From Thiotrichales bacterium (GTDB taxonomy: Bacteria > Pseudomonadota > Gammaproteobacteria > Thiomicrospirales > Thiomicrospiraceae), in the NCBI GenBank assembly GCA_016936535.1, contig JAFGXP010000032.1:1-47607 (forward strand): 47,607 nt of DNA. The letters run 5' to 3'. This document shows, piece after piece, positions 1 through 47,607 of the stretch (position 1 is the stretch's first letter; each line of letters opens with the position of its first letter). A program made the position numbers and the translations under genes. The notes under the pieces were generated by a model. That model worked only from the letters and a program-made list of their open reading frames with translations. It was not told the origin of the DNA and made no database searches.

Positions 1-344
1 GGGCTGGCAGTAAAGCTTTTGAGCACAATATTGCGATTACTGTCGTTCACGCTTAAGGCACAGGGTAAGGCACCCAAACCAACTTGTCCGCTCCAGGTAC
101 CATTGGCGTTGGTGGTCACGCCGGTTGTAAAGCCTGAGCCATCGCTGCACTTTGCCGTTACTTGGCCGCCAACAATCGGAGCGCCCACTGCTGCCGTTCC
201 GTTTAAGTCGGCAGTTTGCTCGGCAGGGGGTGGTTCGTTGTTGTTATCTGAGTTACTGCTGCTGGATGAGAGTAAGTCAAGATCGCAACCGCTGAGTAGC
301 ATGGCCGTGCCTAAAGCTAAGCCAAGTGAATAGGGGGTTTTCAT
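1..344 (-). CDS. Lipoprotein, C-terminally truncated by window edge
   Basis: The reading frame starts at ATG 344 and runs off the left edge without a stop, so only about the first 114 residues are visible. A GGAGG ribosome site lies just upstream. The N-terminus (MKTPYSLGLALGTAMLLSGC) is a type II signal peptide with lipobox L-S-G-C, so the mature protein should be lipid-anchored at Cys20. A Ser/Asn-rich linker follows, then a beta-rich stretch of the kind found in carboxypeptidase-regulatory-like or Ig-like repeats (G-A-P-I-V-G-G, then T-N-A-N-G-T-W). The function is unknown. It has the same orientation as the sugar transferase upstream, but a gap of about 145 bases separates them. Confidence 0.75.
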   Translation of the reverse strand, partial: MKTPYSLGLALGTAMLLSGCDLDLLSSSSSNSDNNNEPPPAEQTADLNGTAAVGAPIVGGQVTAKCSDGSGFTTGVTTNANGTWSGQVGLGALPCALSVNDSNRNIVLKSFTAS

Positions 345-489
345 AGGTGCCTCCGCAAATACTTGTTATCTTTAAGAAAGTCTTACAAGACTTTGAATAA
401 AGTAGCACTGAATTGCCAAGACAGATAATCAAGATAATTTTTTCGTTATAAATTTTTTTAGATTAAGCCTTTTGCGTATTAAGCTAGGT

Positions 490-1872
490 TTAAAACGCAT
501 TTTCATCATTAAAGATACGAATTAAGGTGAGTAGAAAGATTTTAATGTCCAGCCAAAGACTCCATGTGTTGATGTAGTGCAGATCCATTGCGACCCGTTT
601 TTGCATCTTTTCAAGTGTGTCGGTTGGGCCGCGTAGGCCGTTGATTTGTGCTAAGCCAGTGATGCCGGGTTTGACGGAATGGCGCTGCATATATTTGGGC
701 ACTAACTTTCGGTATTGTTCATTGTGCGCCACGGCATGTGGACGCGGCCCAACCACCGACATATTGCCCAGCAGGACATTGAGAAATTGCGGTAATTCAT
801 CCAAGCTGCTTTTGCGGAGCCAGCGCCCAAACTGGGTGACCCGTGGATCATGGCGAGTGGCTTGCATAACCTGCTGGTTTTCCAGTGTGGTCATGCTGCG
901 AAATTTATAGACCTCAATGGCTTTACCATTTAATCCGTAACGGGTTTGCTTAAACAGAACCGGCCCATTAGAAGTCAAACGAATGGTCAGTCCAATTAAC
1001 AGCAGTAAGGGGCTGGTTAGAATCAATACGATGCTGGCAATTAGCAAGTCTTCGAGCCGTTTAAGCATCCGATTGCTCAGGGAATGCATGGGGGTGTGAT
1101 AGACGCTGAGAATGGGCATGCCTTGTAACTCTTGCCACTGTGTATGCAGTAAGTCAAACGAAAACAGGCTTGGTACAAATTTGACGCTGATGGTGCTGTC
1201 CGCTAGGGTTTCCAGTACCGTTTGAATCCGGCTTTGCGCGCTGAGAGGAAGGCAGATATAGGCTTGATGGCAATGACGCTGTTGCAGTTTTTCAGGGAGG
1301 TTTTCTAAATCTCCCAGAACTGCTACGCCTTCTAGCATTTGTCCATGCAGCGCTGCGTTGTCATCTAAAAAGCCCAGTAGGCGATAACCGAGTAATGGCG
1401 ACGCTTGCAGTTTTCGCGCCAACTCTTGGCCAGTTTGTCCGGCACCAAGAATCATGACATTGGTTTGTAAACGCTCTCGGCTGCGTAACCAAAATAAGAG
1501 TTGTTGCACCAGAAAACGATAGGCATAAAAAATGAACGGTGGTAGCAGAACAAAACCGATCAGTTGCGCAACACTATGCTCGGGCACAAAGGAGAAGAGG
1601 GTGCCGCTGGCCACTAAAAAAGGCAAACTGAGGAACCAAGATTTCATAATCAGTTTGCCGGTATTGTTCAGCTGTTGGCCGCGCCATTGACGATAGAGGC
1701 CGCTAAATTGCGCAATAACAACAAAGCTGGTGCCAGCCAGCGCCAAAAAAAGCCAGTAGTCAGGATGTTGCAGCAAAGTGTTTTGGCCCAGTAGGGCAAA
1801 CGCCACCAAGGTGGGCACCAATAAATCCAGAAGGCGGTGAAACCAGTAAAAAAGATGGAGGTCTTGTTGCAT
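490..1872 (-). CDS. Undecaprenyl-phosphate sugar phosphotransferase (WcaJ/WbaP-like)
   Basis: This 460-residue protein has the classic layout of exopolysaccharide-initiating polyprenyl glycosylphosphotransferases: about four to five N-terminal membrane segments (residues 10-130), a nucleotide-binding-like middle domain (about 140-215, with G-A-G-Q-T-G), another membrane segment near 280, and a C-terminal sugar-transferase domain. Family motifs are visible: V-Y-K-F-R-S-M, S-S-L-D-E-L-P-Q-F-L-N-V-L and V-V-G-P-R-P-H. Such enzymes transfer a hexose-1-phosphate from a UDP-sugar to undecaprenyl phosphate at the inner membrane, the first step of exopolysaccharide or capsule building. Length is normal. 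No other glycan gene is visible; the rest of a cluster could lie left of the window. The sugar cannot be told from sequence. Confidence 0.9.
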   Translation of the reverse strand: MQQDLHLFYWFHRLLDLLVPTLVAFALLGQNTLLQHPDYWLFLALAGTSFVVIAQFSGLYRQWRGQQLNNTGKLIMKSWFLSLPFLVASGTLFSFVPEHSVAQLIGFVLLPPFIFYAYRFLVQQLLFWLRSRERLQTNVMILGAGQTGQELARKLQASPLLGYRLLGFLDDNAALHGQMLEGVAVLGDLENLPEKLQQRHCHQAYICLPLSAQSRIQTVLETLADSTISVKFVPSLFSFDLLHTQWQELQGMPILSVYHTPMHSLSNRMLKRLEDLLIASIVLILTSPLLLLIGLTIRLTSNGPVLFKQTRYGLNGKAIEVYKFRSMTTLENQQVMQATRHDPRVTQFGRWLRKSSLDELPQFLNVLLGNMSVVGPRPHAVAHNEQYRKLVPKYMQRHSVKPGITGLAQINGLRGPTDTLEKMQKRVAMDLHYINTWSLWLDIKIFLLTLIRIFNDENAF

Positions 1873-2231
1873 GAGTCAGCGGCCTAACAAATCGTACGGA
1901 AATTGTACGCAAAAGCGCGGTAAAAAATAAGCAAAAACCGCTAATCCTCAAGCCGAGCTCATCCTATCCGCTTTTTAAAGAAATCCAATTTAAGCACAAG
2001 CTGCGGCAGAAAGGGTTTTAAAACCGTCTGCTCAAGCGTTGAATCGTAAAAGAAACCCGATGGGGTTCAAAAAGCCCCTTGTCTCTTTGCTTTGCGAATA
2101 CCCGAAACCAATTGTTGTGATCTGAACCCTTAGATCGTCCTAAGGGCGTTAATAAGTCATTCATTTACTTAGTGAAATGCTTGGATTAAGATAAAACTCT
2201 TTGCGGATGCTAGGGTTAAGAAGGAGGGGAG
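1873..2231. other. Intergenic region between divergent genes, with inverted repeat
   Basis: This 359-base spacer separates the leftward sugar transferase from the rightward SprA-like gene, so it should hold both promoters. The clearest structure is a perfect 7-bp inverted repeat at 2127-2146 (CCCTTAG, 6-base spacer, CTAAGGG), about 85 bases upstream of the SprA-like start. It has no T-run, so an operator or leader hairpin is more likely than a terminator. I saw no convincing sigma-70 promoter and no gene. Confidence 0.5.
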
Positions 2232-3026
2232 ATGACAGAGATTGCAGTTTCTTCTCGTGCGGTAAGTTCAGTCTATAGCGTGCTTCCTGTGCGCTTGCCG
2301 CAAACAGAGCTGCCCACCGAGCCTTCCCGCACTATTCCAGTCTTAAGTCGGATGGAACCTGCGAGCACCAACTCGCCTTCGTTTCCCTCAGTCGTTGAAC
2401 CGCAAACCTCCGAGCAATCAGGGCCTAAACCGCAACAAGCCGCGCAACAGATTGAGCAGGTATTGAACCAGTTACGCGCCCGTGATCGGGAGGTACGGGC
2501 GCATGAGATGGCGCATCTTTCGGTTGCTGGGCCTTATGCGACCGGCATGAGCTTTAGCTACCAGACCGGACCAGATGGCAAACGTTATGCGATTGGCGGT
2601 GAGGTAGGAATTGATACGGCGCCTGTAGCCAATGATCCCGAAGCTACGGTGCAGAAAGCGAGAGTGATTCAGAGTGCGGCCTTAGCGCCCGCTGAGCCAT
2701 CGGCTCAAGATTATCGAGTGGCTGCCGCGGCGGCGCAGATGATGGCGCAAGCAAGGATCGAACTTGCCGAGCAAAACCGTTCCGAGCCAGCAAATGACGA
2801 GCGGGTTGGTGAACCCTTAGCAAAGACAGCGCAAAATTCAGAACCTTCTCGCACGGAAAACCGAACCAATGAACCTACCGGTGCTTTTTCGAGCGCGGTT
2901 GAAGCCCCAGAATCTAGTAGTTTGTTAGCCGCTGCAGACTCGGCTATGTTTAAGAGTGTGGCGCAATCGTCTGCATTAGCGGAGGAGAGAAGATCGTTTG
3001 AGCTGCGCCTGCGATTGCAGGCTTAG
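2232..3026 (+). CDS. SprA-like putative zinc metalloprotease
   Basis: The start is well supported by an AAGGAGGGG site directly before the ATG. The 264-residue protein has a disordered, Pro/Ser/Glu-rich N-terminus (about 1-75), a conserved core (about 85-180) and a second low-complexity tail. The core carries R-A-H-E-M-A-H, an HExxH zinc-metalloprotease motif, followed by S-Y-Q-T-G-P-D-G-K-R-Y-A-I-G-G-E-V and an Ala-rich helix (V-A-A-A-A-A-Q-M-M-A-Q-A), the pattern of the SprA-related family. No signal peptide or membrane segment is evident. Its substrate is unknown; family members are annotated only as putative metalloproteases. It converges with the ArsR regulator gene, 30 bases away. Confidence 0.75.
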   Translation: MTEIAVSSRAVSSVYSVLPVRLPQTELPTEPSRTIPVLSRMEPASTNSPSFPSVVEPQTSEQSGPKPQQAAQQIEQVLNQLRARDREVRAHEMAHLSVAGPYATGMSFSYQTGPDGKRYAIGGEVGIDTAPVANDPEATVQKARVIQSAALAPAEPSAQDYRVAAAAAQMMAQARIELAEQNRSEPANDERVGEPLAKTAQNSEPSRTENRTNEPTGAFSSAVEAPESSSLLAAADSAMFKSVAQSSALAEERRSFELRLRLQA

Positions 3027-3056
3027 AAATAGAATAGCCAAACGCGTCGAGAGAGT

Positions 3057-3377
3057 TTAGTGCTGTTCGGTGGTGCAGAAGGTATGCTGCATTGCAGTCA
3101 TTAAGGTCAAAATATTGTGATCACGAACCTTGCAAAGAATTTTGCTGCCTTCGCGGCGCGAGGTAATGATCTCTTTTTCGCGCAAAATATCAATATGTTG
3201 CGAAATATTACTTTGGGTGGTTCCCACCTGTTTGACAATTTCCATTACCGGCAACTCGCGCTCACCAATTACGCACAGAATTTTTAAGCGTAATGGGTGC
3301 CCCATCGCTTTTAAGGCTTTGGAGGCTTTGTTGATATTGTCTTCTTTCATTTCAAAAGGGACTGGTTCTGCACTCAT
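3057..3377 (-). CDS. ArsR-family regulator with SqrR/BigR-like cysteine pair
   Basis: This 106-residue winged-helix protein begins its core with K-A-M-G-H-P-L-R-L-K-I-L-C and has a recognition helix with T-T-Q-S-N-I-S-Q-H-I, both typical of ArsR regulators. The metal-site motif ELCVCDL of arsenic sensors is absent. Instead Cys35 sits in helix 2 and Cys101 near the C-terminus, 66 residues apart. That spacing and placement match the redox cysteines of persulfide sensors SqrR and BigR as I recall them (41/107 and 42/108). Cys82 is extra. In a sulfur oxidiser a role in sensing sulfide-derived persulfides is plausible but inferred. No sqr or sulfur dioxygenase gene is adjacent, so targets would be elsewhere. 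Confidence 0.88.
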   Translation of the reverse strand: MSAEPVPFEMKEDNINKASKALKAMGHPLRLKILCVIGERELPVMEIVKQVGTTQSNISQHIDILREKEIITSRREGSKILCKVRDHNILTLMTAMQHTFCTTEQH

Positions 3378-3399
3378 CTTTTCTCAAATCACTATATTA

Positions 3400-3420
3400 G
3401 TATATTATTCAAATTTGGTT
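3400..3420 (-). promoter_or_regulatory. AT-rich repeat upstream of arsR-type gene, possible operator
   Basis: Just upstream of the ArsR start the plus strand reads TATATTA-G-TATATTA, two identical heptamers one base apart, in a strongly AT-rich stretch. ArsR proteins commonly repress their own gene by binding AT-rich imperfect palindromes overlapping the promoter, so this is the most likely operator or -10 region. No binding data exist here, and AT-richness alone could produce such a repeat. Confidence 0.35.
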
Positions 3421-3674
3421 AGATTCTATAGAAGTTGCCGGCATAAGTCATCTAAAGGAAATTTTATAACTTGCTAATAAATTTTTGTGCCAAGTGCTGA
3501 ATCTGGCTTGAAACAGGCTGACGAAAGCTTTATAAATGCAAGAATACCGAAAAAAACCGTGCCAGCCGTGTACACTTTACGAACACTGTTTTAACTGTTT
3601 TAAACCGCTTTGCAGGTCTCTTTTTGGCCAACAAGGTCAATGGATAACTTGCCATAATGATTACGGAGAGCCAT

Positions 3675-5006
3675 GTGGCTATCGCAAAAATGAAAAAATT
3701 AATGTGGGTCAGCTCAGGGGTGGTACTGGGTGCTGCCATTGCCTTTGGAAGTGCGGTCTGGGCAGATCGTGAGGAGACGCAAGTATCTTCAGAAAATTCC
3801 GGTATTCCGTTGCAGGAGTTGCGAGCTTTTGTTGAAGTTTATGAGCGCATTTCAACGGATTACGTTGATCAAGTGGATGATAAGAAACTGTTGGAAGGCG
3901 CGATCAGTGGCATGCTTTCGAGTTTGGATCCCCATTCTTCGTATTTACCGCCGGTGGATGCCAAAGAGATGGAAGAACACACGCGAGGTGAATTTGGCGG
4001 CTTGGGCATGGAAGTCGGCATGGAAGACGGGTTTGTAAAAGTGATTTCGCCGATTGACGACACCCCTGCGCAAAAAGCCGGAATTCGGGCTGGCGATTTG
4101 ATCATCAAGCTGGGTTCTGAACCGGTTAAAGGCAAAACGCTTGGCGATGCGGTCAAAATTATGCGCGGTAAGCCGGGCACCAAACTTGAGCTAACTGTAG
4201 TGCGTAAAGGCGAAGATGCGCCATTGACTATTGAATTGACGCGCGATGTGATTAAAGTGCGCAGTGTGCGGCAGCGAATGCTTAAAGACGATATCGGTTA
4301 TGTTCGCATCAGCCAGTTCCAAGTGCGTACCGGCCAGGATTTGGCTAAGGCACTGGAAACCTTGGAAAAAGACAACGGTAAGCCACTTTCGGGTTTGGTT
4401 CTGGATTTACGCAATAACCCTGGTGGGGTTTTAGGGGCGGCGGTTGAAGTCTCGGATGCTTTCTTAGAGAAGGGGCTGATTGTTTATACCGAAGGCCGCG
4501 TGAATAACTCGCAAATGCGTTTTGAGGCCGAGAACGGTGACCTGATGAATGGCAAGCCGATTGTCGTTTTGGTTAATGAAGGTTCGGCCTCGGCTTCGGA
4601 AATCGTTTCGGGTGCTTTGCAAGATCAAAAGCGTGCGATTATTGCTGGCCGCGATACTTTTGGTAAGGGATCTGTTCAAACCTTGATGCAGCTTAATAAT
4701 GGTGCGGCGATGAAAATTACCACCGCACGTTATTTCACCCCTGCCGGTCGTTCTATTCAGGCTGAAGGCATTAAGCCGGACGTAGAAATCGATCTACTGA
4801 AAGTGGAAAAAGTTGAAAAAAGTGAATTGGGTAATGTGAAAGAGAAAGATCTTTCTGGCCATTTAGATAATGGTCAAGAAGCGGAAAACGCGGGTGATAA
4901 AGCGAAAGTAACGCAAGAAACCGTTGAACTGCTGGATAAAGATTTTGAACTTTCGGAAGCCATGCGTATTGTGAAAACGATGATTTTGGCTCAGCAACTC
5001 AAATAA
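3675..5006 (+). CDS. ctpA: S41 carboxyl-terminal processing protease (CtpA type)
   Basis: I chose GTG 3675 because GGAGAG lies 4-5 bases upstream; an in-frame ATG at 3657 has no ribosome site, and ATG 3690 is also possible. The 443-residue protein has an N-terminal membrane or signal segment (about 7-30), a region with S-L-D-P-H-S-S-Y-L, a PDZ domain (about 95-180) and the S41 catalytic domain. The Ser-Lys dyad is intact: Ser306 in N-E-G-S-A-S-A-S-E-I and Lys331 in T-F-G-K-G-S-V-Q, 25 residues apart as in the family. CtpA proteases act in the periplasm on C-termini of envelope proteins, including cell-wall hydrolases. A strong terminator follows, so it is transcribed alone or last. Confidence 0.92.
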   Translation: MAIAKMKKLMWVSSGVVLGAAIAFGSAVWADREETQVSSENSGIPLQELRAFVEVYERISTDYVDQVDDKKLLEGAISGMLSSLDPHSSYLPPVDAKEMEEHTRGEFGGLGMEVGMEDGFVKVISPIDDTPAQKAGIRAGDLIIKLGSEPVKGKTLGDAVKIMRGKPGTKLELTVVRKGEDAPLTIELTRDVIKVRSVRQRMLKDDIGYVRISQFQVRTGQDLAKALETLEKDNGKPLSGLVLDLRNNPGGVLGAAVEVSDAFLEKGLIVYTEGRVNNSQMRFEAENGDLMNGKPIVVLVNEGSASASEIVSGALQDQKRAIIAGRDTFGKGSVQTLMQLNNGAAMKITTARYFTPAGRSIQAEGIKPDVEIDLLKVEKVEKSELGNVKEKDLSGHLDNGQEAENAGDKAKVTQETVELLDKDFELSEAMRIVKTMILAQQLK

Positions 5007-5030
5007 CCATTTTTAGGTTTTTCCAACCCG

Positions 5031-5070
5031 AACCATCGCACTCAACTGATTGAGTGCGATGGTTTTTTTT
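5031..5070 (+). terminator. Rho-independent terminator after ctpA
   Basis: A perfect 15-bp stem (AACCATCGCACTCAA paired with 5050-5064), a 4-base CTGA loop and a run of eight T form a very strong intrinsic terminator 24 bases after the ctpA stop codon. Confidence 0.95.
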
Positions 5071-5131
5071 AAGTCAATTTTGTGGAATTTTGGCTGAGCG
5101 CCAAGGTTTTTTTAAAACAGAGGATTCAACC

Positions 5132-5686
5132 ATGAGCCGAGTTTTGGTGCCCTTAGCCCAGGGGTGTGAAGAGTTAGAGGCTGTGACCATTATTGATTTG
5201 TTGGTTCGCGGTGGGGTGGAAGTGGTTACGGCCAGTTTAGATCAAAATCGCGTGATTACGGCCAGTCGCGGGGTTCAGTTGTTGGCACAACACACTTTAG
5301 AGGAGGTGTTAGGGCAACGCTTTGATTTAGTGGCTTTGCCCGGCGGTTTGCCTGGTGCAGACCATTTACTAAACGATGAGCGAGTAATCCGTAAATTGCA
5401 GACAACCGTTGCAGAAGGAGGGCTGACTGCCGCGATTTGCGCTGCGCCCAAAGTGTTGCTGCAGGCCGGTTTGTTGGCCGGCAAGAAAGTCACCGCTTAT
5501 CCTGGGGTTTTGACGGCGCAGGGCAGCGAATATGATTACCAGCCCGATGCGGGAGTGGTTGAGGATGGTGCAATTATTAGTTCACGCGGTCCGGGCACGG
5601 CAATCGATTTTGCCTTACATCTATTGCAACGTTTAGAGGGAATAGAAGTTCGCAACCGAGTGGAAGCCGGTTTGGTTCGCGCTTAA
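5132..5686 (+). CDS. DJ-1/PfpI family protein (YajL/ThiJ-like)
   Basis: The longer frame opens inside the upstream terminator; ATG 5132 with AGAGGA 8 bases upstream gives a 184-residue protein of the usual DJ-1 length. It begins M-S-R-V-L-V-P-L-A-Q-G-C-E-E-L-E-A-V, with the conserved acidic residue that pairs with the reactive cysteine, and has the nucleophile elbow A-A-I-C-A-A-P. These are hallmarks of the DJ-1/YajL group, cytosolic proteins tied to oxidative stress and proposed to repair glycated or sulfenylated thiols or to act as chaperones. The exact activity is disputed in the family. It appears monocistronic, and converges with the 5-oxoprolinase gene. Confidence 0.9.
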   Translation: MSRVLVPLAQGCEELEAVTIIDLLVRGGVEVVTASLDQNRVITASRGVQLLAQHTLEEVLGQRFDLVALPGGLPGADHLLNDERVIRKLQTTVAEGGLTAAICAAPKVLLQAGLLAGKKVTAYPGVLTAQGSEYDYQPDAGVVEDGAIISSRGPGTAIDFALHLLQRLEGIEVRNRVEAGLVRA

Positions 5687-5720
5687 AAAGCCAAAATTTG
5701 AACTTAAGATTCGGCTTTTA
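5685..5720. terminator. Possible bidirectional terminator between convergent genes
   Basis: AAAAAGCC at 5685-5692 pairs with GGCTTTT at 5713-5719 around a 20-base loop, with short A and T runs on the two sides. It lies between the convergent DJ-1 and 5-oxoprolinase genes and could terminate both. The long loop makes it a weak call. Confidence 0.4.
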
Positions 5721-5761
5721 AAAGCACGCGGTCTTGGCGATTTCTTCCGAGTTTTCGAAAG

Positions 5762-8700
5762 CTATCCAGCGGATTGGTTATCCGCTTTACCATAACCCCC
5801 GCCACCCGGGGTGTGCATCCACAACTCATCGCCGACACTAAAACGTTGGCAGAAGGTGCTGTTTAGCCATTGTACGGTGCGCGCGCCCTTACGTTTACGA
5901 CCATGCTGCCCCAGTTTGCCCGGTTCGCCACCGGCCATCCCATAGGGGGCGGCCTTGCGTCGGTTGCTTAACACCGATACGGTCATCGGCGCCAGAAATT
6001 CGATATGCCGTTCACAACCATCGCCGCCATGAAAACGTCCTCGTCCGCCGCTGTGTCGGCGAATCGCAAAGCGTTTTAGCCTGACAGGATAACGCTGTTC
6101 TAAAATCTCGGGATCGGTCAATCGCGAGTTGGTCATATGGCTGTGCACGGCACTGGCACCGTGATAGTGTGGGCCTGCGCCCGTGCCGCCACATAGGGTC
6201 TCGTAGTATTGAAACTGCTCATCGCCAAAAGTAAGGTTATTCATAGTGCCTTGTGAGGCCGCTTGAACCTGCAAAGCGCCATAGAGGGTATCGGTAATGA
6301 CTTGCGATGTTTCAACATTGCCGGCGACCACGGCGGCCGGATATTTGGGGTTGAGCAAACAGCCCTCTGGCACAATCAATTTGATTGGCCGCAAGAAACC
6401 GTCGTTAAGCGGAATGGCTTGTTGAACCAAGGTGCGGAGCACATAGAGAGTGGCGGCGCGGGTAATGGCCAGTGGCGCATTAAAATTGGTGGTCTGTTGT
6501 GGGCTGGTACCGGTAAAGTTAAAGGTAGCGCCCAGCTTATCCGCATCGAGCGTAATTTTGACCGTGACTTGTGTGCCTTGATCGGTCAAATACCGGAAAC
6601 GCCCTTCGTGCAGTTGGGGCAGGAGCGCTTGCAGGCTCTGCTCGGCATGCTGCAAACTGAATTCCATATATGCACAAACTTCTTGCACATCGGCTTGCTG
6701 ACACAAGGCTTGCAGGCCCAAAATACCGGCTTGATTGGCGGCGAGTTGGGCTTGAAGGTCGTGCAAATTCTGGTTGAAATTACGCACAGGATAAGGTGCT
6801 TGAGTCAACGCTTGTTGTAGGCTTTTGTGCAGCAACTTGCCTTGCTCAACGACCTTAAGGCAATCGAGAATGACGCCTTCTTGTTCAAGTAAACGACTTT
6901 CGGCGGGCATTGAGCCAGGGGTGATGCCGCCAATATCGGCATGGTGTCCGCGTGATGCGACATAAAAACGTAAAATCCCTTCCACAAAAACTGGCGAGAT
7001 AACGGTAATATCTGGCAGATGCGTGCCCCCAGCAAACGGATTGTTCAGGGCATAGCTGTCGCCTTCTTGCAGTGTTTTGCCGTGGCGTTTGATGAGTGTT
7101 TTTACGGCTTCTCCCATGGATCCGAGATGCACAGGCACGTGTGGCGCATTGGCAATCAAATTCCCTTGATCGTCAAACAGGGCGCAGCTGAAATCGAGGC
7201 GCTCTTTGATGTTGACCGAATGGGCCGTTTTCGCCAAAACCGCTCCCATCTGTTTGGCAAGGCTCATAAAACGTTGATGATAGAGGCCCAGCAGTACGGA
7301 ATCGACTTGACGTAGATTGTGGTTTTTGTGTGTTTTACGGCTTGGGTCCAGTTCAAGCAGCAGATGCCCCTCTGCGCATTGGGTCGCTTGCCAATTGGGC
7401 GGTAAGTAGACCGTGCCGGTGTTCTCTAAAATGAGAGCAGGCCCGTTGAGGATTTGCTCAACCGCCAAGTGTTCACGGGCATAGACTGCGGTCTTATGCC
7501 AAACACCATCGCAGAAGGTTTGGGTTTGTTCGAGTGGCTCGGCAGGCTGAGAGCAATGAGGTGTCAGCGTCTGCGCTTGCGATGCCGGCCCCAAGGCTTC
7601 AACGGTGATGCTGTGAATGTGAATGGGTTGATGGTCGTGGATAAAACCAAATTGACGAAGATGCTCTGCTTCAAACATTTGCGTATAGTGCACAGGACGC
7701 AGAGTTTCCTGCCAATCCAAATCCAGTGTAGTGTCACTGCCCAAATAGTTAAGGTGTAAGGTCGTTCGGTAGGCCGCAGGCTCTAAGCCTTGGGCTCGTA
7801 AGGCTTTTTTCACTCGGCGTCGCTGCTGATAAAGCTCAGGGTCGAGGCTGGGCAGTGCTTCCAGCGCTTGTTGATAGGTGCGCGTTTCCATGGCGCTTTG
7901 CTGAGCTAAACCAATGCCATAGGCTGAGAGCACGCCCGCATAGGGATGCAACAGGATTTGTTGGATGCCGAGTTTTTCGGCAACAAAACAAGCGTGCTGG
8001 CCGCCGGCCCCGCCAAAGCTCACCAGCGTATGATCGCGCAGATCGTAGCCGCGCTGGGTAGAGATGGTTTGCACCGCTTGTGCCATGGTCTCGTTGGCAA
8101 TCTGCAGCGCGCCTTCGGCCAAGGCTTCAGCAGTGAGTTTAAGCGTGCGGGCTAAATCGCTAAACGCCCGCTCCACCGCCGCTTTATCTAAGGGTTGCTG
8201 ACCACTTTCGCCAAAGACAGCCGGAAAATGCGCGGCTTGAATGCGCCCCAGCAGCAGATTGGCATCGGTCAGGGTCAAGGGGCCATTGAGTCGGTAGGCA
8301 AGCGGGCCAGGATTGGCACCGGCAGAGTGAGGTCCAACGGCAAGCGCGTCTAGCTGCGATTGAATAATCGAGCCTCCACCGGCCGCTACGGTATGAATAT
8401 CTAGCATTGGCACACGCAGTTCCACACCGGCGAGTTCACTTTCAAGGGTTCGCTGCAGTTCACCTGCATAATGACAGACATCGGTTGAGGTGCCGCCCAT
8501 ATCAAAGCCAATGATTTTTTCGATGCCCGCTAAGCGTGCGCAATGAATTGCGCCAATCATGCCACCGGCTGGCCCAGAGAGAATAGCATCCTTGCCACGA
8601 AAATGGTCGGCTTGACACAGGCCACCGTGCGATTGCATCAGTTGTAAATCTACACCGGGCAGTTCGGCTCGCACTTGCTGAATATAGCGTTGCAATACGG

Positions 8701-9352
8701 GATTAAGATAGGCGTCCACAACGGTGGTGCGGCCGCGAGCAATGAATTTAATGAGTCCTGAGGTTTTGGAGGAAGTTGCAATCTCGGTAAAGCCCACCGC
8801 CTCAGCCCAATGTGCGACCTGTTTTTCGTGTTCGGGGTTAAGGTAGCTGTGCATCAACACAATGGCTAAAGCTTCAATGCCTTGTTGTTTGAGTGCTTGC
8901 AGGTGTTCCAGAGTGATGCTTTCTTCAAGTGCTTCAATTTCTTGACCTTTGGCATCCAGACGTCCGGGAATTTCAATCACTGTTTGGTACAGTGGGGCCG
9001 CCGTTTTTACTTCCAGTGCAAAAAGTTCTGAGCGATGTTGGTAACCAATTTGCAAGGCATCGGCAAATCCTTGGTTTGTCACCAGAGCGACCTTAGCGCC
9101 TTTGCGCTCTAAAAGGGCATTGGTGGCAACAGTCGTGCCCAATTTTACGCTGGCAATGCGGTCTGCGGGAATGGGCGCCTTGGCAGGCAGTTGCAGAAAA
9201 TGTCGAATCCCCATTAGCACGGCATCCTGGTTGGCTTCGCGTACTTCGGACAGCAGCTTATGGGTATGCAGCTGGCCATCTGGGTCTTTTGCAATGATAT
9301 CTGTAAAAGTGCCGCCGCGATCTATCCAAAATTCCCACTGTTTTCCGCTCAT
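5762..9352 (-). CDS. oplaH: 5-oxoprolinase, fused hydantoinase A/B type
   Basis: The best start is ATG 9352, with AGAGAG 8 bases upstream; GTG 9361 is three codons earlier. The 1196-residue protein joins a HyuA half (ATP-binding; F-W-I-D-R-G-G-T-F-T-D at the N-terminus, G-F-D-M-G-G-T-S-T-D-V near 290, F-G-G-A-G-G-Q-H-A near 455) to a HyuB half (from about 690; N-N-P-F-A-G-G-T-H-L-P-D, A-G-N-V-E-T-S-Q, and the glycine-rich C-terminus H-T-P-G-G-G-G-Y-G). Full-length fusions of this kind are ATP-dependent 5-oxoprolinases, which open L-5-oxoproline to glutamate and so salvage a damage product of glutamine and glutathione metabolism. It is cytosolic. No transporter or pxpABC gene is adjacent, and it looks monocistronic. 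Confidence 0.9.
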   Translation of the reverse strand: MSGKQWEFWIDRGGTFTDIIAKDPDGQLHTHKLLSEVREANQDAVLMGIRHFLQLPAKAPIPADRIASVKLGTTVATNALLERKGAKVALVTNQGFADALQIGYQHRSELFALEVKTAAPLYQTVIEIPGRLDAKGQEIEALEESITLEHLQALKQQGIEALAIVLMHSYLNPEHEKQVAHWAEAVGFTEIATSSKTSGLIKFIARGRTTVVDAYLNPVLQRYIQQVRAELPGVDLQLMQSHGGLCQADHFRGKDAILSGPAGGMIGAIHCARLAGIEKIIGFDMGGTSTDVCHYAGELQRTLESELAGVELRVPMLDIHTVAAGGGSIIQSQLDALAVGPHSAGANPGPLAYRLNGPLTLTDANLLLGRIQAAHFPAVFGESGQQPLDKAAVERAFSDLARTLKLTAEALAEGALQIANETMAQAVQTISTQRGYDLRDHTLVSFGGAGGQHACFVAEKLGIQQILLHPYAGVLSAYGIGLAQQSAMETRTYQQALEALPSLDPELYQQRRRVKKALRAQGLEPAAYRTTLHLNYLGSDTTLDLDWQETLRPVHYTQMFEAEHLRQFGFIHDHQPIHIHSITVEALGPASQAQTLTPHCSQPAEPLEQTQTFCDGVWHKTAVYAREHLAVEQILNGPALILENTGTVYLPPNWQATQCAEGHLLLELDPSRKTHKNHNLRQVDSVLLGLYHQRFMSLAKQMGAVLAKTAHSVNIKERLDFSCALFDDQGNLIANAPHVPVHLGSMGEAVKTLIKRHGKTLQEGDSYALNNPFAGGTHLPDITVISPVFVEGILRFYVASRGHHADIGGITPGSMPAESRLLEQEGVILDCLKVVEQGKLLHKSLQQALTQAPYPVRNFNQNLHDLQAQLAANQAGILGLQALCQQADVQEVCAYMEFSLQHAEQSLQALLPQLHEGRFRYLTDQGTQVTVKITLDADKLGATFNFTGTSPQQTTNFNAPLAITRAATLYVLRTLVQQAIPLNDGFLRPIKLIVPEGCLLNPKYPAAVVAGNVETSQVITDTLYGALQVQAASQGTMNNLTFGDEQFQYYETLCGGTGAGPHYHGASAVHSHMTNSRLTDPEILEQRYPVRLKRFAIRRHSGGRGRFHGGDGCERHIEFLAPMTVSVLSNRRKAAPYGMAGGEPGKLGQHGRKRKGARTVQWLNSTFCQRFSVGDELWMHTPGGGGYGKADNQSAG

Positions 9353-9518
9353 TATTTTCACTCTCTAGACAAAATAAATGGAAATTCTGCACATAAATAA
9401 TCGCAATGACAAGCCTATTGGGAAAAATTGCTGAGCGCGGTTATGATAGAAAGCCATTTTTTACACCATTTTGCCAACGATTTGCCAAAGATTTGCCACA
9501 GTGCGCAGAGGAGTTTTC

Positions 9519-10424
9519 ATGAGTTCAAGGCCCCAAAAAAACGCGTTTCCCTATCTAAAAACCTTGGGAAATTGGCGTTTTTGGTTGCGTTGCGCGGTAC
9601 GTTTTAATCAGCAGAAAGGATTGGATGCGGTGGCGATTTTGGCTTACACCTCGCTGATTGGCATTGTGCCGATGCTTGGCGTTATGTTGGCGTTGTTTTC
9701 GGTATCGAACTACTTTGCCGAGTTTGAAGCCTTAGTCATGGGGCAGGTGGTTCAGAATTTAATGCCCAGCTCCCATCTGGTGATTCAGGATTATCTTTTG
9801 CAGTTTTCGATGCAGGCGACCCAACTCAAATGGCCGGGTCTGGTGGTGATGTTGATTACGGTGTTGATGTTGTTGTGGAAGGTGGATCAAAAGCTGAATC
9901 AGCTTTGGCCGCACGCTCGCAAACGCCGCTGGTGGGTCAGTCTGTTGCACTATTTGGGCATCAGTTTGCTTGGACCGATTTTGCTGGGCTTGAGTTTGGT
10001 GATGAGCTCGGCGATTTTGGCCTTGCCGCTGATCAACGAAACGACGCCGGTGGTGGAAAAACTCTTGTTTGGTTTAAAACTTGTGCCGGTGCTGATGAGT
10101 TGGGTTGGTTTTACGCTGTTGTTCAAATTTGTTCCTGCCGGTCGCGTATCCAGTCGCTCGGCTCTGATCGGCGGATTTTTTGCGATGGTGCAGATGGAGC
10201 TGCTCAAAGTCGGGTTTGCTTATTACATTAAACTCTTTCCCACTTACGATTTGATTTACGGCGCTTTTGCTGCGGTGCCTCTCTTTTTGCTCTGGTTGTA
10301 TTTGTTGTGGTTTGTGGTGATTTGGAATGGCGCGGTGGTGGCGACCTTAAGCGAGCAACGTTTGCAATGGTCAGCACCCGAAATGAGCGGCGCGCCTTCA
10401 AGTGTGACCCCTTCATGTCCGTGA
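9519..10424 (+). CDS. YihY/BrkB-family inner-membrane protein
   Basis: ATG 9519 is preceded by AGAGGAG; a TTG 16 codons upstream is unlikely. The 301-residue protein has about six hydrophobic segments and family landmarks such as D-A-V-A-I-L-A-Y-T-S-L-I-G-I-V-P near residue 38 and Y-D-L-I-Y-G-A-F-A-A-V-P-L-F-L-L-W-L-Y near the end. The family was once misnamed ribonuclease BN; its transport or envelope role is unresolved. Its last 10 bases overlap the start of the FecCD permease in another frame, so the two are probably translationally coupled, an uncommon partnership. Confidence 0.9.
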   Translation: MSSRPQKNAFPYLKTLGNWRFWLRCAVRFNQQKGLDAVAILAYTSLIGIVPMLGVMLALFSVSNYFAEFEALVMGQVVQNLMPSSHLVIQDYLLQFSMQATQLKWPGLVVMLITVLMLLWKVDQKLNQLWPHARKRRWWVSLLHYLGISLLGPILLGLSLVMSSAILALPLINETTPVVEKLLFGLKLVPVLMSWVGFTLLFKFVPAGRVSSRSALIGGFFAMVQMELLKVGFAYYIKLFPTYDLIYGAFAAVPLFLLWLYLLWFVVIWNGAVVATLSEQRLQWSAPEMSGAPSSVTPSCP

Positions 10425-11425
10425 GCATTCTGAGCCATAAATGGCGTTTGGCACTGCTCGGCATTAGCTTGGTGAGCGTCTCGTTTGCCCATCTTTTTTT
10501 GTCAAACACTGCTTGGGATTGGGCCACTTTAGGGTCACCTGAAAGGTGGCAGCACCATGCATTTATTTTGTGGGAGTTTCGTTTGCCGCGCTGGCTGCTG
10601 GCGATGACCGTTGGCGCGGGTTTGGCTGTGGCGGGCGTGGCGTTACAGGCTCTCTTTCGTAATCCTTTGGCGGAACCGGGTTTAGTAGGCGTAGCGAGCA
10701 GTTCAGCGTTTGGAGCCGTAAGCATTATGGTGTTAGGCGCTTGGTGGTGGCAAGAAGTGAGCTGGTGGCAAATTGGCGGCGCGGCCTTTGTGTTCGGGTT
10801 GTTGATGACGGGGTTCATTTACCGTTTGGCCACGCGACACGGACAGACCGATGTTGCTCTGATGCTGTTGGCCGGCGTGGCAATTAATGCGTTGATGGGA
10901 GCCGGCACTCAGTTATTGCTCAGTGTGGCGGATTTGGTGCAGTTGCGCAGTGTAACCTTCTGGTTGATGGGGTCTTTAGCCAATCACGGTTGGACTCCAG
11001 TCTTGGCCGTCAGTGGCGTGATGGTGTTGGCCACTCTGGGATTATGGCGTTTAGTGCAACACATGAATGCGTTTGTTTTGGGCGACAATATTGCGCGTTC
11101 CATGGGGTATCCTAGCCAAGGTTTCAAAGCGCAGGTGATGATTCTCAGTGCTTTAATGGTCAGCAGTGCAGTGGCATTGGTTGGCGTAATTGGTTTTGTC
11201 GGGCTGGTGGTGCCGCATTTGGTTCGTTTATGGGTTGGCGTTGATCATCGTTTGGTCTTACCTTTGAGTGCAATCGGTGGGGCGCTGCTTCTGGTCAGCG
11301 CCGATTGGTTAGCGCGAACCTTGCTCTATCCGTTGGAGTTGCCAATTGGTTTACTGATGGCGTTGGTTGGCGCGCCTTTCTTTCTGATTATGCTGTTAAA
11401 GCAGCGCGGTCGGTGGCAAACATGA
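10415..11425 (+). CDS. FecCD-type ABC transporter permease
   Basis: ATG 10415 overlaps the YihY stop by 10 bases; earlier starts in this frame would overlap far more. The 336-residue protein has about nine to ten membrane segments and the family signature F-R-N-P-L-A-E-P-G-L-V-G-V-A-S-S, as in BtuC, FhuB, FecD and HmuU. Such permeases pair as a dimer with two ATPase subunits and a periplasmic binding protein to import siderophore iron, haem or cobalamin. The stop overlaps the ATPase start as ATGA. No binding protein or TonB-dependent receptor is in the window, so the substrate cannot be set; haem, iron chelates or B12 are the candidates. Confidence 0.9.
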   Translation: MSVSILSHKWRLALLGISLVSVSFAHLFLSNTAWDWATLGSPERWQHHAFILWEFRLPRWLLAMTVGAGLAVAGVALQALFRNPLAEPGLVGVASSSAFGAVSIMVLGAWWWQEVSWWQIGGAAFVFGLLMTGFIYRLATRHGQTDVALMLLAGVAINALMGAGTQLLLSVADLVQLRSVTFWLMGSLANHGWTPVLAVSGVMVLATLGLWRLVQHMNAFVLGDNIARSMGYPSQGFKAQVMILSALMVSSAVALVGVIGFVGLVVPHLVRLWVGVDHRLVLPLSAIGGALLLVSADWLARTLLYPLELPIGLLMALVGAPFFLIMLLKQRGRWQT

Positions 11426-12234
11426 AAACGCTTGCTTGTCGAAATCTGGGTGTGCAGCGGGGCGCAGCACTTTTGCTTGACGGTGTGAACGCTGATTTCT
11501 TACCTGAACGGATTAGCGTGATTTTAGGGCAAAATGGCGCGGGAAAATCGACGCTACTGCAAGCGCTGGCGAAAAATCAAGCCCTGAGTGCGGGTGAGAT
11601 TCTCTGGCACGGGCAGCCGCTTGTCCAATGGAGTTGGTCGGATTTAGCCAAGATGCGCGCGCTCGTCGAGCAGCAAACCCCGTTGCCATTTGCCTTTAGT
11701 GTGCGGCAGTTGGTCAGTTTGGGTTTAGAGGTGCAGCGAGCAGAAATGGGGCCAAGCGGTCCGCTGTTACCGGCTGCTTTTCAAGGTTATTTGCAAGAGA
11801 TTTTACGGGTGTGCGATCTTTTAGCGTTGAGTGAGCGCTCGGTACTAACGCTGTCGGGCGGTGAGTTAAAACGTGCGCATTTGGCGCGCGCGCTGGCGCA
11901 AATTTGGCCACTGGATGCCAGTGGTCAGTTCCATGGCAAGTGGCTGCTGCTGGATGAGTGGAATGTGGCCTTAGACGTGCATCATCAGCAATGCTTTGCT
12001 GTGCTGTTGCGCCAGTGGTGTGCTCAAGGGCTAGGCGTCATTATGGTGTTGCACGATTTACCGCTCGCGATGCAATTGGCCGATGAGGTGTTGTTGCTGA
12101 AACAGGGCCGCGTATTAGCACAAGGCACCGCGGCGGAAATCTGGCAACCTTTATTGTTGCAAGAGGCCTTGCAAACCCGTCTTGAAGCCTTTACCCATGC
12201 CGATGGATCAACGCTTTTCCTGCCTAAACTTTAG
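11422..12234 (+). CDS. ABC transporter ATPase, FecE/HmuV-like
   Basis: The 270-residue protein begins at an ATGA overlap with the permease stop, as expected for coupled subunits. It has Walker A G-Q-N-G-A-G-K-S-T (about residue 36), a Q-loop, the signature L-S-G-G-E (about 149), Walker B W-L-L-L-D-E and the switch histidine in V-L-H-D-L. The residues after Walker B read W-N-V-A-L-D rather than the usual P-T-S-A-L-D; the catalytic glutamate is kept. The overall pattern fits HmuV/FecE-like importers. Its 3' end overlaps the convergent ATP-grasp gene by 11 bases, leaving no room for a dedicated terminator. Confidence 0.9.
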   Translation: MKTLACRNLGVQRGAALLLDGVNADFLPERISVILGQNGAGKSTLLQALAKNQALSAGEILWHGQPLVQWSWSDLAKMRALVEQQTPLPFAFSVRQLVSLGLEVQRAEMGPSGPLLPAAFQGYLQEILRVCDLLALSERSVLTLSGGELKRAHLARALAQIWPLDASGQFHGKWLLLDEWNVALDVHHQQCFAVLLRQWCAQGLGVIMVLHDLPLAMQLADEVLLLKQGRVLAQGTAAEIWQPLLLQEALQTRLEAFTHADGSTLFLPKL

Positions 12235-13132
12235 GGTAACGTTCTTGCATTAGTTCGGTGAGGACAAAATGACAATAAGCGTTCGCCATATTCAGTCCTA
12301 AGCCTTCGTGGGCGCCTTTAAACCCACCAAATGCCGACACTTCAAAGCAAACGGGGCCGGCCTCGGTCTCAGCCATATCAACCGTACAAAAGCTTAGCTT
12401 GAATTGTGCTTGTGCGCGCTGTGCCAGTTCAATGGTTTGTGCGCTGGGCTCGGCGCGGGCGTAATTGCCTCCGGCTTCGATGGTGGTGTTCCAGCTGTTG
12501 CCGTGTGCGATGCGGGCATAAGCACCTTGATACACACCGTTGAGAAACACCAAACCTAAATCGTGGCCAGGCAGTTGCAATTTTTGCTGAATGTAGAAAA
12601 AACGGTGTTTAGCATAAAAGTTGCCGAGCTGCTCTCGCACCCGACTGTCACCGTCACCCGCGCGCAGCACTTGCATGCCGCGTGCTTTAGTTGAAAACAG
12701 CGGTTTAAGAATAGCCTCTCCGTAGTGATGCACGGCTTTAAGTGCGGCTTCTGGGTCTTCGGTCATACAGGTTTTGGGCATGGGAATTTGCGCGCGGGCC
12801 AAGCTTACGCTGCCGCTCATACGGTTCACCAGACGAATGATTTCACTGGGTTTGGAATAGACGCGTACCCCGCAGCTTTCCATCAAACGCAGCATTTCTA
12901 GGCGATCCAGTACATTTGGACTATAGGTAGCGGAAATTTTTTTGATAATCACCGCGTCGAGTTCACACAGATTTTGCCCTTGATAATGCAAGCAGGGCGG
13001 CGAGAGTTCCGCCGCCACTTTGTGCAAATCAATCACCATTCTAAAGCCCGTAACCGCTGCGATTTCATCGGCCAAGATTTCAGTGGACCAGTTACCGGGC
13101 AACCCGACCACGGCAATTTTAAAAGGTTTCAC
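12224..13132 (-). CDS. RimK-like ATP-grasp enzyme, GAK-system type
   Basis: The gene starts at GTG 13132 with AAAGGA 9 bases upstream and overlaps the kinase gene stop by 14 bases. The 302-residue protein has an N-terminal substrate-binding half (about 1-105) and an ATP-grasp half: A-I-L-K-P-L-F-S-T-K-A-R-G-M holds the ATP-binding lysine and glycine-rich turn, and V-C-F-E-V-S-A-F-G-G-F-K-G replaces the metal-binding E-x-N of RimK. The sequence style matches ATP-grasp proteins named GAK-system in TIGRFAM-type annotation, from memory. ATP-grasp enzymes form amide or thioester bonds through acyl phosphates; the substrate is unknown. It is the last gene of a four-gene operon with an amphi-Trp protein, a kinase-like protein and a histidine phosphatase. 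Confidence 0.82.
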   Translation of the reverse strand: MKPFKIAVVGLPGNWSTEILADEIAAVTGFRMVIDLHKVAAELSPPCLHYQGQNLCELDAVIIKKISATYSPNVLDRLEMLRLMESCGVRVYSKPSEIIRLVNRMSGSVSLARAQIPMPKTCMTEDPEAALKAVHHYGEAILKPLFSTKARGMQVLRAGDGDSRVREQLGNFYAKHRFFYIQQKLQLPGHDLGLVFLNGVYQGAYARIAHGNSWNTTIEAGGNYARAEPSAQTIELAQRAQAQFKLSFCTVDMAETEAGPVCFEVSAFGGFKGAHEGLGLNMANAYCHFVLTELMQERYPKV

Positions 13133-14759
13133 GCAACAGTTCCTTTGGCAGCCTATAGGTGCTGTTATCTTTGGACTGATGAATCAAGTGCTCAAGCAGA
13201 TAACGTCCCTTAAAAAGCATGGATTTGGCGTGCTCTTTATCCAAGACAAAACGGGTTGAGCTGATATAAGAACGTGCCAGTCCTAAGGTCATCCGTTTGG
13301 CGTAGTCGTGATCTCGTTGGCTTTCGGCATAGTCGGCGCCAAAATCGTAAATTGCTTCCATGACCAAACGAATGCGTTGGCGAGTTTTCGGTTCAAAATA
13401 AGCCAGTCGATAAAACGAGACCATTAGCACCGAGAGATCTTGGGTGTAGTCTTGGTATTCCGAGCGATGAAGATCAACAAAGTTCACGCTGTCTTGTTCG
13501 GCGTTATAGAGAATGTTATCCACATTAAAATCGCCGTGAATATAGACCGCAAAAGGGGCTTGCAGTTCACTCTCAAGCATAGTGGCTTGTTGAATGAGTT
13601 TTTCCAATGAGACTTGTTGCGCTGTGCCGATGCGCAGCCCCTTGTCTTTGAGATTAAATTCGGGATGTACCGCATAGACGGCCGACAAGCGTTTTTGCAG
13701 TTGCGGCATAAAATTGGCCGCAATTCGTCGCGCTTGCACGGTCGTATGCCAAATCTCGCTGAGGGTGGAAAACAGGCGGTTAATTGCGGTTTGTAGGCGT
13801 TCACGCTCATCCAGCAGCAGGCTTTCAAAGGTTTCTCCACTGAGGTATTCAAACAAGAGTGCGGCCTTGTCACCTTGTTTTTGATAAGAGTAAACTTCCG
13901 GCGCAATGCCGGGAAACGCTTGATGCCAGCGTTCGATACCGAGTTTCTCATCGTGCAGTTTGTCTTTGCGCCCCTGTTTAAAGATGGCCAAGACCTGTGC
14001 TTCGGCTTCTTGCCCGGTTTGAACACTGGAAAGTGTGCAGCCAGATTTGGTTTCGCCCATTGAGTGAATGCGCAAATCTTGCGATGGCAGCTGTTGATTG
14101 AAGTCGCAGAGCGTGGCCTCTAAACTTTGATAGCGGTCAATTTGCATGAACTGTCCGAGCTTGGCGGAGAGCAGCCCCTCGCCCACCTTGAGCAGGGTGT
14201 TGCCCATAGATTGAATGTCGCGCACGATAAAACTGCACTGCAACAAGGCCGCTTGTTGTTCACAATTTTTCAGTTCCTGGCTATAGCGTTGCAACTGTTC
14301 ACGGCCGAGCTTATCGATTTGCCCTTGTAATTGACAAAGGTTGAGGGTTAGAGCCAGGTCTTCACTTTCCAATGCCGGCACAATCAAACTCAGTCCTCTG
14401 TTCAAGGTTTGCAAGGCTTGAGTGATGCGTTTTTTTTGTAACAGTTTGAGCGATTTGAGTTTTTGCAGTTCTTGACTCAGGCTGTTGAGTTGAAGCGAAA
14501 GATTCAGGAGTGAATAGGAGATATGTTCAAAACCTTGCAGCGGCAGTTGTTCACGGCCTTGACGCAGGCTGCTGTGAAACGAATGATTTAACAGGGATAG
14601 GTGAGCGTTTTCAATGTAATCCATACGCTCTTGGCTTTTAGCGAACAGGCTGGTATCTTGCCCAATTAAGCCGTCATAGACGGTTTGCAGCTGTTTCTGT
14701 AAGTCAATCAGCAGAAAACGCAGGCTGCTGTACACCTTGGAAAAATCGCGCATGGCCAT
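13119..14759 (-). CDS. PhoU-like / aminoglycoside-phosphotransferase-like fusion kinase
   Basis: The start is ATG 14759 with a GAGG site 11 bases upstream. The 546-residue protein divides in two. Residues 1-220 are all-helical, with two half-repeats; V-R-D-I-Q-S-M-G-N-T-L-L-K-V-G-E resembles the metal-binding helix of PhoU. Residues 240-546 form an APH/choline-kinase-like fold: Lys261 in A-I-F-K, catalytic loop H408-G-D410-x4-N415, and F-V-D429-L where the metal-binding Asp is expected. Catalytic residues therefore look complete. The substrate may be a small molecule or protein. Between the amphi-Trp and ATP-grasp genes it takes the place of the HprK-related kinase of described GAK systems, my inference. 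Confidence 0.78.
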   Translation of the reverse strand: MAMRDFSKVYSSLRFLLIDLQKQLQTVYDGLIGQDTSLFAKSQERMDYIENAHLSLLNHSFHSSLRQGREQLPLQGFEHISYSLLNLSLQLNSLSQELQKLKSLKLLQKKRITQALQTLNRGLSLIVPALESEDLALTLNLCQLQGQIDKLGREQLQRYSQELKNCEQQAALLQCSFIVRDIQSMGNTLLKVGEGLLSAKLGQFMQIDRYQSLEATLCDFNQQLPSQDLRIHSMGETKSGCTLSSVQTGQEAEAQVLAIFKQGRKDKLHDEKLGIERWHQAFPGIAPEVYSYQKQGDKAALLFEYLSGETFESLLLDERERLQTAINRLFSTLSEIWHTTVQARRIAANFMPQLQKRLSAVYAVHPEFNLKDKGLRIGTAQQVSLEKLIQQATMLESELQAPFAVYIHGDFNVDNILYNAEQDSVNFVDLHRSEYQDYTQDLSVLMVSFYRLAYFEPKTRQRIRLVMEAIYDFGADYAESQRDHDYAKRMTLGLARSYISSTRFVLDKEHAKSMLFKGRYLLEHLIHQSKDNSTYRLPKELLRETF

Positions 14760-14796
14760 GGTTCATCGCGCCTCTTGGCGGGCGAGCAGAGTGGGG

Positions 14797-15090
14797 TTAC
14801 TTTCCCTTTTTGCTCTTTTTGCTTTTAATAAACAGCGGAGCGCTGTCACTCTCATCCGTCAGTTGCGTGGTCCAGCTCAATTTAAGGCGCAGACTTTGTT
14901 CGCTTTTAGTTTTACTCGCGCGCAGATTCATCAGCGTGAGATGGTTGGGCGTAAGCGTTAAGGTCTCATCATCATCGGCCAGAATCACCTCGCCGTTTTC
15001 AATGCCCTGCAATAAAGCCCGAAGATAGTGAATCAACGAGTTGCGGTCTTGTAAGGATTCATGCACAAAGTATTCAGGTTTTTTTGCCAT
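14797..15090 (-). CDS. Amphi-Trp domain protein
   Basis: This 97-residue protein starts at ATG 15090, 8 bases after the phosphatase stop; the ribosome site is weak (TGAGAAAT), so coupling is likely. It shows the amphi-Trp pattern: L-Q-D-R-N-S-L-I-H-Y-L-R-A-L-L-Q-G-I-E-N-G, then A-D-D-D-E-T-L-T-L and the closing L-R-L-K-L-S-W. The Lys/Ser-rich tail is probably disordered. The domain is of unknown biochemical function; it has been noted beside ATP-grasp and kinase genes. It is likely cytosolic. The arrangement suggests it is a carrier or substrate protein acted on by its operon partners, which is inference. Confidence 0.8.
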   Translation of the reverse strand: MAKKPEYFVHESLQDRNSLIHYLRALLQGIENGEVILADDDETLTLTPNHLTLMNLRASKTKSEQSLRLKLSWTTQLTDESDSAPLFIKSKKSKKGK

Positions 15091-15098
15091 AGGATTTC

Positions 15099-15800
15099 TC
15101 AGTCTGGTTTTTCACTCTCTGGGCGTGCCTTCCATTTTCCGGCCAATAGCTCCAGTTCCAGCTGGTGGTTTTTGAGTCGGCATTCAAAAACCATCGGTTG
15201 AGCATAATGCATTGAGTAACGGCCAATTTCCGCTTTTTCCAACAAGCCAAGTTGATAGGCCGCGTAGCGGAAGGCCGCGGCATGCCCGACCATGACCACC
15301 AGCTGGTGATTATTCTGTGCCGAGGTAATCACTTGGGTCAAGGTTTGGCTTAAAAACTGGCTGAGGCGCGCTCCGGCTTGCATCAAAGATTCTGCGCCTT
15401 CAACCGGTAAACAAAAATCGGCATTGTGTTTCCAGTGCGGTGGTAAGGGCGCGCAGCGCGGATCTTGTTCCAGCACCGCTTCAATCTGTTGATGGCTTAA
15501 ATTGGCCAAACTGCCGACCGATCTTTCATTTAGGGCGCTGTGCGTACTGATTTGACAGTGGCCTTTCAGGTAGGGCTGCAACTCACGGGCAGTTTGCCAA
15601 GATCGCAATAAGGGCGAGCAAAAAAGCAGTGGGTGCAACTCCCATTCTTGGTGTTTAAGCAGTTTGCGCAGCGTTTTACCGGCCGTCTGACTTTGCTCAA
15701 TCCCTTCTGGAGTGAGCGAATAGGGCTGTAACGCACTCGGCGTTTGCGGCTGTTGGTGATAGTGCGCATGGCGCAAAAAAGCAAGATAACATCGTTTCAT
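15099..15800 (-). CDS. Histidine phosphatase (SixA/phosphoglycerate-mutase-like)
   Basis: The 233-residue protein starts at ATG 15800 (GTG 15803 is also open); no strong ribosome site is seen. It has the histidine phosphatase core: nucleophile in F-L-R10-H11-A, the second arginine in S-P-L-L-R-S-W-Q-T-A, the acid in V-E-G-A-E-S and the second histidine in M-V-G-H-A-A-A-F. The family removes phosphate through a phosphohistidine; members act on phosphohistidine proteins, sugar phosphates and nucleotides. It is the first gene of the amphi-Trp / kinase / ATP-grasp operon, suggesting that it reverses the kinase. The operon lies 121 bases after nrdB on the same strand, so read-through is possible. 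Confidence 0.85.
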   Translation of the reverse strand: MKRCYLAFLRHAHYHQQPQTPSALQPYSLTPEGIEQSQTAGKTLRKLLKHQEWELHPLLFCSPLLRSWQTARELQPYLKGHCQISTHSALNERSVGSLANLSHQQIEAVLEQDPRCAPLPPHWKHNADFCLPVEGAESLMQAGARLSQFLSQTLTQVITSAQNNHQLVVMVGHAAAFRYAAYQLGLLEKAEIGRYSMHYAQPMVFECRLKNHQLELELLAGKWKARPESEKPD

Positions 15801-15870
15801 CACATCAGTTTAGCGGCCGCATATGACAAAAGAGGTATCGACAGATGAAAGATTTGTGACGAGGGCGATA

Positions 15871-15894
15871 ACACCCAGCCGATGCGCTGGGTGT
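15871..15894 (-). other. GC-rich hairpin between nrdB and the phosphatase operon
   Basis: ACACCCAGC and GCTGGGTGT form a perfect 9-bp stem with a 6-base loop, 27 bases after the nrdB stop. No T-run follows on the minus strand, so it may be a 3' stabilising hairpin or a partial transcription barrier rather than a classical terminator. Confidence 0.5.
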
Positions 15895-15921
15895 GGACAT
15901 CAAGGAGCTAAAGCGAAGCGG

Positions 15922-17055
15922 TTAAAGCGAAAAGTCGTTGAAGTCGTTGGCATCGACTTTGGAATCGACTTGCCCTACTAGGTAAGAGCTGATTTCTGAT
16001 TCCTGGGGGGCAACCTGAACATTGTCCGATACCAGCCAGTTGTTCATCCAAGGCAGAGGATTGCTGCGGTTGGCAAAAATAGGGTCAAAATGCAGGGCTT
16101 TTATCCGAACATTGGTGATGTATTCAACATAATCTTTGAGAATACTGGCGTTTAAGCCAATCATCGAACCGTCTTTAAACAGATATTCGGCCCATTGTTT
16201 TTCCTGTTCGGCGGCTTGGCGGAAAATTTCAACCGCCGCTTCGCGCTGTTCTAAGGCAATTTGTGCCATCTCGGGATCGTCTTTACCTTCGGCCATCAGA
16301 TTGAGCATATTCTGGGTGCCAGACAAATGCAGTGCCTCATCACGAGCGATCAGCTTAATTACCTTGGCATTACCTTCCATTAAGGAGCGTTCGGCAAAAC
16401 TGAAGGAGCAAGCAAACGAAACATAAAAACGAATCGCCTCCAGTACATTGACTGAGACCAGCGTTAAATAGAGTTGGGTTTTAATGCGTTTGCGGAAATC
16501 GGCATTGGTTTGCAGATCGATTTGCTCGGCATACATTTTATTGGTTAAGGCAATCAATTCATCGTAATGCGAAGTCACTGCCAGCGCCCGCTGGGTAATT
16601 TCTTGGTTATCCACAATGTCATCAAAAACATCGGATGGATTGGTGAAAATATTGCGAATAATGTGGGTGTAAGAACGGCTATGAATGGTTTCTGAGAAGG
16701 CCCAAGTTTCAATCCAGGTTTCTAATTCTGGCAAGGAGACCAACGGCAAGAGCGCCACGTTTGGGCTGCGGCCTTGAACCGAATCCAATAGGGTTTGGTA
16801 TTTGATGTTACTGACAAAAATATGCTGTTCATTGGCTGGAAGTTGAGCATATTGTACTCTGTCTGTGGAAATATCAATCTCTTCCGGACGCCAGAAAAAC
16901 GAAAGCTGTTTTTCGATAAGCTTTTCAAAAAACGGATACTTCTGCTGGTCGTAGCGCGCGACATTGACGTTTTGGCCAAAAAACATCGGTTCTTTCATCG
17001 CATCACGATGGCCTTGGCAAAAGGTTGAATAGGTATTCTTTTCTTGGCAACTCAT
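15922..17055 (-). CDS. nrdB: Ribonucleotide reductase class Ia, beta subunit
   Basis: The ORF opens at 17067, but GAGG abuts that ATG, so ATG 17055 is preferred, giving 377 residues. It aligns closely by eye with E. coli NrdB (K-E-P-M-F-F-G-Q onwards). The diiron ligands and radical site are present: Asp91, Glu122, His125 and Tyr129 in R-S-Y-T-H-I-I-R-N (E. coli 84, 115, 118, 122), with the later E-A-I-R-F and R-D-E-A-L-H-L motifs. The C-terminal acidic tail ([10 protein letters not shown]) is the part that docks to NrdA. It supplies the tyrosyl radical for aerobic dNTP synthesis. NrdA is not in the window, so the pair is split or lies upstream beyond other genes. Confidence 0.96.
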
Positions 17056-17211
17056 ATCCGTTTGCATCCTCTAAAGCGGTTTGAGACTGAGAGGCGCGGC
17101 TCTCTTCTGGGTTTCCTTCTTAAAACAGGAAAAGGTCGTTATTCTACCGTTAATGAGAAAAACTAGCATTTAAATCTGGCTTGAAAACCCTGACCATAGT
17201 TTTGAACGCAT

Positions 17212-17245
17212 AAAAAAGGCCAAGGCTGCAAAGGCGGCCTTGGCC
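17212..17245 (-). terminator. Terminator after the exported unknown-protein gene
   Basis: GGCCAAGGC at 17218-17226 pairs with GCCTTGGCC at 17237-17245 around a 10-base loop. On the minus strand it is followed by six T. It lies 45 bases after the stop of the 17291-17962 gene, so it ends that transcript. Confidence 0.85.
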
Positions 17246-17290
17246 AACTTACCTAAGCGATTGCTCGTTTAGATAAAAAGTGGAGAGGGG

Positions 17291-17962
17291 TTATTTCTTC
17301 GGCGCAGCAGCGCGTTTGAAAAGTTCAACCAAGTCATCACGCATGGTGACGCGACCCAGTTCTTCTAACTTAAATTCCGTACCGTTTAGCGTCACTTTTT
17401 GCAGAACGGCTTGCTTGTTTGGCAGGTCTAAAGTGATGGTGTTCATTGGCGTTTTGCTCAAATAAGCCGCAACTTTTGCATTGCCTTTCACAATATCGGC
17501 TGGTTGCTTTTGACCCCAGGTTGTTGCGTGGAAAATCACCGTGCCGGTGTATTTTTTATCGGCCATGTCTTCTAGCGTTTTTTCAAGCAACACAATGTTT
17601 TCTTCGCGTGGTTTTTCACCACTGAATGCCAAATACACCGCAGGCTTGCTCGCAACGCGATCAACCGCCGCACCGATGGCTTTCTCATCAACAATCGATT
17701 CAAAAGTTAGACCGGCGTCCCCTTTTGCTGAAACGAAACCGGCACCAATCCCGCCAACGAGCGTGCTGCAAATACCAGAACGGTTACTTAGGATACCTAG
17801 GTCGGTTAATCCCAAACCGGTTTGTAAGGTTTGACCAATGGTTTGACCAGCAAGAATGCGGATGGTTTGCAGCTCACCGAACGTTGGCGCTTGAGCGTAA
17901 GCGTTAACGGAACCAAAAATGAAACTTGAACTAAGGGCAATAGCAAGGAAACTTTTTTTCAT
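17291..17962 (-). CDS. Exported protein of unknown function
   Basis: A GGAGAG site precedes ATG 17962. The 223-residue product begins with a clear Sec signal peptide (M-K-K-S-F-L-A-I-A-L, cleavage expected after A-Y-A, about residue 23). The mature part alternates small and hydrophobic residues (T-L-V-G-G-I-G-A-G-F-V-S-A) and contains V-Y-L-A-F-S-G-E-K-P-R, with one cysteine near residue 65. I recognise no domain. It stands alone, with its own terminator, between sulP and nrdB on the same strand. A periplasmic or outer-membrane-associated role is likely from the signal peptide only. Confidence 0.7.
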   Translation of the reverse strand: MKKSFLAIALSSSFIFGSVNAYAQAPTFGELQTIRILAGQTIGQTLQTGLGLTDLGILSNRSGICSTLVGGIGAGFVSAKGDAGLTFESIVDEKAIGAAVDRVASKPAVYLAFSGEKPREENIVLLEKTLEDMADKKYTGTVIFHATTWGQKQPADIVKGNAKVAAYLSKTPMNTITLDLPNKQAVLQKVTLNGTEFKLEELGRVTMRDDLVELFKRAAAPKK

Positions 17963-18287
17963 GTGATGCTCTCCATAGAGTCGTTATAAGAGTAAAGCGC
18001 GCCAATGAGGCGAAGCCAATTAAGAAGCTTTACTTATACTATTACGGATGAGCGCAGGGAGTGGATGCAAATAAATAAAAATTTTTTTGTTTTTTTTAAG
18101 AAAGCTCGGGATTATTCGAAGCGCGTTTGCGCACTTGCCGTTTGCATTTTCAAGGGGGAACACTTCGGTTTGCAATGACAGACACCTCTTGACCTTGCCC
18201 CTTGTGTTACTCAAAAAAACCCAAATTCCAACGGAAATGACCATTTTTTAGCGTTTTTTTAGCGGTTTTGTCGTCGGCTCGTATCTC
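17963..18287. other. Intergenic region with homopolymer tracts
   Basis: This 325-base stretch lies after the sulP stop and before the exported unknown-protein gene, both leftward. It contains A/T tracts near 18075-18100 and at 18216-18222. On the minus strand a T-run (AATTTGGGTTTTTTT) about 65 bases past sulP has only a 4-bp stem before it, so a terminator is doubtful. A 74-codon frame at 18020-18244 has no coding character. The unknown-protein promoter should lie near 17970-18060, but I cannot place it. Confidence 0.4.
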
Positions 18288-20036
18288 TTAAGGGGTGCGT
18301 GCTAATTCGGCAGAAAGCGAGGATTCAGCCGTCGGTTGGCTAAGATTTTGTGCCGCATTTTGCGCGTCATCCAAGCTGGAAAACAGTTGAAAGTGTGGGC
18401 CAAATTTTTCCAGACCATAGCGTGCAAGGGTGCGCAGAGGCTGAAATTGCAGCTCGCTGAGATAGACCTCAACCCCTTGGCGCTGTGCAATGGTCACAAA
18501 GCGGCGCAGGGCGGAAAGTCCCCCAGAATCGAGAATTGTGACAGCATCCATTTGCAACAAGATCCCTTTTTGGCCCGGTAAATTATCGCTAAGCTCGCCA
18601 AAGATGCGATCGGCAGCGGCAAAAAACAGTGGCCCCTGAATGCGGTAAATCGCCCAATCCGCTGGCAGTTTTTCACAATCGTAGCGCTTATGGCCGCGCA
18701 GATTTTGCAGTTTGGTCATCTCGGCAATCTCTTTAATAAAGAGAATCGAGGCCAAAATCATGCCGGCGATCACGGCATTGACCACATCCAGCACCAAAAT
18801 AACGCTGAAACAGGCCAGAAAAACAAAGGTGTCGCCTCTTTCGGAGCTGCGAATCAAGGCGATTGCGCGCGGAAATTCACTCATGCGCCAAGCAACCAGA
18901 ATCAGCAACGCAGACATGGCAGGCAGCGGTAGATGCACCAATAATCCGGCTAAGAAAAAGATGGCAAAGAGGACAACAAGCGCGTGTACCATGCCCGCCA
19001 CTGGCGAGACGGCACCGGCGCGCAGGTTGGTGGTTGAGCGTGCAATCGCGCCACTGGAGGCAAAGCCGCCAAACAGTGCCGAGAACAGATTGCCAACCCC
19101 TTGTCCAAGCAGTTCGCTGTTGGGCGAATGACGGGTGCCGGCCGTGCTGTCGAGAATGGCGGCGCAAAACAGCGATTCCATCGCGCCAAGCAGCGCAAGC
19201 GCAAAAGCGATTGGTAGCAGAAATTTGAGCATTTCCCAAAGACTGCCTAGGCTCATTTCCGTGAGTTGTTGCGCCAGTTCTACGCCTTGAAAACTGGGTA
19301 AATAATGGGGGATTTCTCCAAACAGTTGACCGATTGTTGCGACTTGCGCGCCTTCTTGGTTCCAGTAGAAGGTCAGCAGACTGGCGACAATTAGGCCAGG
19401 TAAGTGTCCGGGAAACCGGATGTTTAGGCGATGCCAAGCAACCATAAAGACGAGGGTGGCTAACCCAATCGTTGCGCTAGGCCAATGAATGTGCAGCACC
19501 ATGGCTTGTAACATCACCGCGAGCCGTTCCAGAAAGTTACTCGGTAGGTCTTGCAGTGCCAGGCCAAAGAAGTAGTTAATCTGTAGCAGAATAATGATGG
19601 TGGCGATGCCCGTGGTAAAACCGAGAATAATGGTTTCCGGAATGTATTCAATCCAACGACCAAAGCGGTAATACGCCATCAGCATCAATAAAAGACCCGT
19701 TAGGAGTGAAACCAGCATGACACCAAACAGGCCGTAGCTTTCGGCAACTGGAATCAGCAAAATCACAAAAGAGGCGGTTGGGCCAGCGATGCTGTAGCGT
19801 GAGCCACCGGCGAGCGCGGTGACAAATCCTGCCACAATGGCGGTATAGAGACCGTAAATGGGGGAAATACCAATACCGGTCGCCAGCGCCATCGAGACAG
19901 GAATGGCCAAAATGCCGACCGTTAAGCCGGCAATGATGTCTTTGCCAAGATGGTGACGGTTGTAGCCTTCTTTTTGCACAAAATCGCGCAGGCCATAGCC
20001 GATTTTTAAACTGGTTAAATGGGTTCGTTGTGACAT
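18288..20036 (-). CDS. SulP-family anion transporter with STAS domain
   Basis: The 582-residue protein has a Pfam Sulfate_transp-type membrane domain (about residues 30-420; D-I-I-A-G-L-T-V-G-I-L-A-I-P near the start, and S-R-Y-S-I-A-G-P-T-A-S-F) and a cytosolic STAS domain (about 440-560; D-A-V-T-I-L-D-S-G-G-L-S-A-L). SulP carriers move sulfate, bicarbonate or related anions across the inner membrane. In autotrophs of the Thiomicrospira group some SulP proteins are associated with dissolved inorganic carbon uptake, so bicarbonate is a serious candidate beside sulfate; sequence alone does not decide. It lies downstream of the ectoine operon but is separated by a terminator, hence probably has its own promoter. 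Confidence 0.92.
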   Translation of the reverse strand: MSQRTHLTSLKIGYGLRDFVQKEGYNRHHLGKDIIAGLTVGILAIPVSMALATGIGISPIYGLYTAIVAGFVTALAGGSRYSIAGPTASFVILLIPVAESYGLFGVMLVSLLTGLLLMLMAYYRFGRWIEYIPETIILGFTTGIATIIILLQINYFFGLALQDLPSNFLERLAVMLQAMVLHIHWPSATIGLATLVFMVAWHRLNIRFPGHLPGLIVASLLTFYWNQEGAQVATIGQLFGEIPHYLPSFQGVELAQQLTEMSLGSLWEMLKFLLPIAFALALLGAMESLFCAAILDSTAGTRHSPNSELLGQGVGNLFSALFGGFASSGAIARSTTNLRAGAVSPVAGMVHALVVLFAIFFLAGLLVHLPLPAMSALLILVAWRMSEFPRAIALIRSSERGDTFVFLACFSVILVLDVVNAVIAGMILASILFIKEIAEMTKLQNLRGHKRYDCEKLPADWAIYRIQGPLFFAAADRIFGELSDNLPGQKGILLQMDAVTILDSGGLSALRRFVTIAQRQGVEVYLSELQFQPLRTLARYGLEKFGPHFQLFSSLDDAQNAAQNLSQPTAESSLSAELARTP

Positions 20037-20087
20037 GAGGCCGTTCGGTTTTTGGGTTTGAAAGCAGAAATGAATATTTGGGGTGGC

Positions 20088-20130
20088 AAAAACGCCCGTT
20101 TCCGGTTTTCGCCGGTTATCAGGCGTTTTT
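20088..20130 (-). terminator. Terminator of the ectoine operon
   Basis: AAAAACGCC at 20088-20096 pairs with GGCGTTTTT at 20122-20130, with an inner CCGG / CCGG stem, making a long hairpin flanked by A and T runs. It lies about 70 bases after the ask stop and separates the ectoine genes from sulP. The symmetry would let it work on both strands. Confidence 0.85.
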
Positions 20131-20199
20131 ACTATAGCACATCTTGGTTAAGCCAAGGCGCGGTCGCCGGCCAGGTTCCGCCAGCATGGTGTGATGGGT

Positions 20200-21660
20200 T
20201 TAGTGCTTAGCAATCGCATTGCCGTGGTTGTGCACTTCAATCAGCTTTTGATGCAGCGCCTTGACCGCAGTGGCGTATTGATCAGCTTCGACAAAAATCT
20301 GCATCTCCACTTGGCGGGTATTTTGGTGCATCGCTTCGATATTTATCCCTTGATCCGCCAAGCTTTGAATCGCTTGTGCGAGCAAGCCTTTCACGCGCAT
20401 ATTGCTGCCCATGGCGGAAACCATGCACAATTTGCTGGTGGTAATTTGCGCAGAAGGAAAAATTTCTTCCAACTGGGCGGTCGCACGCGAGACTTTGTTT
20501 AAGCTGCCTTTAATGTACAAGGTGATGGTATTGGCGTTGAAATCTTTGCTGACAACATCGCATTTGTTGCGCTTGGTCACCTGCAAAATTTGCGCCTCAT
20601 AATCCGCCTGTTGATTCATCATCTCTTGGTCAAAAATTTCAACCGCAATCAAAGAATCCATTCCGGCGATGATTTCCACCTTCGGTTCTGCGCTCTTGTA
20701 GTCGGCGGTAATCAAGGTACCGTGATGCTCGGGTTCAAAGGTATTCATAATACGCAGGGCAATTTGGGCTTGACGCAATCCTTTGCCGGCACGCGGGTGA
20801 ATGGCTTCCATGCCAAGGTTGGCAAGCTGGTCGGCAATGTCGTAGTTGGTTTTGCCAATTGGCACGGCGTTGCCTTCGCCAACCAAGCGGGGATCTGCGG
20901 AAGACAGGTGGAACTCTTTGTGAATCACCGCTTCAGATGCTTGCAGAATCACCGCAATCCGGCTGAAAGTCATTTCGGAGTAGCCACGGTCAAAGGTACT
21001 AATTAAATTTTCCGCACAGTGCGCATAGCCAGTGGCAATTGGCAAGGTTGTTGCAAAATCGACCTCGGCAAATGCTTGGGCAATATGTTCATCCAGCGGC
21101 AGAATCTCTTTTCGATCCCATCCAGTTAAATCAATAAATGCCGTCTGAACACCGTGATTCTTTAAGAGTTCGCTGAGGTTATAAGCGGAATGAGCTTCCC
21201 CGATCGACGCTAAAAGTTCGCGCACGGTCAAGAGGTGTTCTCGCAGTTCAAAATGCCCATGGCGGCAAATTTCGTGTAGATGCAATAACACAGCGCGCGT
21301 ATCCGTGATTCGGCCATCAATAAAGGCGTTGGCTTGCTTGAGTTGCTCGCTATCGCTAAAGAGTTCGCTGTTGATTTTCAGCAGCTCCGCGCGCAAGGTT
21401 TCTAAAGCGGTTTGCCACTCGTGGCTATCATCACCGCGCGCAAACAAGCCATAAACACCCGGTTGACCGCTCTTTTTGTGTTCCAGCAAAAGATTGGTCA
21501 CTCCGGCATAAGCCGATACCACTAACACGCGGTGGTAAGGCGAGGGGGGATAGAGCACGATATTATCGCGAACGGCTTCATAAGCGCTCATCGAAGTCCC
21601 GCCGATTTTCTCAACACTTAACTTGCGCGGCGCAACCGCCGAATTTTCTGGGTTTGACAT
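20200..21660 (-). CDS. ask: Ectoine-associated aspartate kinase (Ask_Ect)
   Basis: The 486-residue protein has an N-terminal kinase domain (V-E-K-I-G-G-T-S-M-S near residue 16, D-R-G-Y-S-E-M-T-F and later H-P-R-A-G-K-G-L) and C-terminal ACT domains (E-I-I-A-G-M-D-S-L-I-A-V-E-I-F, then S-A-M-G-S-N-M-R-V-K-G-L-L). This is the aspartate kinase type dedicated to ectoine synthesis, which phosphorylates L-aspartate to feed aspartate semialdehyde to EctB; family members are less feedback-inhibited than the general LysC. It is the last gene of ectA-ectB-ectC-ask, 112 bases after ectC. The ribosome site is weak (GAGAG, 13 bases upstream). Confidence 0.95.
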   Translation of the reverse strand: MSNPENSAVAPRKLSVEKIGGTSMSAYEAVRDNIVLYPPSPYHRVLVVSAYAGVTNLLLEHKKSGQPGVYGLFARGDDSHEWQTALETLRAELLKINSELFSDSEQLKQANAFIDGRITDTRAVLLHLHEICRHGHFELREHLLTVRELLASIGEAHSAYNLSELLKNHGVQTAFIDLTGWDRKEILPLDEHIAQAFAEVDFATTLPIATGYAHCAENLISTFDRGYSEMTFSRIAVILQASEAVIHKEFHLSSADPRLVGEGNAVPIGKTNYDIADQLANLGMEAIHPRAGKGLRQAQIALRIMNTFEPEHHGTLITADYKSAEPKVEIIAGMDSLIAVEIFDQEMMNQQADYEAQILQVTKRNKCDVVSKDFNANTITLYIKGSLNKVSRATAQLEEIFPSAQITTSKLCMVSAMGSNMRVKGLLAQAIQSLADQGINIEAMHQNTRQVEMQIFVEADQYATAVKALHQKLIEVHNHGNAIAKH

Positions 21661-21772
21661 AGGATTAGGACTCTCTCACAAAACGGGATTCAGGGGCAAC
21701 TTAAGATTTAAAAAATGGGCGCTATTTTACAAGTCTGTGGCCGATTTGTGAATGGCAAAATTGTTCCCTGTT

Positions 21773-22171
21773 TTATTCCAAATCTGCGGGTGGATAAGCG
21801 CCGCTGGCATCGTGGGTTTCGCGGCCGGTTACCGGCGGGTTAAAGACACAGACCATGCGCAGGGTTTGCCCTTGATTGGCGTGAAGACTGTGTTGATCAT
21901 GCTGGTTCAGTGCATAGACCGTTCCTTCACGAATGGGATGACGAATTCCTGTGGCTTTATCTAAAATTTCCCCTTGGCCTTCGATGCAATAAACCGCTTC
22001 CAAATGGTGTTGATACCAGAGGTGCAAAGTTTCTCCCGCTTTAATTAAGGTGTCATGTAAGGAAAATCCCATCCCATCTTTGGCCAGTAAAAGCCGACGG
22101 CTGGTCCATTGTGCACTGTCCACTTCGGCATCGGTGCCTAAAATATCGTCATAAAGGTTACGAACAATCAT
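21773..22171 (-). CDS. ectC: L-ectoine synthase
   Basis: The start ATG 22171 follows AGGAGATAAC. The 132-residue cupin is of normal EctC length and begins M-I-V-R-N-L-Y-D-D-I-L-G-T, the family N-terminus. The cupin core shows L-W-Y-Q-H-H-L-E-A-V-Y-C-I-E-G-Q-G-E-I and a later Y-A-L-N-Q-H-D-Q-H, which carry the iron-binding and substrate residues. It cyclises N-gamma-acetyl-diaminobutyrate to ectoine in the cytosol. It lies between ectB (40 bases) and ask (112 bases). No ectD hydroxylase is present, so the product is probably ectoine only, unless ectD lies elsewhere. Confidence 0.97.
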   Translation of the reverse strand: MIVRNLYDDILGTDAEVDSAQWTSRRLLLAKDGMGFSLHDTLIKAGETLHLWYQHHLEAVYCIEGQGEILDKATGIRHPIREGTVYALNQHDQHSLHANQGQTLRMVCVFNPPVTGRETHDASGAYPPADLE

Positions 22172-22211
22172 CGTTATCTCCTATTTATTGCTATTTATTG
22201 GTTTGGGTTGG

Positions 22212-23462
22212 TTAGGCGATTTCGTGCATCGCTTGCTTGAGCAGATCAAAGCCTTCATCAATCTGTTCGGGGGTCAGAATCAGCGGCCCGAGGAATTTGA
22301 TGACATTACCTTCTGCGCCCGCGGTTTCAATGACCAAGCCCAATTCAAAAGCGCGGCGACAAATTTGGCTGCCGTGTTCTGCCTCTTTGAGCTCTAGGCC
22401 CCAGATAAAACCATGTCCTCGCACTTCGCGAGTGATTTGTGGAAAACTCAGCGCCAAATCTTGCATACGCATTTGAACCTGCTGAGCTTTTGTTTTGATG
22501 TCGGCGCTGAATTGTCCGTTGGCCCAGTAATGTTCAATCGCGGTGTGGGCGGCAACAAAGCCCCAGTTAAAGCCTCGGAAGGTGCCAGAATGCTCGCCGG
22601 GTGACCATTGATCGAGTTCGGGTTTCAGCAGCACCAATGACATGGGCAGACCGCCGCCAATCGATTTGGAAAGGGTGACAATGTCAGGTTGAATGCCTGC
22701 GCGCTCAAAACTGAAAAAGTCGCCGGTGCGGCCGTTGCCAACTTGGATTTCATCGGCAATGAATAGAATGTCAAAGTCATCACAGACTTTTCGCAATTCA
22801 CGCAGCCAAGGTTCACCGGCAACATTGATTCCCCCTTCAGCTTGAATGGTTTCGAGCACAATCGCTGCCGGCAGCTCGGTGCCCGAAGAGGTGTCTTGCA
22901 AAATTTTGCGTAAATAAGCGATGGTATCGACCTTGTCGCCTAGGTAGTTATGAAAGGGCACCTGAGTGGTGTAACTAGGTACCCCATAATTATCATCATG
23001 GTAGTAGCGGTTGCCAGTAATGCTCAGCGAGCCCATCGACATGCCGTGAAAGCCATTGGTAAAGCTAATGACTTGTTTACGGCCTTTGACTTTACGCGCA
23101 ATTTTGAGCGCGGTTTCAATGGCATTGGTGCCGGTAGGTCCGACAAATTGCAGCTTATATTCCAAGCCGCGGGGTTGCAAAATGTGGGTGACGAAGCTTT
23201 GGATAAAATCGCGTTTGGCTTCGGTGCCCATATCAAGGGCATGGCTGATGCCGTCTTTTTGAAGGTAATCAATAATCGCTTGGTTGATGAGAGGGTTATT
23301 GTGGCCGTAGTTCAGCGCACCGGCTCCGGCAAAAAAGTCGATGTAGCGTTTGCCCTCGCTGTCCCAAATTTCGGCGCCTTTGGCGCGAGCAAACAAGGTT
23401 GGAAATGAACGGATATAACCGCGTACTTCGGATTCATAGGTGTCAAAAATAGATAAAGTCAT
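22212..23462 (-). CDS. ectB: Diaminobutyrate--2-oxoglutarate aminotransferase
   Basis: This 416-residue class III aminotransferase starts at ATG 23462 after AGAGAG. PLP-binding features are clear: G-P-T-G-T-N-A-I-E near residue 108, L-F-I-A-D-E-I-Q-V-G-N-G-R-T-G near 233-247 and the Schiff-base Lys266 in T-L-S-K-S-I-G-G-G. It converts aspartate semialdehyde to L-2,4-diaminobutyrate with glutamate as donor, the first ectoine-specific step. Length and sequence style match EctB well, and the ectA and ectC neighbours settle the assignment over GABA or ornithine aminotransferases. Confidence 0.97.
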   Translation of the reverse strand: MTLSIFDTYESEVRGYIRSFPTLFARAKGAEIWDSEGKRYIDFFAGAGALNYGHNNPLINQAIIDYLQKDGISHALDMGTEAKRDFIQSFVTHILQPRGLEYKLQFVGPTGTNAIETALKIARKVKGRKQVISFTNGFHGMSMGSLSITGNRYYHDDNYGVPSYTTQVPFHNYLGDKVDTIAYLRKILQDTSSGTELPAAIVLETIQAEGGINVAGEPWLRELRKVCDDFDILFIADEIQVGNGRTGDFFSFERAGIQPDIVTLSKSIGGGLPMSLVLLKPELDQWSPGEHSGTFRGFNWGFVAAHTAIEHYWANGQFSADIKTKAQQVQMRMQDLALSFPQITREVRGHGFIWGLELKEAEHGSQICRRAFELGLVIETAGAEGNVIKFLGPLILTPEQIDEGFDLLKQAMHEIA

Positions 23463-23504
23463 GGAATTCTCTCTTGAATAAAGGTCAGTGGGTTGTCATG
23501 GCCG

Positions 23505-24050
23505 TTAGGAATGCGTGGTCAAATAGGTGCGCAAGTCCACGGCATTCGGTGCTTGAAGCTGCCACAGGTTTTCGGCCTCGTGACCGGTTCCCGCAAAATC
23601 ACTGGCCTGTAAAAAATCTTGAATTTTTACCTGCAGTTGGTGCCGTTCTGCAAAACGACGAAACAGGGTTTGTGAGGCCAGATTGCTTGGGCCAATGGTG
23701 CAGCTCAGACGAAAAATGGGTCGCGAGCTGTTGGCTAAAACGCGTGTCAGCAATTGATGTAACAGGATGCTGGCTAAGCCCTGGCCACGCGCCGATTTGG
23801 CAACCGCCACTTGCCAAATAAACAGTTCGTCGCTTTGGTCTGGGCGCACATAGCCGGAGATAAAGCCTTGCAGCTGTCCGGCTTTTTCGGCGAGAAGGCA
23901 GGTGTCGGCAAAGTGCGTGCTTTGTAAAAAATAGAGGTAGCTGGAGTTGAGGTCTAAGGGCGGCGATTGGGCAATCAGCTGGGTAATCGCTGTGCCGTCT
24001 TGCAGACACGGATGGCGAAATTGCCAAGTTGTTTCGGCCATAACAGGCAT
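23505..24050 (-). CDS. ectA: Diaminobutyrate acetyltransferase
   Basis: The frame is open from 24158, but ATG 24050 with TGGAG 10 bases upstream gives 181 residues, the usual EctA length; ATG 24041 is an alternative. The protein is a GNAT acetyltransferase with the EctA-specific P-P-L-D-L-N-S-S-Y-L-Y-F-L-Q near the N-terminus, H-F-A-D-T-C-L-L-A-E and the acetyl-CoA loop S-A-R-G-Q-G-L-A. It acetylates the gamma-amino group of diaminobutyrate. It is the first gene of the ect operon, so the osmoregulated promoter should be in the 313-base region upstream. Confidence 0.96.
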   Translation of the reverse strand: MPVMAETTWQFRHPCLQDGTAITQLIAQSPPLDLNSSYLYFLQSTHFADTCLLAEKAGQLQGFISGYVRPDQSDELFIWQVAVAKSARGQGLASILLHQLLTRVLANSSRPIFRLSCTIGPSNLASQTLFRRFAERHQLQVKIQDFLQASDFAGTGHEAENLWQLQAPNAVDLRTYLTTHS

Positions 24051-24363
24051 GGGGTTTAGGCTCCATGTTGGCACCGAGGCGTAGGCTAAGAAAGCTTGAA
24101 CGGAAGCCTTCGGCATTGAAAAAAAGGGGCGGTGAACGCGAGAAAAACGCTCGGCCAAGCGGCTAAGCTCAGTCAGCGGATTAAGATGGAATGTGGGCGA
24201 AAAATAAAAGATAAGAAAAAGTCTTAGTTGCTAAAAATCGTTTTATACCCTAACAAAGCCGCCGCCTAAGGGCAAGGGTGTATTGGTAATTGCAATGTGG
24301 TTCAGGGATTGTATAGATTATTATCTATGTATTTTGGTGTTCGCGTAAATGAGCGATAGCCCT
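24051..24363. other. Ectoine operon upstream region
   Basis: This 313-base spacer separates the end of the leftward lysR gene from ectA. It is expected to hold the ect promoter. A possible minus-strand -10 (TATAAA) lies near 24242-24247, without a good -35. A perfect inverted repeat is listed separately at 24313-24328. No EctR (MarR-type) gene lies here, unlike some ectoine operons. The first 108 bases are an in-frame extension of ectA that I regard as noncoding. Confidence 0.45.
24313..24328. promoter_or_regulatory. Perfect inverted repeat, possible operator
   Basis: ATAGAT-TATT-ATCTAT is a perfect 6-bp inverted repeat with a 4-base spacer, 35 bases after the lysR stop and about 260 bases upstream of ectA. 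No T-run follows. The size suits a dimeric regulator, but AT-rich palindromes also arise by chance. Confidence 0.35.
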
Positions 24364-25290
24364 TTATGGCTGGGGGCTGTAGATGTTTTTAAGATAGGTT
24401 TCGATTGGGTCGCGGTAGATGAAGTCTAAAAATGCCAAACTGACCGCATCCAACTGTTTTTTGTCGGCATAGGCGCAGAACCAATGCTGCACAACCGGAA
24501 AATCTTCTACTTCAAGCCGAATTAAATGCCCAGTATGTTCTTCCAAGCGAAAGGCATCGGCGGACAATACCCCAATTCCTAACCCCGCCATAATCGACTG
24601 TTTGATAAGGGCATAACTTCCCAGTTCCATAAATGGGGTGAGGCTTAGGCCGGCTTCGACAAAGACTCGGTCCACCGCTTGGCGGATGCTGGTTTCCGGT
24701 GGCGGCAAAATCCATGCTTGACGCTGCAGGCTATGCAGGCTCAGTTTGCCATGCTGACTTAATCGACTGTTGGCCGCGGCAACCACCGCTAGGGTTTGTT
24801 GCATGAAAGGTTGAAAATGCACCGGCAAACCGGCGTGGATGCGTCCAGTAATGACCAAAGGATGCTGCTGCGTGCGCAGACTGGCGAGCATTGCTTCCTT
24901 GTTCAGCAGGCTCAATTGGGGGCGCACTTTGGGATGCAGTTTCAGAAATTCCGCGACTAAGAATGGGAGAAAGTATTTGCTGGCCGAGACCCCGGCAATC
25001 ACTAAATCACCTTCGAGTTCGCTGTGCTGAAGGCGCAGATGGGTATTGAGGTTGTCAAACTCTTCAAGTAGGGTGCGAAAGCTGTGATAAGTGCGCTCGC
25101 CGATGGGCGTCAGGTAGATTTTGCGCCCAACTATTTCCAGCAAAGGATCGCCAAGCGTTTCGGCCAGTTTTTTGAATTGGCTGGAAACCGCGGGTTGCGA
25201 AATGGCCAGTTCTTTTGCCGCTTTGGTAAAACTTTTGTGGCGGGCTACGGCTTCAAACAGGCGAATTTGGTTAAAGGTGATATTGAGCAT
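24364..25290 (-). CDS. LysR-type regulator at the end of the cbb cluster (CbbR-like)
   Basis: The conserved LysR N-terminus begins at ATG 25290 (M-L-N-I-T-F-N-Q-I-R-L-F-E-A-V-A-R), giving 308 residues. ATG 25359 overlaps the upstream stop as ATGAATAA and would add 23 atypical residues; neither has a strong ribosome site. The helix-turn-helix is S-F-T-K-A-A-K-E-L-A-I-S-Q-P-A-V-S-S-Q-F, and the rest is a LysR substrate-binding domain. Position after cbbQ-cbbO-orf on the same strand suggests a CbbR-like regulator of carbon-fixation genes, perhaps at another locus, sensing a Calvin-cycle metabolite. A role in ectoine regulation cannot be excluded, since ectA lies downstream. Confidence 0.87.
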   Translation of the reverse strand: MLNITFNQIRLFEAVARHKSFTKAAKELAISQPAVSSQFKKLAETLGDPLLEIVGRKIYLTPIGERTYHSFRTLLEEFDNLNTHLRLQHSELEGDLVIAGVSASKYFLPFLVAEFLKLHPKVRPQLSLLNKEAMLASLRTQQHPLVITGRIHAGLPVHFQPFMQQTLAVVAAANSRLSQHGKLSLHSLQRQAWILPPPETSIRQAVDRVFVEAGLSLTPFMELGSYALIKQSIMAGLGIGVLSADAFRLEEHTGHLIRLEVEDFPVVQHWFCAYADKKQLDAVSLAFLDFIYRDPIETYLKNIYSPQP

Positions 25291-25351
25291 GGGCCAACCG
25301 TCGGCGAAAACAAATGTGCCTATTTTACGGATTGACGAAGCAAATGCCGAT

Positions 25352-25753
25352 TTATTCATGCTGCCCGAATCGGTAGGCCTCGGTCAAGGCGGCAAAAAGC
25401 GCTGGGCTGGGTTCAAGGCCAAATTGCATTGCTAAGGGCTGCAAACGCCAAGTTGGTTCAAGACCTTGATAGTGTTTAAGAAAGGTGTGGATGGGTAAAG
25501 GTAAGGGGGGAAGATGCGCAATCAAGGCTTCGGGAACCGCCACCACATCGATTGGAGCGCTCTCCATGACTTCGTATTCGTAAGCATAGGCATTCAGTTG
25601 CTGCTGTTCCGCCAAGCGTCTTGGCAGGACCGAACAAAAGGCATGGGAATCCTCGATTCGCCACGGCAAGGGTAAAGTGCTTTGGTAACAGTGGTGTTGG
25701 CCGCGAAAATCGAAGCGCAGTTCGACCGTAAAATACAACCGATTTTTTTCCAT
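25352..25753 (-). CDS. Conserved-looking protein of unknown function in cbb operon
   Basis: The gene lies 11 bases after cbbO on the same strand, and its stop overlaps a possible lysR start. The 133-residue product has no signal peptide or membrane segment. It reads as a small mixed alpha/beta protein: Y-F-T-V-E-L-R-F-D-F-R-G-Q-H-H at the N-terminus, a Glu/Asp-rich Y-E-Y-E-V-M-E-S, a proline-rich L-P-P-L-P-L-P-I-H and a helical C-terminus. I recognise no family. Tight packing between cbbO and lysR suggests a part in RuBisCO activation, assembly or its regulation; this is inference from position only. Confidence 0.75.
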   Translation of the reverse strand: MEKNRLYFTVELRFDFRGQHHCYQSTLPLPWRIEDSHAFCSVLPRRLAEQQQLNAYAYEYEVMESAPIDVVAVPEALIAHLPPLPLPIHTFLKHYQGLEPTWRLQPLAMQFGLEPSPALFAALTEAYRFGQHE

Positions 25754-25764
25754 TGAAAATCCGT

Positions 25765-28032
25765 TTAATGTGTCAATTTGATAAACAGCTGTGTCAGTTG
25801 CTGCGGTAGGCGTTCAATTCGATCGATGATGCTGTAGTGGTGGCCAAAAATCCGTTCAACGTAAGCATCCGCCTGTCGATCTAAGGTGATGCCATAGCAA
25901 AAAATGCCCTGCTCGGCCAGTTCTTGCACAGCCTTGCGCGCATCTTCGGTCAGTGCCATCGGTTCATGGACATCAATATCTGCTGGTTCACCATCGGTCA
26001 ATACCAGCAACAGCTTTTTCTCAGTAGGGCGAGGCGCCAAGTAGCGTCCTGCATGACGCAGGGCCGCACCCATTCGAGTGGAGTATTGGGCTTGCAGTGC
26101 ACCCAGTCGCGCTTTGACCGGTGAGTCCCAAGCTTCATTAAAACCTTTAATATGGTGAAAGCGCACCTCATGCCGAGTATTGGAGTGAAAAGCGCAAATG
26201 GCAAACGGATCACCGAGCTGGTCAATCGCCCAGGCTAAAAGCGCGACCGATTCTTCGCTGAGATCGAGCAGGGTTTGTCCTGTGGCGTCAATTTTTTGAT
26301 TTAGGGATTCGGATAAATCCAGTAGCAGCGTTACGGATAAGGAGCGACCATTGGTTTGCTGATGAGTGTTGATGCGCGGGTCAGGGGTTAAGCCGCTTCG
26401 AAAATCAATCAGCGAGCGCAGTGCAATATCCAAGTCCAACTCCGTGCCATCTTCTTGAAAACGCAAGCGTTGTTTGTGTTGGGGTTTGAGCAGGTCGAGC
26501 TGTCTTTTGAGCTGTTTGGCCAGTCTCTGGTGCTTGACTAGGCGCTGGTCGATTTTGTGTGGGTCGCCAGCCGGTTGCAAGCGTTCATAGACCGTGGCCC
26601 AATCCAACCGATAGTCTTGGTGAGCCGCATCCCACTCCGGATAGGAACGCGGCGGTAAACTGTCGGCGCTTTCAACCCATTTTTCATCGGACTCATATTC
26701 GTTGAGATGGCTATCTTCCGCCTCATCGCGTTCTTCGTGATGAATCCAAAGACAGCGATTGTCATCTCGATAAGGGATTTCGGTGTCGGCAAAAAATACC
26801 CGCATTTGGCTGTCGGAGGGGCAACGGCTTTTCACAAAATAAGCGGCACCCAGCTCGACCATCTCAGCCGTTTGTGTCGCTTCGCCCTTGTCGGCCAGTA
26901 GTTGATTAAAGGCAGTGCGCGCCGCTTCAATCAGTGGGTCTTGTGGATCAAAATCGGCATTCAGTAGCGCCATGGATAAGCGCGTGGCGCGGTAGCGTAA
27001 ACAGGATTCGCGTTCTGTGTTGCATGCCCCCAGTGCGGGTAGCGGATGCAATGCCAAAAACCAAGAGCATAGGCCGGGATAGCGTGCCATTGCTAAGCGA
27101 TCCACCCGTGCATCCTCAAAAGTTTGGATAAACAGCTGCATTTGTGGTGCGTAGTTATCGGCCAACAAAGGGCGGCTCCAGCGTTGATGCGCCAACAGGT
27201 GCGCTAAGGTCGCGCGGTAGCAATTTTCAGCACTCAGATGCGGGTGTGGTGCGAGTAAATCAGGCAGGCGTAATCCCTTGCTATCCAGGTAGGGCAAGGG
27301 TTTGCGCAGATGATCTTGTAGGGTGGAGTAGGTCAAACAGGGTAAGTCGGTTTGCCAAAGTGCCTGCTGAAACAGCTGCATTTTACGTTCGATGTCTTTA
27401 AAGAGCACGCCGCTGCGTTGGCGTAAGAGCGCGCTGCGGGCTTCGGCAGAGCGCAAGGCAAAATAAGCCTGTTGTGCTTCAGGCTGTTCGGCATAGTCGC
27501 GTAAGCCAATCGCTATCCAATTTTTTAGCCCTTGCAGTGACAGCTTTTGCATCAGCAGCGGCATACTGCTGAGCAGCTGGGTCAAGCTGGTGCTGGGATA
27601 AATGGTCGAATGGGCATGAATTCTGGGACTGCTTTGGGTAATGTGCTGTTCGAGCAGTTGCAGATATTGCTCCAAAGCTTCGGCTGTGTCCAACCGTTGC
27701 GCCACCGTGTGCAAGGTTTGCAAAAAGGCCGCGAGGTTCTGGGCATTTGGGCTGCGCGCCAAACGAAAAGCAAAATCGGCACAGAGTTTCATCGCAGCCG
27801 GACCAAGATGCGCGGCGATCGCCGGCATCTCTTGCAAAAACAGCTGTACCGGCTCGGCACCGCGACCCATTTTGCATAGCCGAGCAGCAGCTTGCAGATA
27901 GACCTCAAGTGTTTCATTGGATAACTGCTGCTGCGCCTGATGCCAGCAGTCAGGAAAAATCGAAACCACACTGGGAAACGCGCAATTAAGTTGGCGTTGT
28001 GCTTGCTCTAGAAGGGAAATGTCAATCGACAT
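25765..28032 (-). CDS. cbbO: RuBisCO activase subunit CbbO (von Willebrand factor A domain)
   Basis: The start is ATG 28032 with GGATAGG upstream; the cbbQ stop lies inside that ribosome site, so translation is coupled. The 755-residue protein has a long alpha-helical N-terminal region, an acidic linker (about 430-455) and a C-terminal VWA domain with the metal-ion motif D-L-S-E-S at about residues 572-576 and a later L-T-D-G-E-P-A-D. CbbO is the adaptor of the CbbQ/CbbO activase: it binds inhibited RuBisCO through the VWA domain while the CbbQ AAA+ hexamer remodels it to release inhibitory sugar phosphates. Length matches CbbO proteins. Confidence 0.94.
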   Translation of the reverse strand: MSIDISLLEQAQRQLNCAFPSVVSIFPDCWHQAQQQLSNETLEVYLQAAARLCKMGRGAEPVQLFLQEMPAIAAHLGPAAMKLCADFAFRLARSPNAQNLAAFLQTLHTVAQRLDTAEALEQYLQLLEQHITQSSPRIHAHSTIYPSTSLTQLLSSMPLLMQKLSLQGLKNWIAIGLRDYAEQPEAQQAYFALRSAEARSALLRQRSGVLFKDIERKMQLFQQALWQTDLPCLTYSTLQDHLRKPLPYLDSKGLRLPDLLAPHPHLSAENCYRATLAHLLAHQRWSRPLLADNYAPQMQLFIQTFEDARVDRLAMARYPGLCSWFLALHPLPALGACNTERESCLRYRATRLSMALLNADFDPQDPLIEAARTAFNQLLADKGEATQTAEMVELGAAYFVKSRCPSDSQMRVFFADTEIPYRDDNRCLWIHHEERDEAEDSHLNEYESDEKWVESADSLPPRSYPEWDAAHQDYRLDWATVYERLQPAGDPHKIDQRLVKHQRLAKQLKRQLDLLKPQHKQRLRFQEDGTELDLDIALRSLIDFRSGLTPDPRINTHQQTNGRSLSVTLLLDLSESLNQKIDATGQTLLDLSEESVALLAWAIDQLGDPFAICAFHSNTRHEVRFHHIKGFNEAWDSPVKARLGALQAQYSTRMGAALRHAGRYLAPRPTEKKLLLVLTDGEPADIDVHEPMALTEDARKAVQELAEQGIFCYGITLDRQADAYVERIFGHHYSIIDRIERLPQQLTQLFIKLTH

Positions 28033-28036
28033 GGGC

Positions 28037-28837
28037 CTATCCAAAAATCAAATCAATGGCATTATCGAGACTGTCGCGAATATCGGCATCGTCAGTAATC
28101 GGTCTCACCAGCGCCATTCGACAGGCGGCAATTGGGGCGATGCCTTGGCCAATCAGGGTGGCGGCATAAACCAAAAGACGGGTTGAAATGCCCTCGTCCA
28201 AACCGTGGCCTTTGAGTTGACGGGCTGCCTCGGCAACTTGAACCAGTTTGCGGCAGGTGTCGGCCTCTAAGTGGCTCTCTTTTTGCAAAATTTGGACTTC
28301 GATGTCTGCGGCTGGGTAATCAAACTCCAATGCGCAGAAGCGCTGTTTGGTCGAAGGTTTGAGGTCTTTCATCACATTCTGGTAGCCGGGGTTATAGGAA
28401 ATCACCAGCTGAAAATCCGGATGTGCTTTTATTAGCTCGCCTTTTTTGTCTAAAGGCAGTTCACGACGATGGTCGGTTAGAGCATGAATCACCACCATGG
28501 TGTCTTGACGTGCTTCAACCACTTCATCCAAATAACAAATTGCGCCATAACGTGCCGCTAAGGTGAGCGGGCCGTCCACCCAGCGGGTGCCGTTGGCATC
28601 CAAGAGATAGCGTCCGACTAAATCTGAGGCGGTAATGTCCTCATTGCACGAAACAGTCATTAAAGGTCTGTTTAAGCGCCACGCCATATGCTCAACAAAA
28701 CGCGATTTACCGCAGCCGGTTGGCCCTTTGACCATCACCGGTAAGCGTGCGGCATAGGCGGCTTCGTAAAGCGCAATTTCGTCGTCTTGTACTTGATAAA
28801 AGGGTTCTTGAAGAGGGCGGTAGCTGGAAAGATCCAT
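28037..28837 (-). CDS. cbbQ: RuBisCO activase AAA+ ATPase CbbQ
   Basis: ATG 28837 (M-D-L-S-S-Y-R-P-L) matches the family N-terminus and has GAGA 7 bases upstream; ATG 28849 is four codons earlier. The 266-residue MoxR-type AAA+ protein has Walker A G-P-T-G-C-G-K-S at 38-45, Walker B Y-L-D-E with Asp104-Glu105, and sensor-like V-I-S-Y-N-P-G-Y. It hydrolyses ATP in a hexamer and, with CbbO, reactivates RuBisCO blocked by tight-binding sugar phosphates. Q2O2-type activases work on form II enzymes, which fits the cbbM gene directly upstream. A terminator-like hairpin separates it from cbbM. Confidence 0.95.
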   Translation of the reverse strand: MDLSSYRPLQEPFYQVQDDEIALYEAAYAARLPVMVKGPTGCGKSRFVEHMAWRLNRPLMTVSCNEDITASDLVGRYLLDANGTRWVDGPLTLAARYGAICYLDEVVEARQDTMVVIHALTDHRRELPLDKKGELIKAHPDFQLVISYNPGYQNVMKDLKPSTKQRFCALEFDYPAADIEVQILQKESHLEADTCRKLVQVAEAARQLKGHGLDEGISTRLLVYAATLIGQGIAPIAACRMALVRPITDDADIRDSLDNAIDLIFG

Positions 28838-28908
28838 AGCGGTTCTCATTCTGTGAGTAAAAGAAAAGTGGTTTTGGCAAACCGATGGGTTTGGCAAAAA
28901 CACCTTCT

Positions 28909-28932
28909 AAAAAAAACCCACCAAGCGGTGGG
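28909..28932 (-). terminator. Terminator or attenuator between cbbM and cbbQ
   Basis: On the minus strand CCCACC-GCTT-GGTGGG is followed by eight T, a compact GC-rich intrinsic terminator 34 bases after the cbbM stop. It probably ends most cbbM transcripts while letting some through to cbbQ-cbbO, giving far more RuBisCO than activase. Confidence 0.9.
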
Positions 28933-28965
28933 GTCAAGGCACATTGCTTTGAAAAAGCCGATCGG

Positions 28966-30345
28966 CTATTTATGCACGCCCAATTTTTCGCGCCAACCTG
29001 GATAGATTTTGTCGGCATCGTGTGGGAAAGAGGCAAATGCACGCGCAAACTCTGGGTGGTCTTTGGCAAATTCCACTGGGTCTGCACCGGCTTTCCAGCA
29101 CTCATAAGATTGACGAAGAGAGATTGCCCCTGCAGCGGGCGAGTCGATGTGACCGTAAGCACCGCCGCCAGAAGTGTTAATCACATTGCCGTGGCCTAAG
29201 TTTTCAAAGAAACCAGGCAGACGTAACGCATTCATCCCACCGGAAATAATCGGTGTGGTTGGTTTGGTGCCATTCCATTTTTGGAAGAAGACTGGGCCTT
29301 GGCATTCGTCGCGTTCAATCATGTAAGCAATGTGTTTATCCGATGCATCGCCTTCCATTTTGCCGTAGCCCATTGTGCCAACGTGGATGCCCGATGCCCC
29401 TTGCAAACGTGATAGCTTCGCTAGGACAAAAGCGGTATAGCCGCGTTTGGCAGAGGGTGATGTCACCGCACCATGACCGGCACGGTGATAGTGCAAGTAT
29501 TGGCTTGGGTAGTTACGGCGAGCGGTGGTAATCATTCCAGGGCCGCCAACATAACCATCAACTAGAAAGGCGACATTCGGTGCAAATTCACCAAAGGCTT
29601 CCAAAATGTAGTCTGCGCGGTACAGCATTTCATAATGATCATCGGCGGTGATGTTGGCCGAGAACAGCTTGGCTTGCCCCGTTTCGTCTTGAGCGCGTTT
29701 CATCGCATCCACAACCAGCGGAATGACTTTTTTCATTGGGCAGAAGGTCTGATTGCCTTGAGGTTCATCGTTTTTGATGAAGTCGCCACCCAGCCAGAAA
29801 TCGTAAGCCGCCTTGGCAAAAGGTTCTGGACGCAAGCCTAATTTGGGTTTGATGATGGTTCCTGCAATATAGCCACCATCAACAATCGGACGACCCAGAA
29901 TTCGCCATAAATCAGAAATGTCAGTTGCCGGGCGGTCATAGAGGTGCAGTTTGGTCTCTGGAACCCAGAAATCGATCATTTTTAGGCTTTCAACGTCGCC
30001 CATACCTTGGTTATTGCCAATCGCTAGGGTGAGAAACGAAACCAACATGGTTTTGCCATCGGTGCCATTGCGATCAAACAGTTCAAAAGGGTAGGCGATT
30101 TTCACGAGGCCGGAGGCTTCATCAATGTCATACACCAAAGCATCCACGCCACGAGTGAAATCATCCGTAGTCGAAACGGTAACGTTGGTTCCGGTTGATG
30201 ATTCAGCGGCCACATGTGAAGCCACTTCTAAAAAGCCGTAACCGGCAGCAGGAATCAAGGTGTAGGCCACAAGCACGTGGTTTTGTCCTTTCATCAATTC
30301 GGCTTCGGTTAATTCTAAATTGGAATAACGATCTGACTGATCCAT
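28966..30345 (-). CDS. cbbM: Form II RuBisCO (ribulose-bisphosphate carboxylase)
   Basis: The start is ATG 30345, preceded by AAGAGGAA; an upstream extension in frame is noncoding. The product has 459 residues, the form II size, without a small subunit. All key residues fall at the Rhodospirillum rubrum numbers: Lys166 (G-T-I-I-K-P-K), the carbamylated Lys191 with Asp193 and Glu194 (F-I-K-N-D-E-P), His287 and Lys329 (G-K-M). It fixes CO2 onto ribulose-1,5-bisphosphate in the Calvin cycle. Form II enzymes suit high CO2 and low O2. It is first in cbbM-cbbQ-cbbO-orf-lysR, divergent from cbbR. Confidence 0.98.
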
Positions 30346-30411
30346 CAAGGTTCCTCTTAGGAAAGTAAACGTAAAAAAGCGGAAGAAATCCGATGTGCGA
30401 AGTGTATTTTG

Positions 30412-30467
30412 TTTACAGATATAAGTAAAATTGTAAATTACGATAGATTTAATAACCAATAGGTTAT
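30412..30467. promoter_or_regulatory. cbbM-cbbR intergenic operator region
   Basis: The 126-base gap between divergent cbbM and cbbR contains TTTAC-N8-GTAAA at 30412-30429 and a perfect ATAACC-AATA-GGTTAT at 30452-30467. The second fits the reported CbbR half-site form TNA-N7/8-TNA (TAA-N8-TTA). It lies beside the cbbR start and overlaps its first possible ATG, so CbbR probably represses itself and activates cbbM from here. Confidence 0.6.
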
Positions 30468-30471
30468 GTTA

Positions 30472-31359
30472 ATGCAGATTACCTTGCGCCAATTACAGGT
30501 CTTTTTAAAAGTTGCCCAGCATCTTAGCTACACCGCGGCGGCCGAAAAGTTATTTATGAGTCAGCCGGCTGTGTCGAAACAGGTTCAGCAATTGGAAGCT
30601 CAGGTTGGGCTGGCGCTGTTTGAACGGATGGGCAAACGAATTTATCTCAGTGCCGCAGGTGAGCGCCTGCAAGACTACGCCCAGCGGATTCTGCAACAGG
30701 TGGCTGAGGCGAAAACTGAAATGGTTGCGCTACGTGGCGGATTTCAAGGTTGCTTAAAAGTGGCGGTGGCTACGACTGCCAGCGCCTTTGCGATTGAAAT
30801 GCTGGGCCAGTTTCGTCAATCTTATCCGCAGGTGGATTTTGAATTTGAGGTGGCCAACCGCCAAAGCTTGCTCAAAAGTTTGGAAACGAATTTAGTTGAT
30901 TTGGTGATTATGGGCTTGCCACCGGAACCTTCGCCGTTCAGTGCCGAGCCTTTTATGCAGAATCCGCTGGTGTTTATTGCGCCGCCAAACCACCGTTTGC
31001 TCGGCAAACCCTTATCGCTTGCCGATTTGGCTAAAGAACGGTTTGTTGCGCGCGAAGAGGGGTCAGGTACTCGTCAGGCAATGGAGAAGTTTTTTCAGGC
31101 GCAGGGGCAGACTGTAAAAATTGGCACCCTTTTTAATTCAAATGATGCCATTAAGAGTGCCGTTATCTCAGGGTTAGGATTGGCGTTGGTGTCGATTCAT
31201 ACGATTCGTGATGAGCTAGAACATCAACGTTTAGCGTTGTTGCAGGTCGAACATGCTCCCATTCAACGCTACTGGTATTTGGTGCATCATAAAGACAAAA
31301 GACTTTCAGCCGTGGCTGAAACATTTCGCGCGTTTGTTTTAGAAAAAACGGCGGTCTGA
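30472..31359 (+). CDS. cbbR: LysR-type RuBisCO regulator CbbR
   Basis: Two in-frame ATGs exist; 30472 has AGG 8 bases upstream and begins M-Q-I-T-L-R-Q-L-Q-V-F, the usual CbbR start, while ATG 30466 lies in a palindrome. The 295-residue protein has the LysR winged helix (Y-T-A-A-A-E-K-L-F-M-S-Q-P-A-V-S-K-Q-V) and a two-lobe effector domain (A-R-E-E-G-S-G-T-R-Q-A-M-E, then S-N-D-A-I-K-S-A-V-I-S-G-L-G), a strong CbbR-like match. It should activate cbbM in response to metabolites such as RuBP or NADPH. It is divergent from cbbM, the classic arrangement. Confidence 0.93.
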   Translation: MQITLRQLQVFLKVAQHLSYTAAAEKLFMSQPAVSKQVQQLEAQVGLALFERMGKRIYLSAAGERLQDYAQRILQQVAEAKTEMVALRGGFQGCLKVAVATTASAFAIEMLGQFRQSYPQVDFEFEVANRQSLLKSLETNLVDLVIMGLPPEPSPFSAEPFMQNPLVFIAPPNHRLLGKPLSLADLAKERFVAREEGSGTRQAMEKFFQAQGQTVKIGTLFNSNDAIKSAVISGLGLALVSIHTIRDELEHQRLALLQVEHAPIQRYWYLVHHKDKRLSAVAETFRAFVLEKTAV

Positions 31360-31391
31360 ATCGGCGGAAACATCGCTTAGATTAGTGTGCC

Positions 31392-32255
31392 TTAGTTTGC
31401 GACGATGGGCGATTTGTGTGCCCGAAAAAAGCGCCAGATTAAGGCGCTGGCATCTAGATTTTGGCTGGTTAAACGTTTGGGCATGGTCGCCGATCCCGGC
31501 CAAGTATGTCCCTTGCCTTGTATCGTAAAGAGTTGAACCTCCGGTTCACCCGGCCAAACTTGGCCTAAGATTTCGTTTTGCTGATAAATCGTAAGCGGCT
31601 TAGCCACCGCCCGATTGGTTTTGACCCAAAAATTCACCCACTGCATCACGCCGGCCAGCGGGTCGCGACCGGCAAAAGGCACAATTTTATCAGCGGTACC
31701 ATGCACCGCAAGCACGGGCAGTGGACTCCGAGCTTGCCAAGCGTCCAGATTGTAAAAAGCGCCGGCAACTGTGGCTAGGGCTGCAATCCGTTCGCCCATT
31801 TGTATCGCTAGGAGGTTGGCCATGCCTGCACCATTGGAGAGGCCGGTAAGATAAATTCGTTGAGCATCAATGCGATACGTTTGCTGCAACCTTTGCAGAA
31901 GCTCTTGGGTAAAAGACAGTTCCGCATGCCAATCCTCGTCGGGCTTAGTGTGCCAGTGGCTTATGCCAAAACGCGTAGGTCGTGCTTGCGGATAAACCAC
32001 AATGAACCCTTGTTGATCGGCCAGAGTCGAAAAAGCACTGAGCGTTTCCTGCTCTTCGGCCGAGCTGCCCAAACCATGAAAATTCAAGACCAACGCCAAA
32101 GCGTTGGTTGGCATGGGTTTGGGCAGATGTAACCGATAGTAGCGAGTTTCCTGTCCGATCTGAATAGTTTGCAAATCGCTTGCCGCTTGCGCGGCCGCAC
32201 TGACCAGCAAGAATCCGAATAATCCCAATAACCGAATCCAAAACAACCTGTTCAT
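31392..32255 (-). CDS. Secreted esterase of the PHB depolymerase/feruloyl esterase (LpqC) family
   Basis: The 287-residue protein has a Sec signal peptide (about 1-24, cleaved after A-Q-A) and an alpha/beta-hydrolase fold: oxyanion region L-N-F-H-G-L-G, nucleophile serine in G-L-S-N-G-A-G, acid in H-G-T-A-D-K-I-V-P and histidine in G-K-G-H-T-W-P-G. This is the single-domain poly(3-hydroxybutyrate) depolymerase / feruloyl-esterase-like group, exported to periplasm or medium. The real substrate is uncertain; no carbohydrate- or polymer-binding domain is attached. It lies 27 bases after another exported protein gene on the same strand, likely an operon. Confidence 0.88.
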   Translation of the reverse strand: MNRLFWIRLLGLFGFLLVSAAAQAASDLQTIQIGQETRYYRLHLPKPMPTNALALVLNFHGLGSSAEEQETLSAFSTLADQQGFIVVYPQARPTRFGISHWHTKPDEDWHAELSFTQELLQRLQQTYRIDAQRIYLTGLSNGAGMANLLAIQMGERIAALATVAGAFYNLDAWQARSPLPVLAVHGTADKIVPFAGRDPLAGVMQWVNFWVKTNRAVAKPLTIYQQNEILGQVWPGEPEVQLFTIQGKGHTWPGSATMPKRLTSQNLDASALIWRFFRAHKSPIVAN

Positions 32256-32282
32256 TATTTTCCCTTTTCAAACTGCAGTTTT

Positions 32283-33086
32283 TCATTGGGTTTGGCAGTT
32301 TTGGACAATTTTTTGGCCAAGTTGCGTCAGCCAGTCTCGGTAGTTCGCGGCTTTGGGATGACTCAGTTCGATGGTAAGCATCATTTCCGCTTGCAGTATG
32401 CTCAGGCTGGCAAGTCCGCTTGCAAACATCGGTGCACCAGGCGGATGGGTATGGGTTGGAGCAGGTTCGGTAAATTCTAAATAAGCCATTTCGCCAAGAT
32501 TGGGCAGTGCTTCATAGGTGGGCTTGGGCAGGGATTGCAATAGGCTTTGTGCTACTTGTTGTTCTGCTGGACTGAGTTCTTCACTGCCAAGCATGGCATC
32601 TTGCATCAGCTGTTGGCGCAGCTCAGAATCGTGCATCATTTGGAACAAGGCTTTGGGCGATTTGCCCTGCATTTTTGCTTGCCAAGCCGGCGGCAATTCT
32701 TCAATTTGTGCAGCCAAGTTTTTTTCATCTAGGCGCTGCACTTCCCAGCGCAACTCCATCGCATTAAACATCGCTTGTTGCATCATTTGCATCAATGCTT
32801 GCGGGTCGGGGTTTGAGCTTGATATGGGCGGTGATTGCGGGCTGAGACTATAGACGCAAGTGTAGCGAGGCACGGCACTTTCGTCATCCATTTCTGGGTG
32901 TGAAAGGGGTTGAAGATGTTGAAAATCAGCGGGCAAGGTTTGCTGCACTTGGTGCTCGCTGAGCAGTTGGCAGGGGTGTTTAAGCGCATTTTGTAAACAG
33001 GCTTGCAGAGGCTGAGCCTGTGCCGGCAGTACGCCTAGGCAAGCGAGAATGAAAATAGGACCGGTTTTGCGAAGTGTAAGGCGCAT
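32283..33086 (-). CDS. Exported protein of unknown function
   Basis: The ATG 33086 follows AGGAGACTCTG in good spacing. The 267-residue protein has a signal peptide ending A-Q-A (about residue 24) and a mature part with four cysteines (two near the N-terminus, one in Y-T-C-V-Y, one at the C-terminus: N-C-Q-T-Q), fit for two disulfides. The middle is Met/Gln-rich and helical (A-L-M-Q-M-M-Q-Q-A-M). No domain is recognised. It is probably cotranscribed with the esterase gene downstream. It is likely periplasmic. Confidence 0.75.
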   Translation of the reverse strand: MRLTLRKTGPIFILACLGVLPAQAQPLQACLQNALKHPCQLLSEHQVQQTLPADFQHLQPLSHPEMDDESAVPRYTCVYSLSPQSPPISSSNPDPQALMQMMQQAMFNAMELRWEVQRLDEKNLAAQIEELPPAWQAKMQGKSPKALFQMMHDSELRQQLMQDAMLGSEELSPAEQQVAQSLLQSLPKPTYEALPNLGEMAYLEFTEPAPTHTHPPGAPMFASGLASLSILQAEMMLTIELSHPKAANYRDWLTQLGQKIVQNCQTQ

Positions 33087-33264
33087 CAGAGTCTCCTAAA
33101 AGTAAGTCGGTGAGATTTTCTGATAGTAGCGCAAAATGACGTTTTGGAGGCGATAAAAAAGGCGTGAAAAGCATTAAAAAATCACTAAAAATGCGTGAAA
33201 TCAGGTTGGGTGAGCAGGGCGGCTAGCTGTGCTAGAATAAAACAATTTTTGAGCCATTGGAGCG

Positions 33265-33912
33265 ATGATGCGTCTTAATCTCAAACCAACCGTCCCTTCG
33301 GTTTTGCTCAGTACGGTCTTGCTGAGCAGTCTGTTGTTAAGCGCGTGCAGTACGCGGCAAGAGGGCGCGAATTTTCGCGGTTCAACCGAGCAACGTTTAG
33401 TGACTTACAGCATTAACGGCATGGCCAAACAGTTAGATGCGCAAATGTTAGCGCCCTTGGCGGGCCAGCGAGTACGCCTTTACACTCACTTTGTGATCGA
33501 TAACGAGGTGGTGCGCTATGCGCATCAGCGCTTGCGATTTGAGCTGAGCGAAAAGTTTGCATTAAATGTGGTGGGTGCTGGTGAGCCGGCGGATTATCGG
33601 ATGGATCTGTTTTTCACTTCCTTGGGAACCGATCGTGATGCTACAGGTTTATCGGTACCGATTGTGAATTTAAGTGATCCTGAGCAGAGCGCGGTCGTCA
33701 ATATTCTGGCTGTAGATATGTACCATGGCGTTGCCGAAGGGTACTTTTATTTAACCAATCTGCAAAGTGGTGAAGTCAGTAAGCAAGGCAAGTTGCACTC
33801 GCGAGTGCGCAGCGATCGCTTCTCTACGCCCTTTTTTAGCTTTCCGGTCTCAAGTATTGATGAGTCTTTGCTTGATAAATTGAAAGATTCCGAAACCAAC
33901 GCCGCTGAGTAG
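33265..33912 (+). CDS. Lipoprotein of unknown function
   Basis: TTGGAGCG precedes two adjacent ATG codons (33265, 33268). The 215-residue product has a lipoprotein signal with lipobox L-L-S-A-C near residue 28. The mature domain contains R-V-R-L-Y-T-H-F-V-I-D-N-E-V, A-D-Y-R-M-D-L-F-F-T-S-L-G-T-D-R-D-A-T-G and Y-F-Y-L-T-N-L-Q-S-G-E, the alternating pattern of a beta-sandwich. No named family is recognised; cell-envelope attachment is the only supported inference. The stop codon lies in a hairpin that may terminate transcription before the convergent chemoreceptor gene. Confidence 0.8.
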   Translation: MMRLNLKPTVPSVLLSTVLLSSLLLSACSTRQEGANFRGSTEQRLVTYSINGMAKQLDAQMLAPLAGQRVRLYTHFVIDNEVVRYAHQRLRFELSEKFALNVVGAGEPADYRMDLFFTSLGTDRDATGLSVPIVNLSDPEQSAVVNILAVDMYHGVAEGYFYLTNLQSGEVSKQGKLHSRVRSDRFSTPFFSFPVSSIDESLLDKLKDSETNAAE

Positions 33913-33927
33913 CGGCGTCTGAGTTTT
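33899..33927 (+). terminator. Hairpin over the lipoprotein stop codon, probable terminator
   Basis: ACGCCGCT-GAGT-AGCGGCGT is a perfect 8-bp stem with the TAG stop inside it, followed after 6 bases by TTTTT. It probably ends the lipoprotein transcript before the convergent chemoreceptor gene. Confidence 0.6.
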
Positions 33928-33941
33928 TGCATTGGCTCTCG

Positions 33942-36023
33942 TTACCTTGCAATTGAAGGGGAGGGCGAGTGGTCAAAAAACGCCATTTCGTCTTGCAAAA
34001 CGTGAGCCTGTTCGCTCAAGCTCGCGGCCGCCGCGCTGGTCTCTTCAACCAGTGCGGCATTTTGCTGCGTTGCCTGATCGATTTGTCCAATTGCAATATG
34101 CACCTGACGAATTCCTTGCGCTTGCTCTTCCGAGGCGTGTGCCATTTGGGTGATTCTTTGCGCCACACCTTGAATCGAGTCGTTAATGCCTTGTAGCACT
34201 TTGCCGGATTGTGCGGCCAATTGGGTGCCGTCATCAATCCGCGAAACGCTTTCGCTAATCAAGGTTTTAATCTCTTTGGCGGCTTCTGCCGATTTTTGTG
34301 CCAGATTGCGTACCTCGCTGGCTACTACCGCAAATCCACGTCCATGTTCGCCGGCGCGCGCGGCCTCAACGGCGGCATTGAGCGCCAAAAGATTTGTTTG
34401 GAAAGCAATGCCATCGATCAGCACCAAAATATCATTGATTTTATGACTGGATTGCTGGATCACGGCCATGGCATCAATGGTTTTTTGCATGACTGCAACG
34501 CCTTCTTTTGCCTCTTGCTGTACCGCTTGTGCAACTGTCGAGACTTGGCGTGCGTTATCGGTATTTTGCTCAACAGCCGATGTCATCTGATCCATGGTGG
34601 CACTGGTCTGCTCCAAGGCCGCGGCTTGTTCTTGCACTCTCGCGCTTAAGCTCAGTGAGCCTTGTGAAACTTCTGCGGAGGCGGTGCGGACAATCTGTGC
34701 CGCTTGCAGCGCCTGAGAAACCACTTCGGTGAGTTTGGTAGCGTTGTGATTGATTCCTTGTTTTAGGCGTTGCAGTTCGCCGGTATAGTCACCCGATACG
34801 TGTTGTGTCAGATCGCCTTCCGATTGAGCCTGAATGACATGCGCAATTTCTTCTACTGCGTTTTCTAGGGTATCCATCGAGCGGTTAATTGCATTTTTCA
34901 ACTGCGCTAGCGCACCCTCGGCTTGGGTTTGAACCCGATTGTTAAAAATGCCTCGCTGCATCGCATCCATGACGTGATTGACATCGTGAATGACAAGGTC
35001 CATTCGATTCAATGCCGCTTCTACCTTACTGGAAAAAGCTTTTGGAACTTTGGAGTCCATTTTTAAGTCAAACTGTCCTTTTTCTAATCCGCGCATGACT
35101 TTGTGCAGCTCTTGCATCATAAAATCAATGCTACCGGCGGAACCGTTGACTCCGTCTTTTAGCAATTGCAAACTTCCGACATAATCGCCGTTTACCCGCA
35201 AGCTAAAGTCGCTTTGCGCCATGGCGTTAAGAACGTGATTCGTTTGTTCAATCGCTTCTTCTAGGCGAGCGAGCAGTTGATTAAACGCCGTTGCAGCTTG
35301 TCCGACTTCGTCGAGTCGAGTGATGGGTACACGTTCACTCAAATCGCCTTCAAGACGGACTTTATCGGCAGCCGTAACGAGATGATTGAGAGGAAGCACA
35401 ATCGCTCTGAGGGTGATGATGCCAAATGCGCTGGCGAGAATCAGTATCAAGATGGAGATTATGATTGATAGATTGAAAGCGCTTTCATATCCCTTTTGAC
35501 TGGTCTCATAGACGTGTTGAGCGACATCGAGTTGCAAATTTACCAGCTGGGTAATCGCATCCGAAACCGGATCAATGATGCGATACAAGTCTTGAATGCT
35601 AAAGATTTCAATCGCGCGCATATCGCGTTGTTCAATCCAAGTTTTTAGGCGGGTAATGGCTTTATCGGCTTCTGCCATTAAGGGCCGTGTTGCCGCCACG
35701 AGTTCGGCTTCTTTTGGCGTGAGTTCCGTCGCCAGATAGGCTTGCCAAGTTGCTTGAATTTGGTTTTGGGCAAGGGTTAAGGAGGTTTGCGCTTCTTCCC
35801 AATTTAGGTTGCCATTGCGTAATTTATGGTTGGTATCGACCACATTCACTGCGTAGGCGTCGGCAATGGTTTTAAGCTGTTGCAGCGGCACGACACGATC
35901 GTTATAAATCTTGCCCATTTTTTCATTGGCCGATTGCAGTAAAAACAGTCCTACAATAATTGCCGTGATCGCAAAGCCGGTAAATAAAGCCCCTAGTATA
36001 AAGAGTCGATTTCTTATGCTCAT
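33942..36023 (-). CDS. Methyl-accepting chemotaxis protein with multiple HAMP domains
   Basis: GAGGATGCT precedes ATG 36023. The 693-residue receptor has TM1 at about 8-30, a four-helix-bundle periplasmic sensor, TM2 near 185-208, then a canonical HAMP (I-V-L-P-L-N-H-L) and at least two further HAMP-like modules (with A-M-Q-R-G-I-F-N-N-R-V and A-Q-S-E-G-D-L-T-Q-H-V) before the signalling domain. The conserved kinase-control tip is V-L-I-D-G-I-A-F-Q-T-N-L-L-A-L-N-A-A-V-E. The signal sensed is unknown. No che or flagellar genes lie nearby. I found no clear sigma-28 promoter upstream. Confidence 0.93.
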   Translation of the reverse strand: MSIRNRLFILGALFTGFAITAIIVGLFLLQSANEKMGKIYNDRVVPLQQLKTIADAYAVNVVDTNHKLRNGNLNWEEAQTSLTLAQNQIQATWQAYLATELTPKEAELVAATRPLMAEADKAITRLKTWIEQRDMRAIEIFSIQDLYRIIDPVSDAITQLVNLQLDVAQHVYETSQKGYESAFNLSIIISILILILASAFGIITLRAIVLPLNHLVTAADKVRLEGDLSERVPITRLDEVGQAATAFNQLLARLEEAIEQTNHVLNAMAQSDFSLRVNGDYVGSLQLLKDGVNGSAGSIDFMMQELHKVMRGLEKGQFDLKMDSKVPKAFSSKVEAALNRMDLVIHDVNHVMDAMQRGIFNNRVQTQAEGALAQLKNAINRSMDTLENAVEEIAHVIQAQSEGDLTQHVSGDYTGELQRLKQGINHNATKLTEVVSQALQAAQIVRTASAEVSQGSLSLSARVQEQAAALEQTSATMDQMTSAVEQNTDNARQVSTVAQAVQQEAKEGVAVMQKTIDAMAVIQQSSHKINDILVLIDGIAFQTNLLALNAAVEAARAGEHGRGFAVVASEVRNLAQKSAEAAKEIKTLISESVSRIDDGTQLAAQSGKVLQGINDSIQGVAQRITQMAHASEEQAQGIRQVHIAIGQIDQATQQNAALVEETSAAAASLSEQAHVLQDEMAFFDHSPSPSIAR

Positions 36024-36329
36024 AGCATCCTCAAACGATGATTGACAAATTGGATTGTGTTTGAAAAAACACCGCTTTAGCGTGCGGGTTTTTGATCAAA
36101 ACCGCAATCTTATTTTTTCGTAAAAAAGCGTACAGTTTAATGCTTATCTAACCAGTGTAAGGCTTGTATCGGTTTGCACAGAGAGTAAATTTATTCAATT
36201 TTTATGGGAGAGGAGTTTTTGGCGCGGCTGCCAATGCGTGCGAGATTCGCAACCGCTGGCAACCGCTGGCAACCGCTGTATGTATGAGAACTCAGCACTT
36301 TGGCTGGTTCTTTTCTGCTTTTGTGTCTT
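36024..36329. other. Intergenic region upstream of chemoreceptor gene
   Basis: This 306-base gap lies between uup and the chemoreceptor gene, both leftward. It contains TTTTGATCAAAA at 36090-36101 within a longer near-palindrome (GCGG...CCGC), and a tandem decamer repeat at 36249-36278. I saw no gene in it. The uup terminator is not obvious. Confidence 0.45.
36249..36278. repeat. Three tandem copies of a 10-bp unit
   Basis: The unit GCAACCGCTG occurs three times head to tail with no mismatch. It lies 51 bases beyond the 3' end of uup, in noncoding sequence. The perfect identity suggests recent slippage; copy number may vary between strains. Confidence 0.9.
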
Positions 36330-38273
36330 TTACTGTATTAAGGCTTCGAGTTCTTCCCAACGGGCAAATAGGGCTTCCAGCTCAGTTTCTTTCTGTTGCA
36401 ACTGAGCCAATTTGCTTTGTACCCGCTCAGTCGGTTGACTGTAAAAGTCGGATTGACTGATTTCCAGATTCAAGGCTTCAATTTGCTGCTCTAAGTCCTC
36501 AAGCTGCTTTGGCAGAGCATCATATTCACGCTGCTCTTTGTAGCTGAGTTTTTTCTTGGGTACCGGTTTTTCGAGCACTGGACTGGGTGTACTGCTTATG
36601 CTGGAGGGAGTTTCCACAGGATGGCTGGCGGTCTCGGCTTTTAAACCCGCTTTCGCTGGCTTTTGATTTTGAAAGTGTGCCGGCCGCTGACGAAGCCAGT
36701 CGTCGTAACCGCCAACATACTCATTGACTACGCCCGGTGCGTCAAAGACCAAAGAGCTGGTGCAAACGTTATTTAAAAAGGCACGATCGTGGCTAACAAT
36801 CAGCACCGTGCCTTGATAGTTCATTAACAGTTCTTCGAGCAGTTCGAGTGTTTCAACATCTAAATCGTTCGTGGGTTCGTCTAGAATCAGTAAATTAGAC
36901 GGTTTGGCAAAAACCCGAGCGAGTAACAAGCGGTTGCGTTCTCCACCCGACAAGGCTTTCACCGGTTGGCGCGCGCGATCTGGGCTAAAGAGAAAGTCGC
37001 CCAAATAACTCATGATGTGTTTGCGCTGGCCATTGATTTCGACAAAGTCGCTCTCTTCAAGAACACTGTGTACCACCGGCAGATTTTCATTCAGCTGCGC
37101 GCGATGTTGGTCAAAATAGGCAATTTTAAGATTGGTACCCAGCTTAATGCTGCCACTTTGCGGTGTCAGTTTACCGAGCAATAGATTGAGTAGGGTCGAT
37201 TTACCGCAGCCGTTTTCGCCAATAATTCCGACCTTATCACCACGCATAATTACGCTGTTGAGCCCGGTGACAATCGGTTTGTGCGGATAGTTGAAGGTGA
37301 GGGCTTGGATTTCAATAACCTGTTTGCCGGACGTATCCGCCAGATTCACCTGTAAATTGGCCGAGCCTTGTTGCAAGCGCCGTGCTTGATGTTCTTCACG
37401 CAGACGTTTTAGCGCCCGAACGCGTCCTTCGTTACGGGTGCGGCGCGCTTTAATTCCTTGGCGAATCCAAGTCTCTTCTTGCGCAAGTTTTTTATCGAAC
37501 TCGGCGTTTTGCTTTGCTTCTGCCTCGAGCCATTCTGCTTTGCGCTCCAAATAAGTGTGGTAGTCGCATTCCCAGTTGCTTAGCCGCCCGCGATCCAGTT
37601 CGACAATTCGGTTGGCTAAGGCTTGCAAAAACGAGCGGTCGTGCGTAATAAAAACCAGTGCGCAGCGCATGCTATTTAAGAAGTTTTCCATCCATTGAAT
37701 CGACGGAATGTCCAAATGGTTGGTCGGTTCGTCTAACAGCAAAATATCTGGTTCCTGTACCAACGCTTTGGCCAGTAAGACTCGGCGTTTCATCCCGCCG
37801 GAAAGCGTTGAAAACTCGCTATCTGCCGGCAAGCCGAGCTTCGAGATAATAGTATCGACTTTTTGGTTGAGCTCCCAGCCGTTCTGTGAGTCAATTTGCT
37901 GTTGTACCTGGGTGAAATGCTCCAGAACTTCATCGGAGTAATCGCTTTCCAATTTCGCGCTCAGGCGATGAAATTGCTCTAACAAGGGGGCGAGATCGCC
38001 CAAGCCTTCGGCAATAATGTGAAACACCGAACCGTGGGTATCGTGTGGCACTTCCTGTTGCAGTTTGGCGATTTTCACCCCGTCTTGCACTACGCGGCTG
38101 CCTTCATCGGGCAGTATCTGGCCTTCAATCACTTTGAGCAGGGTCGATTTACCCTCGCCATTGCGTCCGACAATACAGACTCGGTCGTTGGCTTCCACCT
38201 GAAAGTTAAGATTGTTGAGCAGCGGTGCAGCGCCAAAGCTCAGTTGAATATCGCGTAAAAACAGCAGTCCCAT
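36330..38273 (-). CDS. uup: ABC-F family ATPase Uup
   Basis: The 647-residue cytosolic protein has two ABC domains without membrane segments: Walker A G-R-N-G-E-G-K-S-T (about 36-44) and G-E-N-G-C-G-K-S-T (about 350), signatures L-S-G-G-M-K-R-R and L-S-G-G-E-R-N-R, and two D-E-P-T-N Walker B motifs. The linker between them and the C-terminal coiled coil (K-K-L-S-Y-K-E-Q-R-E-Y onward) match Uup rather than EttA or YheS. Uup binds DNA and ribosomes and is linked to limiting transposon precise excision. It appears monocistronic. Confidence 0.93.
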   Translation of the reverse strand: MGLLFLRDIQLSFGAAPLLNNLNFQVEANDRVCIVGRNGEGKSTLLKVIEGQILPDEGSRVVQDGVKIAKLQQEVPHDTHGSVFHIIAEGLGDLAPLLEQFHRLSAKLESDYSDEVLEHFTQVQQQIDSQNGWELNQKVDTIISKLGLPADSEFSTLSGGMKRRVLLAKALVQEPDILLLDEPTNHLDIPSIQWMENFLNSMRCALVFITHDRSFLQALANRIVELDRGRLSNWECDYHTYLERKAEWLEAEAKQNAEFDKKLAQEETWIRQGIKARRTRNEGRVRALKRLREEHQARRLQQGSANLQVNLADTSGKQVIEIQALTFNYPHKPIVTGLNSVIMRGDKVGIIGENGCGKSTLLNLLLGKLTPQSGSIKLGTNLKIAYFDQHRAQLNENLPVVHSVLEESDFVEINGQRKHIMSYLGDFLFSPDRARQPVKALSGGERNRLLLARVFAKPSNLLILDEPTNDLDVETLELLEELLMNYQGTVLIVSHDRAFLNNVCTSSLVFDAPGVVNEYVGGYDDWLRQRPAHFQNQKPAKAGLKAETASHPVETPSSISSTPSPVLEKPVPKKKLSYKEQREYDALPKQLEDLEQQIEALNLEISQSDFYSQPTERVQSKLAQLQQKETELEALFARWEELEALIQ

Positions 38274-38480
38274 ACCTATCCTTTTAAGGCAAACGGCAAA
38301 GGGCTGATTATAAACGAGCTGACCGATAGAGTTTGGCTATAAATCCGGCGGAAAATTTTAATTGGTCAAACCCCTTTTTATAAATTATATTATTGATCAT
38401 ATTAATTTATTTAATTGGCGATTGGATACGCGGATTCCTTTCCCGATTTTCACCGTTTGGCATTCTCTAGGAGCTGACTG

Positions 38481-38867
38481 ATGCAACAAAAACTGTTTAA
38501 AGACAAATACCCGATTTTTGAAATGAATTTGCCTAAAGCGCACGCTAAGTTTGCGAGCGTTGCGGAGATGATGAATTTTTTGGGAGAAAAAATTGCCGAC
38601 CATCCCATTGCCTTAGAGATTGCGCGTTTTGACCATTATGCGCATACCAAGGCAATTGGCGGTGAGATTAATCCGGCCATTCTCGATGCGCAAAACCTGA
38701 TTTTCTGTTTTGGTATGCAGTTGCCATCGGCGGATCCGGTTGCGGTGCGCCCGCGTTCGATTGGCATTACCGAATTTGCCGATCATTTTGTGATTAATTT
38801 TATGGAAGCCCCTGTGCAGGCCGCCAACGATAGCATGCAGCAGTGGGTGCAAGCCTTAAAAGCCTGA
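38481..38867 (+). CDS. Small conserved protein of unknown function (DUF6858-like)
   Basis: ATG 38481 follows TAGGAGCTGACTG. The 128-residue product has no signal peptide or membrane segment. Its sequence style (Y-P-I-F-E-M-N-L, A-L-E-I-A-R-F-D-H-Y-A-H-T, I-L-D-A-Q-N-L-I-F-C-F-G, V-R-P-R-S-I-G-I) recalls a small uncharacterised family seen in sulfur-oxidising bacteria, which I tentatively equate with DUF6858. Function is unknown. It is monocistronic: a strong terminator follows, and an AT-rich upstream region of about 200 bases (with TGATCA at 38394-38399) provides space for control. Confidence 0.8.
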   Translation: MQQKLFKDKYPIFEMNLPKAHAKFASVAEMMNFLGEKIADHPIALEIARFDHYAHTKAIGGEINPAILDAQNLIFCFGMQLPSADPVAVRPRSIGITEFADHFVINFMEAPVQAANDSMQQWVQALKA

Positions 38868-38911
38868 TTTTTGGTCTGATCGACCCCTCGTTAAGTGTAA
38901 ACTCCTGATTT

Positions 38912-38947
38912 AACGCCTCTTGTGCCTGCACCTGAGGCGTTTTTTTT
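38912..38947 (+). terminator. Terminator after the small conserved gene
   Basis: AACGCCTC (38912-38919) pairs with GAGGCGTT (38934-38941), with an inner GTGC-CT-GCAC stem and a run of eight T. It lies 44 bases after the stop codon. Confidence 0.93.
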
Positions 38948-39018
38948 GGGTGACTTTTCGGCGCTTTACATTGGATTTTGGTCGCAAGAGGTGAAGGCTT
39001 CGGATGGGCTTGATCAAT

Positions 39019-39034
39019 TTGCACACTCTTTGCA
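39019..39034 (+). promoter_or_regulatory. TTGCACA-N3-TTTGCA element upstream of sensor kinase
   Basis: TTGCACACTCTTTGCA contains two TTGCA units 11 bases apart, one helical turn, 57 bases upstream of the kinase start; a TTGCG follows 21 bases later. OmpR-family regulators bind such direct repeats. The same 16-mer, 13 of 16 identical, recurs upstream of the Spy-like gene. Confidence 0.6.
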
Positions 39035-39091
39035 AAAAGTGCGCGTGACTTTGCGTTAAAGTGGGGTTTTTCCATTAAAAAAGGGGGCGGA

Positions 39092-40522
39092 ATGGGGCTG
39101 CGCATCAAACTTATCGGCTTTTTACTGCTGTTTGGTTTAGTGATTCTCAGTGGGTTTCTGTGGGCCAATCAGTATGTTTTGCAGCAGACCATTCTGCACT
39201 ATGTGGATCAGCGCGATCAGCAGCGGCTGGAGCGTTTGAAAAACAATTTTGAATCCTACCTGCAGTCTGAAGGCCTTCACTCCTTGAATGAGCTTGATGA
39301 AATGCGTTGGCGGCGGCTTTTATTATTGTCGCACCGAGTCGATTTGAGCCAAAACCCCGAGCGCTTACTCGGAATGATTAATCGTGAGAGCAAGCGTCGA
39401 TTACCTGATTTGGATGAGTTTGAACAGCGTGTAGGCTTAAGTGATGCGCAAGGTCAGCGTTTATATGGACCCGAAATTGACCAAGCCAGTTTGCATCTCC
39501 CTCTGTATGCCGAGCAACAGCTATTAGGACACCTCAGTTTTCAACCGCAACAGAGCCTAACCGAGCAGGCCGACATTGAGTTTGCGCGGTCGCAATTTAT
39601 GCTCTTAGTCTTGGGAGCTTTCCTGATTACCGTGCTGATTTTGCTGGTGCTTTGGCCCCTGGCCAATCATCTTTTGCTTCCGATTCGACAGCTGAATCAA
39701 TCTTTGCATCAATTGGCGGGCGGGAAATACCAAACGCGGATTGCCGTCAATCGCCAAGATGAGTTTGGCGCTTTGCAGCGCAACTTTAACCATTTAGCCG
39801 CCACATTGGAGGCCGCTTTGGCCAGTCGTAATCAATGGGTAGCCGATATTTCGCATGAATTAAGAACGCCTCTGACCATTCTGAAGGGGTCTTTAGACGC
39901 ACTGCAAGATGGCATCCGCCCGTTGAATGCCCAAGCCTTAGACACGCTACAACAAGAAGTTGAGTTATTGCAGCGCTTGATTGAAGACTTGTATCAGCTC
40001 AGTCTGAGCGATGTAGGGGCGTTGCAGTATCAGATGGCACCGTTAGACTTCGCCGCACTGCTGCAGTCTTGCCTGAATAATTTCCAAACCAAGGCCGAAA
40101 AAAAAGGACTGCGTTTGGCTTTATGCACACCGTTACCCCCCGGAGGCGCTTGGATAGAGGGCGATGCTAAGCGCCTCAGCCAATTGCTTGGTAACCTGTT
40201 GAATAATGCTATTGCCTATACCGACCCGCAACCGACTGAGCCAGTGGCTGAAATTCAGGTGCGATTGGAGGCGCAAGGCAAGGTGTGGCGTTTGTCTATT
40301 GAAGATTGCCCACCAGGGGTATCCGCTTCGGAATTGGCTCAGCTTGGGGAGCGATTTTTTCGTACCGATCCCTCGCGCAATCGACGCTCTGGCGGGGCAG
40401 GTCTTGGCCTGGCGATGGTGCGCAAAATTGTGCAGGCCCATCAAGGCCAATGGCAGATAGGCGCCTCGATTTTGGGTGGGTTGAGTGTGCAAATACACTT
40501 ACCAAAACAGGAGGATTTATGA
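39092..40522 (+). CDS. Sensor histidine kinase (BaeS-like)
   Basis: A GGGGGCGG site precedes ATG 39092. The 476-residue protein has TM1 (about 8-26), a periplasmic sensor (about 30-165), TM2 (168-190), a HAMP domain and HisKA with the phospho-acceptor His255 in D-I-S-H-E-L-R-T-P-L. The ATPase domain has N-box L-L-G-N-L-L-N-N-A-I and G-box G-G-A-G-L-G-L-A-M-V; the G1 box is slightly odd (E-D-C-P-P-G instead of D-x-G-x-G). It should phosphorylate the regulator encoded next, which begins inside its stop codon (ATGA). The downstream Spy-like gene suggests envelope stress or metal sensing. Confidence 0.93.
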   Translation: MGLRIKLIGFLLLFGLVILSGFLWANQYVLQQTILHYVDQRDQQRLERLKNNFESYLQSEGLHSLNELDEMRWRRLLLLSHRVDLSQNPERLLGMINRESKRRLPDLDEFEQRVGLSDAQGQRLYGPEIDQASLHLPLYAEQQLLGHLSFQPQQSLTEQADIEFARSQFMLLVLGAFLITVLILLVLWPLANHLLLPIRQLNQSLHQLAGGKYQTRIAVNRQDEFGALQRNFNHLAATLEAALASRNQWVADISHELRTPLTILKGSLDALQDGIRPLNAQALDTLQQEVELLQRLIEDLYQLSLSDVGALQYQMAPLDFAALLQSCLNNFQTKAEKKGLRLALCTPLPPGGAWIEGDAKRLSQLLGNLLNNAIAYTDPQPTEPVAEIQVRLEAQGKVWRLSIEDCPPGVSASELAQLGERFFRTDPSRNRRSGGAGLGLAMVRKIVQAHQGQWQIGASILGGLSVQIHLPKQEDL

Positions 40523-41241
40523 AGCCACAGAGTATTGTAATTGTGGAGGATGAGCCAAAAATTGCGCAGATTATCATCGACTATCTGCACAGTTTTGGTT
40601 ATCAAACCGTTTATTTTCCGCAGGCTGCGGGCGTGGTAGAACACCTCCAACAGGCTCCAGTCAGTGCGGTCTTGTTGGACATTATGTTGCCCGATCAAGA
40701 CGGCATCAGTCTGTGTCAGGCGATTCGTCGTTTTAGTTCGGTGCCGATAATGTTCCTGACCGCCCGAGTGGAAGAAGTGGATCGCATTTTGGGTTTGGAG
40801 ATTGGGGCCGATGATTATCTGTGCAAGCCCTTTAGCCCGCGTGAACTTGTGGCGCGTTTAAAGGCCTTATTGCGCCGCACACAAGCCTTGATGGAAACGC
40901 AGGAGCATCTGCCACCGCAAGCGGCTTGGCAACTGGATGAAGGGCGTTTGAGTTTTTGTTATCAGGCGTTAGCGCTGGAGCTGTCGTCAGTCGAGTTTGC
41001 GATTATGCGCACCTTGGCGCAAAGTCCAGGACAGATTTTTTCGCGTAGCCAACTCATTGATCGCATTTACAACGATCATCGAATTGTTTCGGACCGAACG
41101 ATCGACAGTCACATCAAAAAGTTGCGTCATAAATTGCGCGCGGTCTTTGGCGAAATGGATTGGATTCAATCGGTCTATGGGGTGGGGTATCGTTTTGTTG
41201 AACCAGAGTCGGAACCGGAGTCATCCTTCTCAATTGCATAA
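40519..41241 (+). CDS. OmpR-family response regulator (BaeR-like)
   Basis: The gene starts at ATG 40519 with AGGAGG 6 bases upstream and overlaps the kinase stop by 4 bases. The 240-residue protein has a receiver domain with acidic pocket Glu10-Asp11, phospho-acceptor Asp54 (L-L-D-I-M-L-P-D-Q-D-G), Thr in F-L-T-A-R and Lys in C-K-P-F, and a winged-helix DNA-binding domain (S-D-R-T-I-D-S-H-I-K-K-L-R-H-K-L, V-Y-G-V-G-Y-R-F). It is the partner of the upstream kinase. Probable targets are its own operon and the Spy-like gene, through the shared TTGCA repeats. Confidence 0.95.
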   Translation: MKPQSIVIVEDEPKIAQIIIDYLHSFGYQTVYFPQAAGVVEHLQQAPVSAVLLDIMLPDQDGISLCQAIRRFSSVPIMFLTARVEEVDRILGLEIGADDYLCKPFSPRELVARLKALLRRTQALMETQEHLPPQAAWQLDEGRLSFCYQALALELSSVEFAIMRTLAQSPGQIFSRSQLIDRIYNDHRIVSDRTIDSHIKKLRHKLRAVFGEMDWIQSVYGVGYRFVEPESEPESSFSIA

Positions 41242-41283
41242 CTTCTCTTTTTCGTTGCACAAAGTTTGCACTTTGTTTTTGCA
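41234..41283 (+). promoter_or_regulatory. Four TTGCA repeats upstream of the Spy-like gene
   Basis: TTGCA occurs at 41234, 41255, 41266 and 41279. The middle pair forms TTGCACAAAGTTTGCA, matching the element before the sensor-kinase gene with the same 11-base spacing. It lies about 97 bases upstream of the Spy-like start and probably binds the adjacent OmpR-family regulator. Confidence 0.6.
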
Positions 41284-41367
41284 TAATAAGTTTCAGACCC
41301 GCCAGAACCTTGGTGTTTTTTAATCGCCTCTGGTTAAGGTCTTTTTATCTTATTAAGGAGAAACCCC

Positions 41368-41793
41368 ATGAAAAAATTTGCTGCACTTTTTGCGTTAGCC
41401 GCCTTTACCAGTGCCCTCAGTGCTTCCGTGATTGCCGGTTCAGGTTATGCAGAACCGACCCCTATGCATCATGCCCACCATGCCCATCACGGGCATAAGC
41501 ACTCAGCTTGCGGCCAGCGCCATGCCGGCGATTCGGCAACCATGAGCCCAGAAAAGCGTCAAGCGCTCCAACAATTGCGTGTGGAAAATCGTTTAGAGCG
41601 CATGGACCGTAAATTGGATTTAACCGCAGAACAAGAAACTAAGATTCGTACACTGTTGCAACAGCAGCAAGAAAAACAGCGGCAGCTGCGTCAACAAACC
41701 CGCGAGGCGATTGATGCGCTCTTAACGGAAGAACAAAAGCAGAAGCGTCAAGCTGCTAAGCAAGCAAAGCTTCAGCAAAAAGCCCCTGCTTAA
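41368..41793 (+). CDS. Spy/CpxP-like periplasmic protein with His-rich N-terminus
   Basis: AAGGAG precedes ATG 41368. The 141-residue protein has a signal peptide (cleavage near G-Y-A, residue 28), then a cluster rich in histidine (H-H-A-H-H-A-H-H-G-H-K-H, with a nearby Cys and R-H) able to bind metal ions. The rest is helical and charged, with L-T-A-E-Q-E-T-K-I-R and L-L-T-E-E-Q-K-Q-K, the LTxxQ repeats of Spy/CpxP proteins, which act as periplasmic chaperones or stress sensors. The His cluster suggests metal sequestration, for example of Cu, Ni or Zn. It follows the two-component genes by 126 bases. Confidence 0.87.
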   Translation: MKKFAALFALAAFTSALSASVIAGSGYAEPTPMHHAHHAHHGHKHSACGQRHAGDSATMSPEKRQALQQLRVENRLERMDRKLDLTAEQETKIRTLLQQQQEKQRQLRQQTREAIDALLTEEQKQKRQAAKQAKLQQKAPA

Positions 41794-41929
41794 ATGGAAT
41801 TCCCCTGCGTTGAATGCGCACGTTTTTTGATTTTTGATGCGTTTTCAAAGGCGGTGAGAGACAAAAATAAACCCATGGTCGCGCTAGGAACTGGATAGCA
41901 AATTGTTTATAGTTTTAGCGCACATCCTC

Positions 41930-41957
41930 GCGACTGAAAGTTCAATCAATCAGTCGC
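41930..41957 (+). other. Hairpin in cytochrome b561 leader
   Basis: GCGACTGA at 41930-41937 and TCAGTCGC at 41950-41957 form a perfect 8-bp stem with a 12-base loop, 40 bases upstream of the cytochrome b561 start. No T-run follows, so it is a leader hairpin or operator rather than a terminator. Confidence 0.5.
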
Positions 41958-41997
41958 AATTTGGGTGATAAAAGCTAACTTTTTAGAGGAAAAACAA

Positions 41998-42558
41998 ATG
42001 GATACGGTACAAAAATTGAGCGGGCAAACCCGCTTTTTGCATTGGGTGGTGGCGCTCGGCATGATTATGATGTTAGCCAGCGGGATTTACATGCATGAAA
42101 CCAAGGCTTACGGGCTCTATTTCTGGCACAAGTCATTTGGTGTTTTACTCATTGCGTTTGTATTGTGGCGCATCTACTGGCGTCTGAAAAACGGTTGGCC
42201 GCAGCCAGTACGTCCGCTAAAAAACTATGAGGCGATTTTGTCGCGCTCAGTGCATTGGTTGTTGATTGTCGGCACGATTTTGATGCCGATTTCTGGGATG
42301 ATGATGTCCGGTTTAGGCGGGCACGGTGTTCCGTTTTTTGGGATTGAGTTGATTGCACGTAATCCAGATCCGGCCGATCCGCAAAAAGTGATTGCTTTGA
42401 ATGCCACCTTCGCTGGTATCGGTAAAACGCTGCATGGGGTGGGAGGCACTTTGATTATTGCTGCCGTCTTATTGCATTTTGCCGCGGCTTTAAAACACCA
42501 TTTTGTCGATCAGGACAGCACCTTGAGTCGCATGCTAGGCCGTCATCGCTCGCGTTAA
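41998..42558 (+). CDS. Cytochrome b561 family protein
   Basis: ATG 41998 has AGAGGA upstream; a longer frame from 41965 starts in the leader. The 186-residue protein has four membrane helices with histidines placed for two b haems: R-F-L-H-W-V-V-A, W-H-K-S-F-G-V-L, S-V-H-W-L-L and, near the C-terminus, L-H-G-V-G and L-L-H-F-A-A-A-L-K-H-H. This is the YodB/YceJ-type bacterial b561, an inner-membrane protein passing electrons between quinone and an unknown partner, possibly superoxide. YceI partners, often adjacent, are not seen. Its stop codon overlaps the stop of the convergent next gene. Confidence 0.92.
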   Translation: MDTVQKLSGQTRFLHWVVALGMIMMLASGIYMHETKAYGLYFWHKSFGVLLIAFVLWRIYWRLKNGWPQPVRPLKNYEAILSRSVHWLLIVGTILMPISGMMMSGLGGHGVPFFGIELIARNPDPADPQKVIALNATFAGIGKTLHGVGGTLIIAAVLLHFAAALKHHFVDQDSTLSRMLGRHRSR

Positions 42559-43274
42559 AAATCTAAGCAGACCACAAGATTGCTGGTGCTGTGCATCAGC
42601 AAATCTTGGCGTTGACGCACTTTTCTTGGCAAAGCTTGTAGATGCGTCAAAATCTGTGCCGTCTCTTCCGTTGGTGTCTTCTGCTGATTGGCCTCGAGCC
42701 GATTCCACAGGTTGTACAACAGTCGTCCGCCAGGCTTAACGCACTCGGCCAATTGTTGATGAAACGCCTGGGCACAAAGTTCGGCAGGCAGGCCTTGCGC
42801 ATCAAACAAATCTACTAAAATCCCATCATAGCCTAAAGCTTTTTGCGTTTGGCAGGCTTGAGCCAGCTCGGCAATAAATGCAATCGCATCGGCTTGTACG
42901 CTTTCGATTTCCGGCACTTGGGGCAGTTGAAAATAGCGATAGGCTACCTCAATCACCAGTTCACGCAGTTCGACAATCGTAATGTGCACCTTTGGCAAGG
43001 TGTGATGCAGATGGGTGGCCATAATCCCGCCACCCATACCCAGCATTAAAATGCGATAGCCCGCGGATTTTGGCTGCTGATAATAATGATCGCTCAGTTG
43101 GGCCAGCATGGTCTGTTGATATTCAAAGTTCAGCGTCATGGGTGCATGCCGAAACTGGCAGCTCTGTTCAATAGGCGAATCAAAGTGCAACTTGCGCAGA
43201 GTACGATTTTCGACCACTTCAATCAAGCCATATTCATCACGCGCTTTAAATACTACGGTGCCGCCAAACCTCAC
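42555..43274 (-). CDS. Spermidine-synthase-like protein (class I methyltransferase fold)
   Basis: I place the start at GTG 43274, which overlaps the upstream stop as GTGA and has GGAG 8 bases before; ATG 43295 and 43307 are alternatives. The 239-residue protein has the SpeE-like fold: M-L-G-M-G-G-G-I-M nucleotide-type loop, V-E-L-R-E-L-V-I-E-V-A and G-I-L-V-D-L-F-D-A. The catalytic D-S-x-D-P motif of true spermidine synthases reads V-D-L-F-D here, so polyamine synthesis is doubtful. Such homologues are widespread and uncharacterised. It is translationally coupled to the thioredoxin-like gene. Confidence 0.83.
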   Translation of the reverse strand: MRFGGTVVFKARDEYGLIEVVENRTLRKLHFDSPIEQSCQFRHAPMTLNFEYQQTMLAQLSDHYYQQPKSAGYRILMLGMGGGIMATHLHHTLPKVHITIVELRELVIEVAYRYFQLPQVPEIESVQADAIAFIAELAQACQTQKALGYDGILVDLFDAQGLPAELCAQAFHQQLAECVKPGGRLLYNLWNRLEANQQKTPTEETAQILTHLQALPRKVRQRQDLLMHSTSNLVVCLDF

Positions 43275-43810
43275 GATTGTGGCTCCGTTTGCCATCCGGC
43301 CCACCATAAACGCAGGCGCAAGCCGATTGAACTGCTGAGCCCGACTTCGACAAATTCAATTTGGCCATTCGGTGCAATCACAAAGTCAGCGGGCACGCCT
43401 TTGGCGCCAAACTGTTTGGCAATGGCTCCGTCTAGGTCGTTGACGATCAGTGCGGGGTTCATTCCGTGCTCTTTGGCATAGGCGAGTAATTGTTCGTCAT
43501 CACCAGACTGGGTGGCAATACTGATGACCGGATAGTCGGCGGCAAGGTTTTCGATCCCATCGCGACTAAACGTACAAATGGGACACCAAGTGGCCCAAAT
43601 GTGTACCAGAACCGGCTCGCCTGTTGCGTTCATCGCCTGTAAATCGATGGTTTGCCCGCTGAGACTCTGCAACTTGAGGATTGGCGCTTGGCCTTGAATG
43701 ACATCGCCTTGCATATAAGGGCGCAGTGCCAGATAAACGGCAACAAAGACCAGTACGGTCAGTAGGTTTTGCACCCACCCTTTTTGCCATAATTTTTTTG
43801 GCGCTTCCAT
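43271..43810 (-). CDS. Membrane-anchored thioredoxin-like protein (TlpA/ScsD type)
   Basis: GGAGTCGCAA precedes ATG 43810. The 179-residue protein has one N-terminal membrane anchor (about 14-30) and a periplasmic thioredoxin domain with active site W-C76-P-I-C79 and the cis-proline loop K-G-V-P-A-D-F-V-I. C-P-I-C is unlike the C-G-P-C of thioredoxin; similar sequences are annotated as protein disulfide oxidoreductases. It could act in thiol redox control, copper tolerance or cytochrome c maturation. It is coupled to the spermidine-synthase-like gene; a functional link is not established. Confidence 0.9.
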   Translation of the reverse strand: MEAPKKLWQKGWVQNLLTVLVFVAVYLALRPYMQGDVIQGQAPILKLQSLSGQTIDLQAMNATGEPVLVHIWATWCPICTFSRDGIENLAADYPVISIATQSGDDEQLLAYAKEHGMNPALIVNDLDGAIAKQFGAKGVPADFVIAPNGQIEFVEVGLSSSIGLRLRLWWAGWQTEPQS

Positions 43811-43885
43811 TTGCGACTCCTTCTAGTCAGGCGAATAAACGGCGCTTATTATAGCCGATAATATTTTCTAAATCGGGAGTGCACA

Positions 43886-44521
43886 ATGGACGCAAATTTT
43901 TGGCATGAAATGTGGCAAAGCGGCGTGGTCGGATTTCATCAGCAACAGGTGAACCGCTTTTTACGCGATTATTGGCCCAATTTAGGGTTGCAGGGCGATG
44001 AGCAAGTGCTGGTGCCTTTGTGTGGGAAATCCTTGGATATGCTTTGGCTCAAGCAGTTAGGGCATGAGGTGTTAGGGGTAGAGTTGTCGAAACAGGCGCT
44101 GGAAGCGTTTTTGTTAGAAAATCAGTTAGACGCCAAGCCACTGCAGCGAGGGGCATATTGCGGCTATGAATTGCCACAGATGACCTTGTTGTGTGGCGAT
44201 TTTTTTCAATTGGACACCCAAGATTGCCTGAGAGTACGCGCGGTTTATGATCGCGCTGCCTTGATTGCACTTCCCCCAGCGATGCGCCGCGATTATGCGC
44301 AACATTTACAAGCGCTCTTGCCTAAAGAGGCGGTAATGCTGTTGGTGATTATGGAGTATGACCAAGCGATAATGGCGGGGCCACCCTTTGCGGTGAGCGA
44401 AGCGGAGGTGCGCGATCTTTTTTCTCAATTTGCCCAGATTGAGGTGGTGGATTCTGAGCGCTTCTTACGTAAAGGGGTGCCGGTTACCGAAAAGGTGTTA
44501 TTGCTTCGGCCTGCCTCTTAG
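43886..44521 (+). CDS. tpm: Thiopurine S-methyltransferase
   Basis: CGGGAG precedes ATG 43886 at 7 bases. The 211-residue protein is a typical bacterial TPMT: M-D-A-N-F-W-H-E-M-W-Q at the N-terminus, V-L-V-P-L-C-G-K-S-L-D-M as SAM-binding loop, G-V-E-L-S and Y-D-R-A-A-L-I-A-L-P. It transfers a methyl group from SAM to thiopurines in vitro; in bacteria it has been linked to methylation of selenium and tellurium oxyanions. It is cytosolic and monocistronic. Its stop overlaps that of the convergent nucleotidase gene. Confidence 0.94.
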   Translation: MDANFWHEMWQSGVVGFHQQQVNRFLRDYWPNLGLQGDEQVLVPLCGKSLDMLWLKQLGHEVLGVELSKQALEAFLLENQLDAKPLQRGAYCGYELPQMTLLCGDFFQLDTQDCLRVRAVYDRAALIALPPAMRRDYAQHLQALLPKEAVMLLVIMEYDQAIMAGPPFAVSEAEVRDLFSQFAQIEVVDSERFLRKGVPVTEKVLLLRPAS

Positions 44522-45177
44522 TGCGGCATAATTTCAGAGAAGCTTTCAAAATGGGCAAAGCCTTGTGGATCAATCCGACCGAGTTTTGGACTGACAAACG
44601 TGGCACAAAGTGGCAAGGCAATGCCGTAACGTTGGGCGGTTTCCAACGCTTTGAGGTTATCGTCAATCAGCAAGGTGCGTTTTGGGTCATAGGGCGTTAC
44701 GCGCTGAATTTCTGACCAGATTCGGATATCTTCTTTGGGCATGCCTAAGTCGTGAGCGGAAATTAGGGTGTGAAAATAGCGGCCGATTTCAGTCATTTCC
44801 AACTTTAAGGCCAAACTATCACGATGCGCGTTGGTCACCATCACGACCCGCTTGCCATGCCGGCGAAGCGCGGCAAGAAAGTCGAGTACTTCTGGATGAA
44901 CGCGAATTTCTTCTTTAAAACCGCGTTTGAGTTCGGCAATATTCAACTCTAACTTCGCGCTCCAAAAATCTAGGCAATACCAGTTCAGTGTGCCGGCATG
45001 CGATTCAATTTCGCGGTGGATTTTGGCTTTGGCTGAGCGAATCGAAATATGATTTTTATAGGCATAAGCTTCGGGAACCGCATGCATCCAAAAATGGTGA
45101 TCAAAATGTAAGTCGAGCAGCGTGCCGTCCATGTCCAGTAATACGGTATCGAATTGGTTCCAGTCTAGCGTCTGCAT
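44518..45177 (-). CDS. yrfG: HAD-family GMP/IMP nucleotidase (YrfG-like)
   Basis: The ORF is open to 45288, but ATG 45177 (M-Q-T-L-D-W-N-Q-F-D) with AAGGGA upstream gives 219 residues, the YrfG size. HAD motif I is L-L-D15-M-D17-G-T-L; motif II is M-V-T-N-A-H; motif IV L-L-I-D-D-N-L. YrfG dephosphorylates GMP and IMP in purine turnover. Close HAD relatives have other substrates, so the function is likely rather than sure. Divergent from nudE with 64 bases between, as in related genomes where the two are neighbours. Confidence 0.88.
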   Translation of the reverse strand: MQTLDWNQFDTVLLDMDGTLLDLHFDHHFWMHAVPEAYAYKNHISIRSAKAKIHREIESHAGTLNWYCLDFWSAKLELNIAELKRGFKEEIRVHPEVLDFLAALRRHGKRVVMVTNAHRDSLALKLEMTEIGRYFHTLISAHDLGMPKEDIRIWSEIQRVTPYDPKRTLLIDDNLKALETAQRYGIALPLCATFVSPKLGRIDPQGFAHFESFSEIMPH

Positions 45178-45241
45178 TGGCAAGCGATTTCCCTTAGCGT
45201 ATGATGAAGCCCACTCTAATATCCGTGCGAGTTGAAAAGAG

Positions 45242-45790
45242 ATGAGCCAAAAATTGCCCGTTATTTTAGCGGAAAAGATTGCCGCCAAGTCACGGATTTT
45301 TACCGTTCAGGCTCAGCATTTGGCGTTTGCTAACGGCACCGAAGTGTTCTATGAGCGTCTGTTGGGAAGTCAAGGCGGTGCGGTGTTGATTATCCCCCTG
45401 TTGGCCGATGGCAATCTGTTATTGGTTCGAGAATTTGGTGCCGGCGTTGGCCGCTATGAGTTGGGGTTTCCTAAGGGAAAGGTTGATCCAGGGGAAACTT
45501 GGCGTGAAGCCGCCTTGCGTGAAAGCCAAGAAGAAATCGGTTTTTTGCCAAAAAAGCTGGTCTGGCTCGACAGCGTGACCTTGGCAGCCGGTTATATGAC
45601 GCATCAAACGCATATTGTTCTTGCCACCGATCTTGAGCCATCAAGTGCCATCGGAGATGAGCCCGAACCTTTACAAATTGTTCCTTGGCCTCTAGAGCGC
45701 TGGGCGGAACTGTTGTCCGAGGCCGATTTTTCCGAAGGACGCGCCTACGCTGCGCTTTTATTACTGCTTAAACATCTAGGAAAAATTTAA
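45242..45790 (+). CDS. nudE: ADP-compounds hydrolase NudE
   Basis: The 182-residue protein carries a perfect Nudix box: G-K-V-D-P-G-E-T-W-R-E-A-A-L-R-E-S-Q-E-E-I-G, and flanking P-K-G, E-L-G-F and S-L-A-like motifs of the ADP-ribose/ADP-compound subgroup. NudE hydrolyses ADP-ribose, Ap3A and NADH to AMP and a phosphate ester. The stop and the cysQ start overlap as TAATG, so the two are translationally coupled, as they are in other gammaproteobacteria. Confidence 0.94.
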   Translation: MSQKLPVILAEKIAAKSRIFTVQAQHLAFANGTEVFYERLLGSQGGAVLIIPLLADGNLLLVREFGAGVGRYELGFPKGKVDPGETWREAALRESQEEIGFLPKKLVWLDSVTLAAGYMTHQTHIVLATDLEPSSAIGDEPEPLQIVPWPLERWAELLSEADFSEGRAYAALLLLLKHLGKI

Positions 45791-46674
45791 TGACCGAGTC
45801 AATCTCTCACACTCAATTGCAGCAGTGGTTGCCGCAGGTTTGTCTCATTGCTTTGCAGGCTGGCCGAGGGATTTCGCAAATGTACCGTGAACATTGCGCG
45901 CATCAAGGGTTGGCAGTGGAACGCAAAGGCGATGGTACACCGGTTACCCAAGCTGACCGAGATGCTGATGAGTTGATTTATCGCGCTCTGCAAGCGATGA
46001 CGCCGGAGATTCCTTTGGTTACCGAAGAGAGTGTGGCGCAGTTCGCCTTTGCTGAGCGTCAAGATTGGCATACCTATTGGCTGGTAGATCCGCTGGATGG
46101 AACCAAAGAGTTCATTGAGGCGACCGGTGAATACAGCGTCAATATTGCGTTGATTATTAATCATCAACCCGTTTTGGGCGTGGTATTTGGCCCAGAGGTT
46201 GGCAAATTGTATTTTGCTTTGCGCGGGGAGGCGGCCTATGGACTGACGATTGCAGTGCAGCAGTTAGATCTTGAGCACCTGTCTATGCCAAGTTTGCTCG
46301 CGCAAGCTCAGCCGATTCACAGCGCAAAAATGCAACCGAATCAACTTACCAAGGTGGCAGTCAGTCGCCATCATGGCGGCCGCACCCAGCATTTCATGAG
46401 CCAGTTGGGCGCGTGTGAGACCATCAAAATGGGCTCAGCGTTGAAAGCCTGTTTGGTTGCAGAGGGCGCCGCCCACGTTTATCCGCGTTTTGGCCCCACG
46501 TCCTTATGGGATACAGCCGCCTCGCAGGTGATTGTTGAAATGGCGGGCGGTGCGATGCTCAATGCAGCCAAACATCCCCTAGAATATGTACAGACCCCAT
46601 CCTTGTTAAACCCCTCTTTTATGGTGGTTTGTCAAAGCGACTACGCTTGGCCACCCATTCCAGAAGTCTTGTAA
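45790..46674 (+). CDS. cysQ: 3'(2'),5'-bisphosphate nucleotidase CysQ
   Basis: The 294-residue protein belongs to the inositol-monophosphatase superfamily: V-T-E-E-S, the metal-binding W-L-V-D-P-L-D-G-T-K-E-F and, near the C-terminus, L-W-D-T-A-A-S-Q-V-I-V-E-M-A-G-G. CysQ converts 3'-phosphoadenosine-5'-phosphate to AMP, removing the by-product of PAPS use in sulfate assimilation. It overlaps nudE by one base; both handle adenine nucleotide by-products. No intrinsic terminator is seen downstream. Confidence 0.94.
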   Translation: MTESISHTQLQQWLPQVCLIALQAGRGISQMYREHCAHQGLAVERKGDGTPVTQADRDADELIYRALQAMTPEIPLVTEESVAQFAFAERQDWHTYWLVDPLDGTKEFIEATGEYSVNIALIINHQPVLGVVFGPEVGKLYFALRGEAAYGLTIAVQQLDLEHLSMPSLLAQAQPIHSAKMQPNQLTKVAVSRHHGGRTQHFMSQLGACETIKMGSALKACLVAEGAAHVYPRFGPTSLWDTAASQVIVEMAGGAMLNAAKHPLEYVQTPSLLNPSFMVVCQSDYAWPPIPEVL

Positions 46675-46884
46675 AGCGCGTTGCACTTAAAGAGGGCGGT
46701 ATTCTGTCTTTTTGGGTGCAACCTGCTTTTCTGAAGTGCTTAAGCGCAGTCTGATTTTCAATGCTTTTTACTTTTATTTAATTAAGTAGTTGAAAATTAA
46801 CGCTAATTTTTGGTTGGCACAAAATGAGTTTTAACTAGTTCGAAATTGATTTATTTACCCTAACGCGTCTTGGAGACTCTAGAG

Positions 46885-47547
46885 ATGAAAAAAACACTCA
46901 ACCTAAAACCTCTTCTTTTATCACTTGCTATCGCGGGTTCTGCCGCGCTTTCGGTTGTGCCTTCGGTCGCGAGTGCAGAGGTCGCTTATAACGCAGCGGT
47001 CACGAACTTCTACCTATGGCGCGGTCAGGATTTAAGCAACGGTCAAGCTGCGGTTTCTGGTGGAGCCGATTATAGCCACGATTCTGGTTTCTACGCTGGG
47101 GTGTGGGGGATTTCGGAGGATGATGGTACGGAATTCGACCTCTATGCCGGTTATGGTCTTACAAGTGGGGATTTTGGATTGAACTTAGCTTACTGGGCAT
47201 ATTTCTATCCTTCTGACGGAACCGAGTCAAAATTCTCTCGTGGTGACGGCACCTTTCTTTCAGAGTATGAAGTAACCGCTTCTTACTTGGATTTCTCTTT
47301 GACCGCGATGATTGAAACTCAAGAACGTGATGATATTTATTATGTCGCCAATTACAGCATTGGCCCTGTTGGATTGTCAGCCGGTTACTATGATTTTGAT
47401 GCCGCAAACGCAGACTACAGCCATTACACCATCAGCTATGCGGCTACCGACAACCTTACATTGGCCGTCTCTAAAGCCCAAGGCGATGGACGTGCTGAAA
47501 AAGATGAAAAACCACTCTTCAACGTAGCCTATAGCTTCACTTTCTAA
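46885..47547 (+). CDS. TorF-family putative porin
   Basis: GGAG lies 9 bases before ATG 46885; an earlier ATG-like start at 46870 overlaps that site. The 220-residue protein has a signal peptide (cleavage after A-S-A, about residue 32) and begins its mature part with the family pattern Y-N-A-A-V-T-N-F-Y-L-W-R-G-Q-D-L-S. The rest is alternating aromatic/polar beta strands (A-G-V-W-G-I-S, Y-A-G-Y-G, ending F-N-V-A-Y-S-F-T-F with a C-terminal Phe), an outer-membrane barrel. Substrate unknown. It is monocistronic with its own terminator. Confidence 0.9.
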   Translation: MKKTLNLKPLLLSLAIAGSAALSVVPSVASAEVAYNAAVTNFYLWRGQDLSNGQAAVSGGADYSHDSGFYAGVWGISEDDGTEFDLYAGYGLTSGDFGLNLAYWAYFYPSDGTESKFSRGDGTFLSEYEVTASYLDFSLTAMIETQERDDIYYVANYSIGPVGLSAGYYDFDAANADYSHYTISYAATDNLTLAVSKAQGDGRAEKDEKPLFNVAYSFTF

Positions 47548-47575
47548 ACGTTCTCTCTCTGAGGATGACCGCATC

Positions 47576-47599
47576 AAGGGGGCGCAATGCCCCTTTTTT
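47576..47599 (+). terminator. Terminator after the porin gene
   Basis: AAGGGG (47576 on) pairs with CCCCTT (47590-47595) over an 8-base loop, followed by a T-run to the end of the hairpin. It lies about 28 bases after the porin stop. Confidence 0.88.
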
Positions 47600-47607
47600 A
47601 TGCCTAA

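Follow-up and report, generated by a model that had tools for sequence, protein, structure and literature searches.

A four-gene operon of a Thiotrichales bacterium as a probable reduced GAK cassette containing a PhoU-APH fusion kinase

The window, i.e. the whole stretch of DNA analyzed (47,607 nucleotides of contig JAFGXP010000032.1 from a Thiotrichales bacterium related to marine sulfur bacteria), carries on its minus strand four open reading frames encoding a branch 1 histidine phosphatase (234 aa, 15099..15803), an amphi-Trp protein with a Lys-rich tail (97 aa, 14797..15090), a PhoU-APH fusion kinase (546 aa, 13119..14759) and a GAK ATP-grasp enzyme (302 aa, 12224..13132). The ORF coordinates confirm the packing described in an earlier, sequence-only reading, with an 8-base junction between the phosphatase and amphi-Trp genes (15091..15098, minus strand), a 37-base junction and a 14-base overlap. 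The ATP-grasp stop overlaps a convergent ABC ATPase gene by 11 bases (12224..12234), at the position taken by the gene for HprK-related kinase B (HprK-B) in relatives. A scan predicted 4 promoter and 6 terminator sites, about equal to the 3.3 and 5.9 seen in shuffles.

The same reading had called the ATP-grasp and amphi-Trp proteins GAK-type, and in the model search that it proposed both pass the cut-offs (TIGR04356 and TIGR04354). The ATP-grasp enzyme scores 417.7 bits against TIGR04356 grasp_GAK (cut-off 300) and is, by its profile matches, of a predicted RimK/MptN/LysX type. MptN is the next named family (142.1 bits, 1.9e-41, a near full-length profile match) and 3vpd (E 3.5e-19) and LysX 1uc8 (E 4.2e-19) are the best solved relatives; the enzyme lies far under the cut-offs of MptN (142.1 against 350) and of rimK_fam (96 against 143.4). 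Residues E264, V265, S266, A267, G269, G270, F271 and G273 are invariant in 29 rows, and the metal/acceptor loop reads EVSAFGGF, that of RimK being EVNASPG. The amphi-Trp protein reaches 60.6 bits against TIGR04354 (cut-off 31), as the sole match of the genome at E 0.001, and 29.6 bits against PF20068 Amphi-Trp (cut-off 27). Its model (mean pLDDT 83.0) has one helix (H16-32) followed by four strands (E35-38, E43-46, E53-60, E65-72); fold comparison gave weak rows (Z at most 2.7) with no HPr among them, and its profile found no convincing match among PDB sequences. Among 53 aligned amphi-Trp proteins F8, H10 and Q14 are invariant and S12 and L13 almost so, and the F-x-H-E-S-L-Q motif (15049..15069, minus strand) is a possible candidate for a modification or binding site.

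The third gene had been read as a PhoU-like/APH-like kinase, a description that holds for both halves, by PF01636 for APH and by superposition of the model on solved PhoU. The protein, whose AlphaFold2 model has a mean pLDDT of 91.9, is thus modelled as a two-domain PhoU plus APH-fold protein, with a helical PhoU domain (residues 1-203, 14151..14759, minus strand) and an APH-fold kinase domain bearing HGDFNVDN and VDL motifs (residues 206-546, 13122..14144, minus strand). The PhoU domain model superposes on the solved PhoU 1t72_G (Z 22.7, rmsd 2.3 over 200) and on 4q25_A (Z 22.4, rmsd 2.3 over 202), and 4q25 is also matched by the domain profile (E 1.4e-10). The window kinase misses the Pfam PhoU cut-off (18.0 bits against 23.5), and a homologue in another locus, L092, passes it with 49.4 bits (PF01895 6.1e-13, TIGR02135 2e-12). 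The kinase has both the PF01636 match (38.8 bits, cut-off 23.2) and the HxDxxxxN and D catalytic residues by which the APH fold is recognized, and K261, H408, D410, N415 and D429 are invariant in a 56-row alignment. The kinase domain model matches 5-methylthioribose (MTR) kinase 9a5i_A (Z 20.5, rmsd 4.4 over 310) and APH(3')-Ia 4few_A (Foldseek E 6.7e-9); small-molecule kinases form the majority of the structural matches, which also include fructosamine-3-kinase and the lexapeptide kinase LxmK, enzymes that target proteins or peptides. Database records label the protein a phosphotransferase or aminoglycoside phosphotransferase family protein, and none of four homologues (those of the window, L036, L063 and L092) matches an NCBIfam GAK model. 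A role in aminoglycoside resistance was rejected by the APH_3p score (45.9 bits against a cut-off of 205) and by gene context.

The first gene of the operon is a histidine phosphatase as first described (PF00300 His_Phos_1, 64.4 bits, cut-off 21.7), with the catalytic residues kept; R11, H12, R67, E93 and H174 are invariant in 24 rows. A CobC-like role in cobalamin salvage was considered because of a CobC match and of the adjoining transporter, which we take to be of FecCD/ABC type. It was rejected, as the phosphatase occurs in 92 of 114 GAK loci and lies far under the CobC cut-off.

These 114 non-redundant loci derive from 136, of which 22 were removed as duplicates, judged on the last 200 residues of ATP-grasp; one locus without ATP-grasp (L191) is excluded from the 114. 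The PhoU-APH kinase is present in 109 of them, HprK-B (TIGR04355), presumably the K of GAK, in 100, and both in 99. Among the five loci without the kinase, L098, L129, L137 and L139 lie close to a contig end on one side or both (the genome of L139, G145, carries the kinase on another contig), while L181 has a truncated ATP-grasp match and HprK-B. The kinase gene lies directly upstream of ATP-grasp in 105/114 loci, with an 8-base overlap in 54. The grouping of the GAK genes is not by chance, since kinase and amphi-Trp genes lie near ATP-grasp in all 78 loci whose contigs extend 6 kb or more to both sides of it. The distribution of GAK is patchy (14/370 genomes of the class, 13/239 of the phylum, 33/62 of the order), and the kinase is confined to genomes with GAK genes in the draws of class and order. 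In the order, kinase and ATP-grasp are found in the same 33 genomes and are both absent from the other 29; in the class, ATP-grasp is found in 14 genomes, the kinase in the same 14 plus G234, HprK-B in 11 and CofD_rel_GAK (TIGR04357) in 8, G234 included. The PhoU-APH kinase is therefore an overlooked core component of GAK. Like neighborhoods were seen in GAK loci of Gamma- and Alphaproteobacteria and of one planctomycete (best 80 of 141 relatives), the occurrence beyond Proteobacteria being known here from a single locus, L103. The neighborhood survey that the sequence-only reading had called for shows that all four families of the window recur together (79/114 loci) and not in this strain alone, the exact four-gene form being found in one locus of 114. 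The phosphatase, which that reading took as an addition in this strain, is already part of the 92 loci mentioned above.

The fuller operon of the order encodes the histidine phosphatase, a PPP-like metallophosphoesterase, the amphi-Trp protein, the PhoU-APH kinase, ATP-grasp and HprK-B. The metallophosphoesterase gene lies between the phosphatase and amphi-Trp genes in 19/33 loci of the order, where the window has its 8-base junction, and HprK-B separates ATP-grasp from the ABC gene in L039, L044 and L052. In the window genome, which is 97.5% complete, HprK-B gave no match at E 0.01, the model matching in 11/370 genomes of the class; the metallophosphoesterase gave none with a single query (the L036 protein, from another genus, with no positive control). 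Both genes are in the operon of the nearest relatives, and their absence from the window strain is most simply explained by loss. As HprK-B was not found, the window operon represents a reduced GAK variant rather than a full member, and it is almost certainly a reduced GAK cassette. HprK-B was likewise not found, with the core of amphi-Trp, kinase and ATP-grasp kept, in G017, G016, G018 and G019 and in the Nitrincola genomes G427 and G428; the HprK-B profile matches only the P-loops of ABC transporters among PDB sequences. CofD_rel_GAK was not found in the window genome or in the other GAK-holding genomes of the family in the class draw (G042, G053, G017), the G042 locus having the other six GAK genes. 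None of the 33 loci of the order showed a CofD-like, SixA-Nudix or Nudix gene in the neighborhood of GAK. The CofD-type pathway is therefore incomplete here.

The earlier proposal that the APH-fold kinase stands in place of the HprK-related kinase agrees with the window genome itself, in which the former is present and the latter was not found. However, as the two coexist in 99/114 loci, the kinase did not come in for HprK-B; the proposal is refuted as an origin story, and a functional replacement in a variant GAK system is very improbable. A second view of the missing genes is that the operon is a decaying remnant on its way out. Consistent with this, the window ATP-grasp is 1.89 times as distant from outgroups as are its sisters, the seven other genes compared ranging from 0.89 to 1.26 (kinase 1.10, amphi-Trp 1.26, phosphatase 1.14, NrdB 0.89, RBN 1.13, FecCD 0.98 and ABC 1.07, the last over 89 columns only; SulP was left out), and a broken copy occurs in the related genome G050. 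By these distances the ATP-grasp gene alone appears fast in the window genus. Decay is nevertheless distinctly improbable: all four frames are open and packed, the catalytic residues are kept, the rate of the kinase is ordinary, and the protein-changing differences between the ATP-grasp gene and that of L039 (pn 0.233) are far under the silent ones (ps 0.68).

A rule by which HprK-B loss speeds ATP-grasp evolution is not supported. In the ratio of ATP-grasp to kinase distance the window comes 3rd of 103 and three Nitrincola-type loci come 7th, 8th and 31st, whereas the three Sulfurivirga-type loci fall among the lowest four. Two residues of the ATP-grasp enzyme, T108 and T249, are kept as T by 94/94 HprK-B-bearing loci of that set; the window has S and C there and Nitrincola S/T and A, while Sulfurivirga and L064 retain both T residues. 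None of 164 distant pairs of HprK-B-positive loci with at least two departures each shares two positions, and a frequency-weighted simulation gave 0.077, the positions having been chosen after looking, so a link of these residues to HprK-B absence is suggested as a lead only. In the ratio ranking and in these sets L190 was scored as lacking HprK-B because its own contig shows none; its genome, G405, has the gene on another contig.

As to function, GAK is tentatively proposed to be a kinase-then-ligase metabolite pathway with reversal by a phosphatase. The PhoU domain would sense or dock, and gate, the APH-fold kinase, which would phosphorylate a metabolite on a hydroxyl. To the same metabolite, which the amphi-Trp protein would bind or present, the ATP-grasp enzyme would join an amino acid or another amine by way of an acyl phosphate, and the histidine phosphatase would strip the phosphate, limiting or reversing the pathway. 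In loci that have them, the CofD-like protein would attach a phospho-linked piece and HprK-B would make a second phosphorylation. The nearest named relative of the ATP-grasp enzyme being the coenzyme-tail ligase MptN counts for this scheme, as does the predominance of small-molecule kinases among the structural matches of the kinase domain; MptN extends a coenzyme with glutamate, and in the synthesis of F420 CofD is the enzyme transferring a phospho-acid (PMC8141765, PMC8498797). Counted against it, the kinase also resembles in structure some enzymes with protein or peptide targets, the ATP-grasp loop is not of the RimK kind and the CofD-type pathway is incomplete in this strain; PhoU, CHAD and Pst neighbors, too, speak for phosphate no less than for a coenzyme.

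A strong rival is a role in phosphate or polyphosphate metabolism, in which PhoU would sense phosphate status and the enzymes would build up or break down a signal or polymer rich in phosphate. The PhoU fold of the N-terminal half of the kinase argues for it, as do homologues of SixA-Nudix (45/114 loci) and of Nudix proteins (32/114) and CHAD proteins beside GAK (9/114, confirmed by Pfam in L103 and L124). Pst genes also adjoin GAK in two genera: in Ketobacter (L091) the segment just upstream carries PstC, PstA, PstB and a separate PhoU, and in Stieleria (L103) the one just downstream carries PstS, PstC and PstA. According to PMC8003754, CHAD binds polyphosphate, and the genes that often follow ppk include those for Nudix proteins and histidine phosphatases. 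However, the numbers are small and come without a background rate (CHAD 9/114; Pst 2 loci, the only ones matched by the three Stieleria proteins as queries), no polyphosphate kinase-like family was recognized by eye among the nine neighbor families common to at least three ATP-grasp clades, and ATP-grasp and amphi-Trp are left with no role; this reading is somewhat unlikely. A role in anti-phage defense was rejected, the six GAK proteins matching 0 PADLOC families at 0.001.

In two further schemes the amphi-Trp protein itself is the substrate. As an HPr-like target it would receive phosphate on S12 or H10 from HprK-B, the PhoU-APH kinase or both, and lose it again to the histidine phosphatase and the PPP-like enzyme. 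The conservation of F8, H10, Q14 and nearly of S12, the HprK relative and several phosphatases that co-travel in GAK loci, and the weak matches of the metallophosphoesterase with protein phosphatases of the PPP type (2z72, E 0.0011; 5vjv, E 0.015) are consistent with such a switch. It is unlikely all the same, as the motif is retained in the window strain, which lacks a detectable HprK-B, while in L064, where HprK-B is likewise missing, position 12 is V. Alternatively, the amphi-Trp protein would be a carrier resembling LysW, on which ATP-grasp loads an amino acid, the kinase phosphorylates the tethered molecule and the phosphatase edits. LysX-type ligases as the best solved relatives, and the amphi-Trp gene near ATP-grasp in all 78 full-context loci, point in this direction. 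The LysW carrier has a conserved C-terminal Glu, however, and amphi-Trp has no conserved acidic C-terminus, its tails being variable and Lys-rich in many loci of the order, which makes a carrier quite unlikely.

A reduced cassette serving the kinase-then-ligase metabolite pathway remains the best explanation as a whole, held at somewhat less than even confidence. More broadly, and more doubtfully, GAK might be an unrecognized PhoU-gated-kinase pathway that makes a phosphorylated, amino-acylated metabolite, coenzyme-like or a signal, tied to phosphate status. Amphi-Trp, PhoU-kinase and ATP-grasp would then form the smallest working core of it, to which HprK-B would add a second, dispensable input, as the window strain, Sulfurivirga and Nitrincola suggest. 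Strains without HprK-B reveal the smallest persisting GAK gene set and offer first candidates for purification. The PhoU-kinase being as constant in GAK as the ATP-grasp enzyme, a biochemical test that omits it would be incomplete. In the open-licence PMC literature no paper on GAK function was found among the matches listed; the GAK families were already known through NCBIfam models TIGR04354-TIGR04357.

Compared to known systems, the window operon shares with the GAK system the ATP-grasp and amphi-Trp models and the neighborhood, but its genome has no HprK-B or CofD_rel_GAK match. The ATP-grasp enzyme resembles the MptN, RimK and LysX ligases in profile and LysX-type structures, whereas it is under their cut-offs and its loop departs from the RimK type; unlike LysW, its putative partner amphi-Trp has variable tails that fail to keep a C-terminal Glu. 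The histidine phosphatase shares superfamily and catalytic His with SixA, CobC and phosphoglycerate mutase, and is below the cut-offs for CobC (36.1 against 162.9) and SixA (15.5 against 74.5). With APH(3') and 5-methylthioribose kinase the window kinase has the fold and catalytic residues in common, but it is fused to PhoU. That N-terminal half has the same fold as the PhoU signalling protein, which in GAK is joined to a kinase and placed among GAK genes rather than in a Pst operon.

On its minus strand (12224-15803), the window encodes a histidine phosphatase, an amphi-Trp protein, a kinase and an ATP-grasp enzyme, with junctions of 8, 37 and -14 bases, just as the sequence-only reading had laid them out. 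Its family assignments hold as well: the ATP-grasp enzyme matches the NCBIfam GAK model (417.7 bits, cut-off 300), the small protein matches the amphi-Trp model (60.6 bits, cut-off 31), and the APH domain of the kinase and the histidine phosphatase domain both lie above their Pfam cut-offs. GAK is already named in NCBIfam; the matches listed in the open-licence PMC literature include no paper on it. That reading also took the kinase for a substitute of the HprK-related kinase B (HprK-B), which the gene counts contradict: among 114 non-redundant loci the kinase is found in 109 and HprK-B in 100, which places the PhoU-APH fusion kinase in the core of GAK. This is a new finding, as is the reduced form of GAK held by the window strain.

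The window kinase comprises 546 residues in two domains. An AlphaFold2 model built from 56 aligned sequences (mean pLDDT 91.9) fits Aquifex PhoU over residues 1-201 (1t72_G; Z 22.7, rmsd 2.3 over 200) and 5-methylthioribose kinase over residues 206-546 (9a5i_A; Z 20.5, rmsd 4.4 over 310). Pseudomonas PhoU (4q25) matches the kinase profile at E 1.4e-10; the window kinase alone falls below the Pfam PhoU cut-off and its homologue in locus L092 above it. Residues K261, H408, D410, N415 and D429 show no variation across the 56 aligned rows. The structural neighbours of the kinase domain are mostly small-molecule kinases, and also include fructosamine-3-kinase and lexapeptide kinase, the targets of which are proteins or peptides. 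Because most of these neighbours act on small molecules, the enzyme would phosphorylate a small molecule.

Within the order, the GAK ATP-grasp is present in 33 of 62 genomes at E 1e-60 (32 above cut-off), and the kinase profile matches the same 33 genomes and none of the remaining 29. Amphi-Trp and kinase lie upstream of ATP-grasp in each of the 33 loci, the window and 32 further stretches, in pieces in one broken copy; HprK-B is present in 28, metallophosphoesterase in 22, histidine phosphatase in 20 and both phosphatases in 19. The broken operon belongs to the related genome G050 (locus L067, 5366-8429), where the kinase is spread over two frames and interrupted by one in-frame stop, and the reading frame of ATP-grasp is split too; sister genomes hold intact copies. 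A ribonucleotide reductase small-subunit gene (window 15922-17067; PF00268, matched in the homologue L038) lies upstream of the operon in the window, as it does in many related loci of the order, which looks like inherited synteny. The window also encodes a 1199-residue hydantoinase/oxoprolinase-type protein (5762-9361; PF02538, PF01968, PF05378); other loci of the order have homologues close to GAK.

Beyond the order, the best 80 of 141 relatives in a scan of named genomes belong to Gamma- and Alphaproteobacteria and to one planctomycete, Stieleria. The 114 loci were condensed from 136 with ATP-grasp, drawn from named genomes, the order, two plasmids, and class and phylum draws. They further contain amphi-Trp (97), metallophosphoesterase (94) and histidine phosphatase (92), counted, like kinase and HprK-B, with profiles made from the order's own loci, which remote members may escape, as well as SixA-Nudix (45), Nudix (32) and CofD-like genes (24), searched with single seed proteins, which remote members may likewise escape. 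The last three were seen exclusively among the 81 loci from outside the order. The neighbourhood survey proposed in the sequence-only reading bears out the association, as amphi-Trp and kinase accompany ATP-grasp in 78/78 loci with at least 6 kb on either side (HprK-B in 75). In the class draw (370 genomes), ATP-grasp is found in 14 (13 above cut-off), kinase in 15, HprK-B in 11, all among those 14, and CofD_rel_GAK in 8; the single kinase match lacking ATP-grasp, in G234, is to a fragment that shares a contig of 4.6 kb with a nearby GAK CofD-like gene. The overlapping phylum draw (239 genomes) holds ATP-grasp in 13. Gene order varies: L088, L107 and L185 start with ATP-grasp, histidine phosphatase and metallophosphoesterase and have the kinase immediately ahead of HprK-B, and L184 is intermediate. 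GAK cassettes are also carried by Rhodobacterales plasmids (L154, L155; 5 of 72,556 plasmid records). A Qingshengfaniella plasmid is annotated, in order, with CofD-like, NUDIX, phosphotransferase, GAK ATP-grasp, HprK-related kinase B, histidine phosphatase, metallophosphoesterase and amphi-Trp; Tritonibacter has this arrangement minus CofD-like and NUDIX within the stretch examined.

Some of these neighbours are consistent with GAK being a phosphate or polyphosphate module, a strong rival reading, if on balance an unlikely one. It draws on the PhoU fold of the kinase and on the accompanying Nudix and SixA-type enzymes (the SixA-Nudix fusion is confirmed in L092, L105 and L095; the L103 copy has the Nudix half only). 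PstC, PstA, PstB and PhoU lie directly beside GAK in Ketobacter (L091, 2-4907), as do PstS, PstC and PstA in Stieleria (L103, 13698-16871); these phosphate-uptake genes make the module reading slightly more probable in our estimate. CHAD proteins adjoin GAK in 9/114 loci by raw count (L085, L090, L124, L174, L176, L186, L189, L103 and L144), a ParA-like ATPase gene following the CHAD-type gene in seven, and a link to polyphosphate granules is possible; PMC8003754 describes CHAD as polyphosphate-binding and counts Nudix and histidine phosphatase genes among the frequent followers of ppk.

The reduced form in the window lacks both HprK-B and metallophosphoesterase, and is the only such four-gene form (1/114 loci). 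The genome (2.12 Mb, 97.5% complete) gives no HprK-B match at E 0.01, and no metallophosphoesterase match to one query from another genus in a search lacking a positive control. In the nearest relatives (L038, L039, L044, L049, L052) the locus includes the two genes; at the corresponding sites the window shows an 11-base overlap with a convergent ABC gene and a junction of only 8 bases. Since HprK-B, a defining feature of GAK, was searched for and not found, the cassette is filed as a reduced variant, not a full member. It probably arose by loss, because 21 of the 22 rows in the smallest well-supported ATP-grasp tree set holding the window keep HprK-B, although the window branch is long and its exact placement unsure. 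Its ATP-grasp gene shows 1.89 times the distance of its sisters, against 0.89 to 1.26 for seven other window genes. The trend is the reverse in the three Sulfurivirga-type loci, whose ATP-grasp/kinase distance ratios are among the lowest. As silent differences are near saturation, protein-changing differences low and catalytic positions retained, the window gene seems to us to be changing under constraint and not decaying.

HprK-B gave no match in Sulfurivirga G017, in the class draw where the same model matched 11 genomes. Nor did it match G016, G018, G019, Nitrincola-type G427-G430 or G145 (560 contigs), in a search silent for controls too and thus no proof alone. On the ATP-grasp tree its presence label requires seven changes, at least five forced by well-supported branches; this is an upper estimate, as contig-end cases and the mislabelled L190 are included. 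Amphi-Trp, kinase and ATP-grasp are all retained in L063-L066, L113 and L120, loci of lineages without HprK-B. ATP-grasp T108 and T249 are threonine in 94/94 compared loci with HprK-B, altered in two lineages lacking it, and retained in Sulfurivirga and L064; they are possible candidates for a contact or target of HprK-B.

The proposed mechanism builds on families, folds, catalytic residues, gene order and co-occurrence. The ATP-grasp enzyme would form an amide through an acyl phosphate, as most members of its superfamily do (PMC8141765). Its nearest named family is MptN, which extends a coenzyme (PMC8141765), and CofD transfers a phospho-acid in F420 synthesis (PMC8498797). The GAK ATP-grasp differs from RimK in its loop EVSAFGGF, whose positions vary little or not at all across 29 rows. 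Alternatively, amphi-Trp, with F8, H10 and Q14 unchanged throughout 53 rows, may serve as a carrier protein or as a phospho-switch protein, both improbable roles in our estimate.
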